This document shows positions 1 to 64,000 of a stretch of 64,000 nucleotides of DNA, piece by piece. The stretch spans positions 17,967-81,966 of the forward strand of contig JAAYPC010000046.1 of assembly GCA_012519985.1 (NCBI GenBank), read 5' to 3'. The notes beneath the pieces are model-generated. The model worked only from the letters and a program-made list of their open reading frames with translations. It ran no database searches and was not told the DNA's origin. The stretch is from Fibrobacter sp. (GTDB lineage: Bacteria > Fibrobacterota > Chitinivibrionia > Chitinivibrionales > Chitinispirillaceae). Within the stretch, counting starts at the first letter, position 1. Each line of letters starts with the position of its first letter. A program made the position numbers and the translations under genes.

Positions 1-2
1 TT

Positions 3-599
3 TTCGGTAAGAATTTTCCCCAGACTACAATAGCTGAGATCTCCTCAAAACACCGGTTTCCATGTTTTGTCAAAGCTCCACAATCCGGTTCCAGCCGTCT
101 TATGGGAAAAGCAGACTCAATAGAATCACTTTCCAGAATGCTGACTGAGCTGAGGCAATGTTCCCCCAACATTCTCATTGAGTCGGCAGTCAATGGTATC
201 GAATTCACCTGCGCAGTAATTGAAGAACCCGACGGTACACTTACCGCCTTACCTCCCATCGAGATTCGGCCCAAAACATCTTTTTTCGATTATACTGCCA
301 AATATACCGATGGGGCTTCCGAAGAGATTGTTCCGGCTCCTTACCCCGAAGAATTACTGGAGAGAATAAAGGCGGCAGCCTTAACAGCGCATAACATTCT
401 TGGCTGCAGCGGGGTTTCCAGAACAGACATGATCTATAGTGATGACAAACTTTTTGTACTTGAAACCAATACCCTTCCGGGTTTCACCCGCAACTCTCTT
501 CTTCCAAAAGCATTTATGGCTGCAGGTGGAAGTTATGCCCAACTTCTCGACAAATTAATCCAATCCGCTCTTTTCAGAAAAAAAACCGGTGCATTATGA
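3..599 (+). CDS. ddl: D-alanine--D-alanine ligase, C-terminal part (truncated by window start)
   Basis: Frame open from base 3 (FGKNFPQTTIAEISSKHRFPCFVKAPQSGSSRLMGK...); ATP-grasp motifs 'VLETNTLPGFTRNSLLPK' typical of Ddl. Confidence 0.9.
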   Translation, partial: FGKNFPQTTIAEISSKHRFPCFVKAPQSGSSRLMGKADSIESLSRMLTELRQCSPNILIESAVNGIEFTCAVIEEPDGTLTALPPIEIRPKTSFFDYTAKYTDGASEEIVPAPYPEELLERIKAAALTAHNILGCSGVSRTDMIYSDDKLFVLETNTLPGFTRNSLLPKAFMAAGGSYAQLLDKLIQSALFRKKTGAL

Positions 600-1300
600 G
601 CTGGGTTCTGGGAATAGATACATCATCTGTTGATCTGGGAGCAGGTCTTTTCAAAGGTGATACCGCAATAGCATCTTACTCCCGTTTCATCAGGAATTCA
701 CATGCCGAACACATAGCACATACTGTCGATATGCTTTTAAAGATCAATAAGGTCGATCCATCAGAAATCAATCGTCTGGCAGTAACCATCGGCCCCGGTT
801 CCTTTACCGGTTTGAGGATCGGTCTGGCCTTTGCCAAAGGTTTTTGTTTTGGCAATCCTGATGCACTCATTTTACCGGTGTCATCACTTGAAGTGATGGC
901 TTACGCCGCTCAAAGGTCATCAGCAAGAATACTTACTGCAATTGACGCCAGAAATGACGAGGTGTTTCTGGCTTCTTTTCGTTTCAGTCAGGAAAAGCTG
1001 ATCAGACTTACCGACGATTCAGTTTGTAGCATAGAAGAATTCAGAGAATTGGTGAAACCGGATGACCTAGTCATCACAGATACAATGGGATACAGCAGAA
1101 GTACGGCTTTTGATTTCCTGAAGCAACATCCCTGGTTTTATCCTGTTGAAAAGTTTCCTGTGCAAAGAGGCCTTTTCTGCTCTTTGCGCGGATCTCAGGC
1201 TCTTAATGAACCACAATTATGGAAAAAACATTCCGACATTCTTCCCCGTTACCTTCGCATGTCATCTGCACAGGTAAAACTGAAGGAAAAGTGTTTATGA
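596..1300 (+). CDS. tsaB: tRNA threonylcarbamoyladenosine biosynthesis protein TsaB
   Basis: GIDTSS...N-term, 'IGPGSFTGLRIGLAFAKGF' motif; ATGA overlap with ddl stop. Confidence 0.93.
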   Translation: MSWVLGIDTSSVDLGAGLFKGDTAIASYSRFIRNSHAEHIAHTVDMLLKINKVDPSEINRLAVTIGPGSFTGLRIGLAFAKGFCFGNPDALILPVSSLEVMAYAAQRSSARILTAIDARNDEVFLASFRFSQEKLIRLTDDSVCSIEEFRELVKPDDLVITDTMGYSRSTAFDFLKQHPWFYPVEKFPVQRGLFCSLRGSQALNEPQLWKKHSDILPRYLRMSSAQVKLKEKCL

Positions 1301-2568
1301 ATCAAGCGGTGCTGTTTATTTTCATCGGTGCTTTTCTGGTAATCCTGCCAGGTATTTTGTTTTTTTTTTACCGCAGATATCCGTTTCATCTGATATATAA
1401 AAGCAAGACTGATCTTCAGGAGATGCTTGATGGTATTGAGGATCCGCTGGCTGTTATTACCGATGAATACATAGTCAGACGCACTAATAAAGCTTATATT
1501 ACTCTGGTATCCAAAGATTTTTCCGATGTAATCGGGCAGAAATGTTTTACTCTGTTACGTAAAAGAGCCAGTCCCTGTGAAGATTGTTTACTGAAAAAAT
1601 CAATGGACTCCAAAACCATTCAAAAGATAGAACGTGCTGCGCATCCTTGTGGCTCAGGTGCAGTATCTATCAGTTTTTCACCAACCCGTTTTTCGATAGA
1701 CAATGAGCATTCCTGTATTATCGAGCATATCAGGGATATTTCCCTTTTAGAGGAATTAAAAAATAATCTTGAGAAAAAAAACCGCACTCTTGCCGGGACC
1801 ATGAAAAACCTTAAAGCAGCTCAACAGAACATAAGAGAAGAGTTGCGTCTGGCCAGGCTAATCCAGCAAAGCATTCTTCCCAAACAGGCACCATCGGTTT
1901 CCGGGCTCAAAATTTCTCTTACTTACCATCCCATAACCGATGTCGGTGGTGATATATATGATTTCATCCGCTTCTCGCCTACCCGGTTAGGGGTTTTTGT
2001 AGGTGATGCATCCGGTCATGGACTGGCCGCTGCATTTGTAGCCACAATTTCAAAAATGTCACTATATAACCATAGTAAAAGCGAGATGCCGGTATGTGAT
2101 CTTCTCTCCCATATAAACAACGATCTCCTTAATAACATTCACACCGGACATTATCTTACCTGTTTTTGGGGAATATTTGATCTGGAAAAAAATACCCTAA
2201 CTTTCAGCAGAGCCGGCCATCCCATACCAGTACTTATCAAAAAAGACGGATCACTTATTCCACTCAAAACCGCAGGTACATTCATCGGACTTATTACCGA
2301 TACTCAGTTTGAGCATCAGACAATAAGTTTCGAAAAAGGCGACCGCTTTTATATATTTACCGATGGGATCTATGAAGTACTGGAATCCAATAACAGTGAA
2401 GACACTCTTCTGGGCTATGATCGTTTCGTTGATATGCTGATAGAATGCAGAAATTATCCTTTTGGAAAGGTAATCTCCACTATTCAGTCCAAACTGAAAA
2501 GTTATACCTATGAAGATGACTACACACTTATTGCCCTTGAATCCACAGCCAATAAATCACAGGGATAA
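1297..2568 (+). CDS. PAS-like plus PP2C/SpoIIE (RsbU-type) serine phosphatase, membrane-anchored
   Basis: N-terminal TM segment, PAS-like region, then 'RLIQQSILPKQAP...DVGGDIYDF...GDASGHGLAAAFVA'; start set to ATG at 1297 (ATGA overlap with tsaB). Confidence 0.88.
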   Translation: MNQAVLFIFIGAFLVILPGILFFFYRRYPFHLIYKSKTDLQEMLDGIEDPLAVITDEYIVRRTNKAYITLVSKDFSDVIGQKCFTLLRKRASPCEDCLLKKSMDSKTIQKIERAAHPCGSGAVSISFSPTRFSIDNEHSCIIEHIRDISLLEELKNNLEKKNRTLAGTMKNLKAAQQNIREELRLARLIQQSILPKQAPSVSGLKISLTYHPITDVGGDIYDFIRFSPTRLGVFVGDASGHGLAAAFVATISKMSLYNHSKSEMPVCDLLSHINNDLLNNIHTGHYLTCFWGIFDLEKNTLTFSRAGHPIPVLIKKDGSLIPLKTAGTFIGLITDTQFEHQTISFEKGDRFYIFTDGIYEVLESNNSEDTLLGYDRFVDMLIECRNYPFGKVISTIQSKLKSYTYEDDYTLIALESTANKSQG

Positions 2569-2577
2569 CACATCGGT

Positions 2578-3663
2578 ATGCGTTTTATTTTGTTTAAAAT
2601 TTCTGTTCTCCTGATAATCCTTGCTACAGCATCTTTTGCTGACAGTATTCCAGAACAAAGGATTGATTCTGTTCCTGAACCTAATTTGCTCTCAGATTCA
2701 TCTTATGCCAATACAGACACATCTGAAGTATCTGACAGTATTATTCAAATACCGGACTCGACATCTGCAAAATCGGAAACTGTGCCCCTGAACCCGGAAA
2801 TACCCCCACCAGACTCTATCAAACCATCTAATGGTCTTTTTCTGGGGTTCGGTGCAGGAGTAACGCTGGGCAATCTACCACTGCTTCCTCTGTGGAAGAA
2901 TTCACTTCCTGATTCGTTACCAGATTTGGGTCTGCAGACAAATTCATTTATCATACATGCTGATACATCACTGCCGGACTCATTGCAGATATCAGATACT
3001 TCGCTGCTTGAATTCAAGATAAAAGAACAAGCCAGCGTTTATAACATGACCTTTCCCGTACGATTGTCAATATCCAGACTAAGTGATAAAAGTCTCTTAC
3101 GAGCATCTCTGACCTATTCTCTTATTTATAAGAATCAAAAGTACATCGTGTTTGCTGCAGACGATACCTTAAACCGGCGAATCGATATGAAACAGAAACT
3201 TTTTCTTCACTCAGCGGCTTTGGAAGTAAATTACGGTTTAAAGATACCGCCGCAATATTTTTCAATCGAATCAATCGAGAAAAGTTACTTTTTTGTCGGA
3301 CTGGGAATTTCACCGGTATTGTATCTGAAAAACATAAGGGATATTGACAACAAGTCCAAAGACCAGAGAATGCAGCAGGTCGAAAACAGCATCAGAGAAA
3401 GTGGCAAGAATCTGAGTGCACTGGGCACTACTTTTACTTTCAAGACCGGAATTTCTGCAATCCGCCGTCTCTCTTCAAACGGAACAGCGGAGATCAGTCT
3501 TTGCTATACTTTAAACTGGTTTGACTATTTTTACAATAATGGAAAGAGAATTCAGAAAAGCAACCTAAGCGGCAATATTGAAGATAAAGGTGATTTATCT
3601 TTTCTGTCGAACCGGTTTGAGATAGGAGTTACGTTATATAGACAGGTTTCGAAGGGAAAATAA
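2578..3663 (+). CDS. Hypothetical exported protein, Ser/Pro/Asp-rich N-terminal region
   Basis: Signal peptide-like N-terminus and long open frame; no family recognised. Confidence 0.6.
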   Translation: MRFILFKISVLLIILATASFADSIPEQRIDSVPEPNLLSDSSYANTDTSEVSDSIIQIPDSTSAKSETVPLNPEIPPPDSIKPSNGLFLGFGAGVTLGNLPLLPLWKNSLPDSLPDLGLQTNSFIIHADTSLPDSLQISDTSLLEFKIKEQASVYNMTFPVRLSISRLSDKSLLRASLTYSLIYKNQKYIVFAADDTLNRRIDMKQKLFLHSAALEVNYGLKIPPQYFSIESIEKSYFFVGLGISPVLYLKNIRDIDNKSKDQRMQQVENSIRESGKNLSALGTTFTFKTGISAIRRLSSNGTAEISLCYTLNWFDYFYNNGKRIQKSNLSGNIEDKGDLSFLSNRFEIGVTLYRQVSKGK

Positions 3664-3858
3664 CGTAAATAATGTTAAGTCGCCAAAATAAGAAATAATA
3701 TCAAAACAATATCTAATCAGAAGTAATATGAAAAAATTTCTAAACAAACAATGAGAATGGAAAAGACTTTTTACACTCAGGGCTTGTCAAATCAGGTATT
3801 GTTTCTGATTCTTTTTCCCGATTATTTCTGATTTTCTGCCAGGATTCCTTGCTGACCC

Positions 3859-4527
3859 ATGGTACAAAAAAGCAGTGATATAGATAAAGTGTATGAGCTC
3901 CTTAAGCAGGAGTTTCACAAGCATCGCATGCCGGTTGTTGATCTTATTGAAACTCAGACCAAAGATCCTTTTAAAGTGCTTCTTACTACAATCATGAGTG
4001 CGCGAACCAAAGATGAAACCACCATTTTGGCCGCCAGGAGGTTGTTTCAGAGAGTATCAACTCCTGCAGATCTGAGCTCACTCAGCATCAAAGATATCGA
4101 ATCATTGATTTATCCGGTAGGATTTTATCGCGAAAAAGCGAAAAGCCTTAAAAAACTTCCTCAGGTTCTAAATGATTTATTTGCAGGTCAGATTCCTTCC
4201 ACAGTTGAGGAACTGGTTCAATTACCGGGAGTGGGTCGGAAAACTGCTAATCTGGTGGTAGCAGTTGCTTTTAACAAGCCTGCGGTGTGTGTGGATATTC
4301 ACGTGCACAGGATTTTTAATCGTCTGGGATATCTGAAGACTTCGACACCACTGGAAACCGAGATGAAATTAAGGGAATGGCTTCCTGTAAAGTACTGGAC
4401 CACCTTTAATTCCTATTTCGTTTCGTTCGGTCAACATACATGTCGTCCGATAAATCCATACTGCAATCGTTGCCCCGTTTATGATTACTGCAGCAGAATC
4501 GATGTAATAAGTACACATCTTAAGTAA
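3859..4527 (+). CDS. nth: Endonuclease III
   Basis: HhH 'LPGVGRKTANLVV', 'VDIHVHRIFNRLG', C-terminal Fe-S CX6CX2CX5C (HTCRPINPYCNRCPVYDYC). Confidence 0.95.
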   Translation: MVQKSSDIDKVYELLKQEFHKHRMPVVDLIETQTKDPFKVLLTTIMSARTKDETTILAARRLFQRVSTPADLSSLSIKDIESLIYPVGFYREKAKSLKKLPQVLNDLFAGQIPSTVEELVQLPGVGRKTANLVVAVAFNKPAVCVDIHVHRIFNRLGYLKTSTPLETEMKLREWLPVKYWTTFNSYFVSFGQHTCRPINPYCNRCPVYDYCSRIDVISTHLK

Positions 4528-4614
4528 AAAAATTCCAACCCTAAAGCAGATAATTTTTCTCCCTTGGCACATATATTGTTGCTTCTTTTTTCATTATAGA
4601 AATGAGGGAGGGAT

Positions 4615-5418
4615 ATGAAAAAATGCAGCGTGTTTTTTCCTTTAATTTTACTTTTAATCCTTTGCCAACCAACCCCGGAAACCGGCAGAAGACAACTGAA
4701 TCTGGTATCCGAAGAGGAACTTTTTAAACTCAGTTTCGAACAATACCAGGAGTATTTAAATACACACGAAGTAATCACCGGTACCGAAGATGCAGAGTTG
4801 GTCAAGAGTGTGGGTAGTAATATTCAAAAAGCAGTTGAGCAGTATTATAAGGATAACCCTGAAAAACTCAAGCGATACCGCTGGGAATTCAATCTGATAG
4901 AAGACACCGCCATAAATGCTTTTGCCATGCCTGGAGGTAAGGTGGCAGTTCTGAGTCCGATACTTCTGGTAACCCAAAATGCAGCAGGATTAGCTTTTGT
5001 GGTTGGGCATGAAGCCGCGCATTCGGTGGCCAACCATGCTAATGAAAGATTGAGCCAACTTTTAATCGCAGAATTAGGTGGAATGGTTCTGTCGGAAGCT
5101 TTGCAAAAACAACCTCAGAAGACCCGTGAGCTTGCCCTTGCTGCTTATGGTTTAGGTGCTCAGGTAGGAATAATTCTTCCATATAGCAGAATCCAGGAAG
5201 AGGAAGCGGATCGGTTGGGTTTGATCTTTATGGCCATGGCTGGTTATGATCCGGAAGAATCCATCGGTTTTTTGGAAAGGATGATGGAAATTCAAAAGGG
5301 GCAGCAGCCACCGGAATTTCTAAGCACTCACCCAGCAGAGGAAAATAGAATCGAGGAGATTAAGAAGTTATTGCCGGAGGCCAGGAAATATTATAGAAAT
5401 CCAGAGCAAGAGGGATGA
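4615..5418 (+). CDS. M48 family metallopeptidase, putative lipoprotein
   Basis: 'HEAAHSVANH' HExxH motif, 'EEEADRLGL', lipobox-like 'LILC'. Confidence 0.9.
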   Translation: MKKCSVFFPLILLLILCQPTPETGRRQLNLVSEEELFKLSFEQYQEYLNTHEVITGTEDAELVKSVGSNIQKAVEQYYKDNPEKLKRYRWEFNLIEDTAINAFAMPGGKVAVLSPILLVTQNAAGLAFVVGHEAAHSVANHANERLSQLLIAELGGMVLSEALQKQPQKTRELALAAYGLGAQVGIILPYSRIQEEEADRLGLIFMAMAGYDPEESIGFLERMMEIQKGQQPPEFLSTHPAEENRIEEIKKLLPEARKYYRNPEQEG

Positions 5419-5462
5419 TTTGGGATTTGAGTTTTTTTGGGGATTTTCTGGTTCTGATCAAT

Positions 5463-5618
5463 GGGGACGGAGGAAACTTCATATTGAACCGCGATGATTA
5501 TGGTTGAATAAAAAGGTTTCTGGATCGTTTCTATATGGGAAGTTTTGCATGAAAAACTGGGCAATTTCAGATCGGCTTACCTTGACCGATACAGATATGA
5601 AAAGGTTCCTCCGTCCCC
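5463..5618. mobile_element. MITE-like element with terminal inverted repeats GGGGACGGAGGAA / TTCCTCCGTCCCC
   Basis: 13-bp perfect inverted termini at 5463-5475 and 5606-5618; about 156 bp, no credible CDS inside. Confidence 0.6.
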
Positions 5619-5632
5619 AGGTTCGTCAAAAC

Positions 5633-7867
5633 CTATCCCGAAATTCCCTCCAATGACTCGTTTCTGGTCTCATCTTTTTTCTGCTGTGAACTTTCCGAAG
5701 GCGCTCCCTCCAGTTTCAGTGGAAATGGTTTTGACATCTCATCAAAATACAAGGCCCTATGTGGCAATGCTATCCGGATCCCTTCCTTGTCAAATTTACG
5801 TTTGATCCGGAGGTTCATCTCTCTTCCTACATACCACTGTTTTATCGGCTGGGTTTTTATCCTGGCCTTGATAACCACTGCAAAATCTGCAAAACGATCA
5901 ACACCCTGAATCTCCAGCGGCTCCAATATCAAATCTTTATAACCCGGATCTGCAATAATCTCTTCTCCCACTTCTTTTAAAGCTTTTATTACTCTATCAA
6001 TATTTTCACTGTAAGAGACACTGATCTCAAACACATAAAAAGAAAACTCCTGGGTCATATTGGAAAGCGAGTTTATAGAGCCATTGGGGAAAACATGAAC
6101 CGTCCCGTCAACCGATCTTAAAACCGTTGTCCTAAGATTTACCTGTACAACTGCTCCTCCGGTTCCGTTAATTATTGCCACATCCCCCACCCTGATCCGG
6201 TTTTCAAATATCAGAAACAATCCACTAATTATATCTCTAACCAGGTTCTGTGCTCCAAAACCTACTGCCAGACCGATTATCCCAACTCCTGCAAGCATCG
6301 CTTTGATATCAAAACCGAGCTCATCCATTACCATAATAACCGCTAAGGAAACAACCCCACCTATTGCCATCTTCTGCATGACATTACCCAGTGTGTCAAC
6401 TCTCTTCTCTATTTCAATAGAACTACTTAAGTTTGAACTTTTCATGTGAGTTGTCGCCTCTTTTCTCATCCTTTCAATGATAATTTTAGTCAGTTGAATG
6501 AGAATAAATGTTCCAACCAAAATTGATATGACCCGAAATGCTGTTTTCAGGTATGCATTTTTTAAACCTAAAACGCCACCCAGGCTCATCCCCCAAACCT
6601 GAGATATTGCAATAACAGAAATCGCAATTATGACAAATAGTACCGTTCTTCTGATAAGAACCATGTTTTTGGAAAGAAATTCTGAAAACTCAGATATCCC
6701 GTTTGAAGTGCTTTGAAGTGATCTTTTATAATTAAGTAGAATAGAATTCCACACAACTATGAGAAATACCGAAAAAGTCATTATAAGACATGACAGCAGC
6801 ACCCCTGCAGCTATCTTTTCGTATGCATTCTTGTACCCTGCCAGCCAAACAAGCGTCATAAGCAGCAAAAACACGAACGCGATATAATTGATCCTTAAAA
6901 GAACAATTTTTATTATCAAAATCATTACCTTTGGAAGAGCTTTTCTTTCCATAGATTTGGTTGTAAACCATTGGGTGATCGGATAACGGTATCTTTTAAG
7001 CAGTGAAGGAATCCAGCAGAGAATGATAACCTGATAGAAAAGAGATAATATCAGAGCAACTCCGGGCAACAGGCTATTGGTAAAACAGTAAAAAATGTAA
7101 ACAATCAAAGAAAACCGGATAAAAATGAGCAAATTCCTGATTACAGCCGCAGAAGCTTCATTACTGAATGAAAACAACGGATATTTACGGTTCCATACGA
7201 TATTTACTACTGCGCGGGCTGCAACATAAACCAGTAATGCTAAAAGAATCTTCTTTATAATTATGCCGAGCTCAAAACCAACTGGAATCAAAACAAAGGT
7301 CAGTCCCATGCCTATTAGAGAGAATGAAAAAGCACTCTTAGTGAGTAAACAAGCTGTTATACCTGCTATTTTGGTATAATTATTATTGGCTTTATCTGCG
7401 ATTTTCCGAAGATGTTTACCGGTTCGCCAAAAAAATACCCCAGCAAGTCCGCCTGAAACGATTGCTATCAGAAGAATTATTAAAAATGAATAGAGCCATT
7501 CAAGATTTCCTTCATTCGTTAATTGGAAGTTTATCTTTGAAATCTTCTGTGGAACTGAGAGCAGCTCTTTTTGTATCTGAACACTCTTTTGAACCACTCC
7601 TTTTTTAAATATCGCAAATATTGAATGTAAATTTGATGAGAACCTTTCGCTTTTTTCAGTTGTATCGATGGCAGCAAGCTTACGGGCATCACGTATTTCC
7701 CGTAACCTGGATACCAACTCACTTATCTTCTGACTGTCTTCCAGAAACATTATAGTCGATTCTAATTCTTTATCGCTGAAAAACTCTTTAGAAGAATCTT
7801 GTTCTGAGGCAAAAACAGAACTGAAAAGAAGAAGACAGATAAAAATCCAGGCATTTTTATATTTCAT
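5633..7867 (-). CDS. Large MscS-family mechanosensitive ion channel
   Basis: Multiple TM segments, 'AGVGIIGLAVGFGAQNLVRDIISGLFLIFENRIRVGDVAIINGTGGAVVQVNLRTTVLRSVDGTVHVFPNG' MscS core. Confidence 0.93.
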   Translation of the reverse strand: MKYKNAWIFICLLLFSSVFASEQDSSKEFFSDKELESTIMFLEDSQKISELVSRLREIRDARKLAAIDTTEKSERFSSNLHSIFAIFKKGVVQKSVQIQKELLSVPQKISKINFQLTNEGNLEWLYSFLIILLIAIVSGGLAGVFFWRTGKHLRKIADKANNNYTKIAGITACLLTKSAFSFSLIGMGLTFVLIPVGFELGIIIKKILLALLVYVAARAVVNIVWNRKYPLFSFSNEASAAVIRNLLIFIRFSLIVYIFYCFTNSLLPGVALILSLFYQVIILCWIPSLLKRYRYPITQWFTTKSMERKALPKVMILIIKIVLLRINYIAFVFLLLMTLVWLAGYKNAYEKIAAGVLLSCLIMTFSVFLIVVWNSILLNYKRSLQSTSNGISEFSEFLSKNMVLIRRTVLFVIIAISVIAISQVWGMSLGGVLGLKNAYLKTAFRVISILVGTFILIQLTKIIIERMRKEATTHMKSSNLSSSIEIEKRVDTLGNVMQKMAIGGVVSLAVIMVMDELGFDIKAMLAGVGIIGLAVGFGAQNLVRDIISGLFLIFENRIRVGDVAIINGTGGAVVQVNLRTTVLRSVDGTVHVFPNGSINSLSNMTQEFSFYVFEISVSYSENIDRVIKALKEVGEEIIADPGYKDLILEPLEIQGVDRFADFAVVIKARIKTQPIKQWYVGREMNLRIKRKFDKEGIRIALPHRALYFDEMSKPFPLKLEGAPSESSQQKKDETRNESLEGISG

Positions 7868-8066
7868 AATTCTCCCTATTTTCTGAAATGCTTTCCTGAG
7901 CCAGTAAATAACCTAAGTATTTTTGTTATAAACAGATTAGCATTTAAACAGCTAAAATAAAACATCTTATAACGAGGATCTATAAGGAACTTGAATTCTG
8001 GACCGGATGCGTGCCACTTTGTGATTTCTTAATTAGCTCCTCTGAGCCTTATTCACCGGTTCACTG

Positions 8067-8282
8067 TTACTCCTTGCAATAATGTGAAACAAGGTATTCA
8101 AGTTTATCTGCCTTTATAATATGTTCAGAGCTTTCAAATTTGTGGCATTCCATTATACCTACCAGCTCATCATAAAGATTTGGCAATTGCAAAATATCAC
8201 ACAATTGTTCTTTTATCCACTTATCATATGCAATCGGGTATTTTCTTTTTGAAATAAATAAAGCTTGAAGGAACTCTTCCAT
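8067..8282 (-). pseudogene. Possible C-terminal remnant of a nucleotidyltransferase/DUF4037-like protein
   Basis: Short ORF without N-terminal domain (SKRKYPIAYDKWIKEQLCDILQLPNLYDELVGIM...), overlapping the tail of the upstream peptidase gene. Confidence 0.3.
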
Positions 8283-9331
8283 TGATGATAAAGACGTTTG
8301 AATGATTGAAAGTATAATCCTCTCTCTACATTGGCAGGAGGTGCCGGAATTTCCATTATCTTTATGATAGTGGCAATGACGGTTTTTGCTACTTCCTGTA
8401 TTAAAGGCAATGACAGATTTCCCACAGTATCTTCACAGGTATGATACCATTTGTAACCTGCCGAATCATGCTCAAATCGCTCGATATTTGCCAGACAAGG
8501 ATACCCTGCAATCTGGAAATAATAATTATCACTGGGAAGAGGATTGCGCACTATTATTTCAGGGAACATATTGGAATATTCCAGTGCCGCGTCGCATTCG
8601 ATTCTTGCCAGATAAATTGTACTGGAGTCGCATAGCACTTTTATCCCGAAAGCTCCACCAATCCATCCCACCATATCCAGGTTGAGTAGAGTACAAATTC
8701 TTTTTTTACTTTTAATCATAGATTCTGCAGTTGCCTTGCTGCCCACAAGTCCAATATCCTCACCGCTGAACCCGATAAGCAATAATGTATAAGGCAATTT
8801 CGCGTCTGCAAGAATCCTGGCTGCTTCCATGACAACCGAAACACCCGAACCGTTATCTTCAGCACCAGGTGCACAGTCAAGAGGCGTATCTGAAGTGGCA
8901 TCGATATGGGCACATAATATTATAACTGCATCCGGATCAACATTACCTTTGATAGAAGCAAATACGTTTCGCAGAGCAGTCCCTTTGTGAAAAACGGTAT
9001 CATACCAGACTGAATCGATTCCACAGTTATTGAAATACTCAAAAAGATATTTTTCTGCTGCCCGGCAGCTATCACTCAAAGCATATCTGGTCTTGAAATC
9101 CTGCAGACGCCTTAAATGAGCACCTATGGAGTCAATATTTACCATCGATACCCTTTTCAGGATCTCTTTGTGCAGATTTTCCTCTGCACAATCAGTAAAA
9201 GGACAGATTATAAATATGATTGCGGTAATATATAAGAACTTGAAAGCAAAACGAAAAGGCCAGGCTTGTTTTCGGTGAGCATTTATAAAAACTATTTCCT
9301 CTGTATTTTTAGGAGAGATCTTTTTTTGCAT
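8213..9331 (-). CDS. M28 family aminopeptidase/peptidase
   Basis: 'VIILCAHIDATSDTP...APGAEDNGSGVSVVMEAARIL...LLIGFSGEDIGLVGSKA' M28 zinc-binding motifs. Confidence 0.88.
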   Translation of the reverse strand: MQKKISPKNTEEIVFINAHRKQAWPFRFAFKFLYITAIIFIICPFTDCAEENLHKEILKRVSMVNIDSIGAHLRRLQDFKTRYALSDSCRAAEKYLFEYFNNCGIDSVWYDTVFHKGTALRNVFASIKGNVDPDAVIILCAHIDATSDTPLDCAPGAEDNGSGVSVVMEAARILADAKLPYTLLLIGFSGEDIGLVGSKATAESMIKSKKRICTLLNLDMVGWIGGAFGIKVLCDSSTIYLARIECDAALEYSNMFPEIIVRNPLPSDNYYFQIAGYPCLANIERFEHDSAGYKWYHTCEDTVGNLSLPLIQEVAKTVIATIIKIMEIPAPPANVERGLYFQSFKRLYHQWKSSFKLYLFQKENTRLHMISG

Positions 9332-9621
9332 TGAACATTAATCCGGCCGGTATGATTCCTTTCCCAGATTAAAGTAGATTTTGGCTTTGAATAAGTTCAA
9401 TTATTAAACTGAACCATGCCTGGTTGTGATCAGTAGAAGAACCATAAAAGGTTGGGAATGGATTAGTTTCCCCGTCCTCCGAATTACCTGAAGTGATTTA
9501 ATTCAACTCTATTCAGGTGTTCCATCTGCAATGTTATACGCATATTTTATAGGGAACCGGCTTTATTTTTGCTGTAAGCAGTTCACTCCCTGAACAGTTT
9601 TTTTTGAATCGGCATGTAGTT

Positions 9622-10683
9622 ATGAACACAATGATCAAAAACCCACACGATAAATTCTTCAAGGAGTTTTTTAGCAGAAAAACCATTCTGCGCAGTCTTT
9701 ATACCGAATACCTTGTGCATCTGATCCGTTATCGAATCGATATTGACACGATGGAACTGTTTCAGAACGATTCGGTAAATGAGCAATATGAGGAGCGGCT
9801 TTCCGATCTGGTTTTAATTGTCCAGTTGAAAGATTCCGGGTATCACATTCTGATTCTTCTTGAGCATAAAAGTACCAGAGATCCTGGTGTCGGTAAAAAG
9901 CTTGATGAATATATTCATATTTTAAGACAACGTTATGCAAAGATGCACCCTGAGCATAAGAAAGAGATAAGGGTTATCCCGATAGTGATTTATCATGGAC
10001 TGGATGAACGGGAGATCCCTCAGGACACTGCATCCATATACGACCCGATTGATAACGATTACCGATATATCCAGAACTTTCATTTCGAGGTTTTTAATAT
10101 TTCCACTATTCCGGATCACCAGATAAAAGGGATTCCTCTGTTAAGAATCGGTCTTTATATGTTTAAATACATTCAAAGACCGGAACTTCTAAACAAAATT
10201 GACGACATACTCGAAATCTTTAAAGAGCTGCCTGGTGATCAGATACAGGTTAATCTGGATATGGTGGGAAGATACATAGAAAATGCTGCCCTTCCGAAAA
10301 TACGACACCAGGTAGTCAGAAAAATTATCAACTGGTTTAATCAGGGGGATCGAAAAGTGTCTAAAATATTGGAAATATTGCAAAGACAGGGCATTGAGAA
10401 AGGAATTGAGAAAGGAATTGAGAAAGGAATTGAGAAAGGCAAAAAAATTGGAAAAGAAACGGGCAAATTAGATGTTGCCCAAAGAATGATTTTAAAAGGA
10501 ATGGATACGAAGCTGATTCAGGAAATAACCAGCTTGCCACTGGAAAAATTATCGGAAACAAGAGAAAAAATTGATTCAGCGCGTAATCTTTTTTTACAGA
10601 ATATGGAAATCATGGAGATACAAAAAACGACTGGCTTGTCAATGGAAATCCTCGAAGAGATAAAAAGGTTAAATAATCGATGA
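9622..10683 (+). CDS. Rpn family (PD-(D/E)XK) recombination-promoting nuclease/putative transposase
   Basis: 'NPHDKFFKEFFSRKTILRSLY...LSDLVLIVQLKDSGYHILILLEHKST' and C-terminal GIEKGIEKGIEK repeats typical of the family; start codon uncertain (9604/9622/9631). Confidence 0.85.
   Translation: MNTMIKNPHDKFFKEFFSRKTILRSLYTEYLVHLIRYRIDIDTMELFQNDSVNEQYEERLSDLVLIVQLKDSGYHILILLEHKSTRDPGVGKKLDEYIHILRQRYAKMHPEHKKEIRVIPIVIYHGLDEREIPQDTASIYDPIDNDYRYIQNFHFEVFNISTIPDHQIKGIPLLRIGLYMFKYIQRPELLNKIDDILEIFKELPGDQIQVNLDMVGRYIENAALPKIRHQVVRKIINWFNQGDRKVSKILEILQRQGIEKGIEKGIEKGIEKGKKIGKETGKLDVAQRMILKGMDTKLIQEITSLPLEKLSETREKIDSARNLFLQNMEIMEIQKTTGLSMEILEEIKRLNNR
10393..10440 (+). repeat. In-frame 12-bp tandem repeat (attgagaaagga)x4
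   Basis: Four consecutive copies encoding GIEK units in the Rpn-like CDS. Confidence 0.85.
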
Positions 10684-11128
10684 AACAGGTTCCTGGTGGT
10701 TTCATGTAACTACCAGCACTCTCAATCGGCAGAAAATTCCAAATCACAAATCTTAATCCTACACAAATTTTAAATTACAAAATCAGAAATACTAAAAAGG
10801 GAACAATAGTGTTGTAAAGTAGCTAATGTTTATCATTTAGTCCCTGTTCCTATTTCCTGTCCTGTTCTCGTCAAACCCCGATTTCACCTTCTTTAGAGGT
10901 AGACTCCCCGGACAAAATCCAGAAGCATCCCACTCAAGTGAATTTCCCCGGTGTATCAGCTTCCATAAAAAGTACCTGTCATTACCAAATGATTCTTTCC
11001 ACTCAAAATCCAGCCCTAAACCCCACAAAACACAAAAAAATGCCTCAAAAGACCAACAATAGTGTATTTTTTCTATCGAATTAAAATAATACAACTCTCA
11101 GAAAGATTTCCCGACTCTCAAAATCACC

Positions 11129-12487
11129 ATGGATAAATCAAAGCTTAAAGAACAATCTGAAGTAATTCGGCAGGCATTCGGTTATATCGATCGTTTTAAA
11201 AATGAGCTTTTTGTAATTAAAATCGATGATATCCTCATCTCCAACCCCCTGTTCCCTATCCTTATTAAAGATCTGGTGCTTCTGCATCGCATGGGAATCC
11301 GTATTATTCTGGTTCCAGGCGCAAGAACCAGAATCGATGAGGTCCTTAAAACCTATAATGTCAGTTGCTCCACCATAAATGGTATCCGGATTTCTCCTCC
11401 CGAATCGATTCCTTTCATAAAGATGGCTGCATTTGATGTCTCCAACAATATAATGACCATGCTTGCAGAATGTGAAGCTCATGCAGTGATCGGTAACTGG
11501 GTCCGGGCAAGAAGCATCGGGGTTCGAAATGGAATAAACTACCAAAGCTCCGGCACCGTCGAACGGCTTCAGATCGATATCCTGAATAATGTTCTGGAAG
11601 ACGGCCTTATACCCATTTTTCCCAACATCGGGTGGAGCGGCAAAGGTAAACCTTACAACCTCTCTTCAAATGAATTAGCCCTTACTCTCAGCATCGAACT
11701 TAAAGCCGCAAAACTCTTTTTTGTTACTGATAAGGGTGGGATTCATCAGGGAGAATATAAAATCCCTGATGGAGCGTTTGTCACAGGTGAAGGTATCATC
11801 TCCCAGCTCAACCGGGAACAGGCTCAGGAATTCCTTGATCTCAACTCCTCTGACAGTTATGATGAATCTTTGGAGCTGGTATCTCTGGGGCTGGAGGCCT
11901 GCAATCTCGGTGTAAAACGGGTTCATATCGTCGATGGTCATATCGAAGGGATGATTCTTAAAGAAATATTTTCTAACCGGGGCCTGGGAACCATGATCTA
12001 TGGCAATCAGCATGAAAACATCCGAAAAATGACCCACTCCGATATCCCTGAAGTCCTGCGGATGATGCATCCGGCAGTGGAAGATAAAATCCTGATCCCA
12101 AGAACCGCTTCCGATCTTGAAAAGAAAATCAAGGATTTCATCGTTTATGAGGTAGACGGAACAGTGCACGGTTGTGGAGCATTGCACAAGTACGGACAGC
12201 AGGGTGAAATAGCTGCTATCGTTGTAGATGAGATGTATATCAATGCTGGAATCGGTAAAAAAATCGTTTCCTATTTGATGGAAAAAGCTTTGGCCATGAA
12301 ATTAAAACAGGTTTTTCTCCTTACAACCCAGACATCAGACTGGTTCTCCCAGTTAGGATTCGTTCAAGGAGAAATATCCGATCTTCCCAAAGAAAAACAG
12401 AAAACCTATAACTATGACCGCAACTCTCTGGTATTTTTTTACAAATTTCCGCGTAATAATGGGAACAGATATTTAAGTCAATACTAA
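11129..12487 (+). CDS. argA: Amino-acid N-acetyltransferase (N-acetylglutamate synthase), kinase-like plus GNAT domains
   Basis: Amino-acid-kinase-like N-terminus (VPGARTRIDEVLK, SSNELALTLSIELKAAKLFFVTDKGGI) fused to GNAT domain (EIAAIVVDEMYINAGIGKKIVSYLMEKA). Confidence 0.85.
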   Translation: MDKSKLKEQSEVIRQAFGYIDRFKNELFVIKIDDILISNPLFPILIKDLVLLHRMGIRIILVPGARTRIDEVLKTYNVSCSTINGIRISPPESIPFIKMAAFDVSNNIMTMLAECEAHAVIGNWVRARSIGVRNGINYQSSGTVERLQIDILNNVLEDGLIPIFPNIGWSGKGKPYNLSSNELALTLSIELKAAKLFFVTDKGGIHQGEYKIPDGAFVTGEGIISQLNREQAQEFLDLNSSDSYDESLELVSLGLEACNLGVKRVHIVDGHIEGMILKEIFSNRGLGTMIYGNQHENIRKMTHSDIPEVLRMMHPAVEDKILIPRTASDLEKKIKDFIVYEVDGTVHGCGALHKYGQQGEIAAIVVDEMYINAGIGKKIVSYLMEKALAMKLKQVFLLTTQTSDWFSQLGFVQGEISDLPKEKQKTYNYDRNSLVFFYKFPRNNGNRYLSQY

Positions 12488-12516
12488 CAAATATCTATTC
12501 TAAATACTTCTATACA

Positions 12517-12552
12517 CCCTCTCCAGGGTAAATTTTCAGTGGAGAGGGGTTT
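12517..12552 (+). terminator. Stem-loop after argA
   Basis: ccctctcca ... tggagaggg 9-bp stem followed by short T-run. Confidence 0.4.
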
Positions 12553-12662
12553 AGAAGTCTTATATCATTCAATGAAGCATAATAACGGACATGAAAAAAG
12601 CGATTCGTAAATCAAATACACATGAAATTTGAAAGCAAAAAAGGCTGAAAATCGCAATAAAA

Positions 12663-13013
12663 TCAGCTTGCTTCCACCTTCTGAGCCTCAAAGAATTCTT
12701 TTTCTGAATTGTAGGTTTTTATCAGACGATTTATTCCTACCATCTCCAGAACCCGGCGTACCTGATTATCTTCTGCAATTATGAATACAGAGCCATTATT
12801 CTGCTGAACATCACAGAGACAATGAATAAAAATGCTGATTCCGGCGCTGTCAAGATATGTAGTGCGTTTCAGGTTAAAAATAAAATGATGATTACCCTTT
12901 TCCACCAAGGCGGAGATTTCCTGATCAAGCTGTTTAGTCTTGGAAGTAGAATCGATATTGCCGATGATGTGAATCATAGTGAAACCACCCTTTTGTTCTA
13001 ATTCATACTTCAT
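12663..13013 (-). CDS. STAS-domain anti-anti-sigma factor
   Basis: 'NLKRTTYLDSAGISIFIHCLCDVQQNNGSVFI' STAS motif. Confidence 0.85.
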   Translation of the reverse strand: MKYELEQKGGFTMIHIIGNIDSTSKTKQLDQEISALVEKGNHHFIFNLKRTTYLDSAGISIFIHCLCDVQQNNGSVFIIAEDNQVRRVLEMVGINRLIKTYNSEKEFFEAQKVEAS

Positions 13014-13028
13014 GAGTCATTCTCCCTT

Positions 13029-13238
13029 CTACAAAGATGCAATTGCATCGTTATTATTACTATCGACTTCACGTTCAAAAAAAAGGTGCACATATCCTAA
13101 TCCATCTTCTACACAACTGTCCTTTAAATACCATCCCTGCCTGATCATCTCAGCAGTAACCGACTCGACTTCGTCAAATATTGCCTTAGGCGATCTGGTA
13201 AAACCTATCTTTACGATCTTTTCCGCACAAAGACGCAT
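13029..13238 (-). CDS. Small hypothetical protein
   Basis: Intact ORF between co-directional genes. Confidence 0.5.
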   Translation of the reverse strand: MRLCAEKIVKIGFTRSPKAIFDEVESVTAEMIRQGWYLKDSCVEDGLGYVHLFFEREVDSNNNDAIASL

Positions 13239-13244
13239 CTTTTT

Positions 13245-13883
13245 TCACCATTGATTACCGTATGATGGAATAGGGACAGGAAGATTTAAACAGGCATTTT
13301 TAACAGTTTCCAGCAGAAACTGCCTGTCCGGGATTTTATCTTTAATACAAATTCCCCTTACCGCAGTTCTCCAGAGCACCTCCTGATCTTTACAATCCCA
13401 AAGTTCTGCTTCCATATTAACCCGTTTGCGAATTTCATTGTTTAATTTCTTTACCGTCGAAGCATCTCTGAGACGCATCACCAGATAATAATCGCTTTTG
13501 ATGCCGCTCCATAACGAGTCACGGGTTTGCAGGGAAGCAACTTCACCTCTGAATAGAAGAGTGAAAAACTGATGTAAAGAATCGGTGCTCCATTTGTCCA
13601 AAAAATGACTTTCGATTTCATCTGCTGAAATAAAATGTAAATCTGATCTTACTTTCCTTAATTCTTCAAAATGGCTCTTTGAACGGAGGAATTGCATTGT
13701 GTCATAACCGGTATCTCTTAAAAGAGGACAAATACCGATACTTCTTTCATAGAGGTCCGAACCACTGAATTTCTCTCTGCTATAAAGTTGGTTCACAGAG
13801 AACCCGTAAGGAGAAGGACTGCAGTAAAGATGCAGCAACATGATCGCTATAGAAAGTAGAATAGATCTGCAGAGATAAACCAT
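13245..13883 (-). CDS. Hypothetical lipoprotein
   Basis: Signal/lipobox-like N-terminus (LLHLYCSPSP). Confidence 0.6.
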   Translation of the reverse strand: MVYLCRSILLSIAIMLLHLYCSPSPYGFSVNQLYSREKFSGSDLYERSIGICPLLRDTGYDTMQFLRSKSHFEELRKVRSDLHFISADEIESHFLDKWSTDSLHQFFTLLFRGEVASLQTRDSLWSGIKSDYYLVMRLRDASTVKKLNNEIRKRVNMEAELWDCKDQEVLWRTAVRGICIKDKIPDRQFLLETVKNACLNLPVPIPSYGNQW

Positions 13884-13967
13884 GATAATTCAGTTTCGGT
13901 CTTTGAAAATTATATTGAAAAACCTCAATATTCACTTATCTCATTTTCCGCCAATTACACGTTTTTT

Positions 13968-15317
13968 TCAATTCATTCTTTTCAATCTTGCTCCAAACAT
14001 GGCATCCATACCGTGCTCATAAGGAGTAATCATCAGATATCCGTTATTATCAATGAAACGCTGAGGAATAGAATCAGGGACACTATCCAGGCAGAAGGAT
14101 GGATGTTCCTTGAGAAATAGTTCTATCTGTTTCTGGTTTTCTTCTGGTTCCAGTGAACAGGTTGAATAGACGATTACACCACCTTTATCTACCAGTGATG
14201 CTGCAGAATTCAGCAAAGTCTTCTGTTTCTCTGCCAGAGAAAGTATATCCTCCTCTTTACGGATCCATCGGGCTTCCGGATGACGGTGAAGAACACCAGT
14301 CCCGCTGCATGGAGCATCCAACAGAATTTTGTCAAAAAAGCCGTTAAATGGAGGGTAAGCACCATCACAAAGCAAGGGATAGATATTTTCCAGTTTCATT
14401 CTTTTAGCAGTTTCAATCACACTCATCAAGCGATTCCACTTTAGTTCACAGGCACACACAGTTCCGCTGTCACCGGTTAATTCAGACATGAGAGCAGTCT
14501 TTCCACCAGGAGCTGCACACAGATCCAGTAGATGTTCACCTTTTGTTACATCCATCAGGGCCACGACCCAACCCGATGATGGTGATTGCACATTACATAA
14601 ACCATGATGAATTATCTGAATGTTTTCCGGAAGAAGTGTCCTCTTTAGCTTGTAATACAAATTCAGGTATCCGGATGCTGGTTCACAAATATTCCTTACA
14701 TCTGCTTCAAACTGCTGACGCGAAATATCCCTGAGCTTTCGCCTGAGAAAAATTGATGGTTTCTGGTTGTTAAAGTCTAAAAGCTTCTTTGTTTTGGCTA
14801 ATCCGAAATTCTTCAGCCATCTTTCCACCATCCAGCGGGGATGAGAATATTCCACAGTCAGACGGGTTACAAGATCTTTCTGAGGGTCAGGAAGAGGAAT
14901 GATCTTTTTATCGTTTATTAAGGCACGCATGATAGCATTTACCACACTGGAAAAACGGACTGTCTTAAGGTCTGCTTTTGCCAAACTAACCGTTTCATTA
15001 ACCGCAGCGTGGTCGGGAACCTTATTCATGTAAAGAAGCTGATAAATCCCTATTCGTAAAATCCTGTAAAGATCCTCATCTTTTTGACCGCTGCCCTGTG
15101 ATAAATACTTATCTATTGTATAGTCGATCGTAGCTTTATGCCTCAGTATGCCATACACGATTTCAAAAACAAATCGTCTATCTCTGTGGTCAATGTGGGA
15201 TCCTCTTAAAACTACATTAATTATGTGGTCAAGATTACTTCTGTTTTTGTCCAGTTCAACAAAAATCCTGAGTATTAGCTGGCGGGGATTCGCTTTTTTC
15301 TGCACCCTCTTTCCCAT
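13968..15317 (-). CDS. rsmB: 16S rRNA (cytosine-C5) methyltransferase RsmB
   Basis: NusB-like N-terminus and 'LDLCAAPGGKTALMSEL...LLDAPCSGTGVLHRHPEARWIRKEEDI...YSTCSLEPEENQKQIE'; start set to internal Met (MGKRVQKK). Confidence 0.93.
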   Translation of the reverse strand: MGKRVQKKANPRQLILRIFVELDKNRSNLDHIINVVLRGSHIDHRDRRFVFEIVYGILRHKATIDYTIDKYLSQGSGQKDEDLYRILRIGIYQLLYMNKVPDHAAVNETVSLAKADLKTVRFSSVVNAIMRALINDKKIIPLPDPQKDLVTRLTVEYSHPRWMVERWLKNFGLAKTKKLLDFNNQKPSIFLRRKLRDISRQQFEADVRNICEPASGYLNLYYKLKRTLLPENIQIIHHGLCNVQSPSSGWVVALMDVTKGEHLLDLCAAPGGKTALMSELTGDSGTVCACELKWNRLMSVIETAKRMKLENIYPLLCDGAYPPFNGFFDKILLDAPCSGTGVLHRHPEARWIRKEEDILSLAEKQKTLLNSAASLVDKGGVIVYSTCSLEPEENQKQIELFLKEHPSFCLDSVPDSIPQRFIDNNGYLMITPYEHGMDAMFGARLKRMN

Positions 15318-15370
15318 TCGCCTGTTTCCTTCTGGTCTCAAAGTAAATTCCTTCTTTATAGTTTTTGCAA

Positions 15371-16297
15371 TCAGTGTAGAACCGTCTTTTCTTTTATTTC
15401 TGTTCCAGCCAGGAAGTCCCGTACATCCATCTCTTTTCTTCCTTCCGGTTTCACCTTCAATACCCTCAGAATCCCGACTCCACACTGAACATCAAAATAA
15501 TCACGAGTTACACAGATGACCGTTCCGGCATGATTACCTGTTTTTCCATTTAACTTCTGCGCCCATTGAATTCCCAGTCTCTTTCCATTGAACAAAGTGA
15601 AAGTTCCTGGAAATGGTTTGAATGCACGCATCTTGTTGAAAATCTGTTCAGAAGAAAGCTCCCAGTTTATCTGTGCTTCTTCTTTTTTTAATTTCGGAGC
15701 CTTTGATGCCAGTGAATCATCTTGTTTTAAAGGATTGATTTGCCCGCTTTCCAAGGCACCTATTGCCTCCATCAGCGCTTCACTTCCTGCAATACTTAGT
15801 CTTTGGTATAGCTCCGGAGTGGTTTCCTCTTCCCCTATTGAGATCCTTTTCTGTAACAGTATCTCTCCAGTGTCGATTCCTTCATCCAATCGAAACACAC
15901 TAACCCCAGTCTCTTTTTCCCCTGCTTCTATCGCCCTCTGAATAGGAGCAGGGCCCCGAAACTTAGGAAGCAATGAAGCATGAATATTCAACGTTCCTAA
16001 TGGAGGAAGTGCAAATATAGCTTTTGGCAGTATCCTGAATGCCACTACCACGAAAAGATCTGCTTTCAGTGATGCTAACGAAGATATCAGTTGCTCTGAT
16101 TTAAAATCATCAGTGGTAATAATTGGCTTTAAATCATGTTCTTTGGCATAGCGGGTGACAGGCGAATCGATGTAGTGCAATCCCCTGCCCTGGGGTCTGG
16201 CCGGAGTACTTACAATTCCCACAACAGTATGTAACTCAATAAGTTTTTCCAGTGATGGAATCCCAAAGTCTGCAGATCCCAGGAAAACAATTCTCAT
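15371..16297 (-). CDS. fmt: Methionyl-tRNA formyltransferase
   Basis: 'MRIVFLGSADFGIPSLEKL', 'LNIHASLLPKFRGPAPIQRAIEAGEKETGVSVFRLDEGIDTGEIL'. Confidence 0.95.
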   Translation of the reverse strand: MRIVFLGSADFGIPSLEKLIELHTVVGIVSTPARPQGRGLHYIDSPVTRYAKEHDLKPIITTDDFKSEQLISSLASLKADLFVVVAFRILPKAIFALPPLGTLNIHASLLPKFRGPAPIQRAIEAGEKETGVSVFRLDEGIDTGEILLQKRISIGEEETTPELYQRLSIAGSEALMEAIGALESGQINPLKQDDSLASKAPKLKKEEAQINWELSSEQIFNKMRAFKPFPGTFTLFNGKRLGIQWAQKLNGKTGNHAGTVICVTRDYFDVQCGVGILRVLKVKPEGRKEMDVRDFLAGTEIKEKTVLH

Positions 16298-16645
16298 AAC
16301 ACTCCTTTTTGAACTGAACCAGGCAGAATGATTTATGATGAGTTTAAAAAAGCAGCTTTTCATTCCTGGAAAAAAGCAGAAAATCCAAGAAAACCAGAAT
16401 ATCTGTACTTTTTCCTCAAGATGGCTAAAGACGACCTAAGCGGCGGTTCCAGACCGACCCAAATGGATCGAATTTAAAGCTATAAAATAAGGTAATTCCA
16501 ATACAATTCGAAACCGAAAACTTAAAGTTATTTATCAAGCGGATCATAACTAACATTTGATTTCACTGGAACCATGTGGTAATTTCAACTTTCTGTTATC
16601 TTTTTAATGCAAATCTTTATAGCGAAGCAAGAAAGGGTTTTTTTC

Positions 16646-17020
16646 ATGGCTGCAACATTTTCTCCTATTGAAGAACTGGATCTTTACTGCAGATTCTGTA
16701 ATAAAGTTATTCCTGCTCAATTGGATAGAAGCATCGCTGAAAGTGGCAGAGTGCTGGACCGTCTTTCCACCTTTGAATATTACTGCACCAAATGCTTTAA
16801 GACAGCTTGTTATACTGGCACCGATCTTTTAGAGCAAAATACCCAAAATGAAACACCTCGCACCTATAAACCAACAGATCACTTTTTATTGGGAGAAACC
16901 ATCTTTCACCAGAGTTTCAATGAACATGGTGTGGTGGTAGGCAAAGATAATGGCACTCCCAGCAGAATCACGGTTCTTTTTGAGAAAAGCGGCCTTAAGA
17001 AGCTGATTCAGGACATATGA
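16646..17020 (+). CDS. Small zinc-ribbon protein with C-terminal CarD-like/beta domain, unknown function
   Basis: CRFC..YCTKC Cys pairs and 'FLLGETIFHQSFNEHGVVVGKDNG..ITVLFEKSGLKKLIQ'. Confidence 0.6.
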   Translation: MAATFSPIEELDLYCRFCNKVIPAQLDRSIAESGRVLDRLSTFEYYCTKCFKTACYTGTDLLEQNTQNETPRTYKPTDHFLLGETIFHQSFNEHGVVVGKDNGTPSRITVLFEKSGLKKLIQDI

Positions 17021-17033
17021 GTTTTGTTCCCTT

Positions 17034-17597
17034 ATGAGCCATTTGTCCCTGATTGTAATTGCTTTAGGGCTCTCCATGGATGCCTTTGCAGTTTCTATAA
17101 CCAGTGGTATCGCAATAAAAAGGATGCATTTGGGCCATGCAATTATAATTGGACTTTTTTTTGGCTCTTTTCAGGCCCTTATGCCCTTACTGGGATGGAT
17201 CAGTGGAATAAGTTTTGCCTCCTGGATTAAAGCGTTTGATCACTGGATAGCTTGTACAATTCTGGTATTTTTAGGGCTGAAAATGATTCTGGAATCCAGG
17301 CACCTGGAACAGAAACAGCTACTCAGCAACCCAATGGAGATTCCCATACTTTTCATGATGGCACTGGCTACCAGTATCGATGCGCTCGCAGTCGGAGTAA
17401 CTCTTTCCTTTCTGGAGATTTCAATTCTTGCCCCCATAATCGTAATTGGCTCCGTCACATTCCTTCTCTCTTTCTGCGGTACTTACATTGGCAATTGTTG
17501 TGGTTCTTTTCTTGAAAACAAAATCGAGATAGCAGGAGGTGTTATGCTTATTGGCATTGGTTTCAAGATACTCATCCAACATCTTTTTTTCTCCTGA
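17034..17597 (+). CDS. mntP: Putative manganese efflux pump MntP
   Basis: Six-TM protein with 'ALGLSMDAFAVSIT' and 'ALATSIDALAVGVTLSFL' paired motifs. Confidence 0.92.
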   Translation: MSHLSLIVIALGLSMDAFAVSITSGIAIKRMHLGHAIIIGLFFGSFQALMPLLGWISGISFASWIKAFDHWIACTILVFLGLKMILESRHLEQKQLLSNPMEIPILFMMALATSIDALAVGVTLSFLEISILAPIIVIGSVTFLLSFCGTYIGNCCGSFLENKIEIAGGVMLIGIGFKILIQHLFFS

Positions 17598-17658
17598 AAT
17601 ATCCTGCCACCTTCTTTTGGTTTGCAACCAATAAATACCTCTACACCAAGACACATCA

Positions 17659-18561
17659 TTAAAGATTGAGAACAGAGCCTGAAGGAGACAGAATTTCGGA
17701 AGTATAAAAGCGTGCATCGGTAGATGCCAGAAAAACAAATGAAGGAGCTATCTCTGAAGGCTGTGCAGGTCTTCCCCACAACGTGTTTTCACCAAAGCTG
17801 GATACTTGTTCTGGTTCACGAGTTGCTGGAATAAGCGGAGTCCATACCGGTCCTGGAGAGACGCAGTTTACTCTGATTCCTCTGGGAGCAAGCTGCATAG
17901 CCAGAGATTTGGTAAAGTTGTGAATTGCAGCCTTTGTAGCAGCATAATCTGTCAGTGTCTTATGCCCCCTAAACCCAGAAGCGGAGCCGGTGTTGATGAT
18001 TACATCACCGGAATGCATATACTTCAAAGCAGTCTGGGTAACCCAGAAAAAAGAGAAAAAATTGGTTTTAAATGTTCTTTCAAGCTGTTCGGGTGACACC
18101 TCGCCTAACTTCTGCTTCTCTATATGAATTGCAGCGTTGTTGACTAAAATGTTCAGACCATTGAGCTCATGATAAGCTCTGTCCGCCACCGCTTCACATT
18201 CCTGTTGGTCTCGCAAATCAGCCTGAATAGCCCTGCCGGTCTGCCCGGCTTCCTGAATCCATCCAACAGTCTCCATGGCATCATCTTTCTCTTCATAATA
18301 GGTGATGGCTACATCGGCTCCCTCTCTGGCAAAGGCGATAGCAACGGCACGCCCTATACCGCTATCGCCACCGGTAATCAGTGCTTTCAAGCCAACCAGC
18401 TTGGCGCCTCCCATGTAACTTCGTTCTCCATGATCAACTTTGGGGCGCATATTTTTTTCGTAACCGGGCCAGGGTTGTTGCTGTTTTGGTAGGGCCTGTT
18501 CGTAAGATTCATTACCCATGACAAAAGGATTTCTGCTGAGATTGAGGCCATGATGTTCCAT
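17659..18561 (-). CDS. SDR-family oxidoreductase (general-stress YhdG-like)
   Basis: 'KALITGGDSGIGRAVAIAFAREGADVAI', 'YAATKAAIHNFTKSLA'. Confidence 0.92.
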   Translation of the reverse strand: MEHHGLNLSRNPFVMGNESYEQALPKQQQPWPGYEKNMRPKVDHGERSYMGGAKLVGLKALITGGDSGIGRAVAIAFAREGADVAITYYEEKDDAMETVGWIQEAGQTGRAIQADLRDQQECEAVADRAYHELNGLNILVNNAAIHIEKQKLGEVSPEQLERTFKTNFFSFFWVTQTALKYMHSGDVIINTGSASGFRGHKTLTDYAATKAAIHNFTKSLAMQLAPRGIRVNCVSPGPVWTPLIPATREPEQVSSFGENTLWGRPAQPSEIAPSFVFLASTDARFYTSEILSPSGSVLNL

Positions 18562-18594
18562 TTTTTTCCTCTTCTCCTTTTTAAATTACAAGTA

Positions 18595-19680
18595 TCAATT
18601 TATTCTGCTCTGATAGACATATTTTCTGATATACTCCACTATAGACTGTTTTTCTTTTGCAGAAAGCATGAACATGATGTATGGTTCTTCACCCGCCATA
18701 ATCTCCCAGTAAACTATGGAATCGATATGTTTTTTCCTTACTTTTTCCAGGAAAGCTTCTTCTTCTTTAGAAAGCTTTTTGCCTCCCTTTTTCAACATAT
18801 CCAGATAATATCCCTGGCTGAGCAGACACTCTCGATACATCTGGACCTTGTATGTAAACATCTCCTCGCCCTGAAGCTTTATCTGAAGATCAGGTTCCAT
18901 CTCCCAGCATGCCAGACAGTTAGCCATGGCATGCCAGACAAAACCATCGGAAGTCTGATATTGAATTTCACACTCATTTACTCCGGTTTTTTTTATTCTG
19001 AAAGGAAACTGAAGCCTGTCTTCTTTTAGACAGAGATTGTTTTTCTCCAGAATGTTCTGCAAAAAATTCAGCAGATAAGGATTATTCTTATTAAGCATGA
19101 ATGCGTATGTAATAGCATCGAGTGCTTCTCGTTTTTTTCCGGTTTTATCGTAGACATCTGCCAAAAAAAGATATTCCTGATAACCTGCATCGTTTAACTG
19201 AATAGCTCTTTTCAGGTAATACTCGGCACGACGATAATCTCCCAGGAAACTCCAGGCATCCCCCAGATTCGATGCCGATTTAAAATACAGACTGTCTATT
19301 TTATAAGCCTTTTCATAGAGATTTTTCACCTCCTCGTAATTGTCATTTTCCAGCTCCTGAGCAGCCAGTTCAAAAAGATCTGCTATTTTTTGCTTTGGTA
19401 CATCTATCATCAATGAGTTGTTGCCGTCTTTATCCCGGGAAACATAAAGAAATGGGCTTACTGCCAGTTGGTCAACCTGAAAAAGAACCAGATCTGTTGG
19501 TTCCAGTTTATTTACTTTTGTCGTCTTGTAAGTAATGCCGTTTTTTCTGTATATGTCCTGAAATGAAGTGGAAAAAGAGCTTTTATCATCGAGCGCCGAA
19601 AACCCTTTCAGCTCTTTTGCTGTCGAACTGAACAGACCAATATTAACCGATACAATAATGGTAATAATCTGACTTTTCAT
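18595..19680 (-). CDS. TPR-repeat protein, exported
   Basis: TPR-like helices 'ASNLGDAWSFLGDYRRAEYYLKRAIQLNDAGYQEYLFLADVYDKTGKKREALDAI'. Confidence 0.7.
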   Translation of the reverse strand: MKSQIITIIVSVNIGLFSSTAKELKGFSALDDKSSFSTSFQDIYRKNGITYKTTKVNKLEPTDLVLFQVDQLAVSPFLYVSRDKDGNNSLMIDVPKQKIADLFELAAQELENDNYEEVKNLYEKAYKIDSLYFKSASNLGDAWSFLGDYRRAEYYLKRAIQLNDAGYQEYLFLADVYDKTGKKREALDAITYAFMLNKNNPYLLNFLQNILEKNNLCLKEDRLQFPFRIKKTGVNECEIQYQTSDGFVWHAMANCLACWEMEPDLQIKLQGEEMFTYKVQMYRECLLSQGYYLDMLKKGGKKLSKEEEAFLEKVRKKHIDSIVYWEIMAGEEPYIMFMLSAKEKQSIVEYIRKYVYQSRIN

Positions 19681-19985
19681 AATGATTCCCCTCCAGTTCA
19701 GAGGTTCAGGGTTCAGAGATTCTGCCCGTGCTTCTTTATGATTTGTGCATCAAAATAGGAACCAATTTTCAAAGACTGAAAGAAATGCAGTAATAAAGAG
19801 GTAATAAAAACGAAATATCCTCTCAGGCATAACACTTGCATTCCCATAATTATTTACAACCAAACTTTCTGAAATAGGACATTACCATCTGCAGAAATCA
19901 AAATGCAGCCAGACTTTTCCATTAGCGATTATTATATTCATACTCCCTGTTAAAATTTTTTATAAAAGGTATCATTCGAATTCCT

Positions 19986-20393
19986 ATGAAACCAATCGTT
20001 TTGGCTATGGTGATCTGCGATAACTACTATAGAGATGCCCATACCGGAAAGAGTATCTTGTCAGGAACTTTCAGCTCCATTAACAGCCCTGCATTCCCCT
20101 CCAAGCACGGTAACTGCGCCATTTATGTCGCTTTAACCGATGTCGCTACCCAGGGTAAAGCTCAACTGATTTTTAGAAAAGAAGGTGGTAGCTTTTCCAT
20201 GACCCTTCCTCCCTGGGAAGTAGAAGCTCCAGGAAGCAGAAGAGCGGTAGTAGAAATTGGAGGAAATATTAATGGATTGCCCCTGCCAGAGGAGGGTGAC
20301 TATGAATTCGTACTTTTATGGAATGATCTGGAGATAGCATCCCGCAGACTTGTTGCTATAAAAATCAATCTGCAAATGCCAGAACAATCCTGA
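19986..20393 (+). CDS. DUF6941-like small protein
   Basis: 'VLAMVICDNYYRDAHTGKSILSGTFSSI..' resembles DUF6941-type proteins. Confidence 0.6.
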   Translation: MKPIVLAMVICDNYYRDAHTGKSILSGTFSSINSPAFPSKHGNCAIYVALTDVATQGKAQLIFRKEGGSFSMTLPPWEVEAPGSRRAVVEIGGNINGLPLPEEGDYEFVLLWNDLEIASRRLVAIKINLQMPEQS

Positions 20394-20430
20394 AAAAAGA
20401 TTCTAATAACTACTAAATAAAGGAATAAAA

Positions 20431-20655
20431 ATGGATCTGCCAACAATTTTAGCTAAAATAACCGGTGTAGTACTTTTAATCTGGACTCTTTTTTCCATCT
20501 ACAAACATTTCGTTCTCAGCAAAAAAGAGAAAATTAAAACCAGTAAACAAAATGAAGGACAATCGGTATCGGAACAGTTCCTTAACACCAGTCTTCTCTA
20601 CTTGTGGCTGGCGTTCATGACGGTTTTTTCCATAGGAATGATAGTAAATAATTGA
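20431..20655 (+). CDS. Small two-TM hypothetical protein
   Basis: Intact ORF with two hydrophobic segments. Confidence 0.55.
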   Translation: MDLPTILAKITGVVLLIWTLFSIYKHFVLSKKEKIKTSKQNEGQSVSEQFLNTSLLYLWLAFMTVFSIGMIVNN

Positions 20656-20806
20656 ACCGCCAATCTATCCAATGATCACTATATCTTACAGACTACTGAT
20701 GATAAGAAAGATATAATCTTTTTAGGTCAACACTTTTTCTCTTCAGAACCAGAGGTTTTTCGCCTGAATGATTTAATTTTCTATAAAAACAAACCAACTG
20801 TAAGGA

Positions 20807-23800
20807 TTGGTGATTATGAAAGCATTGGGAAATTTAAAGCATCTGCTGCTGTGTGTAATTCTTTCTCCCCTGTTTCTTAACCTGGCGACTGCAGAGATAA
20901 TCATACATATTCAACATCCCTGGGCGGTCGAAGATACAGTAAGAGCCAATACTCCTATCTACATTGCAACAGAAGAGACAGGGTGGTATCCAGGCAAAGT
21001 TATGACCAGTGAAGGTGGGAACTGGTATAGTTATACCTTTGTCACTACTACTAAAAAGTCCACCCAACGCATAGAGATAATGAGCGTTATCCCCACTGCC
21101 TATGATAACATGGCAAACCGGCTGACCTACCCTCCAGCCACACAGCGTCAGCTCACTATGGCTTCAATTTTTGCAGATAATACCGAAGCTAACGAGGTTT
21201 GGATCACCTTTCCGACTCCAACCTCAGCTCCTGTTATTCACTTCACTCCCCCGCCAAGCAAAGTTATTGCTTTTTTCAATCCATGGGAAACAGGTTTTCC
21301 CCGAGCCAACATCGATAAACTGGCCAACGTAACAATGAGGAAAATGCCAGATTATTGTGGATGGTTCTGCTACAATTATTTTGGCGACCTGAGCTCTTTG
21401 AGGGTCAAATTCGTCAATTCGAAAGACAGAAGAACCGTTTATACAAACAGTGGAGTCGGAGAGGGAGATTTTATCGATATTACAGAAGCTCTGGAGAACT
21501 TTGATACTGTCTGGATCTTTCCAGATCCTCTCCCCGATGGTCCTCCCGTTATCGAAACCACATTTCCTGGATTCACCGGTGACTGTGGCATAATAACCCT
21601 TGCAGTCACTCTCAGAGACAAAGGTGAAAGCGCTGATTTCGGAGAACGTGCCAACGTCTGTGACGGAAAGGAAAAGGCCACCAGAGGGATGGTACAAAAA
21701 CGCCTGGGCACCGATGGTAAACCGGTTAAAACTGCCGGTGCCTGCCAATCCGATGATTTTCATCTTTGGTATGTAGCGGAAAATCTCACCGGTGGCTACA
21801 CCAACGAGATCTGTCATAATATAACTCTGCAGAAAAACGAAGATGGTCTATATGAATATGACACCGATGCCTTTTTCCCTCTGGATGACTTTGTTTATCT
21901 GGATGAAGCCCGCACCATTAAAAACCCCAATTATACTGTAGATGAAGGGCTTGATGGGAAAAATCATAATTTCTGGTTTACCATGGAGCTGTCTGCCAAG
22001 TTTGAATACGTTCCAGGTCAAACCTTTTATTTCAGAGGTGATGACGATGTGTGGGTGTTTATTGACAGCCAATTGGTAGTCGATCTGGGAGGCCTCCATA
22101 TGGCAACTGAAGGCTCTGTGGATCTGGATGATCTTAAACTCACACCTGGAGAAACCTATACCTTCAAGCTCTTCTTTGCAGAAAGAAAATGCTGTGAATC
22201 CAATTTCAGAATGGTTACCTCCATTAATCTGCGATCCAGCAGTAATCTTTTCTATGAAAAGGACTCCTCCAGCCAGATTATCAAATACCACATGAAATCC
22301 AAACGCACTAAAAGCAATCTGGCCTGCGATTCTGATGGAGAAATAGTTGATACCGTTAATGCAGACGTAGTCTATTATATTGAAGGGCCATCCTTCCCAT
22401 CTCCTTTCCAGCTAAGGCCTGGAAAGCACTTCGGTGACAGCACCATCGATAAATACGGTATCGTTATAGTAGCTACAAAGGACAGCTCTATTCTAAAACT
22501 GGATACCACCAGTTTCATTGGAGTTGTTCCTGGTGATTATGTGATTAAATATTATTCTGCACTAGACCGCTCTCAGCAGGGTAGTATCCCCTTTACTATT
22601 TTTGAGGTGCCCAAACCACCAAGAATCCCAAACTCTGTGCTACGTGCAGCTTATTATGCAGATAACGGCTTTGGACAGGTAAACCGCGCCGAAATCTACC
22701 TGAAAAATACTCCATCCATTATTCCAGATTCTATTCAGCTTTTCTGGCCTAACAGCAAGGTCAGTAGAGTAGTAACAAAAAAAGAGATCACTATCGATAC
22801 TGCAAACAATAAACACCTTACTGTCATTCTCAGCAAGCCTTTCGATCCCGAGATAACTACCTATATTGGAACTAATCAGCTTGGCTACTGCTATTCTTAT
22901 GATACTGCTTTTTATAACCCCGAGGAAATCCTTCCCATCCGGCTTGCCGACAGCGTAGGACCTCTGCTAAAAGATGTAATCATGCTGGAACGGATCGGAT
23001 CTGCTCAGGACACATTTCTTCTGACCTTCACTGAAAAAGTAAAGGACAGCTCAGTAATTGGAAAATCACTCAAACTTATTAAATCTAGCGGAAAACACTT
23101 TGTAGACGCAAATCTTCTACAAATCAAAGCGGATACTATCTTTGTAACCGTTTCTGTTCACGATAATGAAAGGCCTTCACCTGGAGACAGCCTGCAGATT
23201 GAGTCTTCCGGACCTCTTGTAGATTTATACGGAAATCATGCCAGATTCGATAACCGCCCTGTTGTGATACGGATAAGAAGATCACCTGCAAACATAACAA
23301 AAGCATTCTACCTGGACAAAGATGCCGATGGCACGGTCGATCAGGTACAGATCCAATTCGACAGAGAAGTGGATATCACAGATATCAGTGCCACTTTTAC
23401 TTGGGTAAACAATATTTCCACCAGTCCCCTCAATGGCACCAGAATCAAACACGGAGACAACGGGTCTGTGGTATTGGTAGATGTAAGCGGAGCTTTTAAT
23501 AAAAACGTGCAAAATATTACTTCTGGAATAATGACTGTCAAAGTGGAATACAATCAGTTTTCATCTGTTCAGAAAAATTCCGTTGTAAACGACAGCGCAG
23601 CACCGGTGGTACTCTCTGCACTCTATGCTCCTGGAATTTCATCCGAAGATGAACTGACCATTCCAGATACATTAATTGCCACATTCTCTGAAGAGATCGA
23701 TTCGTTCAGCACTGATCTGCCTTTAAAATTCAGGAAACCAGGCTCAGGGTCCGATTACAAAATCTCGCTTGAGTTTCTTAAACAAAAAGGCTCAGAATAT

Positions 23801-24283
23801 TCTTTCAAGGTTACTTCCATCGAAAGCTCCGTGTACCCGGAAATCGGTGACTCTGTTTGGATCAATCCGGAGAAAAATATAGCGGATATGTTTTCCAATG
23901 CACAAAGTAATCCTCTGAATAAAAGGGTACTTCTGGGATTCCGTTCAACGCCTCTGAAGTTCAAATTCAAACTAGGACCAAACCCGTTCAATCCAAAGAG
24001 ACAATTGATAACCATCACTGTTGGCCCGGAAACCAGAACCCGCGAACTTCTTGATATTCAGGCGACTGTCAAAATATATGACAATTTGGGAAATATGGTT
24101 CACCAGGACTTCCAAAAAAGCCAGAACAACAAAAATCCTATTGTAAAATTAGTATGGGATGGTAAAAATCTTTCTGGAAAACAGGTGAGTGGCGGTACCT
24201 ATATGGCAATAGTCAGAGCAGAAGAAATTAGTGGTCGCAGAGCTGAGACTGCTCGTCTTTTCATCGGAGTTAAACTAAAATAG
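20807..24283 (+). CDS. Large secreted fibro-slime-domain protein with FlgD-like C-terminus
   Basis: 'FWFTMELSAKFEYVPGQTFYFRGDDDVWVFIDSQLVVDLGGLHMATEGSVDLDDL' fibro-slime core; C-term 'VKIYDNLGNMV...SGGTYMAIVRAEE'. Confidence 0.88.
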   Translation: MVIMKALGNLKHLLLCVILSPLFLNLATAEIIIHIQHPWAVEDTVRANTPIYIATEETGWYPGKVMTSEGGNWYSYTFVTTTKKSTQRIEIMSVIPTAYDNMANRLTYPPATQRQLTMASIFADNTEANEVWITFPTPTSAPVIHFTPPPSKVIAFFNPWETGFPRANIDKLANVTMRKMPDYCGWFCYNYFGDLSSLRVKFVNSKDRRTVYTNSGVGEGDFIDITEALENFDTVWIFPDPLPDGPPVIETTFPGFTGDCGIITLAVTLRDKGESADFGERANVCDGKEKATRGMVQKRLGTDGKPVKTAGACQSDDFHLWYVAENLTGGYTNEICHNITLQKNEDGLYEYDTDAFFPLDDFVYLDEARTIKNPNYTVDEGLDGKNHNFWFTMELSAKFEYVPGQTFYFRGDDDVWVFIDSQLVVDLGGLHMATEGSVDLDDLKLTPGETYTFKLFFAERKCCESNFRMVTSINLRSSSNLFYEKDSSSQIIKYHMKSKRTKSNLACDSDGEIVDTVNADVVYYIEGPSFPSPFQLRPGKHFGDSTIDKYGIVIVATKDSSILKLDTTSFIGVVPGDYVIKYYSALDRSQQGSIPFTIFEVPKPPRIPNSVLRAAYYADNGFGQVNRAEIYLKNTPSIIPDSIQLFWPNSKVSRVVTKKEITIDTANNKHLTVILSKPFDPEITTYIGTNQLGYCYSYDTAFYNPEEILPIRLADSVGPLLKDVIMLERIGSAQDTFLLTFTEKVKDSSVIGKSLKLIKSSGKHFVDANLLQIKADTIFVTVSVHDNERPSPGDSLQIESSGPLVDLYGNHARFDNRPVVIRIRRSPANITKAFYLDKDADGTVDQVQIQFDREVDITDISATFTWVNNISTSPLNGTRIKHGDNGSVVLVDVSGAFNKNVQNITSGIMTVKVEYNQFSSVQKNSVVNDSAAPVVLSALYAPGISSEDELTIPDTLIATFSEEIDSFSTDLPLKFRKPGSGSDYKISLEFLKQKGSEYSFKVTSIESSVYPEIGDSVWINPEKNIADMFSNAQSNPLNKRVLLGFRSTPLKFKFKLGPNPFNPKRQLITITVGPETRTRELLDIQATVKIYDNLGNMVHQDFQKSQNNKNPIVKLVWDGKNLSGKQVSGGTYMAIVRAEEISGRRAETARLFIGVKLK

Positions 24284-24316
24284 CATGCACCTGTCAAAGT
24301 TGCATGCTTTTATTTG
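24282..24316 (+). terminator. Intrinsic terminator after fibro-slime gene
   Basis: agcatgca...tgcatgct 8-bp stem then TTTATTT. Confidence 0.7.
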
Positions 24317-24325
24317 AAAAAGGTT

Positions 24326-24619
24326 TTAATGTGGCTTAGACCGGTTTCTCCCTTTTTTGAAACCGGCTCCATTGCCCCTTGAACGTTCCTGAGCAAAATC
24401 TACCTTTATATTTCTTCCTTCAATAAAAAAGTTATTTAATTCTGAGACAGCGGCATCTGCATTCTCCATCTCGACAAAACCAAATCCTCTTGACCTCCCA
24501 CTTATTCTGTCGGTTGGAATTTTAACCGACAAGACTTCTCCAAATCTTGAAAAAAGCTCCTTAATAGAATCCTCTGTACTTGAAAAAGGAAGATTTCCAA
24601 CAAACAACTTCTTTGACAT
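24326..24619 (-). CDS. RRM-type RNA-binding protein
   Basis: 'KLFVGNLPFSSTEDSIKELFSRFGEV...RSRGFGFVEM' RNP1/RNP2. Confidence 0.93.
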   Translation of the reverse strand: MSKKLFVGNLPFSSTEDSIKELFSRFGEVLSVKIPTDRISGRSRGFGFVEMENADAAVSELNNFFIEGRNIKVDFAQERSRGNGAGFKKGRNRSKPH

Positions 24620-24783
24620 TATAGCCTTCTCCCATACTGAACTAATACAAGACACACCCGGGCTTAACTGCATCATTCTGCAATTATGATACCTTCCTTT
24701 GTTTTCAGCATAAAACCTTTATTTTGGCGCAGATATGTTTTCTTACAGGAATTTTAATTATATTCAACCGTATTCTTTTATAC

Positions 24784-25185
24784 AGGAGCGGAAGATCGGG
24801 CAGTCGCTGTAATCTTTGTATTGCAGAGGAAAGTCCGGGCACCACAGGACAGGATACTTCGTGCTGAGCGAAGGACCCGTAAGGGTACGGAAAGTGCAAC
24901 AGAGAGAAGACCACTCTTTCTGCAGCTCTAACAAGGGCCTGCAGATGGGGCGAGATGTGAAAAGGTGAGGTAAGAGCTCACCGTCCCGCTGAAGCGGGAG
25001 CAGGTAAACCCTATCCGGTGCAAGACCAAGTAGAGGGGATTTCTGCAGACAACAGCAGAAGGGAATGGTCCGTTCTTTTCCCCAGGGTAGGTCGCTAAAT
25101 GTTCCGCCGCTGGCGGGACCAGATAAATGACTGCCTCTTCCCAAATGGGAAAAGACAGAACCCGGCTTACAGTTCTTCCGTTCCT
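24784..25185 (+). ncRNA. rnpB: RNase P RNA (type A)
   Basis: Conserved 'gaggaaagtccgggc', 'agtgcaacagagag', 'ggtaaaccctatccggtgcaag', 'gacagaacccggctta'; P1 helix aggagcggaaga/tcttccgttcct. Confidence 0.95.
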
Positions 25186-25350
25186 TATTTTTTCCTTGCT
25201 ATTGTGCAAATGTGCAGAGATAATAAAAAAGATGATAAATTACTGCAATTTAATGTTATAATTACCGTTCAATCATTGTATTATGAATCGATAAAGGTCT
25301 GAGAACGGTCAATAATTTCACGAAAACGCTAAAAAACCGGGACGTTTCCG

Positions 25351-26724
25351 TTGTATCTCACTTTTAGAATATTTTCGGTCAGCTTTTTAATCGCTTTATC
25401 TTTTCAGCTCTGCATTGCCCAAGACTCCATCTCACACCAGGCTCAGCCAAAAGAACTTAAAATTTCCAAAATTAACATCTTTGGCAACAAAACTACCAGA
25501 TCAAAAACCATTAAGCTGTTTATGGGGCTTGATACCGGAACCATTTATGATTCACTGAAACTGCGACTCTGTGAAAAAAAACTGGAAGAAACCAATCTGT
25601 TCTCTAAAGTAGATCTCTTCACCCTTAAGAAAGAAGAGGGAGTGGAAGTCTTTATAATTGTTGAAGAGAAAATGTATGTCTCTCCCACCGGCGGTGGAAT
25701 GTGGTACTCGTATAAGTATGGAGAAAAAAACCTCTGGCTGCGACTGGAACTGGGACTGGCAAACAATAATTTCCGCGGAATGATGGAAAACTTATACACA
25801 TCAGTATCGGTTTGGGATTGGAGAAGTTTCTCATTTTCATGGTCAAAACCACTGCTGCCAAGCAATTTCTTCTTTTCTATCGGTTCAGGAGTGGATTTTT
25901 ATCCCGACGAAGTTTTCTATACCGATCATTTCGTCTTTACTAACCGTTTCCGTTTCGGAAGAAGAATAAAAAACCGTACCAGAGTTTCCATTGGTCTCAA
26001 CCCCACCTTCAGAAAAGACATCTTTAATTTAAATAACCAAGAACTGCACCTGAAAACCAGTGAACTCTTCTCCTCCATCTTTTGGATATCTGATTACCGC
26101 AAACCCTTTTTTGATCCAAAAAGTGGATGGCTGGGTCTGGCCGAAATCAAATCCAACCATCTGTATTCAGGAAGATTCGATCCTTTTTTTCAATTGACTA
26201 CTAATTTTGACTTCTATCACGGTGGAATTCTTTCATCACACAGAGTGGCTTATCGTTTTCAAAGTATACTGAGAAATGATGATGCAGGACCTTTTCATAC
26301 AATAGAACTTGGTGGTAACGGCTCTCTAAGAGGCTACTCAAGCGCAATAATAGGATTGAATTTGGATGGCAATAACAGTCTTTTGTTTTCAATGGAATAC
26401 CGCTTCCCCCTGTTTTTCATGCCGGCTATAAATGTTCCAATCCTATCAAATAGAAACAAACTTTTTTCTGCCGTTAGACAAAGAATAGATGGCGCGCTTA
26501 TCTTTGACTATGGCCGCGTCTCCACCTCTACCAGAAGTCTTCTGGGCATTACCAACGGACCTATAGAAAGTGGTGCAGGTATTGGATTTGGTATTCGCTC
26601 GATGATTCTGAATCTGGAACGCAGCCTGGTAATGGACATTGTCTGGGGAAAAGACAATTCAGCACAAATGTTGAAATTTAAGAAAACTCCGACTATTCAT
26701 ACTTACATAGATCTTTATTTCTAA
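25351..26724 (+). CDS. Outer-membrane Omp85/BamA-TamA-like protein with single POTRA
   Basis: POTRA-like 'ISKINIFGNKTTRSKTIKLFMGL..' followed by beta-barrel with 'LGGNGSLRGYSSAIIG'. Confidence 0.82.
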   Translation: MYLTFRIFSVSFLIALSFQLCIAQDSISHQAQPKELKISKINIFGNKTTRSKTIKLFMGLDTGTIYDSLKLRLCEKKLEETNLFSKVDLFTLKKEEGVEVFIIVEEKMYVSPTGGGMWYSYKYGEKNLWLRLELGLANNNFRGMMENLYTSVSVWDWRSFSFSWSKPLLPSNFFFSIGSGVDFYPDEVFYTDHFVFTNRFRFGRRIKNRTRVSIGLNPTFRKDIFNLNNQELHLKTSELFSSIFWISDYRKPFFDPKSGWLGLAEIKSNHLYSGRFDPFFQLTTNFDFYHGGILSSHRVAYRFQSILRNDDAGPFHTIELGGNGSLRGYSSAIIGLNLDGNNSLLFSMEYRFPLFFMPAINVPILSNRNKLFSAVRQRIDGALIFDYGRVSTSTRSLLGITNGPIESGAGIGFGIRSMILNLERSLVMDIVWGKDNSAQMLKFKKTPTIHTYIDLYF

Positions 26725-26865
26725 TGTGGGGTCCGCCCGAATGTTTCATCCGGACAACCTCCTCCCCCAGGGGCTGCAGCCTGGGCTAGTATATTGCGTC
26801 CCTTCAGGGCTCACGCTTCAAGGTGCTTCAGGGATTATGAGTCCCCCTTTGTTGGATCTTGGGGA

Positions 26866-27762
26866 CTACTGTTTCTGATCTTGAATCAGGGAAATGAAAG
26901 TATCTGCCTTGTCAAATTCCAGCAGAAAATCGGTTTGAAGATTCGCCAGATCCGGTTCATCGACAGGTACCTTCTCATTCTGGAATATCTCCCATATTCT
27001 TGCATCAAGTCCGTTAATAGAAGCCCTTCCGCTATTGCCAATATTGCACAGATGACACAGATAATCTCCCAGAGTTACCGTAGCGATAAACACATTATCC
27101 TTTTTTGCAGTCCATGGGTGATGATGACATAATATTGTTTGAGAGATTATTTCCGGAAGATTCCATCTCTCAGCCAACCAGCAGCCAACCTGCGCATGGC
27201 TGGTTCCAATAACCATCTCTTCAGCATCATCCAGGGTATCCCCTTTTGATACCATATCCATTATTTGCGCAAATTCACCATGAAAATACTGATTCAGTAT
27301 GATTTTTCCAATATCATGCAAAAGGCCGGCGACAAACGCTTCTGAAGCGTTTCTGGAATGATAATTCCTGGCAAGCATCCTGGAGGCAATACCACACCCG
27401 ATGGAATGTTCCCAGAATCTTGAAACATCAAAAACTGATACATTCTCCTGGTTCCTGAATACATCAAACACCGAAAGGGAGAGCCCCATTTCTTTGACAG
27501 TGTTAAATCCCAGTACAACAATGGCCATGTTCACAGTAGAAATTTCCCTGGGGAAACCATAATAGGCGGAATTGGCCAGTTTCAGAATTCGTGCGGTAAG
27601 GGTCTGATCCGAAGAGATGAGTCTGGCCAGTGATGCAGCGCTGGTTCTGGGATTATCAACCAATTCCAGCATTTTAGAGACAATTGTAGGCAGAGTCGGT
27701 AAACCGATGATACTTTCGGTGATTCTTTTTATTCTGTATGGATCAGTTTTTCTTTTTACCAT
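26866..27762 (-). CDS. HDOD-domain signalling protein
   Basis: 'LPTLPTIVSKMLELVDNP...ARILKLANSAYYGFPREISTVNMAIVVLGFNTVK' HDOD. Confidence 0.9.
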   Translation of the reverse strand: MVKRKTDPYRIKRITESIIGLPTLPTIVSKMLELVDNPRTSAASLARLISSDQTLTARILKLANSAYYGFPREISTVNMAIVVLGFNTVKEMGLSLSVFDVFRNQENVSVFDVSRFWEHSIGCGIASRMLARNYHSRNASEAFVAGLLHDIGKIILNQYFHGEFAQIMDMVSKGDTLDDAEEMVIGTSHAQVGCWLAERWNLPEIISQTILCHHHPWTAKKDNVFIATVTLGDYLCHLCNIGNSGRASINGLDARIWEIFQNEKVPVDEPDLANLQTDFLLEFDKADTFISLIQDQKQ

Positions 27763-27783
27763 TTATATTACCTCTGCTTGCTT

Positions 27784-28089
27784 TCATGCCTTGATATCAA
27801 CGAAATGACCATCATCTCTTCTATTATTTTTTTTGGAAGTCTCCTCCTGAGAGCTTCTTGATTTCTTCCTCTTTCTGTTCTTATCCCGGATGATCTTCTG
27901 CCTGCCATCAATGATTTTCCCCTCAGCATGGTCCACTTCTACCGGTTTGGTAATCCTCTGGGAAATCTCTGAATTAACAATCTGGGCATTCTGCTGCTGA
28001 TTGATTACCGGTTTCTGGTGAGCATCATCCTGATGACGGTTAAAGTGTGGTAAACCGGATACGGAAATATTGACTTCTACTCCACTCAC
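27784..28089 (-). CDS. Small basic hypothetical protein in flagellar operon
   Basis: Intact ORF directly downstream of fliA; C-terminal 'GHFVDIKA'. Confidence 0.5.
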   Translation of the reverse strand: MSGVEVNISVSGLPHFNRHQDDAHQKPVINQQQNAQIVNSEISQRITKPVEVDHAEGKIIDGRQKIIRDKNRKRKKSRSSQEETSKKNNRRDDGHFVDIKA

Positions 28090-28110
28090 CCTGATCTCTC
28101 CCGGCTACTG

Positions 28111-28875
28111 TCATGCGTTTATTTTCTGTAAAAGCCTGGAACGCAGCTTCAGAATCGCTTTGGAGTGAATCTGACTTACCCGCGATTCTGTTATATCCAG
28201 CACCACTCCTATCTCTTTGAGCGTCAATTCCTCATAATGATAAAGTGCAACCACAAGCTTTTCCTTTTCCGGAAGCTCGGCGATAACACTTTTAAGGATG
28301 TTCTTTACCTCTGCAAACCCCATTTCCTTCAGTGGGTTTTCACTTCCAGGGTCCTCGATAGTATCTATGAGCCTTATTTCCTTTGAATCCGATCCCCGAT
28401 TCGGCATCGATTCCTCTAATGAAAGTATCGTTGTGGGGGTAACTTCAGAGAGGAGTTCTTCGTATTCCTCAAGACTTATCCCCATCTCCTCACACACCTC
28501 ATCATCGTAAGGAATCCTGCCAAGCTGGTTTTCCAGCTTCGCAAAAACTCTCTGAAGATCTCTGGATTTTTGCCTCACCGAGCGGGGTACCCAATCCAGA
28601 GATCTCAGCTCATCCAGAATAGCTCCCCTTATCTTATGACCTGCATAAGTCTCAAATTTAAAACCTCGCTCCGGTTCGAAAGTCTCAACTGCCTTTATTA
28701 AACCCATTATCCCAGCACTTATTAAATCATTGCTGTCTACGTGTTTAGGGAGATTTACCATAATCCGGGCAGCCACATATTTAACCAGATGTGCATACTC
28801 CACCAGCAACTTATCTTTGGAAATTTTGGAACCAGTATCCCTGTATTCACGCCATAGCAATTCAAGACTGGACAT
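28111..28875 (-). CDS. fliA: Flagellar sigma factor FliA/WhiG (sigma-28)
   Basis: 'DLISAGIMGLIKAVETFEPERGFKFETYAGHKIRGAILDELRSLDWVPRSVR'. Confidence 0.94.
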   Translation of the reverse strand: MSSLELLWREYRDTGSKISKDKLLVEYAHLVKYVAARIMVNLPKHVDSNDLISAGIMGLIKAVETFEPERGFKFETYAGHKIRGAILDELRSLDWVPRSVRQKSRDLQRVFAKLENQLGRIPYDDEVCEEMGISLEEYEELLSEVTPTTILSLEESMPNRGSDSKEIRLIDTIEDPGSENPLKEMGFAEVKNILKSVIAELPEKEKLVVALYHYEELTLKEIGVVLDITESRVSQIHSKAILKLRSRLLQKINA

Positions 28876-28878
28876 ATC

Positions 28879-29262
28879 TTAGGCTCCATGCGGTTTTTTA
28901 ATTTTATTTGCCGGTTTTGTTTTTTTTTGCACAGAAAGACTCGATTCATCATCAAACAGAGGCATATCTGGCCCTCCTGGAAGCGCATCTTCGTTTTTCT
29001 CGTTTATTCGCTGTATAAGTCCCCCCTCAAGCATACCCGTTTTTTCCACCTCTAAATCGGTTAACACACCCTTGAATATGATATCGCCCAGAATGTATCC
29101 TGTAAACCAGAATAATCCTCCACCTACCAGTGCCTTAATTATACACATAATCAGGGAGCCAAAATCAAATGGATCATCGCTTGAAGCCAGACTTATAAAA
29201 AGAACACCAAAAAAAACTGTATAACCCAGTAACATCGCAGCTTTTTTGATCCAATAAATCAT
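28879..29262 (-). CDS. Hypothetical membrane protein in flagellar operon
   Basis: Two TM segments, located between flhG and fliA. Confidence 0.6.
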   Translation of the reverse strand: MIYWIKKAAMLLGYTVFFGVLFISLASSDDPFDFGSLIMCIIKALVGGGLFWFTGYILGDIIFKGVLTDLEVEKTGMLEGGLIQRINEKNEDALPGGPDMPLFDDESSLSVQKKTKPANKIKKPHGA

Positions 29263-29279
29263 CTCTGTAGCCCTTATCC

Positions 29280-30155
29280 TTACCAGAATTTCCTGAAAAA
29301 TCCAGTCCTTTTCACAGACGCCATCCCATTTAGTTTTCTGGCGGCAGCAGCAATTCTCACGCAGAACCCATCGCCTGTCTTATCCAGAACCATAAGCCGC
29401 TGCCTTCTTACAGACTTTGGTATCTCCTTGTTAAATAAAAGAATTCCCAATAATTCCAGCGGCATTTTCAGAAATTTTACCACTAAAGCATTTAACCTGT
29501 CAAATGTTTCGACCCCATCACGTTCAGATACTGCCATGTTAACCAGAGTCTGAATTCTCCTGGCCCCCTTCTCATAAAGCACTTTTACCATCGCATACGC
29601 ATCTGCAAGTGAAGTGGGCTCAGGGCTCATCACCAACACCACTTGATCGGCTCTGGAAGCAAAGCGAATCACATTTGCCCCGATTCCTGCACCCGTATCT
29701 ATGATCATGAAATCATACTGTTCTTCAAGGTTATAGAAATGGTGCTGAAGTAACTCCAGATGCCCCAGATCAAGATTGGCTAACTCCTCCAGACCCGAAG
29801 CACCGGGAAGAATATCCACTCCTCCAACTCCCTTTATAATCACCTGCTCCAGAGTACAGCTTTGATCAAAAAAATGGGACAGATTGTATCTGGGTGCCAA
29901 CCCCAGCAGTATATGCACATTTGCCAATCCCAGATCTGCATCCAACAGAAGTACTTTTTTCTTCAAAGATGCCAGACTTACAGCCAATGATAAAGCGATG
30001 TTGGTCTTGCCCACACCGCCTTTACCGCTGGTAACTGCTATACTTTTGCAACGGACCGTTGCGGGAGTGACATTACTGTTTGGAGAGTTATCTGCTGAAC
30101 TAACAATTTCGCGGCTTCGCGCCAGTTCGCGCAATCTCTGAGCCTGATCATTCAC
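29280..30155 (-). CDS. flhG: MinD-like ATPase FlhG
   Basis: 'AVTSGKGGVGKTNIALSLAVSLASLKKKVLLLDADLGLANVHILLG'; overlaps flhF by 8 nt. Confidence 0.93.
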   Translation of the reverse strand: MNDQAQRLRELARSREIVSSADNSPNSNVTPATVRCKSIAVTSGKGGVGKTNIALSLAVSLASLKKKVLLLDADLGLANVHILLGLAPRYNLSHFFDQSCTLEQVIIKGVGGVDILPGASGLEELANLDLGHLELLQHHFYNLEEQYDFMIIDTGAGIGANVIRFASRADQVVLVMSPEPTSLADAYAMVKVLYEKGARRIQTLVNMAVSERDGVETFDRLNALVVKFLKMPLELLGILLFNKEIPKSVRRQRLMVLDKTGDGFCVRIAAAARKLNGMASVKRTGFFRKFW

Positions 30156-31398
30156 CTTTTACAACTCCCCACAACCGTTGAATGTATCTTGATGGATGAG
30201 CAAGCTCGATATCATCCGGTACACTCTGGCCAAAAGTAAAATAGGAAACAGGAATTGCCGATTCACTGACAATGTTGAATATGTTGCCCAGTTTCACAGT
30301 CTCATCCAGTTTTGTGAAGATCAGACGGTTTATGTTAAAAGAACGGTACCGGTTAACTATGTCACAGAGGTCAGAATCCTTTGTGGTTGCACTCATCACC
30401 AGATGAATCTCATCGGGAATAAAAGCACCAAGAAGATCCTTCAGGTCATCCATGTGCTCCTCATTTCGCTGGGACCTTCCGGCTGTATCAATTAATACCA
30501 GATCATCGGATGCACAACTTTTCATCGCTTCGTCAATCTCATCTGGAGAAAAAACTACATGTAAACCCACTTTTATAATATCTGCAAACATCCGAATCTG
30601 TTCTATAGCAGCTATTCTATAAGTGTCTGCGGTTATGATGGAAACTTTCCTGTTCTTGTTAAGGCAGCAGTGGGCTGCGATTTTTGCCAGAGTGGTAGTC
30701 TTTCCTGAACCGGTAGGTCCAACAAACGCTATCACCAATGGGCTGTCCTTTTTCAGCTTTATTGGTCCGCTGACTGGAAATATGTCGTTAATTGAAGAAA
30801 GGAACGTTTTCTCTGCCATTGCATCTGACAATAACAGATTCGGTGAACCGATCTTTTTAAGCACACTGCCTGCTATTTCCGGTTTTACTTCTGCATCCAA
30901 AAGCTGCTTATAAATATTCATCCATGCGCCAGAGAGTGCCGGTGGAGCAGATGAGGCTGTGGAGCCGTTTCCTACGATGTTTTTCACCAGTGTAGTTAAC
31001 TCCTGTATATTCTCCTTCAGCTCTTCAATCTGCTGTTTGTCTTTTTTTGATTGTGAATCAGGTCCAACCGATTGAGTTTTCTCCTGCGAAATCAGTTCCT
31101 TAAAAAAAGGCCTGATCTCAGGAGCATCGGGAGCGTTTGTATCTATAATATTTGAGCTGCGAGGGCGTTTATAAACTCCTGTCGGGTTTCCATTCATCTT
31201 CAGCGGTGCCATGCGTTCTGCCTTCACCGCATCCTCATCTATTCCTGCTGTGACCTCTATCTCATCTTTGGAACCAAGATTGAAAACACTTTTGGGAATT
31301 TTTCTGGTTTTCAGTATAACGGCATCTTCACCCAGTTCCTCTTTTATCTGCAACAAAGCTTCACGCATACTGGAAGCAGCAAATTTTTTTATTCTCAT
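30148..31398 (-). CDS. flhF: Flagellar SRP-GTPase FlhF
   Basis: 'IAFVGPTGSGKTTTLAKIAAHC', 'LVLIDTAGRSQRNEEHM', 'FTKLDETVKLGNIFNI'. Confidence 0.94.
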   Translation of the reverse strand: MRIKKFAASSMREALLQIKEELGEDAVILKTRKIPKSVFNLGSKDEIEVTAGIDEDAVKAERMAPLKMNGNPTGVYKRPRSSNIIDTNAPDAPEIRPFFKELISQEKTQSVGPDSQSKKDKQQIEELKENIQELTTLVKNIVGNGSTASSAPPALSGAWMNIYKQLLDAEVKPEIAGSVLKKIGSPNLLLSDAMAEKTFLSSINDIFPVSGPIKLKKDSPLVIAFVGPTGSGKTTTLAKIAAHCCLNKNRKVSIITADTYRIAAIEQIRMFADIIKVGLHVVFSPDEIDEAMKSCASDDLVLIDTAGRSQRNEEHMDDLKDLLGAFIPDEIHLVMSATTKDSDLCDIVNRYRSFNINRLIFTKLDETVKLGNIFNIVSESAIPVSYFTFGQSVPDDIELAHPSRYIQRLWGVVKGE

Positions 31399-31425
31399 AA
31401 GCCCTCACGAACATCTTTATTTACA

Positions 31426-33513
31426 TTAAATCGATATCATTCCCAGAGATCGGATCTCTATTCCTGGTACAATTTCATTATACGATAACACAACCAGATC
31501 CCGGTAGTTACTCTCACATAGCCGTTTGAATGCCGAACGTATGGTCGGTGAACAGATCACCAGAGGAACTTCTCCACTGCTTTTAATTTTTTCCACCATC
31601 TCCCCTACTTTGTCCAGTATTCTGCCAACTTCACCCGGAGACAGATTGAATCGGAAACCGGACTCGGTCTCCTGTACCACTCCCTCCAGTTTCGCTTCCA
31701 GATTAGGATCCAGAGTGATAACAGGAATTATGGAATCTTCATTTTTATACATTTCACAGATCTGTGTGCTGAGTGCGTTTCGCACATACTCTGTCAATAT
31801 CTCCGTATTCTTGCTTCTTGATGCCACATTGGCCAGTGTCTCAAGAATCAAAGCAAGATCTCTGATGGAAACCCGTTCCCTGAGAAGATTCTGCAGAACT
31901 TTATGCACATCACCCACATTCAGCACACCAGGTATGAGCTCATCAACCAGAGTCGAATTGCTCTCCTTTATATTGTCCAGAAGTGTGCGGACATCCTGAC
32001 GGGATAATATCTCATGGGCATGACTCTTGACTATTTCGGTAAGATGTGTAGCCAGTACTGCCGGTAGTTCAACAACAGTGTAACCGGACATTTCGGCATC
32101 CTCTTTCTGACTTTCGGTAATCCATAAGGCTGGAAGTCCGAATGCTGGCTCCACTGTCTGAATTCCACGGATCTTCTTTACTGCTGTTCCAGGATCCATT
32201 GCCAGATAAGCACCACTCATCAGCTCACCCTTGCCAACCGCAATGGTTCTTATTTTCATCCGGTACTCATTTGGCTTCAATTGGATATTATCCCTTATAC
32301 GGATAGGAGGAATTATGATTCCCAGTTCAGTTGCCAATTGACGTCTTATCATGGTTATGCGGTCGAGAAGATCGCCGCCCTGCTTTGCATCCACCAGTGG
32401 AATCAGCCCGTAGCCTATCTCCAGTTCCATCGGATCCACATGAAGATAATCCTCGATTCTTTCCTCTTTCTGCTCCGGTATCGCTTCCTTTATCTCTTTC
32501 TCCTGCACCTCTTTTAATTGTCTTCTGGAACCCATATATGCTGCTACCGAGCATGATACACCCAGGATTATAAAAGGAATTTTGGGAAATCCGGGAATGA
32601 GAGCAAATAAAATCATCATGGCACCGGCTACCCCTAAAACCTTTGGCCTGGAGAAAAGCTGATCGGTTATCTCTTGTCCAAGATCGTTCTGGGATGCAGC
32701 CCTGCTGACCAAAATTCCTGATCCCACCGAAATCATTAAAGCAGGAATCTGAGAAACTAATCCATCACCGATGGTAAGAGTGGTATAGGTGGAAAGTGCA
32801 GCGCCAAAATCCATGCCCAACTGCGCCACACCAATAATAAATCCTCCAATAACATTTATCAGGGTGATAAGAATTCCGGCAATAGCATCACCTCTGACAA
32901 ATTTTGATGCTCCATCCATGGCTCCGTAAAAGTCTGCTTCACGGGAGATCTGAACTCTTCTTGCCCTTGCCTGCTCCTCATTTATTAGTCCGGCATTGAG
33001 GTCCGCATCTATAGCCATCTGTTTACCGGGCATGGCATCCAGGGTAAATCTTGCTGCTACTTCTGCTATTCTACCAGCACCTTTTGTAATAACCACAAAT
33101 TGAATGATAACTATGATAAGGAAAATTATGGCACCAACCACCATATTTCCACTTGTCACAAATGTTCCAAAGACTCTCACCACCTCACCGGCATCTGCCT
33201 GACTGAGAATAAGTCTGGTGGTAGCCACATTCAGTGACAATCGAAAAAGAGTTACAGTCAGAAGCAGTGAAGGGAAAACCGAAAATTCCAGAGCCTCTTT
33301 GGTATACATGGAAACCAGTAGAATAACCATGGCCAGACAAAGGCTTAATGAAAGCATTATATCCATGAAAAAGGTAGGGATAGGGATAACCATTACCACC
33401 AAAATCCCTATCACTCCCAGAACTATGATCAGATCGCGCTGATGAGTCAAGTTCTTGAAAAAAGGGGAGCTTATGATATTGCTTGCTACCTGGGGCATAT
33501 TTCCTGAATTCAT
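31426..33513 (-). CDS. flhA: Flagellar export protein FlhA
   Basis: 'GRIAEVAARFTLDAMPGKQMAIDADLNAGLINEEQARARR' FHIPEP signature. Confidence 0.97.
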   Translation of the reverse strand: MNSGNMPQVASNIISSPFFKNLTHQRDLIIVLGVIGILVVMVIPIPTFFMDIMLSLSLCLAMVILLVSMYTKEALEFSVFPSLLLTVTLFRLSLNVATTRLILSQADAGEVVRVFGTFVTSGNMVVGAIIFLIIVIIQFVVITKGAGRIAEVAARFTLDAMPGKQMAIDADLNAGLINEEQARARRVQISREADFYGAMDGASKFVRGDAIAGILITLINVIGGFIIGVAQLGMDFGAALSTYTTLTIGDGLVSQIPALMISVGSGILVSRAASQNDLGQEITDQLFSRPKVLGVAGAMMILFALIPGFPKIPFIILGVSCSVAAYMGSRRQLKEVQEKEIKEAIPEQKEERIEDYLHVDPMELEIGYGLIPLVDAKQGGDLLDRITMIRRQLATELGIIIPPIRIRDNIQLKPNEYRMKIRTIAVGKGELMSGAYLAMDPGTAVKKIRGIQTVEPAFGLPALWITESQKEDAEMSGYTVVELPAVLATHLTEIVKSHAHEILSRQDVRTLLDNIKESNSTLVDELIPGVLNVGDVHKVLQNLLRERVSIRDLALILETLANVASRSKNTEILTEYVRNALSTQICEMYKNEDSIIPVITLDPNLEAKLEGVVQETESGFRFNLSPGEVGRILDKVGEMVEKIKSSGEVPLVICSPTIRSAFKRLCESNYRDLVVLSYNEIVPGIEIRSLGMISI

Positions 33514-33736
33514 TTAAGCCCGATTCTTAAGAGACAATGCTTAAAAAAAGTAACAGAGGGGAATTTCCCTAACTGATTGAATCATAATCGTCTATAATAG
33601 TATAGCAATGGCAGGAAAGAGGCAAGAGGCATTTGTAGCTGGTTGGGTTCTCTAAATCTCTTTACCAGCCCCCTAAATCCCATAGCCATAAGGTTAATGC
33701 TTGTAACACATTGAATCGAAGGGAGTAACGCATTCC

Positions 33737-33829
33737 AGCCCCCCTAAAGTCCCCCAAAGGGGGACTTTAGGATAATGTGACCAAGCTTGATTTGTGGGTC
33801 TTAGTTCCCCCTTTGGGGGTTAGGGGGCT
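33737..33829. repeat. Inverted repeat (agcccccctaa..cccccaaaggggga / ttccccctttgggggttagggggct)
   Basis: About 29-nt imperfect arms separated by ~35 nt. Confidence 0.7.
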
Positions 33830-33867
33830 CCATTCTGGGGGACTTAAGAACGGAAAAGACCTCGGGA

Positions 33868-33931
33868 TCAAGTTCACAGTTACATAATGAGATCTTAAAG
33901 TCTCCCGATGTACATCGGGAGAATTAGGGGG
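33868..33931 (+). repeat. Dispersed repeat copy A with palindrome tctcccgatgtacatcgggaga
   Basis: Near-identical to 61914-61977. Confidence 0.8.
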
Positions 33932-33939
33932 TTTAGGAA

Positions 33940-34395
33940 TTAATTGGATTCAAACAATTTCCTGTATTCCCCGTAACCTTCCTCTTCCAGTTTTTCTTTG
34001 GGGATAAAACGCAGCGCTGAAGAGTTGATGCAATAGCGCAATCCCTCCGGCCCTGGGCCATCATTAAAAACATGGCCAAGATGAGAATCGCCGATTTTAC
34101 TTTTAACCTCAGTGCGGATCATTCCATGGCTGGAATCGATTTTCTCTGATATTCTTTGTTTGTCTATGGGTTTAGTGAAACTGGGCCATCCAGTGCCGGA
34201 GTCATATTTTTCCTTTGAGCTGAAAAGCGGCTCCCCAGTTACCACATCCACATAGATTCCCTCTTCCTTATTATCCCAGTATTCATTATCAAAAGGTGGT
34301 TCTGTGCCACACAACTGAGTCACCCTGAATTGAGTGGGATTGAGTTTTTCCTTTATCTCCTGCAGACTGGGTTTTCTGAAGTTATTACCCTTCAT
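33940..34395 (-). CDS. msrB: Peptide-methionine (R)-S-oxide reductase
   Basis: '[11 protein letters not shown]', '[29 protein letters not shown]'. Confidence 0.95.
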
Positions 34396-34478
34396 AGTGC
34401 CTCCCCTCTTTTTTTTATGTTGGTCTTATAATATTACGGTTCAGATGAGCGGTTTAAATTGGTAAAAGGGGAAAATAA

Positions 34479-34519
34479 AGAATATCGAATATCGAATAAC
34501 GAATTTCGAATATCGAAGT
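34479..34519. repeat. AT-rich direct-repeat tract (gaatatcgaatatcgaataacgaatttcgaatatcgaa)
   Basis: Five short tandem variants of gaatatc/gaataac. Confidence 0.6.
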
Positions 34520-34722
34520 GAATGGAACAGTCAGGACATTTTTTTCCTGACCAGTCTGTAGAGACCATATTGTTGGTTTGTAATACTTTTACCAGGGAAG
34601 GATTAAGTAAGACTCAAACAATAACGCCAATGATTTTCACGTCTGGATTAGTCTTTGCGTTTTCAATATCTCAGCGGGTTTTATCAATTACTGAGCTTTA
34701 TTCATTGGACAAGGAAATTTTG

Positions 34723-35691
34723 ATGGCAAAGAATCCACACTCCAATAATGATACCCATGGACGACTGGCTAAGACCCCTGAAGAAATACCTAAACGAGGG
34801 TGGTTCGATATCATCAAACGGGTTTTCAGGGAGATCTCTGATGACAATGTCAGCATAATTTCTGCAGGAATGGCTTTTTATGCTTTTTTAGCCATTTTTC
34901 CGGCCATTGCTGCCATTATTTCCATTTATGGTTTGATTGCAGATCCTCAGACCGTCCAACAACATCTCTCTTCAGTTGCTGAAGTACTCCCCAGTCAGGC
35001 ATCTGAACTGATGCGTTCTCAATTGGGGCAGATTGCCAAAGGATCATCCACGGCACTGAGTTGGGGACTGTTATTGAGTGTATTCCTGAGCCTCTGGAGC
35101 GCCAACCGGGGAACCAGTGCGCTTTTTGAAGGTCTCAATGTTGTCTACGATGAAAAAAACACGAGGGGTTTTGTTAAGAGCACCGCTCTCACACTGTTAT
35201 TTACGTTGCTGGGGGTGATAGTAGCTATCATAAGTATTGCGCTGGTGATTGCTTTGCCTGCACTTGCAGAGGGCATAGGAATCTCCGGTGTTTTTATGAC
35301 AACCCTCATGTGGTTAAGGTGGATTCTTCTGGCAGGATTAATCATGCTGAGTCTTGCCGCCCTTTACCGTTTCGCTCCGGACCGTAAAAACCCCAAATGG
35401 CAATGGGTGAGCTGGGGTTCGGTTCTATCAACGATTCTCTGGATCGGCGGCTCCATAGGTTTTTCTTATTATGTGGATAATTTTGGCAATTACAACGCAA
35501 CTTATGGCTCATTGGCAGCAGTTGTAATACTGCTTTTCTGGCTCTATCTTTCCAGTTTTGTCATTCTTTTCGGCGCGGAATTTAATTCCGAAATTGAGCA
35601 TCAGACCAGTGTAGATACCACCACCGGAAAACAGATGCCTATGGGTAAGCGTGGTGCACATCAGGCAGATGATCTGGGCGAGGCGGCATGA
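34723..35691 (+). CDS. YihY/BrkB family membrane protein
   Basis: 'DDNVSIISAGMAFYAFLAIFPAIAAIISIYGL', 'YGSLAAVVILLFWLYLSSFVILFGAEFNSEIE'; start at 34723 preferred over ORF start 34522. Confidence 0.88.
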   Translation: MAKNPHSNNDTHGRLAKTPEEIPKRGWFDIIKRVFREISDDNVSIISAGMAFYAFLAIFPAIAAIISIYGLIADPQTVQQHLSSVAEVLPSQASELMRSQLGQIAKGSSTALSWGLLLSVFLSLWSANRGTSALFEGLNVVYDEKNTRGFVKSTALTLLFTLLGVIVAIISIALVIALPALAEGIGISGVFMTTLMWLRWILLAGLIMLSLAALYRFAPDRKNPKWQWVSWGSVLSTILWIGGSIGFSYYVDNFGNYNATYGSLAAVVILLFWLYLSSFVILFGAEFNSEIEHQTSVDTTTGKQMPMGKRGAHQADDLGEAA

Positions 35692-35786
35692 ACGTAGTAA
35701 GCTTATTTGCGAGATTAAGCAGTTTCAATCACAATTGAATATTGATCCAAGATTAAACCCTAAAGCTATTCCTGTTCGCTCACTAA

Positions 35787-36110
35787 GTTTTTAAATTCAA
35801 AATTAAAGGTCTGTAAAGTAACCTGAAAGGTTTAGGGTTTAATTTGAAAGGTTTAGGGTTTAATTTGAAAGGTTTAGGGTTTAATTTGAAAGGTTTAGAG
35901 TTTAATTTGAAAGGTTTAGGGTTAACCCCCAAAGGTTTTAGGGCTTGTCCCCCAAAAGGTTTCCACTTTACCCCCTAAGGTTTTGCGTTAAAGTGGAAAG
36001 GTTTAGGGATTACCCCCTAAGGTTTTTGCGCCAGAATCTTTAAGGTCTGTAAAGTAATCTTAAAGGTCTGTAAAGAAAATTAAAAGGTCTGTAAACTAAC
36101 CCCAAAGCTT
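35787..36110 (+). repeat. Degenerate tandem array, 21-bp period, about 15-16 units (core AAGGTTTAGGGTTTAATTTGA)
   Basis: GGT anchors at 35808, 35829, 35850, 35871, 35892, 35913, 35934, 35958, 35979, 36000, 36021, 36044, 36065, 36086 (and AAAGCT-like 36107). Confidence 0.9.
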
Positions 36111-36398
36111 TTAAGATACTAGTTCAAACATTTTGGATGGAGAAAACGGATTTCTTGTATCTGTGTTAGCTTCAATTCTCTTGATTGGGGAAATGAGTGA
36201 TTCTCCAAATAAAGAAACACTTTACCTAAAGAGTAAAATCAATAAAACATCGGTTGGATCAAGAGAATTCAAAGTATATGCGATTATTGACAATTATTTG
36301 GTGTTATTTTATTAATATGTGATGGCAAGTGAAATAACATAAACACTGTGGCACGAATAGATGAAACACTTTACCCATTTTTCTGGAAGGGCGCGGCA

Positions 36399-37754
36399 AT
36401 GAATTCTTCTTACATTTTAAGAAATGTTTTTGTTTTAATCCTCTTTGCTCTCGCTGTTGCCTCGGCGCAGCCTGCCAACACAATCAAATACAATGGCAAA
36501 GACTACTACATTAACGGTATTAATGTCCCCTGGAACGCATTCGGTACCGATGCCGGTACACATTATGAGTGGGGCCCTCTTTATGACCGGGATTTCTTCT
36601 CTACATTTTTTCAGGAATGCAAAGCCTACGGTGTAAACTGTGTCCGCTGGTGGGTCCATTGTGATGGAAGATCAACACCGGAATTTGACGAAAACGGTTT
36701 TGTTACCGGTCTCGATGACAATTTTCTTTCCAATATGGAGGATCTGCTCTCCATTGCCGCAGAGAACAATGTGATGGTTATGCCTTGCCTGTGGTCTTTT
36801 GACATGACGAAGGATTTTACAACTGATGCAGGGAAGTATGCCGGTTTGCATGCCGATCTAATTCAGGACTCGGCTAAGACAAGATCGTACATCAATAATG
36901 CCCTGATCCCCATGGTACAAAAATTTGCCAACACCTGCAACCTTTTTGCCTGGGAGATAATAAATGAACCGGAGTGGAGCATCGATGGTCCGGGGACCAC
37001 TGTGCAGAAGGTCAGCGCTACCGAGATGGCAAGGTTCTGTGCAATGATCGCCGAAGCGATTCATCTTCACTCTGACAAGATGGTGACCGTTGGGTCAGCA
37101 TGTCTCAAATGGCACTCATCGAAACAGCCTCCGGCCGAAACACACTACTGGAGTGACTATTTTCTTCAGGCCGCATACAATAAACCTAAAGCGTACCTGG
37201 ATTTTTATCAGATACACTATTATGACTGGATGTTTAACCCTGACTGGGGATACGATCCTTTCCAGTCCGGGAAAACGGCTGAATACTGGGAGCTTGACAA
37301 GCCAACTATCATAGGAGAATCCCCGGGAATGGAGGGGCAGTATACGGTAGAACAGATGATAAACAATGCTTACGAGAACGGATTCGCCGGTATAATGCCC
37401 TGGTCCTACTTTGCCAATGATGGACACGGAACATGGGACAACTGCAAATCGGCTCTTAAGGCTTTCCGCGATGCACATGCATCGATTGTTGATTTTGAAT
37501 GCACCGGTACCTCTACAATCAAGATCAGGAGCAATTCTGAGGATAAATTTACCTCTGCAGACCTTTTCCGTCCAGGACGATTGAATAACGATTATACAAT
37601 CAAAGTATTTGATACACAAGGAAGGCTTGTAATCAAGGGACAGGCCGGGAAGGCGCTTTCCAGATCACAAATCACTTCACATAAGACTTTAATCTACCAG
37701 GTTACAGGAAGTGGCGGGAACCTTGTCAAAGCAGGAAAGCTCATGATTGAATGA
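36399..37754 (+). CDS. Secreted GH5-like (cellulase/mannanase) glycoside hydrolase with C-terminal sorting-like domain
   Basis: 'YINGINVPWNAFGTDAG', 'LFAWEIINEPEWS', 'PTIIGESPGMEG'; C-term 'YTIKVFDTQGRLVIKG'. Confidence 0.82.
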   Translation: MNSSYILRNVFVLILFALAVASAQPANTIKYNGKDYYINGINVPWNAFGTDAGTHYEWGPLYDRDFFSTFFQECKAYGVNCVRWWVHCDGRSTPEFDENGFVTGLDDNFLSNMEDLLSIAAENNVMVMPCLWSFDMTKDFTTDAGKYAGLHADLIQDSAKTRSYINNALIPMVQKFANTCNLFAWEIINEPEWSIDGPGTTVQKVSATEMARFCAMIAEAIHLHSDKMVTVGSACLKWHSSKQPPAETHYWSDYFLQAAYNKPKAYLDFYQIHYYDWMFNPDWGYDPFQSGKTAEYWELDKPTIIGESPGMEGQYTVEQMINNAYENGFAGIMPWSYFANDGHGTWDNCKSALKAFRDAHASIVDFECTGTSTIKIRSNSEDKFTSADLFRPGRLNNDYTIKVFDTQGRLVIKGQAGKALSRSQITSHKTLIYQVTGSGGNLVKAGKLMIE

Positions 37755-37843
37755 TCTTTACCTGCATGCAGCACAGACACGAAAGCACCTTCTTTCCTCT
37801 TAACAAGTCAAGGATTGCAGGTGCTTAAATAAGCAGTACTGAT

Positions 37844-40573
37844 TTATTGAATAATAAACCTGACCGAGTGTTTTCGTTTCGTCTCTGTGTTCCTGGAACT
37901 TACAATATTAAACACATAAATCCCTCTTGAGAGCGGCATTGTGTTAAGGTCAAAGTTAACCGAATTGATCTCAGTTTTAAAATCCCATTTTCTGACAAGG
38001 CGTCCGGAAACATCAAATAATGATACGCTGGAGAATGCTCCTTCATTATTCAACAATTTCAGGACTGAACCATCTCTGTAAAGCTTTACAGGTCTTGTAT
38101 CATTTCTATCCAATACATTTACAGTGCCGGGCAATGGACGATCGTTTTCTATTCCCTGGGGATTGGACGGATCCAGATCGATTCGCGGCCAGACAAGCTT
38201 GCCGCTTCTCTGTTCATTGACATTATAATCTGCTCCCAGCTCCATCGAGTTCAGATCGAGCCATAGTGTAATGCGCTGGTACTCTTCGGAGCTCAAAGAG
38301 ACATTGTAATGGGAAGGATTCAGATAATTAATCAGTCTGGAAAAAGATGCACCGACTTTTCCCGGAGTAGTTCGTGAACCACCTTTAACCGGTGTAACAA
38401 TATCTCCATTGATATAAGGATTGCCATCTCCACAGAAATAGAAAGCATATTTTTTCAGGCTGCCAAAACTCATATCCGGGCCTTTTCCTCTTTCTCTGTG
38501 GCAAGATGCACATTTTTTATCAAAAACCGGTTTTACTAGTCTGGCAAAGGTAACCGGCTCCACCCCACCCGCATCGGGTTCCAGTTTTGAAGGGGGCCTT
38601 AGATAGGCTAATTTATTGCTTCCTATCTGAACCGCTTCCCATTTGTTTTCATGACATCCAACACACATCATCTGTTCTCCTTCATGAACATAGGTAGCTG
38701 AACGCATTGAATGGACCGCAAGACCTTTATCATCAATCAATTGGAAATATATGCATTTGCCAACAGGAGCTTCACAGTAAACACTGCCATCAGATTCCAC
38801 CGGTACGGTTCCAAGTGACATTCTGGCTAAAGCTTCGGCTGGATATCCGGTCCTTGGCTCGTTTATCAGTCTGGTCTCTTTTGGAAACACCTGAACGATT
38901 CTCATTTTTTTGACTACAGTGTTAGGTGGAAGCGGTATATCTGCTGTATAGACATCATTTACTTTTATTGTTGCACGATAATGATCATCGCTGTTCTTCC
39001 GTTCACCTTGCCAGGTGCCAGTAATAGGTGATGGAGGCTTTTGCCTTTCCTTGACTGGTATAGGATCTATGGGTCTCCAGGTGTTACTTGAATAAATGAG
39101 CTGTTCGCCTCCAAATCTGTCACGCAGAATTACAGTTTTGTTTTTATTACAGATGTAATAATCCTCATTGAGAGGCCATGCTGTTCCATAAGGACCGGTA
39201 GCAAAATCCGGCCAGTCTTTCCATGCAGTAGTGATTCTCTTTACCTGAGAAACTTTCCCGTCATCTTCAATTACAGGATCGATCATGATAAGTTCACCAT
39301 AAGTATAGCTATGATGGCCTGCTGCGGTTGCTATATATTTTTGCGTATTTGGAATCGCACGGATATTGAATTCCGCATTTGGCCTGTCCCATCTTCCATC
39401 TCTCCAGTTAGAGCCGGTAATTGTTTCAAAGGGGTGGGGATAATTTCCATGATATGATCTTGGATCCCTTCCATCGGGGTAACAGGTCCAGAGGTGATGA
39501 GCTATGCAGTCATCACGATCAACATAATCCCATCTGGTGTAAACAATCTTTCCATCATTATCCACGCTTGGATGCCACTCATTAGTTTCATGATAACTGA
39601 GACAGATGATATCGGAACCATCATCTTTCATAGAATGGAGTGTAAAGGTAGGTTTCCCTTTCGTATGACATCGGCCATACCCTCCGCGCCTGTCGGAAAT
39701 AAATGCGATTCGGCCATTGGGGAGCCAGACAGGATCGAAATCATTATGATTTGCGTTTTGAAGGAAATTAAACTCCGATGAAGAGCCTTCGGTAAGTTGA
39801 ACCAGATTGGTCCCGTCAATATTTACTTTAAAGATGTGGTAACATTTGTTATTCGGTGGTGACCATGCAAAAACAATAGTTTTTCCATCATAAGATAGAT
39901 CCGGAGAAAGAAATGCTCCTCCTGTGAGATATGTTCCTTTGAGAGGGCCATTTTCAACCCTGGAATTTTTAAGGACATCAACCAGAACCGGATTGGAAGT
40001 CTTGAACCCTTTCAGGATAAAGAGTCCGCCACCCATGTTAATGTTCCAGGGGTTATATTGATCACACATGTGTACTTCATTATTGGGGAATTCATATCCA
40101 ATAAAGAGAATGTCATCAAAATCAAGCAAAGGGTTGTCCAGAGCGATACGTCTGGCTATTGCACTTAGCTTCATGAACTGATCTCTGTTACCATTATTAT
40201 TTACTGCGGTCTTTGCCAGTGCAGCATTAGCCATTTCTTTTTCCAACTGTTTTATTTCCTGTTCATACCCTTTAAACCTTTCAGATTTATCCAGGTTTTT
40301 TAGATTCTGAAGGAGAAGTTTTGTACGTCGTAATACCACATCTGCAGGAGATCTGTCAGTCGGTAATATCTGTGCATTTATGTCCAGAAGATCATTCTGT
40401 TCAATTGCCTTTTTTGCAAGTCCACTGTTTTTGGTAATTTCCTGCTGCATCTCCAGATACTGCTGTTCCCAGAACGCCTGAATATCAGTTGTATCTGACG
40501 CATAAGCAGCTTTCATGAAAGTGCAAACAGCCAGAATAGCTGCAACACCGGATTTTAATAAATACACTTGCAT
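37844..40573 (-). CDS. Secreted TolB/PD40-type beta-propeller protein with two CxxCH heme motifs (HzsA-like) and C-terminal sorting-like domain
   Basis: 'SPDLSYDGKTIVFAWSP', 'GRIAFISDRRGGYGRCH', 'CVGCHENK', 'CASCHRERGKGPDMSF', C-term 'SVSLFDVSGRLVRKWDF...SRGIYVFNI'; signal peptide from Met at 40573. Confidence 0.7.
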   Translation of the reverse strand: MQVYLLKSGVAAILAVCTFMKAAYASDTTDIQAFWEQQYLEMQQEITKNSGLAKKAIEQNDLLDINAQILPTDRSPADVVLRRTKLLLQNLKNLDKSERFKGYEQEIKQLEKEMANAALAKTAVNNNGNRDQFMKLSAIARRIALDNPLLDFDDILFIGYEFPNNEVHMCDQYNPWNINMGGGLFILKGFKTSNPVLVDVLKNSRVENGPLKGTYLTGGAFLSPDLSYDGKTIVFAWSPPNNKCYHIFKVNIDGTNLVQLTEGSSSEFNFLQNANHNDFDPVWLPNGRIAFISDRRGGYGRCHTKGKPTFTLHSMKDDGSDIICLSYHETNEWHPSVDNDGKIVYTRWDYVDRDDCIAHHLWTCYPDGRDPRSYHGNYPHPFETITGSNWRDGRWDRPNAEFNIRAIPNTQKYIATAAGHHSYTYGELIMIDPVIEDDGKVSQVKRITTAWKDWPDFATGPYGTAWPLNEDYYICNKNKTVILRDRFGGEQLIYSSNTWRPIDPIPVKERQKPPSPITGTWQGERKNSDDHYRATIKVNDVYTADIPLPPNTVVKKMRIVQVFPKETRLINEPRTGYPAEALARMSLGTVPVESDGSVYCEAPVGKCIYFQLIDDKGLAVHSMRSATYVHEGEQMMCVGCHENKWEAVQIGSNKLAYLRPPSKLEPDAGGVEPVTFARLVKPVFDKKCASCHRERGKGPDMSFGSLKKYAFYFCGDGNPYINGDIVTPVKGGSRTTPGKVGASFSRLINYLNPSHYNVSLSSEEYQRITLWLDLNSMELGADYNVNEQRSGKLVWPRIDLDPSNPQGIENDRPLPGTVNVLDRNDTRPVKLYRDGSVLKLLNNEGAFSSVSLFDVSGRLVRKWDFKTEINSVNFDLNTMPLSRGIYVFNIVSSRNTETKRKHSVRFIIQ

Positions 40574-40693
40574 TTTTTTATCGCCCCCCGCATTACAAAA
40601 CATTCCAGATATACTCTGGTACATTGCTTTCTGATCCTGATCCGTTTCTTTCAACCTTTTCATCAATCAGGTTTAAATGGATTTATCTTCTTT

Positions 40694-43603
40694 TTAAAAA
40701 CTTGAAATAACATTTTTACTTATATTCCCATCACAATTTATCACCACTAAATATACTCCTCTTGCCCTGATAGGGATAGCACACGAGCCGGTTATTCTGT
40801 TAAGCCTTTTCATAAGTTGGCCATTGGTTTTAAACACCGAAACACTGTATCTGGTTTCTTTGTCATTTTGTTTTATAAAGATTTTTTCTCTTAAGAACAC
40901 AGTTTGAAATTTGCTTATTTTTTCAGTATTACCCGGTTTGATTGATGTGGCTCCAGTTGCAAATTCAAACCAATTAACATTAAACAGGTAGCCTTCTCCG
41001 CCGGTAAACTTCAAATATAGATCATGTTTTCCTGTAACTTTGCTGATTTTACAGGTCTTTGTAGTCCATGTCTGCCATCCGCCGGTTTCTGTAACCTGAC
41101 AAGTACCCAACAGTGGGCCATCATTGCTGTCAATCCTGATTTCAATATTTCCTCCACTGCCCCCGCAGGCTATTCTCACCAGGAATTCTTCAGAACCGAT
41201 TGTGCCAAATTCGACATTTCTATATACAGCATAATCCCCGTTTTCTATATACCCGATATTCTTTCCACCTTCAGAACAATTCTCAATCTCAATACCTGAT
41301 TGCTGACTGAAATTTTCAGCTTCAATCTGTGACAAAGATCCAAAAACCCTCAGAAGTGCCGATGATTCGCTTGAACTTCCTTTGGAGTTCACCACAAACA
41401 GCTTATAAATGCCGTTTCTTTGAGGAACAGCGATCAAAGTGTCAAATCCACCTGCTTTTGTCATGGATGGGCCTTCAACAAAAGCAGTTGTCCCTGAAGG
41501 AGCAAACCAAACTGTAGCAGAAGAATCTGCACTACTGCGTATTTTTATGCTGCTTCCGGCTTGAGCTTCACAGCTCGCAGGAAAAACGTAATTTTCAATA
41601 TCTATAAAACTTTCCGGATAAACACTCCTGTATTTATCCTGAACTCCTGAATTTACACAAAAGGTATACTGAGTAGCAGGCCATACATTGTCTGAACGCA
41701 CCTGAATCGGATCGATCGTACTGTTGGGTGGATTGATACCCATTTTGTCAACTGTCGCAAATGTCCTTAAAATCGTCAAATGATGCTTTCCACCGAAATC
41801 TTCACAGTTTATTGTATATTTTACTCCCGGATCGATGTCCAGCACATTATCATTTTCAACCACATGAGCAGTACCCTCGTCGTTATGCAAACCATAGGTC
41901 GGCCCCGATGTGGCAGCAGGGATTCCCTTTACATAGTTTTCATTTATGGTAGTACCGGGATTCTGGCCGATTGTATAAATTGCACCACTGTCATGCAGTC
42001 TGTTAAGGGTATTAATCAATCGGTTATAGCTGATAGTGTTATTTTTGGCAGTAGTTGAGTTGGTGAAATTGCACCAGCCCCATCCCAGATGAATTCCATT
42101 ATAAGCGGTTAATTCTACATGGTTATGGGTAATTGTAAGACCTTCGACGAAGTAAGCGGTTATTGCAGCACACCCTCCAAATCCCGGAGCAGTACTAATA
42201 TCATATAGCAAATTATTGGTGATGGTGTTATCCTTGCAGATTCTCTCGACGCTGGGAGCGTATTTAGCGTGAGTTCCACCATCACCAATATAAACATGCT
42301 GTGGGTGTCCAATGGTCACACCACTGGAGGTGATATCGGTTATAAAGTTACCAATAATATTACAGTTTATCACGTCGTTAGCCATGTTGATTCCATCGCA
42401 GCCACTGTGTTTGATTACATTCCCTATGAAATCGATTGAATCGCTGTGATTAACGGTTATCATCCCTGGGTGAAGGTCAAGAAGTTCGTATTGTGTGTTG
42501 TGCCAGTTATCGTTATAGAAGGCAATAAATGCGTTAGCTCCCTGACAAGTGGTTTTGCCGTAGGAGTTTCCGACTTTGACAAGATTAAACTCTGTGTGAG
42601 CAAAAGTAATACCCTGGAAAGAGATATTTTCCACCCTGTTGGTCGGTGATGTTCCTGCAATATCAATCAGTTTCTCTACAACCGGAGCCTGCACATCAGC
42701 GGTTTCCATGTTTTCACCTGGACGCGCATAATAATAGAGGAGCTTTTCTGTTTTGTCGAAATAAAATTGTCCAGGAGAATTAAGAAATTCAAATGCATTA
42801 TAAATCGTATGTGTTCCGGAAGTAGTAAAGGCCGCACCCCATCCTGGTGTCTGAGCAATTGCACCGTATGGTTGCTGCAAAAGCAATGCCCTGTAATTGT
42901 CACTGGTACTGATGACATCCCTGACGCAGACAATGTTCTCGTTCCATGTGGTACCGTTTACAATCTCCAGGTCATCCTTATTTCTGGTAATATTGGGCAG
43001 GTCTGATGAATTATATTTGACTCCATCACTTTTACTGCCGCTTGTCCATGCCCACTCAGCCTGTCCTTTGGTTACCGAATAGGTTCCCTCCCCTCCTCTT
43101 GCAGTAACCCTTTTACTGGTCATCTGGGCTCTTTTATCATTGACATAAAGGTTTCTGAGCTTGGTCGTTCGGTTAAGAGAAGCTTTGTATATATCTCCAC
43201 TATGTTTTGTCCAACCAGTAACCTTCACAGCTCCACTTAATACCGGTGTTTCACCAGGATATGCCATATAGTAAACCCTGTATCCGTTTTTCCCGGAATC
43301 CTCCGGTCTGAATGTTATTGTGCTGTTGACACTGTAAGTCCCGCCTCTCAGGTATACTATAATATCTTCTGACATACTGCTGTTTATTGCACGTACAGCA
43401 TCACGGGCAGCAGCGATAGTCTTGAAAGGAGCACTGATAGTACCAGGATTATCATCATTACCAGAAGGTGACACATAAAATTTGGTTTGTGCTGCAGCCA
43501 GACCCGTGAACAGAAAAAGAAAACATACTGTTATGGATGATGACCTGATTATTGAATGCAGTGTCTTGCTCTCTTTATTGATAACCACAAATGCACCCCT
43601 CAT
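40694..43603 (-). CDS. Secreted right-handed beta-helix protein (GH141-like) with CBM6-like and sorting-like domains
   Basis: 'FYVSPSGNDDNPGTISAPFKTIAAARDAVRAI', beta-helix repeats, 'IEAENFSQQSGIEIENCSEGG..YIENGDYAVY' CBM6-like. Confidence 0.7.
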   Translation of the reverse strand: MRGAFVVINKESKTLHSIIRSSSITVCFLFLFTGLAAAQTKFYVSPSGNDDNPGTISAPFKTIAAARDAVRAINSSMSEDIIVYLRGGTYSVNSTITFRPEDSGKNGYRVYYMAYPGETPVLSGAVKVTGWTKHSGDIYKASLNRTTKLRNLYVNDKRAQMTSKRVTARGGEGTYSVTKGQAEWAWTSGSKSDGVKYNSSDLPNITRNKDDLEIVNGTTWNENIVCVRDVISTSDNYRALLLQQPYGAIAQTPGWGAAFTTSGTHTIYNAFEFLNSPGQFYFDKTEKLLYYYARPGENMETADVQAPVVEKLIDIAGTSPTNRVENISFQGITFAHTEFNLVKVGNSYGKTTCQGANAFIAFYNDNWHNTQYELLDLHPGMITVNHSDSIDFIGNVIKHSGCDGINMANDVINCNIIGNFITDITSSGVTIGHPQHVYIGDGGTHAKYAPSVERICKDNTITNNLLYDISTAPGFGGCAAITAYFVEGLTITHNHVELTAYNGIHLGWGWCNFTNSTTAKNNTISYNRLINTLNRLHDSGAIYTIGQNPGTTINENYVKGIPAATSGPTYGLHNDEGTAHVVENDNVLDIDPGVKYTINCEDFGGKHHLTILRTFATVDKMGINPPNSTIDPIQVRSDNVWPATQYTFCVNSGVQDKYRSVYPESFIDIENYVFPASCEAQAGSSIKIRSSADSSATVWFAPSGTTAFVEGPSMTKAGGFDTLIAVPQRNGIYKLFVVNSKGSSSESSALLRVFGSLSQIEAENFSQQSGIEIENCSEGGKNIGYIENGDYAVYRNVEFGTIGSEEFLVRIACGGSGGNIEIRIDSNDGPLLGTCQVTETGGWQTWTTKTCKISKVTGKHDLYLKFTGGEGYLFNVNWFEFATGATSIKPGNTEKISKFQTVFLREKIFIKQNDKETRYSVSVFKTNGQLMKRLNRITGSCAIPIRARGVYLVVINCDGNISKNVISSF

Positions 43604-43710
43604 GTAGTTATTGCCAATCAGTGTTTAATTTTACCAATATTGCTCATTCAGGTATAAATTAAAGCATGTAGAAGGAATCTTCATGATTTTCAGATAAGTT
43701 AATGAAAAAA

Positions 43711-43731
43711 GTGTTCCGTAATCAGGAACAG
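43711..43731. promoter_or_regulatory. Putative operator GTGTTCCgtaatcaGGAACA
   Basis: TGTTCC-N7-GGAACA about 108 bp upstream of the beta-helix gene start; matches two other sites in the cluster. Confidence 0.65.
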
Positions 43732-43931
43732 ATTACAAATGCCATGCAGATAATTGCGGATTTTTCTTCTTATTGAGCTGATATCTGAATTTCCAAATAT
43801 TCTTCAGCAGCTTGCCACTTGCGGGATGATCAGGCGTTTAGAAAACGGGAATTTTCTCCTCAGGATTTTACCTGAACCATGATATATGCGACTGTCGTTC
43901 TTTTAGTGTGTCACGTGTTTTGACTGGAGGG

Positions 43932-43965
43932 ATACCTCATCCGGTTTTTCATCCGGATGAGGTAT
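43932..43965. terminator. Stem-loop, possible terminator after GH30-GH43 unit
   Basis: 13-bp perfect stem atacctcatccgg / ccggatgaggtat. Confidence 0.55.
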
Positions 43966-44033
43966 TTACTATGTTCTTTCCTTATTGAATCCTGTATTAT
44001 GAGCAGGTTTGGTGCACAATGTTATGCACCTTT

Positions 44034-46346
44034 TTACTTCATCAGCAGGATTTTTGAACTGCTGATAGTCTTATTTCCGTTGCTTATTTTCAGGACATAA
44101 TATCCTTCGCATATATCTGAGAGGTCAAAACTACGGCTATAGTATGCAGCAGAACTTGCCTGAAATTCTGCAGATTTTACAACTTTACCTTTCAAATCAT
44201 AGAGTCTGATATATGTCGATCCATTTCCTGGTGTTGTAAAATTCAACTTCAGGATTGAGTTGCTGACATTCACCTTCACACCAGAAGGTATAGCAGTTCT
44301 TACTGAACCAATAACATTTGTTTTGTCTAGTTTTACGGATACATTATCAATGTAAATATTACCAGGTTCAGTACCGGCGTTAATACTTATCTGCCCATTG
44401 ACATCGGTTTCCTGTCCCATTGTAAAATTAAACGAGAATGACTTCTTTGTGGTGGTAAGATCAAATTTCTGCACTTTTGACAGATGGCTTTCCCCTTGAT
44501 CATCTGCCATCTTTACATCCACTTCAATGGATCTTTCTGAAGCTGCATAGGCATCGAATGTTACTTTGTATTCTTTTCCCTTTTCAAGAAAGAGTCCTGA
44601 CTGAACAAGCCGGGCACCATCTCTTATTTCTGATACACCGGTTACGGCTATTTTGTACTCTCCTTCAACAACACTTCCGGTTGACATCCCATTCTGGGCA
44701 TGAAGCGTCCATTCATCTGTTCCGGAGCTGAAATCACCGTTTATTACCAGGTTGCCATCTACAGGACTGCGTGCAAAAAGTGCGGAAATGGTTTTATCAG
44801 CAGTCATTTCTATGGTTAGAGGATTCTCGTTTCCGCTTATCCCTTCACCTTTCCAGCCAGCAAATTGCCATCCATCCGCAGGTTCAGCAGTAAGAGTAAC
44901 AGAAGCTCCCTCCTCATATCCCGATTTGTCCGGAGAGCGGCTGACTGTTCCCTGTCCAACAGTTTCGGTAGAAAGCTGATAACCAGAAACCATGAAACGC
45001 CACCAGTTCAAACGGAAAGGTTCACCCGATCCTTTGAAAACCAGATAAAGGAAGTCTTTTTTACCGGTGCAGTTGCTGACATCACATTGAAAAGTCTTCC
45101 AGGTAGTCCACGCTCCTGTTCCGGTGATTTCGCAGGTTCCAACAAGTGTTCCGTTCTGACTTCCCAACCGCAGTTCAATTGTACCACCGGAAGAGCCGCT
45201 GGCAGCGCGAACCTCAAATTTATCTGCTCCATCACCGAAGTTTACACCTTTAACCCGGATATAGTCACCATTTGAAATAGAGGTAACCATTATCCCGCCT
45301 TCACTGCACACATCGGTTTTAATTCCAGACTGCAAATTGATAGTTTCAGCTTGAATTGTATCAAAAGGATTGAGGTCTTTGATCTGGGGAGGTCCATTCT
45401 CGGTACAGCTTGATTTCTTCATGGTTCCATCTGCATTATAAGATGCCAGATCAACACTTACGTTTCTTTTATATGTCTGATTAGATAATCTGCGGTCGTG
45501 GTAAAATACATACCAATTATCCTGAAATTCAACCACAGATGCGTGATTGTTATTGCCCATGTTGATGTTATTACCATTAATATTGGGATTGTCAAGAATA
45601 GTGCCCTTATGTTGAAAACCGGTCATTGGATTGTTACTTGTCATATAATCTATTCTTGCTGAACTGCCCTGAAAATCTGTAGAATATGAGAAGTAATAAG
45701 TTCCATTGTATTTATGCATAAAGGCAGCTTCAAAGGAGCGTGGAGCGTTAATTGTTACAGCAGTTCCACTTGTGGAAATCATATCTTTATTTAACTTGAT
45801 AACCCTTAGGTTTTCACCTGGAGTAGATCCTCCACCACCAAAATAAAGATATGCCTGACCATCATCATCAATAAATGCAGCCGGATCAAAAAGCCACTCT
45901 ACATTACAATTAGGCATGCTTTTATTGACGATTGCTTTACCCAGTGCATCTTGAAACGGTCCTTCAGGCCTGTCGCCAACCGCCACACCTATCGATGATC
46001 CACCATCAGGGAAATAAAGGTAAAATTTACCGTCTCTGTAAGCACTCCCCGGTGCATAAGCACGGTTTGCCCAAGAAGCATCCCTGGGCACTTTAAATAC
46101 TTCACCATGATCGGTCCAGTTAACCATGTCATCCGATGAAATGAGTGTATAATCAACAATATCGTAACTTTCTCCTTTATTATTATCATCCCGCGAACAA
46201 TACACATAAACCCTTCCATTATATACCATTGCATTGGGGTCAGCAGTGTATTTATGAGTTATAATCGGATTTTCTGCCAAAACCATCTGAATGAGCAGAA
46301 ACACCATAACCAAAAATCCCGGGTACATTGAGCGATTTAATACCAT
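44034..46346 (-). CDS. GH43-like glycosidase + CBM6 + bacterial beta-repeat + CBM4/9-like + sorting-like domain
   Basis: 'NPIITHKYTADPNAMVYNGRVYVYCSRDD', 'AETINLQSGIKTDVCSEGG', 'GQGTVSRSPDKSGYEEGASVTLTAEPADGW', 'NLVINGDFSSGTDEWTL'. Confidence 0.88.
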   Translation of the reverse strand: MVLNRSMYPGFLVMVFLLIQMVLAENPIITHKYTADPNAMVYNGRVYVYCSRDDNNKGESYDIVDYTLISSDDMVNWTDHGEVFKVPRDASWANRAYAPGSAYRDGKFYLYFPDGGSSIGVAVGDRPEGPFQDALGKAIVNKSMPNCNVEWLFDPAAFIDDDGQAYLYFGGGGSTPGENLRVIKLNKDMISTSGTAVTINAPRSFEAAFMHKYNGTYYFSYSTDFQGSSARIDYMTSNNPMTGFQHKGTILDNPNINGNNINMGNNNHASVVEFQDNWYVFYHDRRLSNQTYKRNVSVDLASYNADGTMKKSSCTENGPPQIKDLNPFDTIQAETINLQSGIKTDVCSEGGIMVTSISNGDYIRVKGVNFGDGADKFEVRAASGSSGGTIELRLGSQNGTLVGTCEITGTGAWTTWKTFQCDVSNCTGKKDFLYLVFKGSGEPFRLNWWRFMVSGYQLSTETVGQGTVSRSPDKSGYEEGASVTLTAEPADGWQFAGWKGEGISGNENPLTIEMTADKTISALFARSPVDGNLVINGDFSSGTDEWTLHAQNGMSTGSVVEGEYKIAVTGVSEIRDGARLVQSGLFLEKGKEYKVTFDAYAASERSIEVDVKMADDQGESHLSKVQKFDLTTTKKSFSFNFTMGQETDVNGQISINAGTEPGNIYIDNVSVKLDKTNVIGSVRTAIPSGVKVNVSNSILKLNFTTPGNGSTYIRLYDLKGKVVKSAEFQASSAAYYSRSFDLSDICEGYYVLKISNGNKTISSSKILLMK

Positions 46347-46470
46347 GTTACACTCCCTGTTTAGTTTTCAATAAATTTATATAATATATCTTTTTTACTT
46401 GTTTGCTGTTAAAGTTAAAGATCTCAATGCATACATTCCCACAGTAGTATAATAAATATGTTCATCATCT

Positions 46471-48711
46471 TCATCTGGCCAGAAATATCTTTGAAGAATG
46501 AACAATATTTTCTGTTCCGATTTTCACCACATAGGCACCACTAGACAGTTTTGATAAATCATAACTGTACACTCCATCTGTTCCGGCTGCGGTTCGAAAT
46601 GAAGTATTCTTAACAAGATTTCCTCTCAGATCAAATAATTGCACAGATGATTCCTTCTCAACAGGACTTCTTGATTCTATTCTAAGGATAAAATTTCTAC
46701 AGCTCACATTGAATGAAGAATTCCTGATGTTACGATTGCTCTTGTAGACAGATGAAGGTTCAGTGACTCTAACCGAGACATTATCAATTGTAACTGCAGC
46801 ATCTGATAGTGCTACATTGAATCCCAGACGGCCATTGATATCGTCCTCATGCTCCATTTTAAAACGAAAAGAAAATGTCTGTTTAGAGTTAGTCAATTCA
46901 AAATGCTGCAATTGCGGCAGATAGCTTGTCCAGGGATCCTCCGCCATCTCCACATTTACTTCCAGTGATCTTTCTGAAGCCGCAAAAGCATCAAACTTTA
47001 CCTCATAATTTTTACCTTTTTCAAGATAAATGCCGGGTTGAACAAGCTGAATATCATGAGGGTTTGTGCCTGTACTTTCTATAGCAATTCTATATTCCTC
47101 ATTCACAACTGTACCGGTAGCAGCTCCATCCCAGACATTGAGCCTCCATTCTGCTGAATCGGAGTTGAAGTCACCATTAAGTACCAGGTTACCATCTGCA
47201 GTACCACGTGTAAAAAGTGCCGTAATCGCTTTATCCTCATCCATAGTCAGAGTAACCGGATTTTCGGCCCCACTCAAACCAGAACCATTCCAACTGGAAA
47301 ATACATAACCCGGTTGCGGCTGAGCTGTAAGTGTTACAGTTTGTCCTTCATCAAAAATGGCAAGATCAGGGTCACGAATAACTGTTCCCCGGCCGATAGT
47401 CTCTATACTTAGCCGTAAACCGGGATTATATAAACCTACAAAAGAGACAACGCTTTTGGCAGGAAGAGTCCAGGTGAAACTGCTGCCTGCAGTGACCTGG
47501 TTACGGGCGGTCAATTTGACCTCTTCAGAAGTTTCCCACGGAGTCACCGCAGGCACGGATATACCATCCAGAATGAATTTCTGCTCTTTTGCAGTGGTAT
47601 TTTCATTTATTGCAACGATTGTTAACTGTCCGAGAGAGTCATTGCGATATGCAGTAACATAAATACCAGAAGAAGGGTTATCGGTTGCACTGACCCTATA
47701 AGAACCTGGTCTCACAAACCGACTGTAATTACCCATCACATAACCACGTTGAATCACGTGCCCGCGCATTACCAGACCGTTGGATGCAGTTCCATTCACT
47801 CCGTCTGCAGGAATAATCCACCATGTGTGATATGCACTTACCGGACCGTTGACAATCTGACCATGCATCTGTTTAGCGATAGCAATACCGGGTGTCATGG
47901 ATTCATCGCCAGCAAACTGATCAAATCCATACTCAGTTTCCCATAGTTCTTTCCCTTTTTCTTTGACAAGGTTATATGGATAACCACGGGAACTGGTCGG
48001 TTCATCTCCATAAGAATGCGATGCAATAACATCGCAGTATTTTGCCGCGTCAGGATCGTTTAATATCGCATCGCCAAATGGTTTAAGTGATCCCCAGTTA
48101 ATAACTTCCGGTGCAATGATTCCGGTTTTTAATCCGGCTTTTTCCAGTGATGGACCCAGATATTTTCCAATGAAAGTAGCAAGCTGCTCTGGTGTATATC
48201 TGCATGATTCATATTCGGCTGTCCAGTTTGGCTCATTCTGTGCAGAAATCCATTTCAGGTCAACTCCCTTTGACTGCAGGTTTTTAATGTAAGAAACAAG
48301 CCGGTCAGCCCAGTCCTGATAACGTGAAGGAAGAAGGCTGCCTCCATTATTCACACTATTATTATCTTTCCAATCACCTGGAGGAGACCATGGGGCTGCC
48401 CATATAGAGGCACCCAGCGCCTGAACCTTTTTCGCAATATCTATTTCACCATCACCGGTTGTTCCGTTGGGAGCTATTCTCATTCTAACCAGAGTCAATC
48501 CGCAGCCCTCTGTGGGAGAAAAAAGTTCTGTTATCAGTTCGTCTTTAAGACCGCCAGCCCAGGCAGTCGAACCGCCAAAACCGGACATCCGCTGTTGAAT
48601 ATCTTCAAACTGAACGATACAATCCCCAGCAAAAATCCCGGTTACAAGCCCGATAAAGATGATTGTCAATCCATGACCGATCCAATTCCTTCTGATGAGT
48701 CTCATGTGCAT
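46471..48711 (-). CDS. GH30 (glucuronoxylanase-type) + bacterial beta-repeat + CBM4/9-like + sorting-like domain
   Basis: 'QRMSGFGGSTAWAGGL', 'WAAPWSPPGDWKDN', 'LKWISAQNEPNWTAEYESC', 'GKELWETEYG'. Confidence 0.88.
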   Translation of the reverse strand: MHMRLIRRNWIGHGLTIIFIGLVTGIFAGDCIVQFEDIQQRMSGFGGSTAWAGGLKDELITELFSPTEGCGLTLVRMRIAPNGTTGDGEIDIAKKVQALGASIWAAPWSPPGDWKDNNSVNNGGSLLPSRYQDWADRLVSYIKNLQSKGVDLKWISAQNEPNWTAEYESCRYTPEQLATFIGKYLGPSLEKAGLKTGIIAPEVINWGSLKPFGDAILNDPDAAKYCDVIASHSYGDEPTSSRGYPYNLVKEKGKELWETEYGFDQFAGDESMTPGIAIAKQMHGQIVNGPVSAYHTWWIIPADGVNGTASNGLVMRGHVIQRGYVMGNYSRFVRPGSYRVSATDNPSSGIYVTAYRNDSLGQLTIVAINENTTAKEQKFILDGISVPAVTPWETSEEVKLTARNQVTAGSSFTWTLPAKSVVSFVGLYNPGLRLSIETIGRGTVIRDPDLAIFDEGQTVTLTAQPQPGYVFSSWNGSGLSGAENPVTLTMDEDKAITALFTRGTADGNLVLNGDFNSDSAEWRLNVWDGAATGTVVNEEYRIAIESTGTNPHDIQLVQPGIYLEKGKNYEVKFDAFAASERSLEVNVEMAEDPWTSYLPQLQHFELTNSKQTFSFRFKMEHEDDINGRLGFNVALSDAAVTIDNVSVRVTEPSSVYKSNRNIRNSSFNVSCRNFILRIESRSPVEKESSVQLFDLRGNLVKNTSFRTAAGTDGVYSYDLSKLSSGAYVVKIGTENIVHSSKIFLAR

Positions 48712-48799
48712 ACTAACTCTTTCAGGCTTTGCAGTTATTGATAAAATAAGGATAAATCATCAGATTCCAGTAAATTACAGAAGATTCAGGATAAAATGT

Positions 48800-48820
48800 G
48801 TTCCACAAATTGGAACACTA
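48800..48820. promoter_or_regulatory. Putative operator GTGTTCCacaaattGGAACA
   Basis: TGTTCC-N7-GGAACA about 90 bp upstream of the GH30 gene start. Confidence 0.65.
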
Positions 48821-48825
48821 CCGGA

Positions 48826-50607
48826 TCAGTTTCTATGCAGAATTTTGCTACTTTTGATAAGCTTTCCATTTTCCTTGAGTCCGACAACATAGATTCCACC
48901 AGGTAACCCGGAAAGCTTTAAATTCCAGGTGTGTTCTGAGCAGGATTGCAGATCTCTTCTGTTGATAACTTTTCCGGTAAGATCCAGTAAATAAACCGAT
49001 AACCGATTATCTGGATCAGAACCGGATCTGATTCGCAAAGAGGATTTCTGGTAACTGACATCCGGTTTTAAATTGAGCTTTTTACCGACTAAAGGCGCAT
49101 GGGAAATTTCAGTAGTCTGCTGGATTTTAACATTGTCCAGGTAAATTGTCCCGGTTGCTCCTCCAAAGTTAAACGCCAGTCGACCACTTGAATCGGTAGG
49201 CTGTCCCATTTTAAAAAAAATGGAATAGGAAGTTTTTGTGGTGGTAAGATTAATTATTTCTGGAGTCTGAAGATAACTGGTCCAGGGATCATTCTCCATT
49301 TCTACGTTTACTTCCAGAGTCCTGTTTGTCACCGCGTAAGCATCAAAAGTTACTTCATAAGATTTGCCCTTTTCGATAATAAGTCCGGCCTGCACGAGTT
49401 GAATATCGTGATTATTTTCTCCAATGCTTGAGATTATTGCCCTGTATTCCCCGTTTATTACATCACCTGTTGCACTCCCATCCCATATATTGAGTGTCCA
49501 GCCATTCTTTCCGGTTTCAAATTTGCCGTTATACACAGTGTCCCGATGCGGGGGAATTATTACTCCATCAAACCCGACCCCATCAAAAGGTACCACAATG
49601 ACTTTGCTGTTATGATCATCGTTTCCATGGTCATTTTCTTTTTCAGAATCAATTACTGCAAAAGTCCAGTGAGTGACATGACCATTTTCTATGAAAACCC
49701 CTGGACGCTCAATTTTAGCCCATCGGTTTACAGTCCCATCTGTATACCTCAGGAAATCTGATCTGGGATCAAAAGCCAGACCTTCATTTGTCCAATTCCT
49801 TATTCCATCTTTTGATCTGAGGTGATAAGCTTTTTTATCACTCCATGAATTAACCACTACATGATAATACCCGCCACTGTACCATAAGACCGGATCTTCA
49901 AGATTAGGTGCAAGACCACTGTAAATAGAATTGCACTGGACCTTATAGGGTCCGGTCAGTTTATCACTGGTCATTATCTGTCCATGGCGCTCAATAATCA
50001 TGAATTTGTCATCATCTGGACGTATTATTATGCTTAGATTGGCAATTTCTCTGGGTCTGCTAAACCCGTTAGGATCTATTTCAATTGAACCAGCAAAACT
50101 CCATGGACCGTCCAGCGATGGAGCCGTAAAAAAATCCCCAGGTCGGGTATCGCTGACAACCGATGCATATATACCATCTTTGAGCTGTAATATTGTCAGA
50201 TTGTGTCCCTTACCTCCTGAGTTGGTTGGCCATGTTAATCCTTTATCAATGTATGGCCCCATTATCGATTCACTTACAGCATGAATCCCTACAGAACTCA
50301 GCCATGCCCAGTGCCCGCCATTCTGGTTCCACCGGCTCGCAAACATGTGATACTTTCCATCCGGTCCTTTTATAATCGGACCATCCCAGTAACTGTATGA
50401 TCTGTTAGTCGTATCTTCCAGACCATTACCTATATCCCGTGGTCCTACTGCAGCACAGCCCCATTTGTCTGTCTTCAAAGGTTTAACGATTGGCATCGGC
50501 AAAAAATAATCTATCAGTGTCTGAGCTAACCCGACATTAGGAAGTGTCATGAAGATCAGACTTAATTTAAAAACCATTCCACCACTATAAAAATTGTTTT
50601 TTATCAT
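48826..50607 (-). CDS. Five-bladed beta-propeller glycoside hydrolase-like protein (GH43/GH117-like fold) + CBM4/9-like + sorting-like domain
   Basis: 'YWDGPIIKGPDGKYHMFASRWN', 'LEDPVLWYSGGYYHVVVNSWSD', 'NGKFETGKNGWTLNIWDGSATG'. Confidence 0.75.
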   Translation of the reverse strand: MIKNNFYSGGMVFKLSLIFMTLPNVGLAQTLIDYFLPMPIVKPLKTDKWGCAAVGPRDIGNGLEDTTNRSYSYWDGPIIKGPDGKYHMFASRWNQNGGHWAWLSSVGIHAVSESIMGPYIDKGLTWPTNSGGKGHNLTILQLKDGIYASVVSDTRPGDFFTAPSLDGPWSFAGSIEIDPNGFSRPREIANLSIIIRPDDDKFMIIERHGQIMTSDKLTGPYKVQCNSIYSGLAPNLEDPVLWYSGGYYHVVVNSWSDKKAYHLRSKDGIRNWTNEGLAFDPRSDFLRYTDGTVNRWAKIERPGVFIENGHVTHWTFAVIDSEKENDHGNDDHNSKVIVVPFDGVGFDGVIIPPHRDTVYNGKFETGKNGWTLNIWDGSATGDVINGEYRAIISSIGENNHDIQLVQAGLIIEKGKSYEVTFDAYAVTNRTLEVNVEMENDPWTSYLQTPEIINLTTTKTSYSIFFKMGQPTDSSGRLAFNFGGATGTIYLDNVKIQQTTEISHAPLVGKKLNLKPDVSYQKSSLRIRSGSDPDNRLSVYLLDLTGKVINRRDLQSCSEHTWNLKLSGLPGGIYVVGLKENGKLIKSSKILHRN

Positions 50608-50646
50608 ATTTGAATCTTGTCTCTTTTTTGTATACTGAATAGGTTT

Positions 50647-53193
50647 TTATCTTCCGGTCAGTACAATCCCTGATTTAAACTCGGTTTTACCTGTCTTAAC
50701 CTTTAAAACGTAGTATCCTTCTGACAATCCAGCACCATGGAAATTGATCTTGCGGACGTTACCGGAACCATTATTAAACCGTACTTTCCATACAACTTTT
50801 CCCTGAAGATCATAAAGGTCTGCTGTCCCATCACTGAATTCATCTGTTTTAAAATCAATGATTATAAAGGAGCCTTTTTGGTACACATTTACTTTTTTAT
50901 ATCCTTTGTTCTTGTCTGATCTTAACACGCCTGTTTTTATTATTTCAAAAAGAGAAACATTATCTATATAAACAGACGATACCTCTGTTCCAGCACTGAA
51001 TTCAACTCTGGAATTATTATATGTAGGTTCATCCATGGTGAAATCAAGAGAAAAGGTCTGTTTTGATGTTGTGAGGCGGACCTCTTTTTTCCCAGCGACT
51101 ATATTGCCTAAAAACGTTGTCCAGGGTTCTTCCGGCATACCCACATTTACATTCAATACGCGGTCAGATGACGCATAAGCATCGTACATAAGACGATACA
51201 TTTTATCTTTCTCCAGTTTTATTCCCTGTTGAACTACCTGTATGTCATAATAACTATCTGCAACACTATCAACAGTGATCCGATATTCACCATCCACTAC
51301 ATTCCCAGTGCCAGTTCCACTCCAGTTATTAAACGTCCACCCATCTGTTCCTGATGAAAAAGTACCGTTTTGGATAAGATCCTGTTTACCGTCTTTTGTT
51401 GTGAAATTAGCTGTAATCGATTTCGTGGCATCCATGGTGACAGTTAAGGGATTTTGATCTCCTGTAGCATCGCCACTCCAGTTGCTGAAAACCCAACCGT
51501 CTTCGGGTTGTGCTGTGAGTGTAACCTTCGTACTCTTTTCATAAACAGTACTGTCTGGAGAGCATTTTACTTTTCCCCGTCCAACGGTTCCAACAGAGAG
51601 CCTGAAACCATCAACAAGTTCATCAAGTCTGATTACATCAGTATAGGAACTTCCAATCTCGAACCAGTCAAAATCAACATGTCCACCAGCACTTTTTGTA
51701 GCATAATTAAACAAAGTAAACCGGTACCCCATGAAATGCTTAAGATCGTAACTCATCTGTAAGGTATTTCCAATGGGAAGCCAGGTAAGACTATCCAGAC
51801 TGTAGAAAAAGGTCGCCTTGTCGGTTCGATTAGTGAAATCCATATCCACCCGAAGGTAAACCCTGTCCTGGCTGATTGAATTGTTTGCTACCACTGTGGG
51901 ACTTCCGGATTTGGCGTTGACCATTATTACCGATAAATCTGTTCCGGATTTTTTAACACCCACATAGCCGTATCCATATTGTAACGCACACAATCCAGCC
52001 ACATCACCATCCTTCATTCCTGAAACATCCATTGCAATACGCCCTGAACATTTAGGTCCGAAACTTCGCTGTGTCAAAGAGTTTCTGGCATCAACCACCT
52101 GTGCATCAGTGCGACTGGTTTTGATCCGGTAATATCCCTGGCGTTCTGTTAAGGACCAGTTATTGTTATCAGGATTGTGATTCCATTGCCACTCCAGCTT
52201 CATGACAGGAGAGCTGAAATCATCGCTTGTGACAACTCCTGCTGTTCCCGGAGCTGTATTTACAGGTATGTTTATTGTATTGGGTGAAACACCACCGTTA
52301 AACACCGGCCAATCATTTTGCCAGGTGACTGGCATCAACCAGGGACTACGTCCAACTGAGCCATTATCCTGAAAAAGATACCCCCACCATGATCCATCCA
52401 CAGCCTGTATGACACTACCCTGTGCTACACCTTTGCTGCTGTGTGCAACCTTTCCCTCATAGGTTCCGTCAATCTTTCGGCTGCGATATACCAAAACGGT
52501 GCGTCCGTCGTAACCCGAGCTTGGCCAGCAAATCAGAAAAACATAGTACCAATCATTTATTTTTTCAACATGTGCACCTTCGGCATTGACTATATAACTA
52601 CCTACCATACTCTGGGCATTTGGAATCAGGATTTTGTTAAGCCCGCCACTTTTTAGTGCAGTCATATCTGAATTTAATTCCACGATACGAATGTCACTTC
52701 CTCCGTAAACGATATAATTTCTCCCATCACTGTCCATAAAAAGCGACGGATCGTGATATGCCGGAGAAAACTGAACCTCTTTCCATGGTCCCTTTTCCAC
52801 ATCTGTGGTTGAGTAAAGGTGAGTTTTGCCTGAAGTATATGAGAATGTCAAAACATAGAAGACTCCATCCTTGTACCGGATACTGCTGGCCCATGATCCC
52901 TGACTATATGCGTTTTTTCCATTAGTGAGATTCATCTGGTCGTTTTTGACAAGAGTAGAGTATGCGTAACCTACAGTACGCCAATTGACCAGGTCTGTTG
53001 ACTTCATTATAGGTACTCCGGGAGCCATGTGCATGGTGGTGTGACTCATATAGTATTCACTACCTACACGTACTATGGAAGGATCGGGAATATCAGCCCA
53101 TATTATGGGGTTCTGAACCGTTTCTGCAAATGATGTCAAAACGCTTAAGAAGAGAGCAGGAAAAATTATTGGATTTAAACACCTGAAACTCAT
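50647..53193 (-). CDS. GH43 beta-xylosidase-like + concanavalin-like C-domain + bacterial beta-repeat + CBM4/9-like + sorting-like domain
   Basis: 'NPIIWADIPDPSIVRVGSEYYMSHTTMHMAPGVPIMKSTDLVNW', 'HDPSLFMDSDGRNYIVYGG'. Confidence 0.88.
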   Translation of the reverse strand: MSFRCLNPIIFPALFLSVLTSFAETVQNPIIWADIPDPSIVRVGSEYYMSHTTMHMAPGVPIMKSTDLVNWRTVGYAYSTLVKNDQMNLTNGKNAYSQGSWASSIRYKDGVFYVLTFSYTSGKTHLYSTTDVEKGPWKEVQFSPAYHDPSLFMDSDGRNYIVYGGSDIRIVELNSDMTALKSGGLNKILIPNAQSMVGSYIVNAEGAHVEKINDWYYVFLICWPSSGYDGRTVLVYRSRKIDGTYEGKVAHSSKGVAQGSVIQAVDGSWWGYLFQDNGSVGRSPWLMPVTWQNDWPVFNGGVSPNTINIPVNTAPGTAGVVTSDDFSSPVMKLEWQWNHNPDNNNWSLTERQGYYRIKTSRTDAQVVDARNSLTQRSFGPKCSGRIAMDVSGMKDGDVAGLCALQYGYGYVGVKKSGTDLSVIMVNAKSGSPTVVANNSISQDRVYLRVDMDFTNRTDKATFFYSLDSLTWLPIGNTLQMSYDLKHFMGYRFTLFNYATKSAGGHVDFDWFEIGSSYTDVIRLDELVDGFRLSVGTVGRGKVKCSPDSTVYEKSTKVTLTAQPEDGWVFSNWSGDATGDQNPLTVTMDATKSITANFTTKDGKQDLIQNGTFSSGTDGWTFNNWSGTGTGNVVDGEYRITVDSVADSYYDIQVVQQGIKLEKDKMYRLMYDAYASSDRVLNVNVGMPEEPWTTFLGNIVAGKKEVRLTTSKQTFSLDFTMDEPTYNNSRVEFSAGTEVSSVYIDNVSLFEIIKTGVLRSDKNKGYKKVNVYQKGSFIIIDFKTDEFSDGTADLYDLQGKVVWKVRFNNGSGNVRKINFHGAGLSEGYYVLKVKTGKTEFKSGIVLTGR

Positions 53194-53364
53194 AACTTTT
53201 TACCCTTTGAATCCCAAAAGATTTCAGGACTGGTTCATCAGTACACTATCTGCAGATTCCCTCAGATCCTGATCTTATAATAATTACACATTACCACCTT
53301 TACACTCCTGCCAACTGACAGAAACCAATGAATTAAGGTCTGGTTCAAACAGCAGCGGCTGTTT

Positions 53365-55707
53365 TTATTCTGTAAAAAGCACTTCAGAAGTGCCCATATT
53401 TGTCCCACCAGCAAAGACTTTTATAACGTAATAACCCTTCGAAATCTTCGATAACCTTAAACTTCTTTTGTTTAATTCAGCCGCCCGAATCTTAATTCTT
53501 TCAGTTTTTATCACTTTACCTCTCAAGTCATAAATTCTTATAAATGCCACCCCACTTTTTTCCGGTATAAAACTCAACTGCAATGTAGAATTACTGCAGT
53601 TTACTTTCATAGACGAAGATGATTTAACCGGCATTTTTCTGAAAGCTGTTTCAGTCGAATCGTAAACTCTGACTGATACGTTATCTATTGTAACAGAAGA
53701 AGCACTGGTGCCTACATTAAATCCCAACCGCGCATTTACGTCCGTTAACTCTTCCATCTTGAACACAAAGGAAAACGACTGCTTTGAAGTATTAATACTG
53801 AAGTCCTGAAGTTTACTCAGATAGCTTGTCCATGGATCATCGGCCATTTCCATATTGACTTCCACATTCCTGTCCGATGATGAATAGGCGTCAAAAGAGA
53901 CCTTGTAAGTGATGCCTCTCTCCAGAAAGATTCCGTTCTGAACAAGTTGAATGTCATGGTTTTTATCAGATGTTTCTGAAACTGAAACATTGTATTCACC
54001 ATTGATCACGCTTCCGGTTGCACTGCCGCTCCAGACATTAAGGGTCCAGTTATCTTCTCCATTACTGAAATCCCCATTAAGCACCAGATTGCCATCACTT
54101 GTAATGCGTTTAAAAAGAGCTGTCACATCTTTATCAGAATTCATGACAATTGTTAATGTGTTCTGATTCCCGCTGATTTCCTCTCCACTCCACCCACTAA
54201 ACTCCCAGCCATCCTCAGGCTCTGCAGTCAATGTGACCATTGTACCTTCAGAGAAACGGTTTCCGGATGGTGAACGGTTTACTGTTCCCTGTCCTGATGT
54301 CTGCACAATCAATCGATAACCGGAAGATCCCTCAAAGATGTACCAGTTAAGGCGGAACGGTTCACCAGATCCCTTGAAGACCAGAAACAGATCTTTTACA
54401 CCACTGCACTCACTGACATCACACCGGAAATTTTGCCATTTGTCCCAACCACCGGTACCGCTGATATTACAGGTACCAACAAGTGTTCCAGTTTGACTTC
54501 CCAGACGCAGTTCTATTGAACCTCCGGAAGACCCACTTGCAGCCCGTACTTCAAATGAATTGGCACCATCACCGAAATCGACACTTTTTACTTTGATATA
54601 ATCTCCATTGGAAATGGAGGTTACCATCATCCCACCCTCGCTACAGGCCTCTGTCTCAACACCACTTTCCCAGCAGATGGTTTCTGCCTGAACCGTATCG
54701 TAAGGATTGAGATTATCAGCCGGTACTGGACCGTTTTTTGACATATTTATGGTTGGAAATGTACCGTCGGTATTGTATTCAAATTGTTCTATACATACGG
54801 AACGATTAAAACCACTGCCTCCGGGCAATGCTGCATTGTGATAAAAGAAATAGGAGTTTCCCTTGTAATCAATTACTCCCGCATGATTTGTGAAACTCCC
54901 TCCCTGGGTGGGCATTATTACCCCCCTGTATTTCCAGGGACCTGTGGGGCTGTTACTGGTAGAATAGGCAATGTGTTCTGAAATCGGTCCACCTGCAAAA
55001 ACCATGTAGTACAGGTTGTCTCGTTTGTAGAACCAGGGCCCTTCTTCATAAGAAGTAGCTCTTTCGGTATTGGAACGTCTTCCGAAACTTTCAACAGTAA
55101 GATTTATCTCTTCGATTCTCCCGGAATAAGAAATCATGTTCCCGTTCAATTTTACATATTTAAGATATGGATTTCCCCAGTAAAGATACGCCTGTCCGTC
55201 ATCATCGATGAATACCGTGGGATCTATATCGCCAGAACCACCGCTGACCAGGGGTTTTCCAAGCGGATCGGTAAACGGACCAAAAGGGCTGTCTGAGACC
55301 AGAACACCGATTCCTTTCATATGTATAGGACAATACAGAAAAAACTTTCCACTGCGATAAATTGTCTGTGGAGCCCAGGCACCGTTATTACCCGTCCAAC
55401 TGAATGACTTCAGTGATGCCACTGTTCCATGATCAGTCCAGTTTACCATGTCTGTAGATGAATAACACCTCCAGTCTCTCATGGTGAAGAAATTGTCCTG
55501 CAATACATCTTCATCATGACTGGTATAAACATAAACCCGGTCATTATACACCATAGGAGCTGGATCTGCGGTATAAATTGTCTGTACAACAGGATTGTCT
55601 GCCCAAACTGTTTTTATAAAAAAAAGTGCCGCAATAAATAACAGCATCGTTTTTTTTATCTGCATTTTCTGATCCATTGAAACTTCCACTTGTTTGGTCA
55701 TGAGCAA
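53365..55707 (-). CDS. GH43-like glycosidase + CBM6 + bacterial beta-repeat + CBM4/9-like + sorting-like domain
   Basis: 'NPVVQTIYTADPAPMVYNDRVYVYTSHDED', 'IDPTVFIDDDGQAYLYWGN', CBM6 near-identical to that of the 44034-46346 protein. Confidence 0.88.
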   Translation of the reverse strand: MLMTKQVEVSMDQKMQIKKTMLLFIAALFFIKTVWADNPVVQTIYTADPAPMVYNDRVYVYTSHDEDVLQDNFFTMRDWRCYSSTDMVNWTDHGTVASLKSFSWTGNNGAWAPQTIYRSGKFFLYCPIHMKGIGVLVSDSPFGPFTDPLGKPLVSGGSGDIDPTVFIDDDGQAYLYWGNPYLKYVKLNGNMISYSGRIEEINLTVESFGRRSNTERATSYEEGPWFYKRDNLYYMVFAGGPISEHIAYSTSNSPTGPWKYRGVIMPTQGGSFTNHAGVIDYKGNSYFFYHNAALPGGSGFNRSVCIEQFEYNTDGTFPTINMSKNGPVPADNLNPYDTVQAETICWESGVETEACSEGGMMVTSISNGDYIKVKSVDFGDGANSFEVRAASGSSGGSIELRLGSQTGTLVGTCNISGTGGWDKWQNFRCDVSECSGVKDLFLVFKGSGEPFRLNWYIFEGSSGYRLIVQTSGQGTVNRSPSGNRFSEGTMVTLTAEPEDGWEFSGWSGEEISGNQNTLTIVMNSDKDVTALFKRITSDGNLVLNGDFSNGEDNWTLNVWSGSATGSVINGEYNVSVSETSDKNHDIQLVQNGIFLERGITYKVSFDAYSSSDRNVEVNMEMADDPWTSYLSKLQDFSINTSKQSFSFVFKMEELTDVNARLGFNVGTSASSVTIDNVSVRVYDSTETAFRKMPVKSSSSMKVNCSNSTLQLSFIPEKSGVAFIRIYDLRGKVIKTERIKIRAAELNKRSLRLSKISKGYYVIKVFAGGTNMGTSEVLFTE

Positions 55708-55775
55708 TATTCAAACTATAACATAAGATACAGCAATTTGAATTGTGGCAGATTTGAATTGGAGAGGGGAAAAAA

Positions 55776-55796
55776 GTGTTCTACAATCTGGAACAA
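55776..55796. promoter_or_regulatory. Putative operator GTGTTCTacaatctGGAACA
   Basis: TGTTCT-N7-GGAACA about 70 bp upstream of the GH43 gene start. Confidence 0.65.
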
Positions 55797-55895
55797 ATTC
55801 TGTTAAATTTTGGGCCTTTTAGCGGGTACTGTTTAGACTAGCCAGTTTTTTTCTGGAAATAGTTGGCCTGTTTTGGAAAATAGATGAAGGCGCGG

Positions 55896-55909
55896 GGGGA
55901 CGGAGGAAT
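55896..55909. repeat. Solo copy of the MITE-like terminus (ggggacggaggaat)
   Basis: Identical to 13 nt of the 5463-5618 element terminus; no matching right end seen nearby. Confidence 0.5.
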
Positions 55910-56039
55910 ACCACTACTTAAAGACAAAGTTCATGGGAAGTGATAATCAGAGAACCTAACATTACCCCTTCTCCAAAACTAACTTCGGTCCGTTCTTCTT
56001 ACAGTTCTTAATCATGTTACTGTGCGAATCTGCCCGTAT

Positions 56040-56775
56040 GAATACTTTAGAAGTACCTTTATACGCGCAATTTGGGAGACAAAACACTTTAGAAGTGTCT
56101 TTTCACACGTAATTTGGCAGTTTTTACATTTTAGAGATGTTTTTATACGCGCAATTCGGGAGACCAAACACTTTAAAAGTGCCTTTTCATGTGTAATTCT
56201 ACAGCCTAAACACTTTAAATTGCCGTTTTACGCGTAAACTCGGCAGCCTAAATATTTAACAAGAGCCTTTACACGCGTAATATTGACAGTTTAACCACTT
56301 TAAAATGCCATTATATGCGTAATCCTGGAGACTAAACACCTTAGAAATGCCTTTTCACGAGTAATTCGAGAGACCAAAACAATTTATAAGTACCTTTTCA
56401 CGCGTAATCCGGAAGCCTAAACACTTTAATAGTGGCTTTTCACGCGTAAACACGGTCCCCCAAACACTTTAGAAGTGGCTTTTCATGCGATATTCGAGAG
56501 ACCAGACACTTTAAAAGTGCGGTTTTTCGCAATATTCGGGAGATCAGACACTTTAGAGGTGCGATTTTTCGCATAAAAAATCTGTTCTAAACACTTTGGA
56601 TTGTCAATATTCGCATAAAAACGCTGTTCTAAGTACTTTTGATGGGTCAAGTTTCGCGTGAAAAGGCACCTTTAAACACTTGGGGGTCTCAGCATACGCG
56701 TATAAAGCCACTTCTAAATACTTTGGAATCAAACATACGCGTAAATCGGCTGTTCTAAACACATTAAAGTCCTGA
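56040..56775. repeat. Degenerate 42-bp-period tandem array: 13 direct then 5 inverted units
   Basis: Unit ~ aaaCACTTTAGAAGTGccttttcACGCGTaattcgggagacc; core axes at about 56049, 56091, 56133, 56175, 56217, 56259, 56302, 56343, 56386, 56428, 56471, 56513, 56555, then inverted cores 56588, 56630, 56673, 56715, 56756. Confidence 0.9.
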
Positions 56776-56798
56776 TATACGCCGCAGATAAAAATAAG

Positions 56799-56870
56799 CC
56801 TACCGTGGCGCAGTGGGTAGTGCGTTTCGGGTAATATCTCTCTGTAAGATCAGGTTGAAATCTGCAAATT
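56799..56870 (+). pseudogene. Decayed tRNA-like sequence
   Basis: A-box-like tggcgcagtggg and T-arm-like aggttgaaatct at roughly tRNA spacing, but no acceptor or anticodon stem pairing. Confidence 0.3.
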
Positions 56871-57991
56871 ATCTCAGTATGACAATAATCGAATCATTTG
56901 TCTCTATATCCCTTGTTTTCTCCTTTTTATTATTTTCCCCCTTAATCAATTCTATATTAACCACTGAACTGTCATTATAAATATCTTTGACCACCAGTTT
57001 CAGAGTATCAATTACAACAGTGGTTTCTTTCAGTGTATCTTGACAATCTCCTGTGGTGCAGACATAGGACATCTCTTCACCGGTATCATCATCTATTTTA
57101 ATCAGGTTATGACCAGTTGAGCTCCAGAAATATGTGAGCTCATCGCCTTCGGGATCATAAGCATGTGCCTTAACTTTGAGTGTATCCATTTTAGAAAAAC
57201 TAAAAACATAATGGCGATCTCCCTTAAGAGTAGTATCCCCCAAAACGATACTGTCCACAACCGGAGGAATGTTTTTCACATAGCTGCTTATGAAGACATC
57301 ACGATATTCACTTGAGCCCTGGTGATCAAATATCAGAAAATGTATTGTATCAATTATAACTCCTAAAGCCATATTATAGGTCATCTGCATGGGATTTACG
57401 TTCGATTGCATCGATTTTACCTTTATTACCGGAAAAGGTCAGATCAGGAACCTTCCCATCCAGATCACGGGCAAAAAACTGCACAGACAATTCGGTTTCA
57501 TCATCCCTGGTCTGATATCTTATATGCTTGTCACTTCCATTAAAGACATTGTCTTCTATCATAATACTATCGATAATCACAGGCAGATTGGTAACCTTTA
57601 CCCGTACCTTATTGCTTTCCCTTAATCCACCGCCAATGGTAATATAAACCGTATCGAAATAGCTGTTTGTCAGATTATCTTTTCTGGATGGATAATTTAT
57701 CCAGTAAAGATTGACTTCAAATCTCTTTGCATTTTTTTTAACCATTCCTTGTGGAATGATTAGTTTGCCCATTCCGGTATGCCATGCAAAGTCGCTGAAT
57801 ACTGTAGAATCATCGGTTTCCACAATGGCAAGAATGGGTTTACCAGAAAAAACAGCACTGTCCCGCTCAACTTTTTCCAGGCTGAGCCGGATTGAACTTT
57901 CAGAATCTGAACTTACTTCTGTAGGTGCAGGTGAACAAAGCAGATTGACGACAATAAACAAAGCAAATATTTCAAAAACCATTTTTATCAT
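56869..57991 (-). pseudogene. Lipoprotein with two Ig/PKD-like repeats, split by a frameshift near 57374-57411
   Basis: Two overlapping ORFs (57374-57991 and 56869-57411); end of first and start of second together complete a domain paralogous to the following one. Confidence 0.6.
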
Positions 57992-59058
57992 GCGGCATTC
58001 CTGTTTTTAAGACGATAGACATAAGCCATTACTTCTGCTACGGCTGTGAAAAATTCCACAGGTATCGGAAATCCCACTTCAACCTTATTATACATCGAAC
58101 GGGCCAGAGGTTTATCTTCTACAACAGGGATATTGTTTTCCTTGGCCAGTTTTTTTATCCTCTGGGCAATCAGATCCTTTCCTTTTGCTACAACCACCGG
58201 TGCATCATTTTCTTTTGGTTCGTACCGCAATGCAATGGCTAAGTGAGTGGGGTTTGTAACCACAACGGTAGCTTTTGGTACCTGCTCCATCATGCGACGC
58301 CTTGCCATCTCTCTTTGAAGGGATCTGATCCTGGATTTCACCTGCGGATCTCCTTCAAGCTGTTTTCTCTCCTCCTTTACCTCCTGGTGAGTCATTTTTA
58401 ATTGCTTTTCATGTTCAAAGCGCTGATAGGCATAATCAAGCACTGCGATTATTATCATTGCCAGGGCGATTCTTAAAATAACCTTATAAGAAGCTGCCAA
58501 TGCGTAGGTCCATATTGACAGAACTGATGCATCGGAGAGGGTTAGCATAGTCCCGAACTCTTTTTTCAGAGTAATATAAGCGACAGTGATGATAATGCTC
58601 AGCTTTATAATATTTTTTATGGTCTCAACAATAGAACGCATTGAGAAGAGTCTGGTGAAACCGGAAACCGGATTGATTTTCTCCAGCTTGGGCATCAGTG
58701 GTTTTAGAGTAAACAGGAATCCAACCTGAACCACATTGGCCACGATACCCATTATCAATATACCACCAGTAATTGGAGCAGCGACTTTTGCCATCAGCAC
58801 TAATGCTTTCCGTAAAAGAACCATTAATCTGGAATAATCCATTCCTGTATCCGAGATGGTTCTCATGAATTCTATCATGCTGCTGCTTAGTTCTTTTATA
58901 ATCCATGGTCCAAGAATCTTCATCAGGAAAAGAGCGGTCAGAAGTACTATCACCGAGTTTATCTCTGTACTTTTAGCAACCGTACCCCTTTCTCTTGCAT
59001 CCTGCCTTTTTTTTTCTGACGGGGCCTCAGTCTTCTCATCATTGGATTCTTCAGCCAT
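57988..59058 (-). CDS. flhB: Flagellar export protein FlhB
   Basis: 'EKTEAPSEKKRQDARERGTVAKSTEI', 'VVVTNPTHLAIALRY' NPTH cleavage site. Confidence 0.97.
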   Translation of the reverse strand: MAEESNDEKTEAPSEKKRQDARERGTVAKSTEINSVIVLLTALFLMKILGPWIIKELSSSMIEFMRTISDTGMDYSRLMVLLRKALVLMAKVAAPITGGILIMGIVANVVQVGFLFTLKPLMPKLEKINPVSGFTRLFSMRSIVETIKNIIKLSIIITVAYITLKKEFGTMLTLSDASVLSIWTYALAASYKVILRIALAMIIIAVLDYAYQRFEHEKQLKMTHQEVKEERKQLEGDPQVKSRIRSLQREMARRRMMEQVPKATVVVTNPTHLAIALRYEPKENDAPVVVAKGKDLIAQRIKKLAKENNIPVVEDKPLARSMYNKVEVGFPIPVEFFTAVAEVMAYVYRLKNRNAA

Positions 59059-59075
59059 TTTTTACCTCATTATTA

Positions 59076-59864
59076 TCAGGCCATCAGATACAAAAGACGC
59101 CAAATATCCTGAATCAGCAATTCCACAGTTTTTCGAAACAAGACCGACAACATCGGAAGAGCCAGAATTGTAGCACCGAGTCCTACAATTATTTTCAGGG
59201 GCATTCCGACAAAAAAGATGTTTATCTGTGGTACAGTACGGGCAACTACTCCAAGTGCGAGCTCGGTAAGAAAGAGAGTAACATAGACTGGTGCAGAAAA
59301 CTTCAAAGCCAGAATGAAAATGTTGCTTATCATGGTGATGATATGCATCGTCATTTTATCTCCTGAAAAATTTACCCCCATCAGGGGCACCAGTTCAAAA
59401 CTTTTCTGAATCGCCAGGACAAGAAAATAATGACCATTGAAAAGCAGGAAAAGGATAGTAAATATAATGACCTGAAACTGACCCAGCACGGTTACCGGCT
59501 CATCAGTAAAAGGATTTGCCATCTCTACAAAACCAAATCCCATCTCGGTATCTATCAGTAAACCTGCAAACTGGACTGCTGTAAAAAGCATCGATGAAAC
59601 AAAGCCTATAGCCAGGCCTACCATGACTTCCTTAATGATCAGCATAATAAACAGACCCGGTGAAAATGGAATCGTTGTATCTATCCCCGTACTCATAACC
59701 GATCCAAACAGAATGACAGCAAGCAGAAGCGATAAACCGATTTTTAACTGAAAAGGAATGGACCAGGAACCAAACACCGGAAGTAGCGCAATAATTGTAC
59801 TGATCCTTACGAAAATGAGAAGAAAAAATATCACCTGGTCAACGTTGAAAGGTATCAACTCCAT
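59076..59864 (-). CDS. fliR: Flagellar export protein FliR
   Basis: Position after fliQ and FliR-like multi-TM 'VQFAGLLIDTEMGFGFVEMANP'. Confidence 0.94.
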   Translation of the reverse strand: MELIPFNVDQVIFFLLIFVRISTIIALLPVFGSWSIPFQLKIGLSLLLAVILFGSVMSTGIDTTIPFSPGLFIMLIIKEVMVGLAIGFVSSMLFTAVQFAGLLIDTEMGFGFVEMANPFTDEPVTVLGQFQVIIFTILFLLFNGHYFLVLAIQKSFELVPLMGVNFSGDKMTMHIITMISNIFILALKFSAPVYVTLFLTELALGVVARTVPQINIFFVGMPLKIIVGLGATILALPMLSVLFRKTVELLIQDIWRLLYLMA

Positions 59865-60133
59865 TACCTGGTCACCTTTCCTATAAGATCAAAGAGCCCA
59901 TAGGTGTATTCCACCAGCTTAAGAAGCATCCAGGGGAAAAGAAGAAGGAAGACCAGAAGCATGGCCAGAATTTTCGGAATGAAAGTAAGAGTCATCTCAT
60001 GAATCTGGGTAACCGCCTGGAAAATTCCTATTATCAGACCGATAAGAAGTCCCACAATTAGAAGCGGCCCTGATACCAGAAGCGTAATTAACAGCGCATT
60101 TCGTCCTATTTCCACTACCATTGCGGCATCCAC
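59864..60133 (-). CDS. fliQ: Flagellar export protein FliQ
   Basis: 89 aa, two TM, 'GLIIGIFQAVTQIHEMTLTFIPKI'. Confidence 0.95.
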   Translation of the reverse strand: MDAAMVVEIGRNALLITLLVSGPLLIVGLLIGLIIGIFQAVTQIHEMTLTFIPKILAMLLVFLLLFPWMLLKLVEYTYGLFDLIGKVTR

Positions 60134-60143
60134 AATACAACTC

Positions 60144-60995
60144 CTACCTGAAAGAAGTTACCATTTGCCGTATTATCAGATGCCAACCATCCACCAGGAC
60201 AAACAGCACAATTTTAAAAGGCATCGAAATCATTACAGGCGGTAACATCATCATACCCATAGAAAGAAGTACGCTGGCTACTATCATATCTATCACCAGA
60301 AAAGGAATGAAGAGTATGAATCCGATGATAAATCCGGTTTTCAATTCACTTGTGATGAATGCCGGTATTATTACCTCGTAGGGAAGATCATCGATGTTTC
60401 TAGGAGGCTGCATTTTTGATATTCTGACAAATAAAGCCACATCCTTTTCGCTTACCTGCCGCAGCATGAAATTTCGGACCGGTTTTCCGGCTCTTCCCAG
60501 TGCTTCGTTAAACTGTATCTCCTGTGAAAGATATGGCTGAATTGCCCTGTCATTTATCTCTGTAAACACCGGCATCATTATGAAAAAAGTAAGAAACAGT
60601 GACAACCCAACCATTATCTGATCCGGTGGCATGGTCTGGGTACCTAAAGCCCGACGCAGAAATGACAATACGATCACTATTCTTACAAATGAAGTAACCA
60701 TTATCAGAATAGAAGGAGCAAGGGCAAGTATGGTGATCAGAAACAACACCTGAAGCGCAACAGCTACATCACCTGGTTTGCTGGTATCAGCAACTGACAA
60801 GGTAAGTTTGGGCAAGGTCTGCGCGCTTACAGTTACAAGCGCTGGACCGAAAAGAACCATTACTGCTGCAAGAATTCCCTTACAGACCAGCAGTACATTG
60901 TACGCTCTCAGAATCGCATTCCTTACACTTCTTATAATTAATCGAACGTTTGGCATTGCTTTTTTATTATAAAGAAATTCCATGACAGAACTCAT
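60144..60995 (-). CDS. fliP: Flagellar export protein FliP
   Basis: '[38 protein letters not shown]', '[43 protein letters not shown]'. Confidence 0.96.
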
Positions 60996-61636
60996 CCCTG
61001 CTTTTTCATTTTACTGAGAAAACTATTGAAAGCATCCTTGAATTGAACAATCGAGCTTCCCCCCTTTGATGAAGCTATCAGATCGATTGCCTTCTGTCCT
61101 TCTATTTTCTCCAATAAAACAATTGACTGTGGTGTCTGCCCCAGAAGATAAACTGCATCCATCACCCTTACCATGGTGATCGTACGATTCTGCCCGAATG
61201 GCAAAATCTCAAGAACATCCATTGCCCCACCACCGCCAATTCTTGATGAACCGGTGAGACCACTTTTCTTTACAATCCAGGCAACCGCAAAAATCACGGC
61301 TATCACCACTGCCAGATAAAAAATGACTCTGAATATAACAAACGAATAGTTTTCAGCATCCTTTCTCAATTGAACATTTTCGTTTAAGGTAGTATCTCCT
61401 GTTGTAAAAACAGCCTCTCTCACTTTTTTTATGTCAAAATCTCCAGTTTCTCCTGAAGCGGGATTCTGGGCATGAACAACAGAAACAAAGAACAAAACAA
61501 TAAAAAAGAGGATATTGACTTTATTTTTCTGTGTTCCAGAAAAGTCTTGCTCTCTTGAACTCAATCGATTTCTCCTTTGAAGGCAGTAAGTACCAGATTT
61601 TAAACAGATTATCTCATTATTGTGAGGATAATGCAA
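60992..61636 (-). CDS. fliO: Flagellar biosynthetic protein FliO
   Basis: Single TM followed by '[40 protein letters not shown]'; overlaps fliP. Confidence 0.85.
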
Positions 61637-61913
61637 ATACCAATTACAAGTCGCAAATCACAAATCTTAAATTCTAAACAGATTCCAAATTACAATACAA
61701 AAATTTTAAACAGGAGCAGGAGTAAGGAGTGGAAAAGGCGAAATTCGAAATTCGAAATCCGAAACAGGAATTGGAATTTGATTGATTGGCTATTGGGATT
61801 TGTTTAGTATTTAATGCTTGAAATTCCCTCTACCCCCTAAAATTCCAGGCCCCCTAAATCCCTCAAAGGGGGACTTAAGAACGTCCAAAGCAACATTTAA
61901 TAAAACCCTATGG

Positions 61914-61977
61914 TCAAGTTCACAGTTACATTATGCGATCTTAAATCTCCCGATGTGCATCGGGAGATTTAGGGGGT
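61914..61977 (+). repeat. Dispersed repeat copy B (tcaagttcacagttacattatgcgatcttaaatctcccgatgtgcatcgggaga)
   Basis: Near-identical to 33868-33931. Confidence 0.8.
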
Positions 61978-62051
61978 GGAGATTTAAGTGGCAGTTAGGA
62001 GAATAGAAAGCCCCAAATCACAAATCATAAATTCCAAACAAATTCCAATTT

Positions 62052-63083
62052 TTATCTGAGGCTTCTTATTCTCTCTTCCGCGGATACTAAGGAAACAATC
62101 CTTATTCCAAAACTCTCATCAATAACTACGACTTCACCTTTAGCGACTACTTTGTTATTTACCAGCAGATCAACCGGCTCACCAGCCATACGGTCTAACT
62201 CCACAATGGAACCCGGAGCCAACTCCAGCACCCTTTTTATCGACAGCAGAGTTTTTCCCAGCTCTATACTTACATCCAGCTCGACATCCAGCAACATGTC
62301 AATGTTGGCATTTGAGTCTTTTATTGACTGAGCTGTTATGGAGGTCTCCATGAAATCACTGTCAGAGGGGCTGAAAGAGGTCACCTTTGAGAGGTCATCA
62401 AGCTCCTCCATATTCAACCCTACCTGATCAGAAACCGACTCAAGGTTTTCCTCTCTTTTACTGTATTTACCAATCTGTTCGCTAATTGCTTCAGGAAGAA
62501 GGAAAAAGGCTGAAGAGTCGGCGAATCCATCCAGTGTCAACTTGGTCTCAATCATGTCAAAAGAATCAATGGTAAATGGAGGGTTATCCAGATCGAATTC
62601 ATTGACCATTACATTTTCTGCAGAGATTGACAATCCCATCTCTTTCCCGAAAGCCACACAGAAAGCACCTAAAACCTGGTTGAACATCTCTCCTATGGCA
62701 TCTTTATGGTCCTCGCTGTACTCGGCTGATCCGTCACCCATAGTCATCAGATCCGAGAGTATAGCTACCTCTTTTTTAGCCATGATAAGGTAAAATTCAC
62801 CTTCCAGACCAGATTTAAAGCCCAAAGAAAGTGACAATACCACGGCATTCATTTTTTCATTGATTTCTGCCAAATCCGCTTTCTTTGGATTCTGAGGTGT
62901 AAATGTCGTCTGCTTATTGACAACGGTAGTGATGACATTTTCTGCTTGTGTACAGAAAATCTCAAAAAAGCCGTTCAAGGCAGAGTATTTATCAACGGGT
63001 GATTTTTCATGAGCCCCGTTTTCGCCAAATCCGTCCGATGCAAGCAAAGCATCAATCTGTTCCTGGGATAGAATGTCACTCAT
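62052..63083 (-). CDS. fliY: Flagellar motor switch protein FliY/FliN (CheC-like + SpoA)
   Basis: 'MSDILSQEQIDALLAS' motif, CheC-like middle, C-terminal 'VELDVSIELGKTLLSIKRVLELAPGSIVELDRMAGEPVDLLVNNKVVAKGEVVVIDESFGIRI'. Confidence 0.93.
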   Translation of the reverse strand: MSDILSQEQIDALLASDGFGENGAHEKSPVDKYSALNGFFEIFCTQAENVITTVVNKQTTFTPQNPKKADLAEINEKMNAVVLSLSLGFKSGLEGEFYLIMAKKEVAILSDLMTMGDGSAEYSEDHKDAIGEMFNQVLGAFCVAFGKEMGLSISAENVMVNEFDLDNPPFTIDSFDMIETKLTLDGFADSSAFFLLPEAISEQIGKYSKREENLESVSDQVGLNMEELDDLSKVTSFSPSDSDFMETSITAQSIKDSNANIDMLLDVELDVSIELGKTLLSIKRVLELAPGSIVELDRMAGEPVDLLVNNKVVAKGEVVVIDESFGIRIVSLVSAEERIRSLR

Positions 63084-64000
63084 TGCAGCCTGGAACCTCC
63101 TTCTCGAGAATTCTGGTGATTTTCACTGCCTTTTTTCTTCCGATAAGTCCAGAACGCCCGGCCATTTTGTTTTTGCCCTCTATTTGCACAATCAGATCAC
63201 TGTCGAATGCCTTTTCAAGGCATAATACATCACCGCGCTGCAGTTGAAGCAGATCACGAATGGTGAGAGTAGTCTTACCGATAAGGGTTGATAATGTTAT
63301 TTCCACATCATTAATTTCTGCCTCCATAACAGCTCTGGTCTCGGTAGTTGCAGTGCTCTGAGAAGACATCCAGGATTCCCCGGAAAGGTTGTTTATGATT
63401 CCTTCAAGTAGCATATATGGAAAGCAGATACTCATCAGTCCTGAAGCATTTTGCATTCGCACTTCCAGAGAGATGAGAATAACCGTTTCTCCCGGAGGTG
63501 CTATCTGTACAAACTGAGGATTAGTCTCATAAGCTTCGATCTTTGGACTGAACACACCAACATGCTCCCATACATCCTTAAGGTCACTCAGGCTGCGCTC
63601 GACAATGCGATGAATCACATTCTGCTCAATAAGAGTCAATTCTCTGTTCTGTTCCGAAGGCCTTCCCTGCCCCCCAAATAGCCGGTCAATTATAAAAAAC
63701 ACCAGAGATGGATTTATTTCTATTATCGCATTTCCATCAAGTGGCTCCATTTTAAAAACATAAATGCAACTGGGATTGGAAATGGACATGACAAATTCTG
63801 AATATGTCAACTGATCCACACTCACCAGTTCTATCTCTACAAATGTTCTTAGAAAATTGGTAAGTGTAGTCGAAAACTGTCTTGCATAACTTTCATGGAG
63901 GTTCTGCAGTGTCCGCATCTGGTCTTTTGATACACGGTCAGGACGCCTGAAATCATACAGCGAAAGCGTCCTTTCACTATCAAACTGCTGATCATCATCA
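63076..64000 (-). CDS. fliM: Flagellar motor switch protein FliM (N-terminus beyond window end)
   Basis: Frame open to window edge (DDDQQFDSERTLSLYDFRRPDRVSKDQMRTLQNLHESYARQFSTTL...). Confidence 0.95.
   Translation of the reverse strand, partial: DDDQQFDSERTLSLYDFRRPDRVSKDQMRTLQNLHESYARQFSTTLTNFLRTFVEIELVSVDQLTYSEFVMSISNPSCIYVFKMEPLDGNAIIEINPSLVFFIIDRLFGGQGRPSEQNRELTLIEQNVIHRIVERSLSDLKDVWEHVGVFSPKIEAYETNPQFVQIAPPGETVILISLEVRMQNASGLMSICFPYMLLEGIINNLSGESWMSSQSTATTETRAVMEAEINDVEITLSTLIGKTTLTIRDLLQLQRGDVLCLEKAFDSDLIVQIEGKNKMAGRSGLIGRKKAVKITRILEKEVPGCNE

Follow-up and report, generated by a model that had tools for sequence, protein, structure and literature searches.

Bipolar arrays of 42-bp repeats in a Chitinispirillaceae genome as candidate helix-phased platforms for a DNA-binding protein

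The stretch of DNA analysed here (64 kb, referred to as the window) contains an intergenic array of 42-bp repeats, which run in one direction and are then reversed. We propose, with a probability of roughly one half, that it is a bipolar, helix-phased array of putative protein-binding sites, centromere-like in its design, which would have been spread as repeats and homogenised. The proposal is based on the geometry of the array, on its sister copies in the host genome, and on arrays of a similar design found in related bacteria.

Layout and genomic position of the array

The original prediction described a ~42-bp periodic array with direct and then inverted units, and this description was confirmed. 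TRF reported 42 bp x 12.3 at 56044-56562, and two-model segmentation with axis scanning gave ~12 axes of the direct block (A) followed by 5 axes of the reversed block (B). The edges of the array were sharp over a flat background when local autocorrelation was used. The array is composed as follows:

56041-56782 of the 64-kb window: the array overall, intergenic, ~18 repeats of 42 bp with the direction reversed part-way
56041..56568, plus strand: A block, ~12-13 tandem units of 41-43 bp, consensus ACGCGTAATTCGGTCAACCAAACACTTTAGAAGTGCGTTTTC (TRF, segmentation)
56569..56610, no strand assigned: junction unit with the ACGCGT-like anchor TCGCAT in 42-bp phase; the second core steps 33 bp and flips
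56611..56782, minus strand: B block, the remaining reversed units, plus-strand consensus ACGCGTAAATTCGCTGTTCTAAACTCTTAGGGTGACCGATAT (inverted match, repeat family D2)

The first B core is located at ~56583, inside the junction unit. Alignment of the units and comparison of their consensus sequences bore out the claim that the last block is a reverse complement of the first. For all arrays taken together, the B consensus agreed with A at 31/42 positions in the inverted and 21/42 in the direct orientation (shuffle p<0.0002); the values for the window's own blocks were 29/42 and 19/42, respectively. When compared with the A blocks of other arrays, the window's last block scored 116 inverted and 50 direct, with a Markov null maximum of 42. 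A B-dimer model (sequence only) also recognised, on the opposite strand, A blocks belonging to other arrays, with E values from 1e-6 to 1e-4.

The junction had been described as a 33-bp step centred on a degenerate ACGCGT-like core. In the window array, this step is confined to the axis of the CACTTTA core and does not apply to the ACGCGT-like anchors, which continue at a 42-bp pitch through the junction (56527, 56569, 56611, 56653, 56695, and 56737). Since the anchors hold 42 bp and only the second core steps by 33 bp, the ACGCGT palindrome is the centre of the flip, as had been supposed.

The following genes define the position of the array:

56869..57991, minus strand: remnant of a lipoprotein gene linked to flhB, its 5' part (residues ~7-367 of 656) with a broken frame; the gene is intact in relatives
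57988..59058, minus strand: flhB, directly followed in relatives by the lipoprotein gene and then by flhA and flhF
31426..33513, minus strand: flhA, 24 kb off, with an island containing many GH43-like genes in between

In two relatives, the order is flhB, lipoprotein gene (~660 codons), flhA, flhF. The lipoprotein remnant ends near 56884, ~100 bp from the array, which is positioned at the flhB edge of the 24-kb GH43-like-rich island. Because the lipoprotein gene is broken off beside the array and flhA is 24 kb away, the array is, judged by gene order, at a synteny or rearrangement breakpoint. The only genes that recur beside arrays of the host genome are GH43-like genes, at two arrays. Near the other edge of the island, the window contains a second, unrelated tandem array (35824-36099) with a period of 21 (TGAAAGGTTTAGGGTTTAATT, 42-bp higher order). 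A tRNA-like stretch at 56802 was also considered and rejected, with no tRNA found in the window.

Arrays of the host genome

The host is a Chitinispirillaceae MAG (G000) of 4.74 Mb, whose nearest named FlhB is 67% identical. It is fragmented into 367 contigs, with an estimated contamination of 5%, and several arrays lie at contig ends. A search of this genome with the unit, suggested by the original prediction, revealed that the window array is one of many. The unit was also found on C279, on C353 joined to C171 via an exact 99-bp contig overlap, on C321, and at a second site of C171. Contig C179 contains B only, at its end; C254 and C224 carry short, degenerate copies, and the edge of C213 probably carries another. 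The five arrays with both blocks (the window array and four others) all have the A-then-B order, the same polarity, and the same 33-bp step. As this arrangement is found in four other arrays, the flip is, by this comparison, old and ancestral and not a recent local inversion. An inversion polymorphism is unlikely since the block order is identical in every two-block array.

The unit length is 42 in 39/63 units, with a mean of 42.1 bp. The middles of the arrays are homogeneous and their edges are decayed, which is a signature of unequal exchange. No common terminus was observed at the array ends, and flanks are common to some pairs only: the C171 and C353 arrays have a flank that is 91% identical over 130 bp, and the C171 and C279 arrays have a common 3' flank.

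The statement that the array matches no known family still stands. No similar DNA was found in plasmids, phages, IMG/VR, or GTDB species genomes. The proposed search of sister genomes was likewise negative, with no similar DNA in 40 relatives and no convincing match to the array models in 60 to 150 relatives. One match on contig C47 of G014 (E 9e-4) lay in ordinary sequence and was rejected. Rfam gave no match for the window array. Opposed arms of constant orientation and pitch, with a fixed centre, are dispersed in the host genome, and the arrays are absent from most relatives.

The period itself recurs in arrays of different sequence. Using TRF on sampled stretches of the host genome, we found a period of 21, 42, or 43 in 14/17 tandem arrays with unrelated units; the binomial p of ~1e-14 refers to a uniform null of periods 15-60, which is crude, and to samples covering only part of each genome. 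The stretches were not chosen for the A/B family; they include the window and a few picked for carrying another repeat. By eye, many of the units appear to contain a dyad or two, such as CCTAGCA-CCTT-TGCTAGG (L136) and GAAACT-CA-AGTTTC (L141). Most of the other array families sampled look unipolar in the stretch seen. The same enrichment was observed in the relative G005. Five further genomes from the same family, sampled over 466 kb, had no array of period 21, 42, or 43, and a single array, with a period of 60, was found in 357 kb from other phyla. Coding repeats were rejected: at most 37% of the window array is covered by one open stretch, and the existence of 43-bp arrays rules out a codon explanation because 43 is not a multiple of 3.

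Several further repeats were noted. At L126 (5140-5641) and L139 (5310-5576), A-like units grade into a 42-bp unit that is amplified, diverged, and marked by the palindromes AGATCT and TCGTACGA; contig C100 has an array made of a similar unit. The regions L124 (5682-6057) and L230 (2522-3076) lie between homologous convergent gene pairs (response regulator 91%, endonuclease-like protein 70% identical) and contain unrelated arrays, one of the 42-bp A/B type and one with a 21-bp unit; this is either array replacement at a fixed site or MAG contamination. Finally, a dispersed ~85-bp repeat (L012, 8124-8205) has >40 genome matches, which are frequently arranged as inverted pairs with a few hundred bp between them; the repeat resembles a MITE with long inverted ends.

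Arrays of 21-bp pitch in relatives and an adjacent orphan gene family

The relative G005 contains ~20 arrays with a pitch of exactly 21 bp and two opposed arms, in which a fixed core, TGAGRAACAY, is separated by freely varying spacers. In 40 distinct units from four of these arrays, TGAGAAAC(A) occupies 8-9 core columns with 1.8-2.0 bits, and the remaining 12 columns contain 0.03-0.9 bits. Of 15 arrays, 14 have a centre gap of 30 bp and one has 29 bp when the distance is taken between the final AACA of the forward arm and the initial TGTT of the reverse arm. At least 5 unrelated centre sequences are represented among these 15; the counts are not independent because the arrays of G005 are related to one another. 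The genome G014, which belongs to a different genus, has one TGAGRAACA-type array with different spacers and again a centre of 30 bp. Both genomes thus have the same core-plus-free-spacer design. Two arrays, L255 and L256, have upstream flanks that are 92% identical and differ in the core throughout the two arms, in every unit (TGAGGAACA/TGTTCCTCA vs TGAGAAACA/TGTTTCTCA, with 9+10 vs 10+11 units). A fixed core, pitch, and centre with free spacers is the pattern that a site array of an oligomeric DNA-binding protein would show.

These data bear on the strongest rival, namely that the arrays are neutral or selfish satellites produced by slippage and unequal crossing-over, with nothing bound to them, tolerated in intergenic space, and with a 21/42-bp unit set by replication or repair. 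We regard it as rather unlikely. The homogeneous middles and decayed edges agree with it, as do the species-specific and often unrelated units. It is also consistent with the preference of arrays for convergent gaps (12/28 vs 38/223, p=0.004, with genes called from ORFs only) and with the lack of arrays in divergent gaps of the host genome. However, it predicts neither an invariant core with free spacers nor a 30-bp centre with unrelated sequences, and it does not account for the core change common to both arms in L255 and L256 or for the recurrence of core and pitch in another genus. Bacterial minisatellites (VNTR loci) are tandem, intergenic, and homogenised, like the arrays described here, but they are not known to be bipolar with a fixed centre or to keep a multiple of 21 bp across unrelated units. 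The original prediction had named an iteron/parS-like array or a decayed minisatellite; we found that a binding-site array fits best, and the minisatellite part holds as a mode of evolution, as seen from the middles and edges of the arrays.

A candidate partner of the relatives' arrays, proposed from gene position and co-occurrence, is an orphan protein family of ~259 residues. At four loci (G014 C51, G007 C21, G005 C3, and G005 C15), its gene is located directly 5' of the array, with the 3' end pointing at the array, and it often forms a tandem pair. For G007, only one orientation of the array was observed. Of the 61 genomes searched, 6 have the family, among them all three that carry TGAGRAACA-type arrays; the chance of such a 3/3 co-occurrence is ~6e-4, which is a guide only since the genomes are related. 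The same search found no member in the window's genome. Members by 21-bp arrays, often as tandem paralogues, were noted at L283 (1993-2865), L282 (221-1112), L253 (576-1355), and L264 (2282-3055). Several more copies are present in G007 (C59, C48, C26, C6, C93, and C45) and G005 (C5 and C28), and G024 and G027 also have the family. Searches of Pfam, NCBIfam, PHROGs, PDB sequences, viral contigs, and plasmids with the protein gave nothing convincing. The AlphaFold model is all-helical and unreliable (mean pLDDT 41).

It could be argued that this protein moves or amplifies the arrays, which would then be non-autonomous mobile elements of the REPIN or foldback type, with inverted arms as multi-site ends for a transposase-like protein. 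The ~20 dispersed arrays of G005, few of them adjoining a gene, the flanks common to some arrays, and the breakpoint position of the window array speak in favour of this view. Foldback transposons (FB, Galileo) consist of two inverted blocks of internal tandem repeats, and in elements like Galileo the inverted termini are long and internally repetitive (PMC3573991); the window-type arrays resemble these elements and MITEs in having inverted terminal blocks made of direct repeats. FB and Galileo are, however, eukaryotic elements with defined termini and a transposase, whereas no uniform termini were found here, the patchy sharing of flanks looks like segmental duplication, and the orphan protein matched no transposase or nuclease family. 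A similar comparison can be made with the REP/BIME/REPIN repeats and their RAYT (TnpA-REP) proteins, which are dispersed intergenic palindromic repeats, sometimes near the partner protein gene (PMC3116915, PMC3733652), and are in this respect like the present arrays. REPs are palindromes of 20-40 bp, mostly tagged with GTAG or CGTC, in contrast to the long phased arms and the predicted-helical orphan partner described here. Neither tag was present at the dyad end in the unit consensus sequences, and no RAYT (Y1 transposase) was recognised in the flanking ORFs. We regard mobility of this type as improbable.

The weakest rival, a transcribed array whose inverted arms pair to give a long RNA hairpin interrupted by internal loops at regular intervals, is very improbable because the spacers, when checked for complementarity in register, were unpaired and a fixed 30-bp centre is unnecessary for pairing. 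Strong predicted folding (z -5.9 for the window array and -10.6 for the G014 array) and the core change matched in both arms are in its favour. However, any inverted repeat folds well, a pitch of 21.0 suits B-DNA (2 x 10.5) better than A-form RNA, and Rfam has no match. Neither compensatory change nor within-block covariation was found at the A/B dyads of the window family.

Proposed binding-site arrays and known centromere-like systems

In the binding-site explanation, each arm would be formed by the same site in one orientation, with a pitch of four helical turns (42-43 bp) in the host and of two turns (21 bp) in the relatives, and the arms would be joined head to head, with a constant distance at the centre. 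The protein could thus be arranged in many copies along the same face of the DNA, forming two opposed runs, which can be compared to a plasmid centromere. The arrays would spread as dispersed intergenic repeats, and unequal exchange would homogenise each arm separately. We infer that a protein binds the arrays and that, when bound, it may act as a nucleoprotein scaffold. The 42-bp family of the window is likened to the 21-bp family of the relatives by a common design and not by sequence, and by analogy both would work in a similar way. Some results speak against the model: the ParB_N counts do not separate array-bearing from array-free genomes, neither the orphan family nor another cognate gene for the window's array was found in G000, changes within the A/B dyads of the window family are mostly one-sided, and most other array families sampled in G000 look unipolar.

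The closest known design is the F plasmid centromere sopC (parS_F), which is built of twelve 43-bp repeats with inverted-repeat motifs and is bound by ParB (PMC6238139). Like sopC, the window array has tandem units of about this length (mean pitch 42.1 bp) with an inverted-repeat motif, the CACTTTARAAGTG dyad, which is 76% complementary in A and mostly decayed in B. Unlike the arrays described here, which are chromosomal, numerous, and of unrelated sequence, sopC is described as tandem and not bipolar and is present as one site per plasmid. Inspection of the ORFs flanking the arrays recognised no adjacent parA/parB operon, and PF02195 gave one weak match in G000, on contig C351. The arrays do not belong to the sopC type because an adjacent parAB operon is lacking and they are bipolar and numerous. 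In the parS sites of pSM19035, bound by ParB omega, contiguous short heptads are arranged as direct and inverted sites, and their function varies with how many repeats are contiguous (PMC9499535). The likeness lies in short sites in both orientations; the pSM19035 sites are, however, 7-bp, contiguous, and in mixed order, whereas the present arrays have two uniform arms at 21 or 42 bp. A CRISPR array was rejected for the 42-bp family, which has no spacers and a repeat that reverses mid-array, with no cas genes recognised nearby.

The similar arrays of relatives keep a spacing of exactly two helical turns, which suggests that the arrays may be undescribed landing platforms for a DNA-binding protein. 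Satellite-like DNA is generally regarded as scarce in bacteria. A broader and more tentative reading is that the arrays represent a new bacterial element, namely bipolar helix-phased arrays with a pitch of 21n bp and a fixed centre, forming many nucleoprotein platforms per chromosome, to which some relatives would add an orphan two-gene family. Its units would turn over fast with the geometry kept, much like eukaryotic centromeres built of satellite DNA. If opposed arms, a fixed centre, and a pitch of two or four helical turns are kept despite the change of sequence, this would point to a protein machine able to read spacing. In relatives, the orphan gene adjacent to the arrays makes this idea directly testable, and such arrays could serve as addressable multi-site DNA scaffolds.
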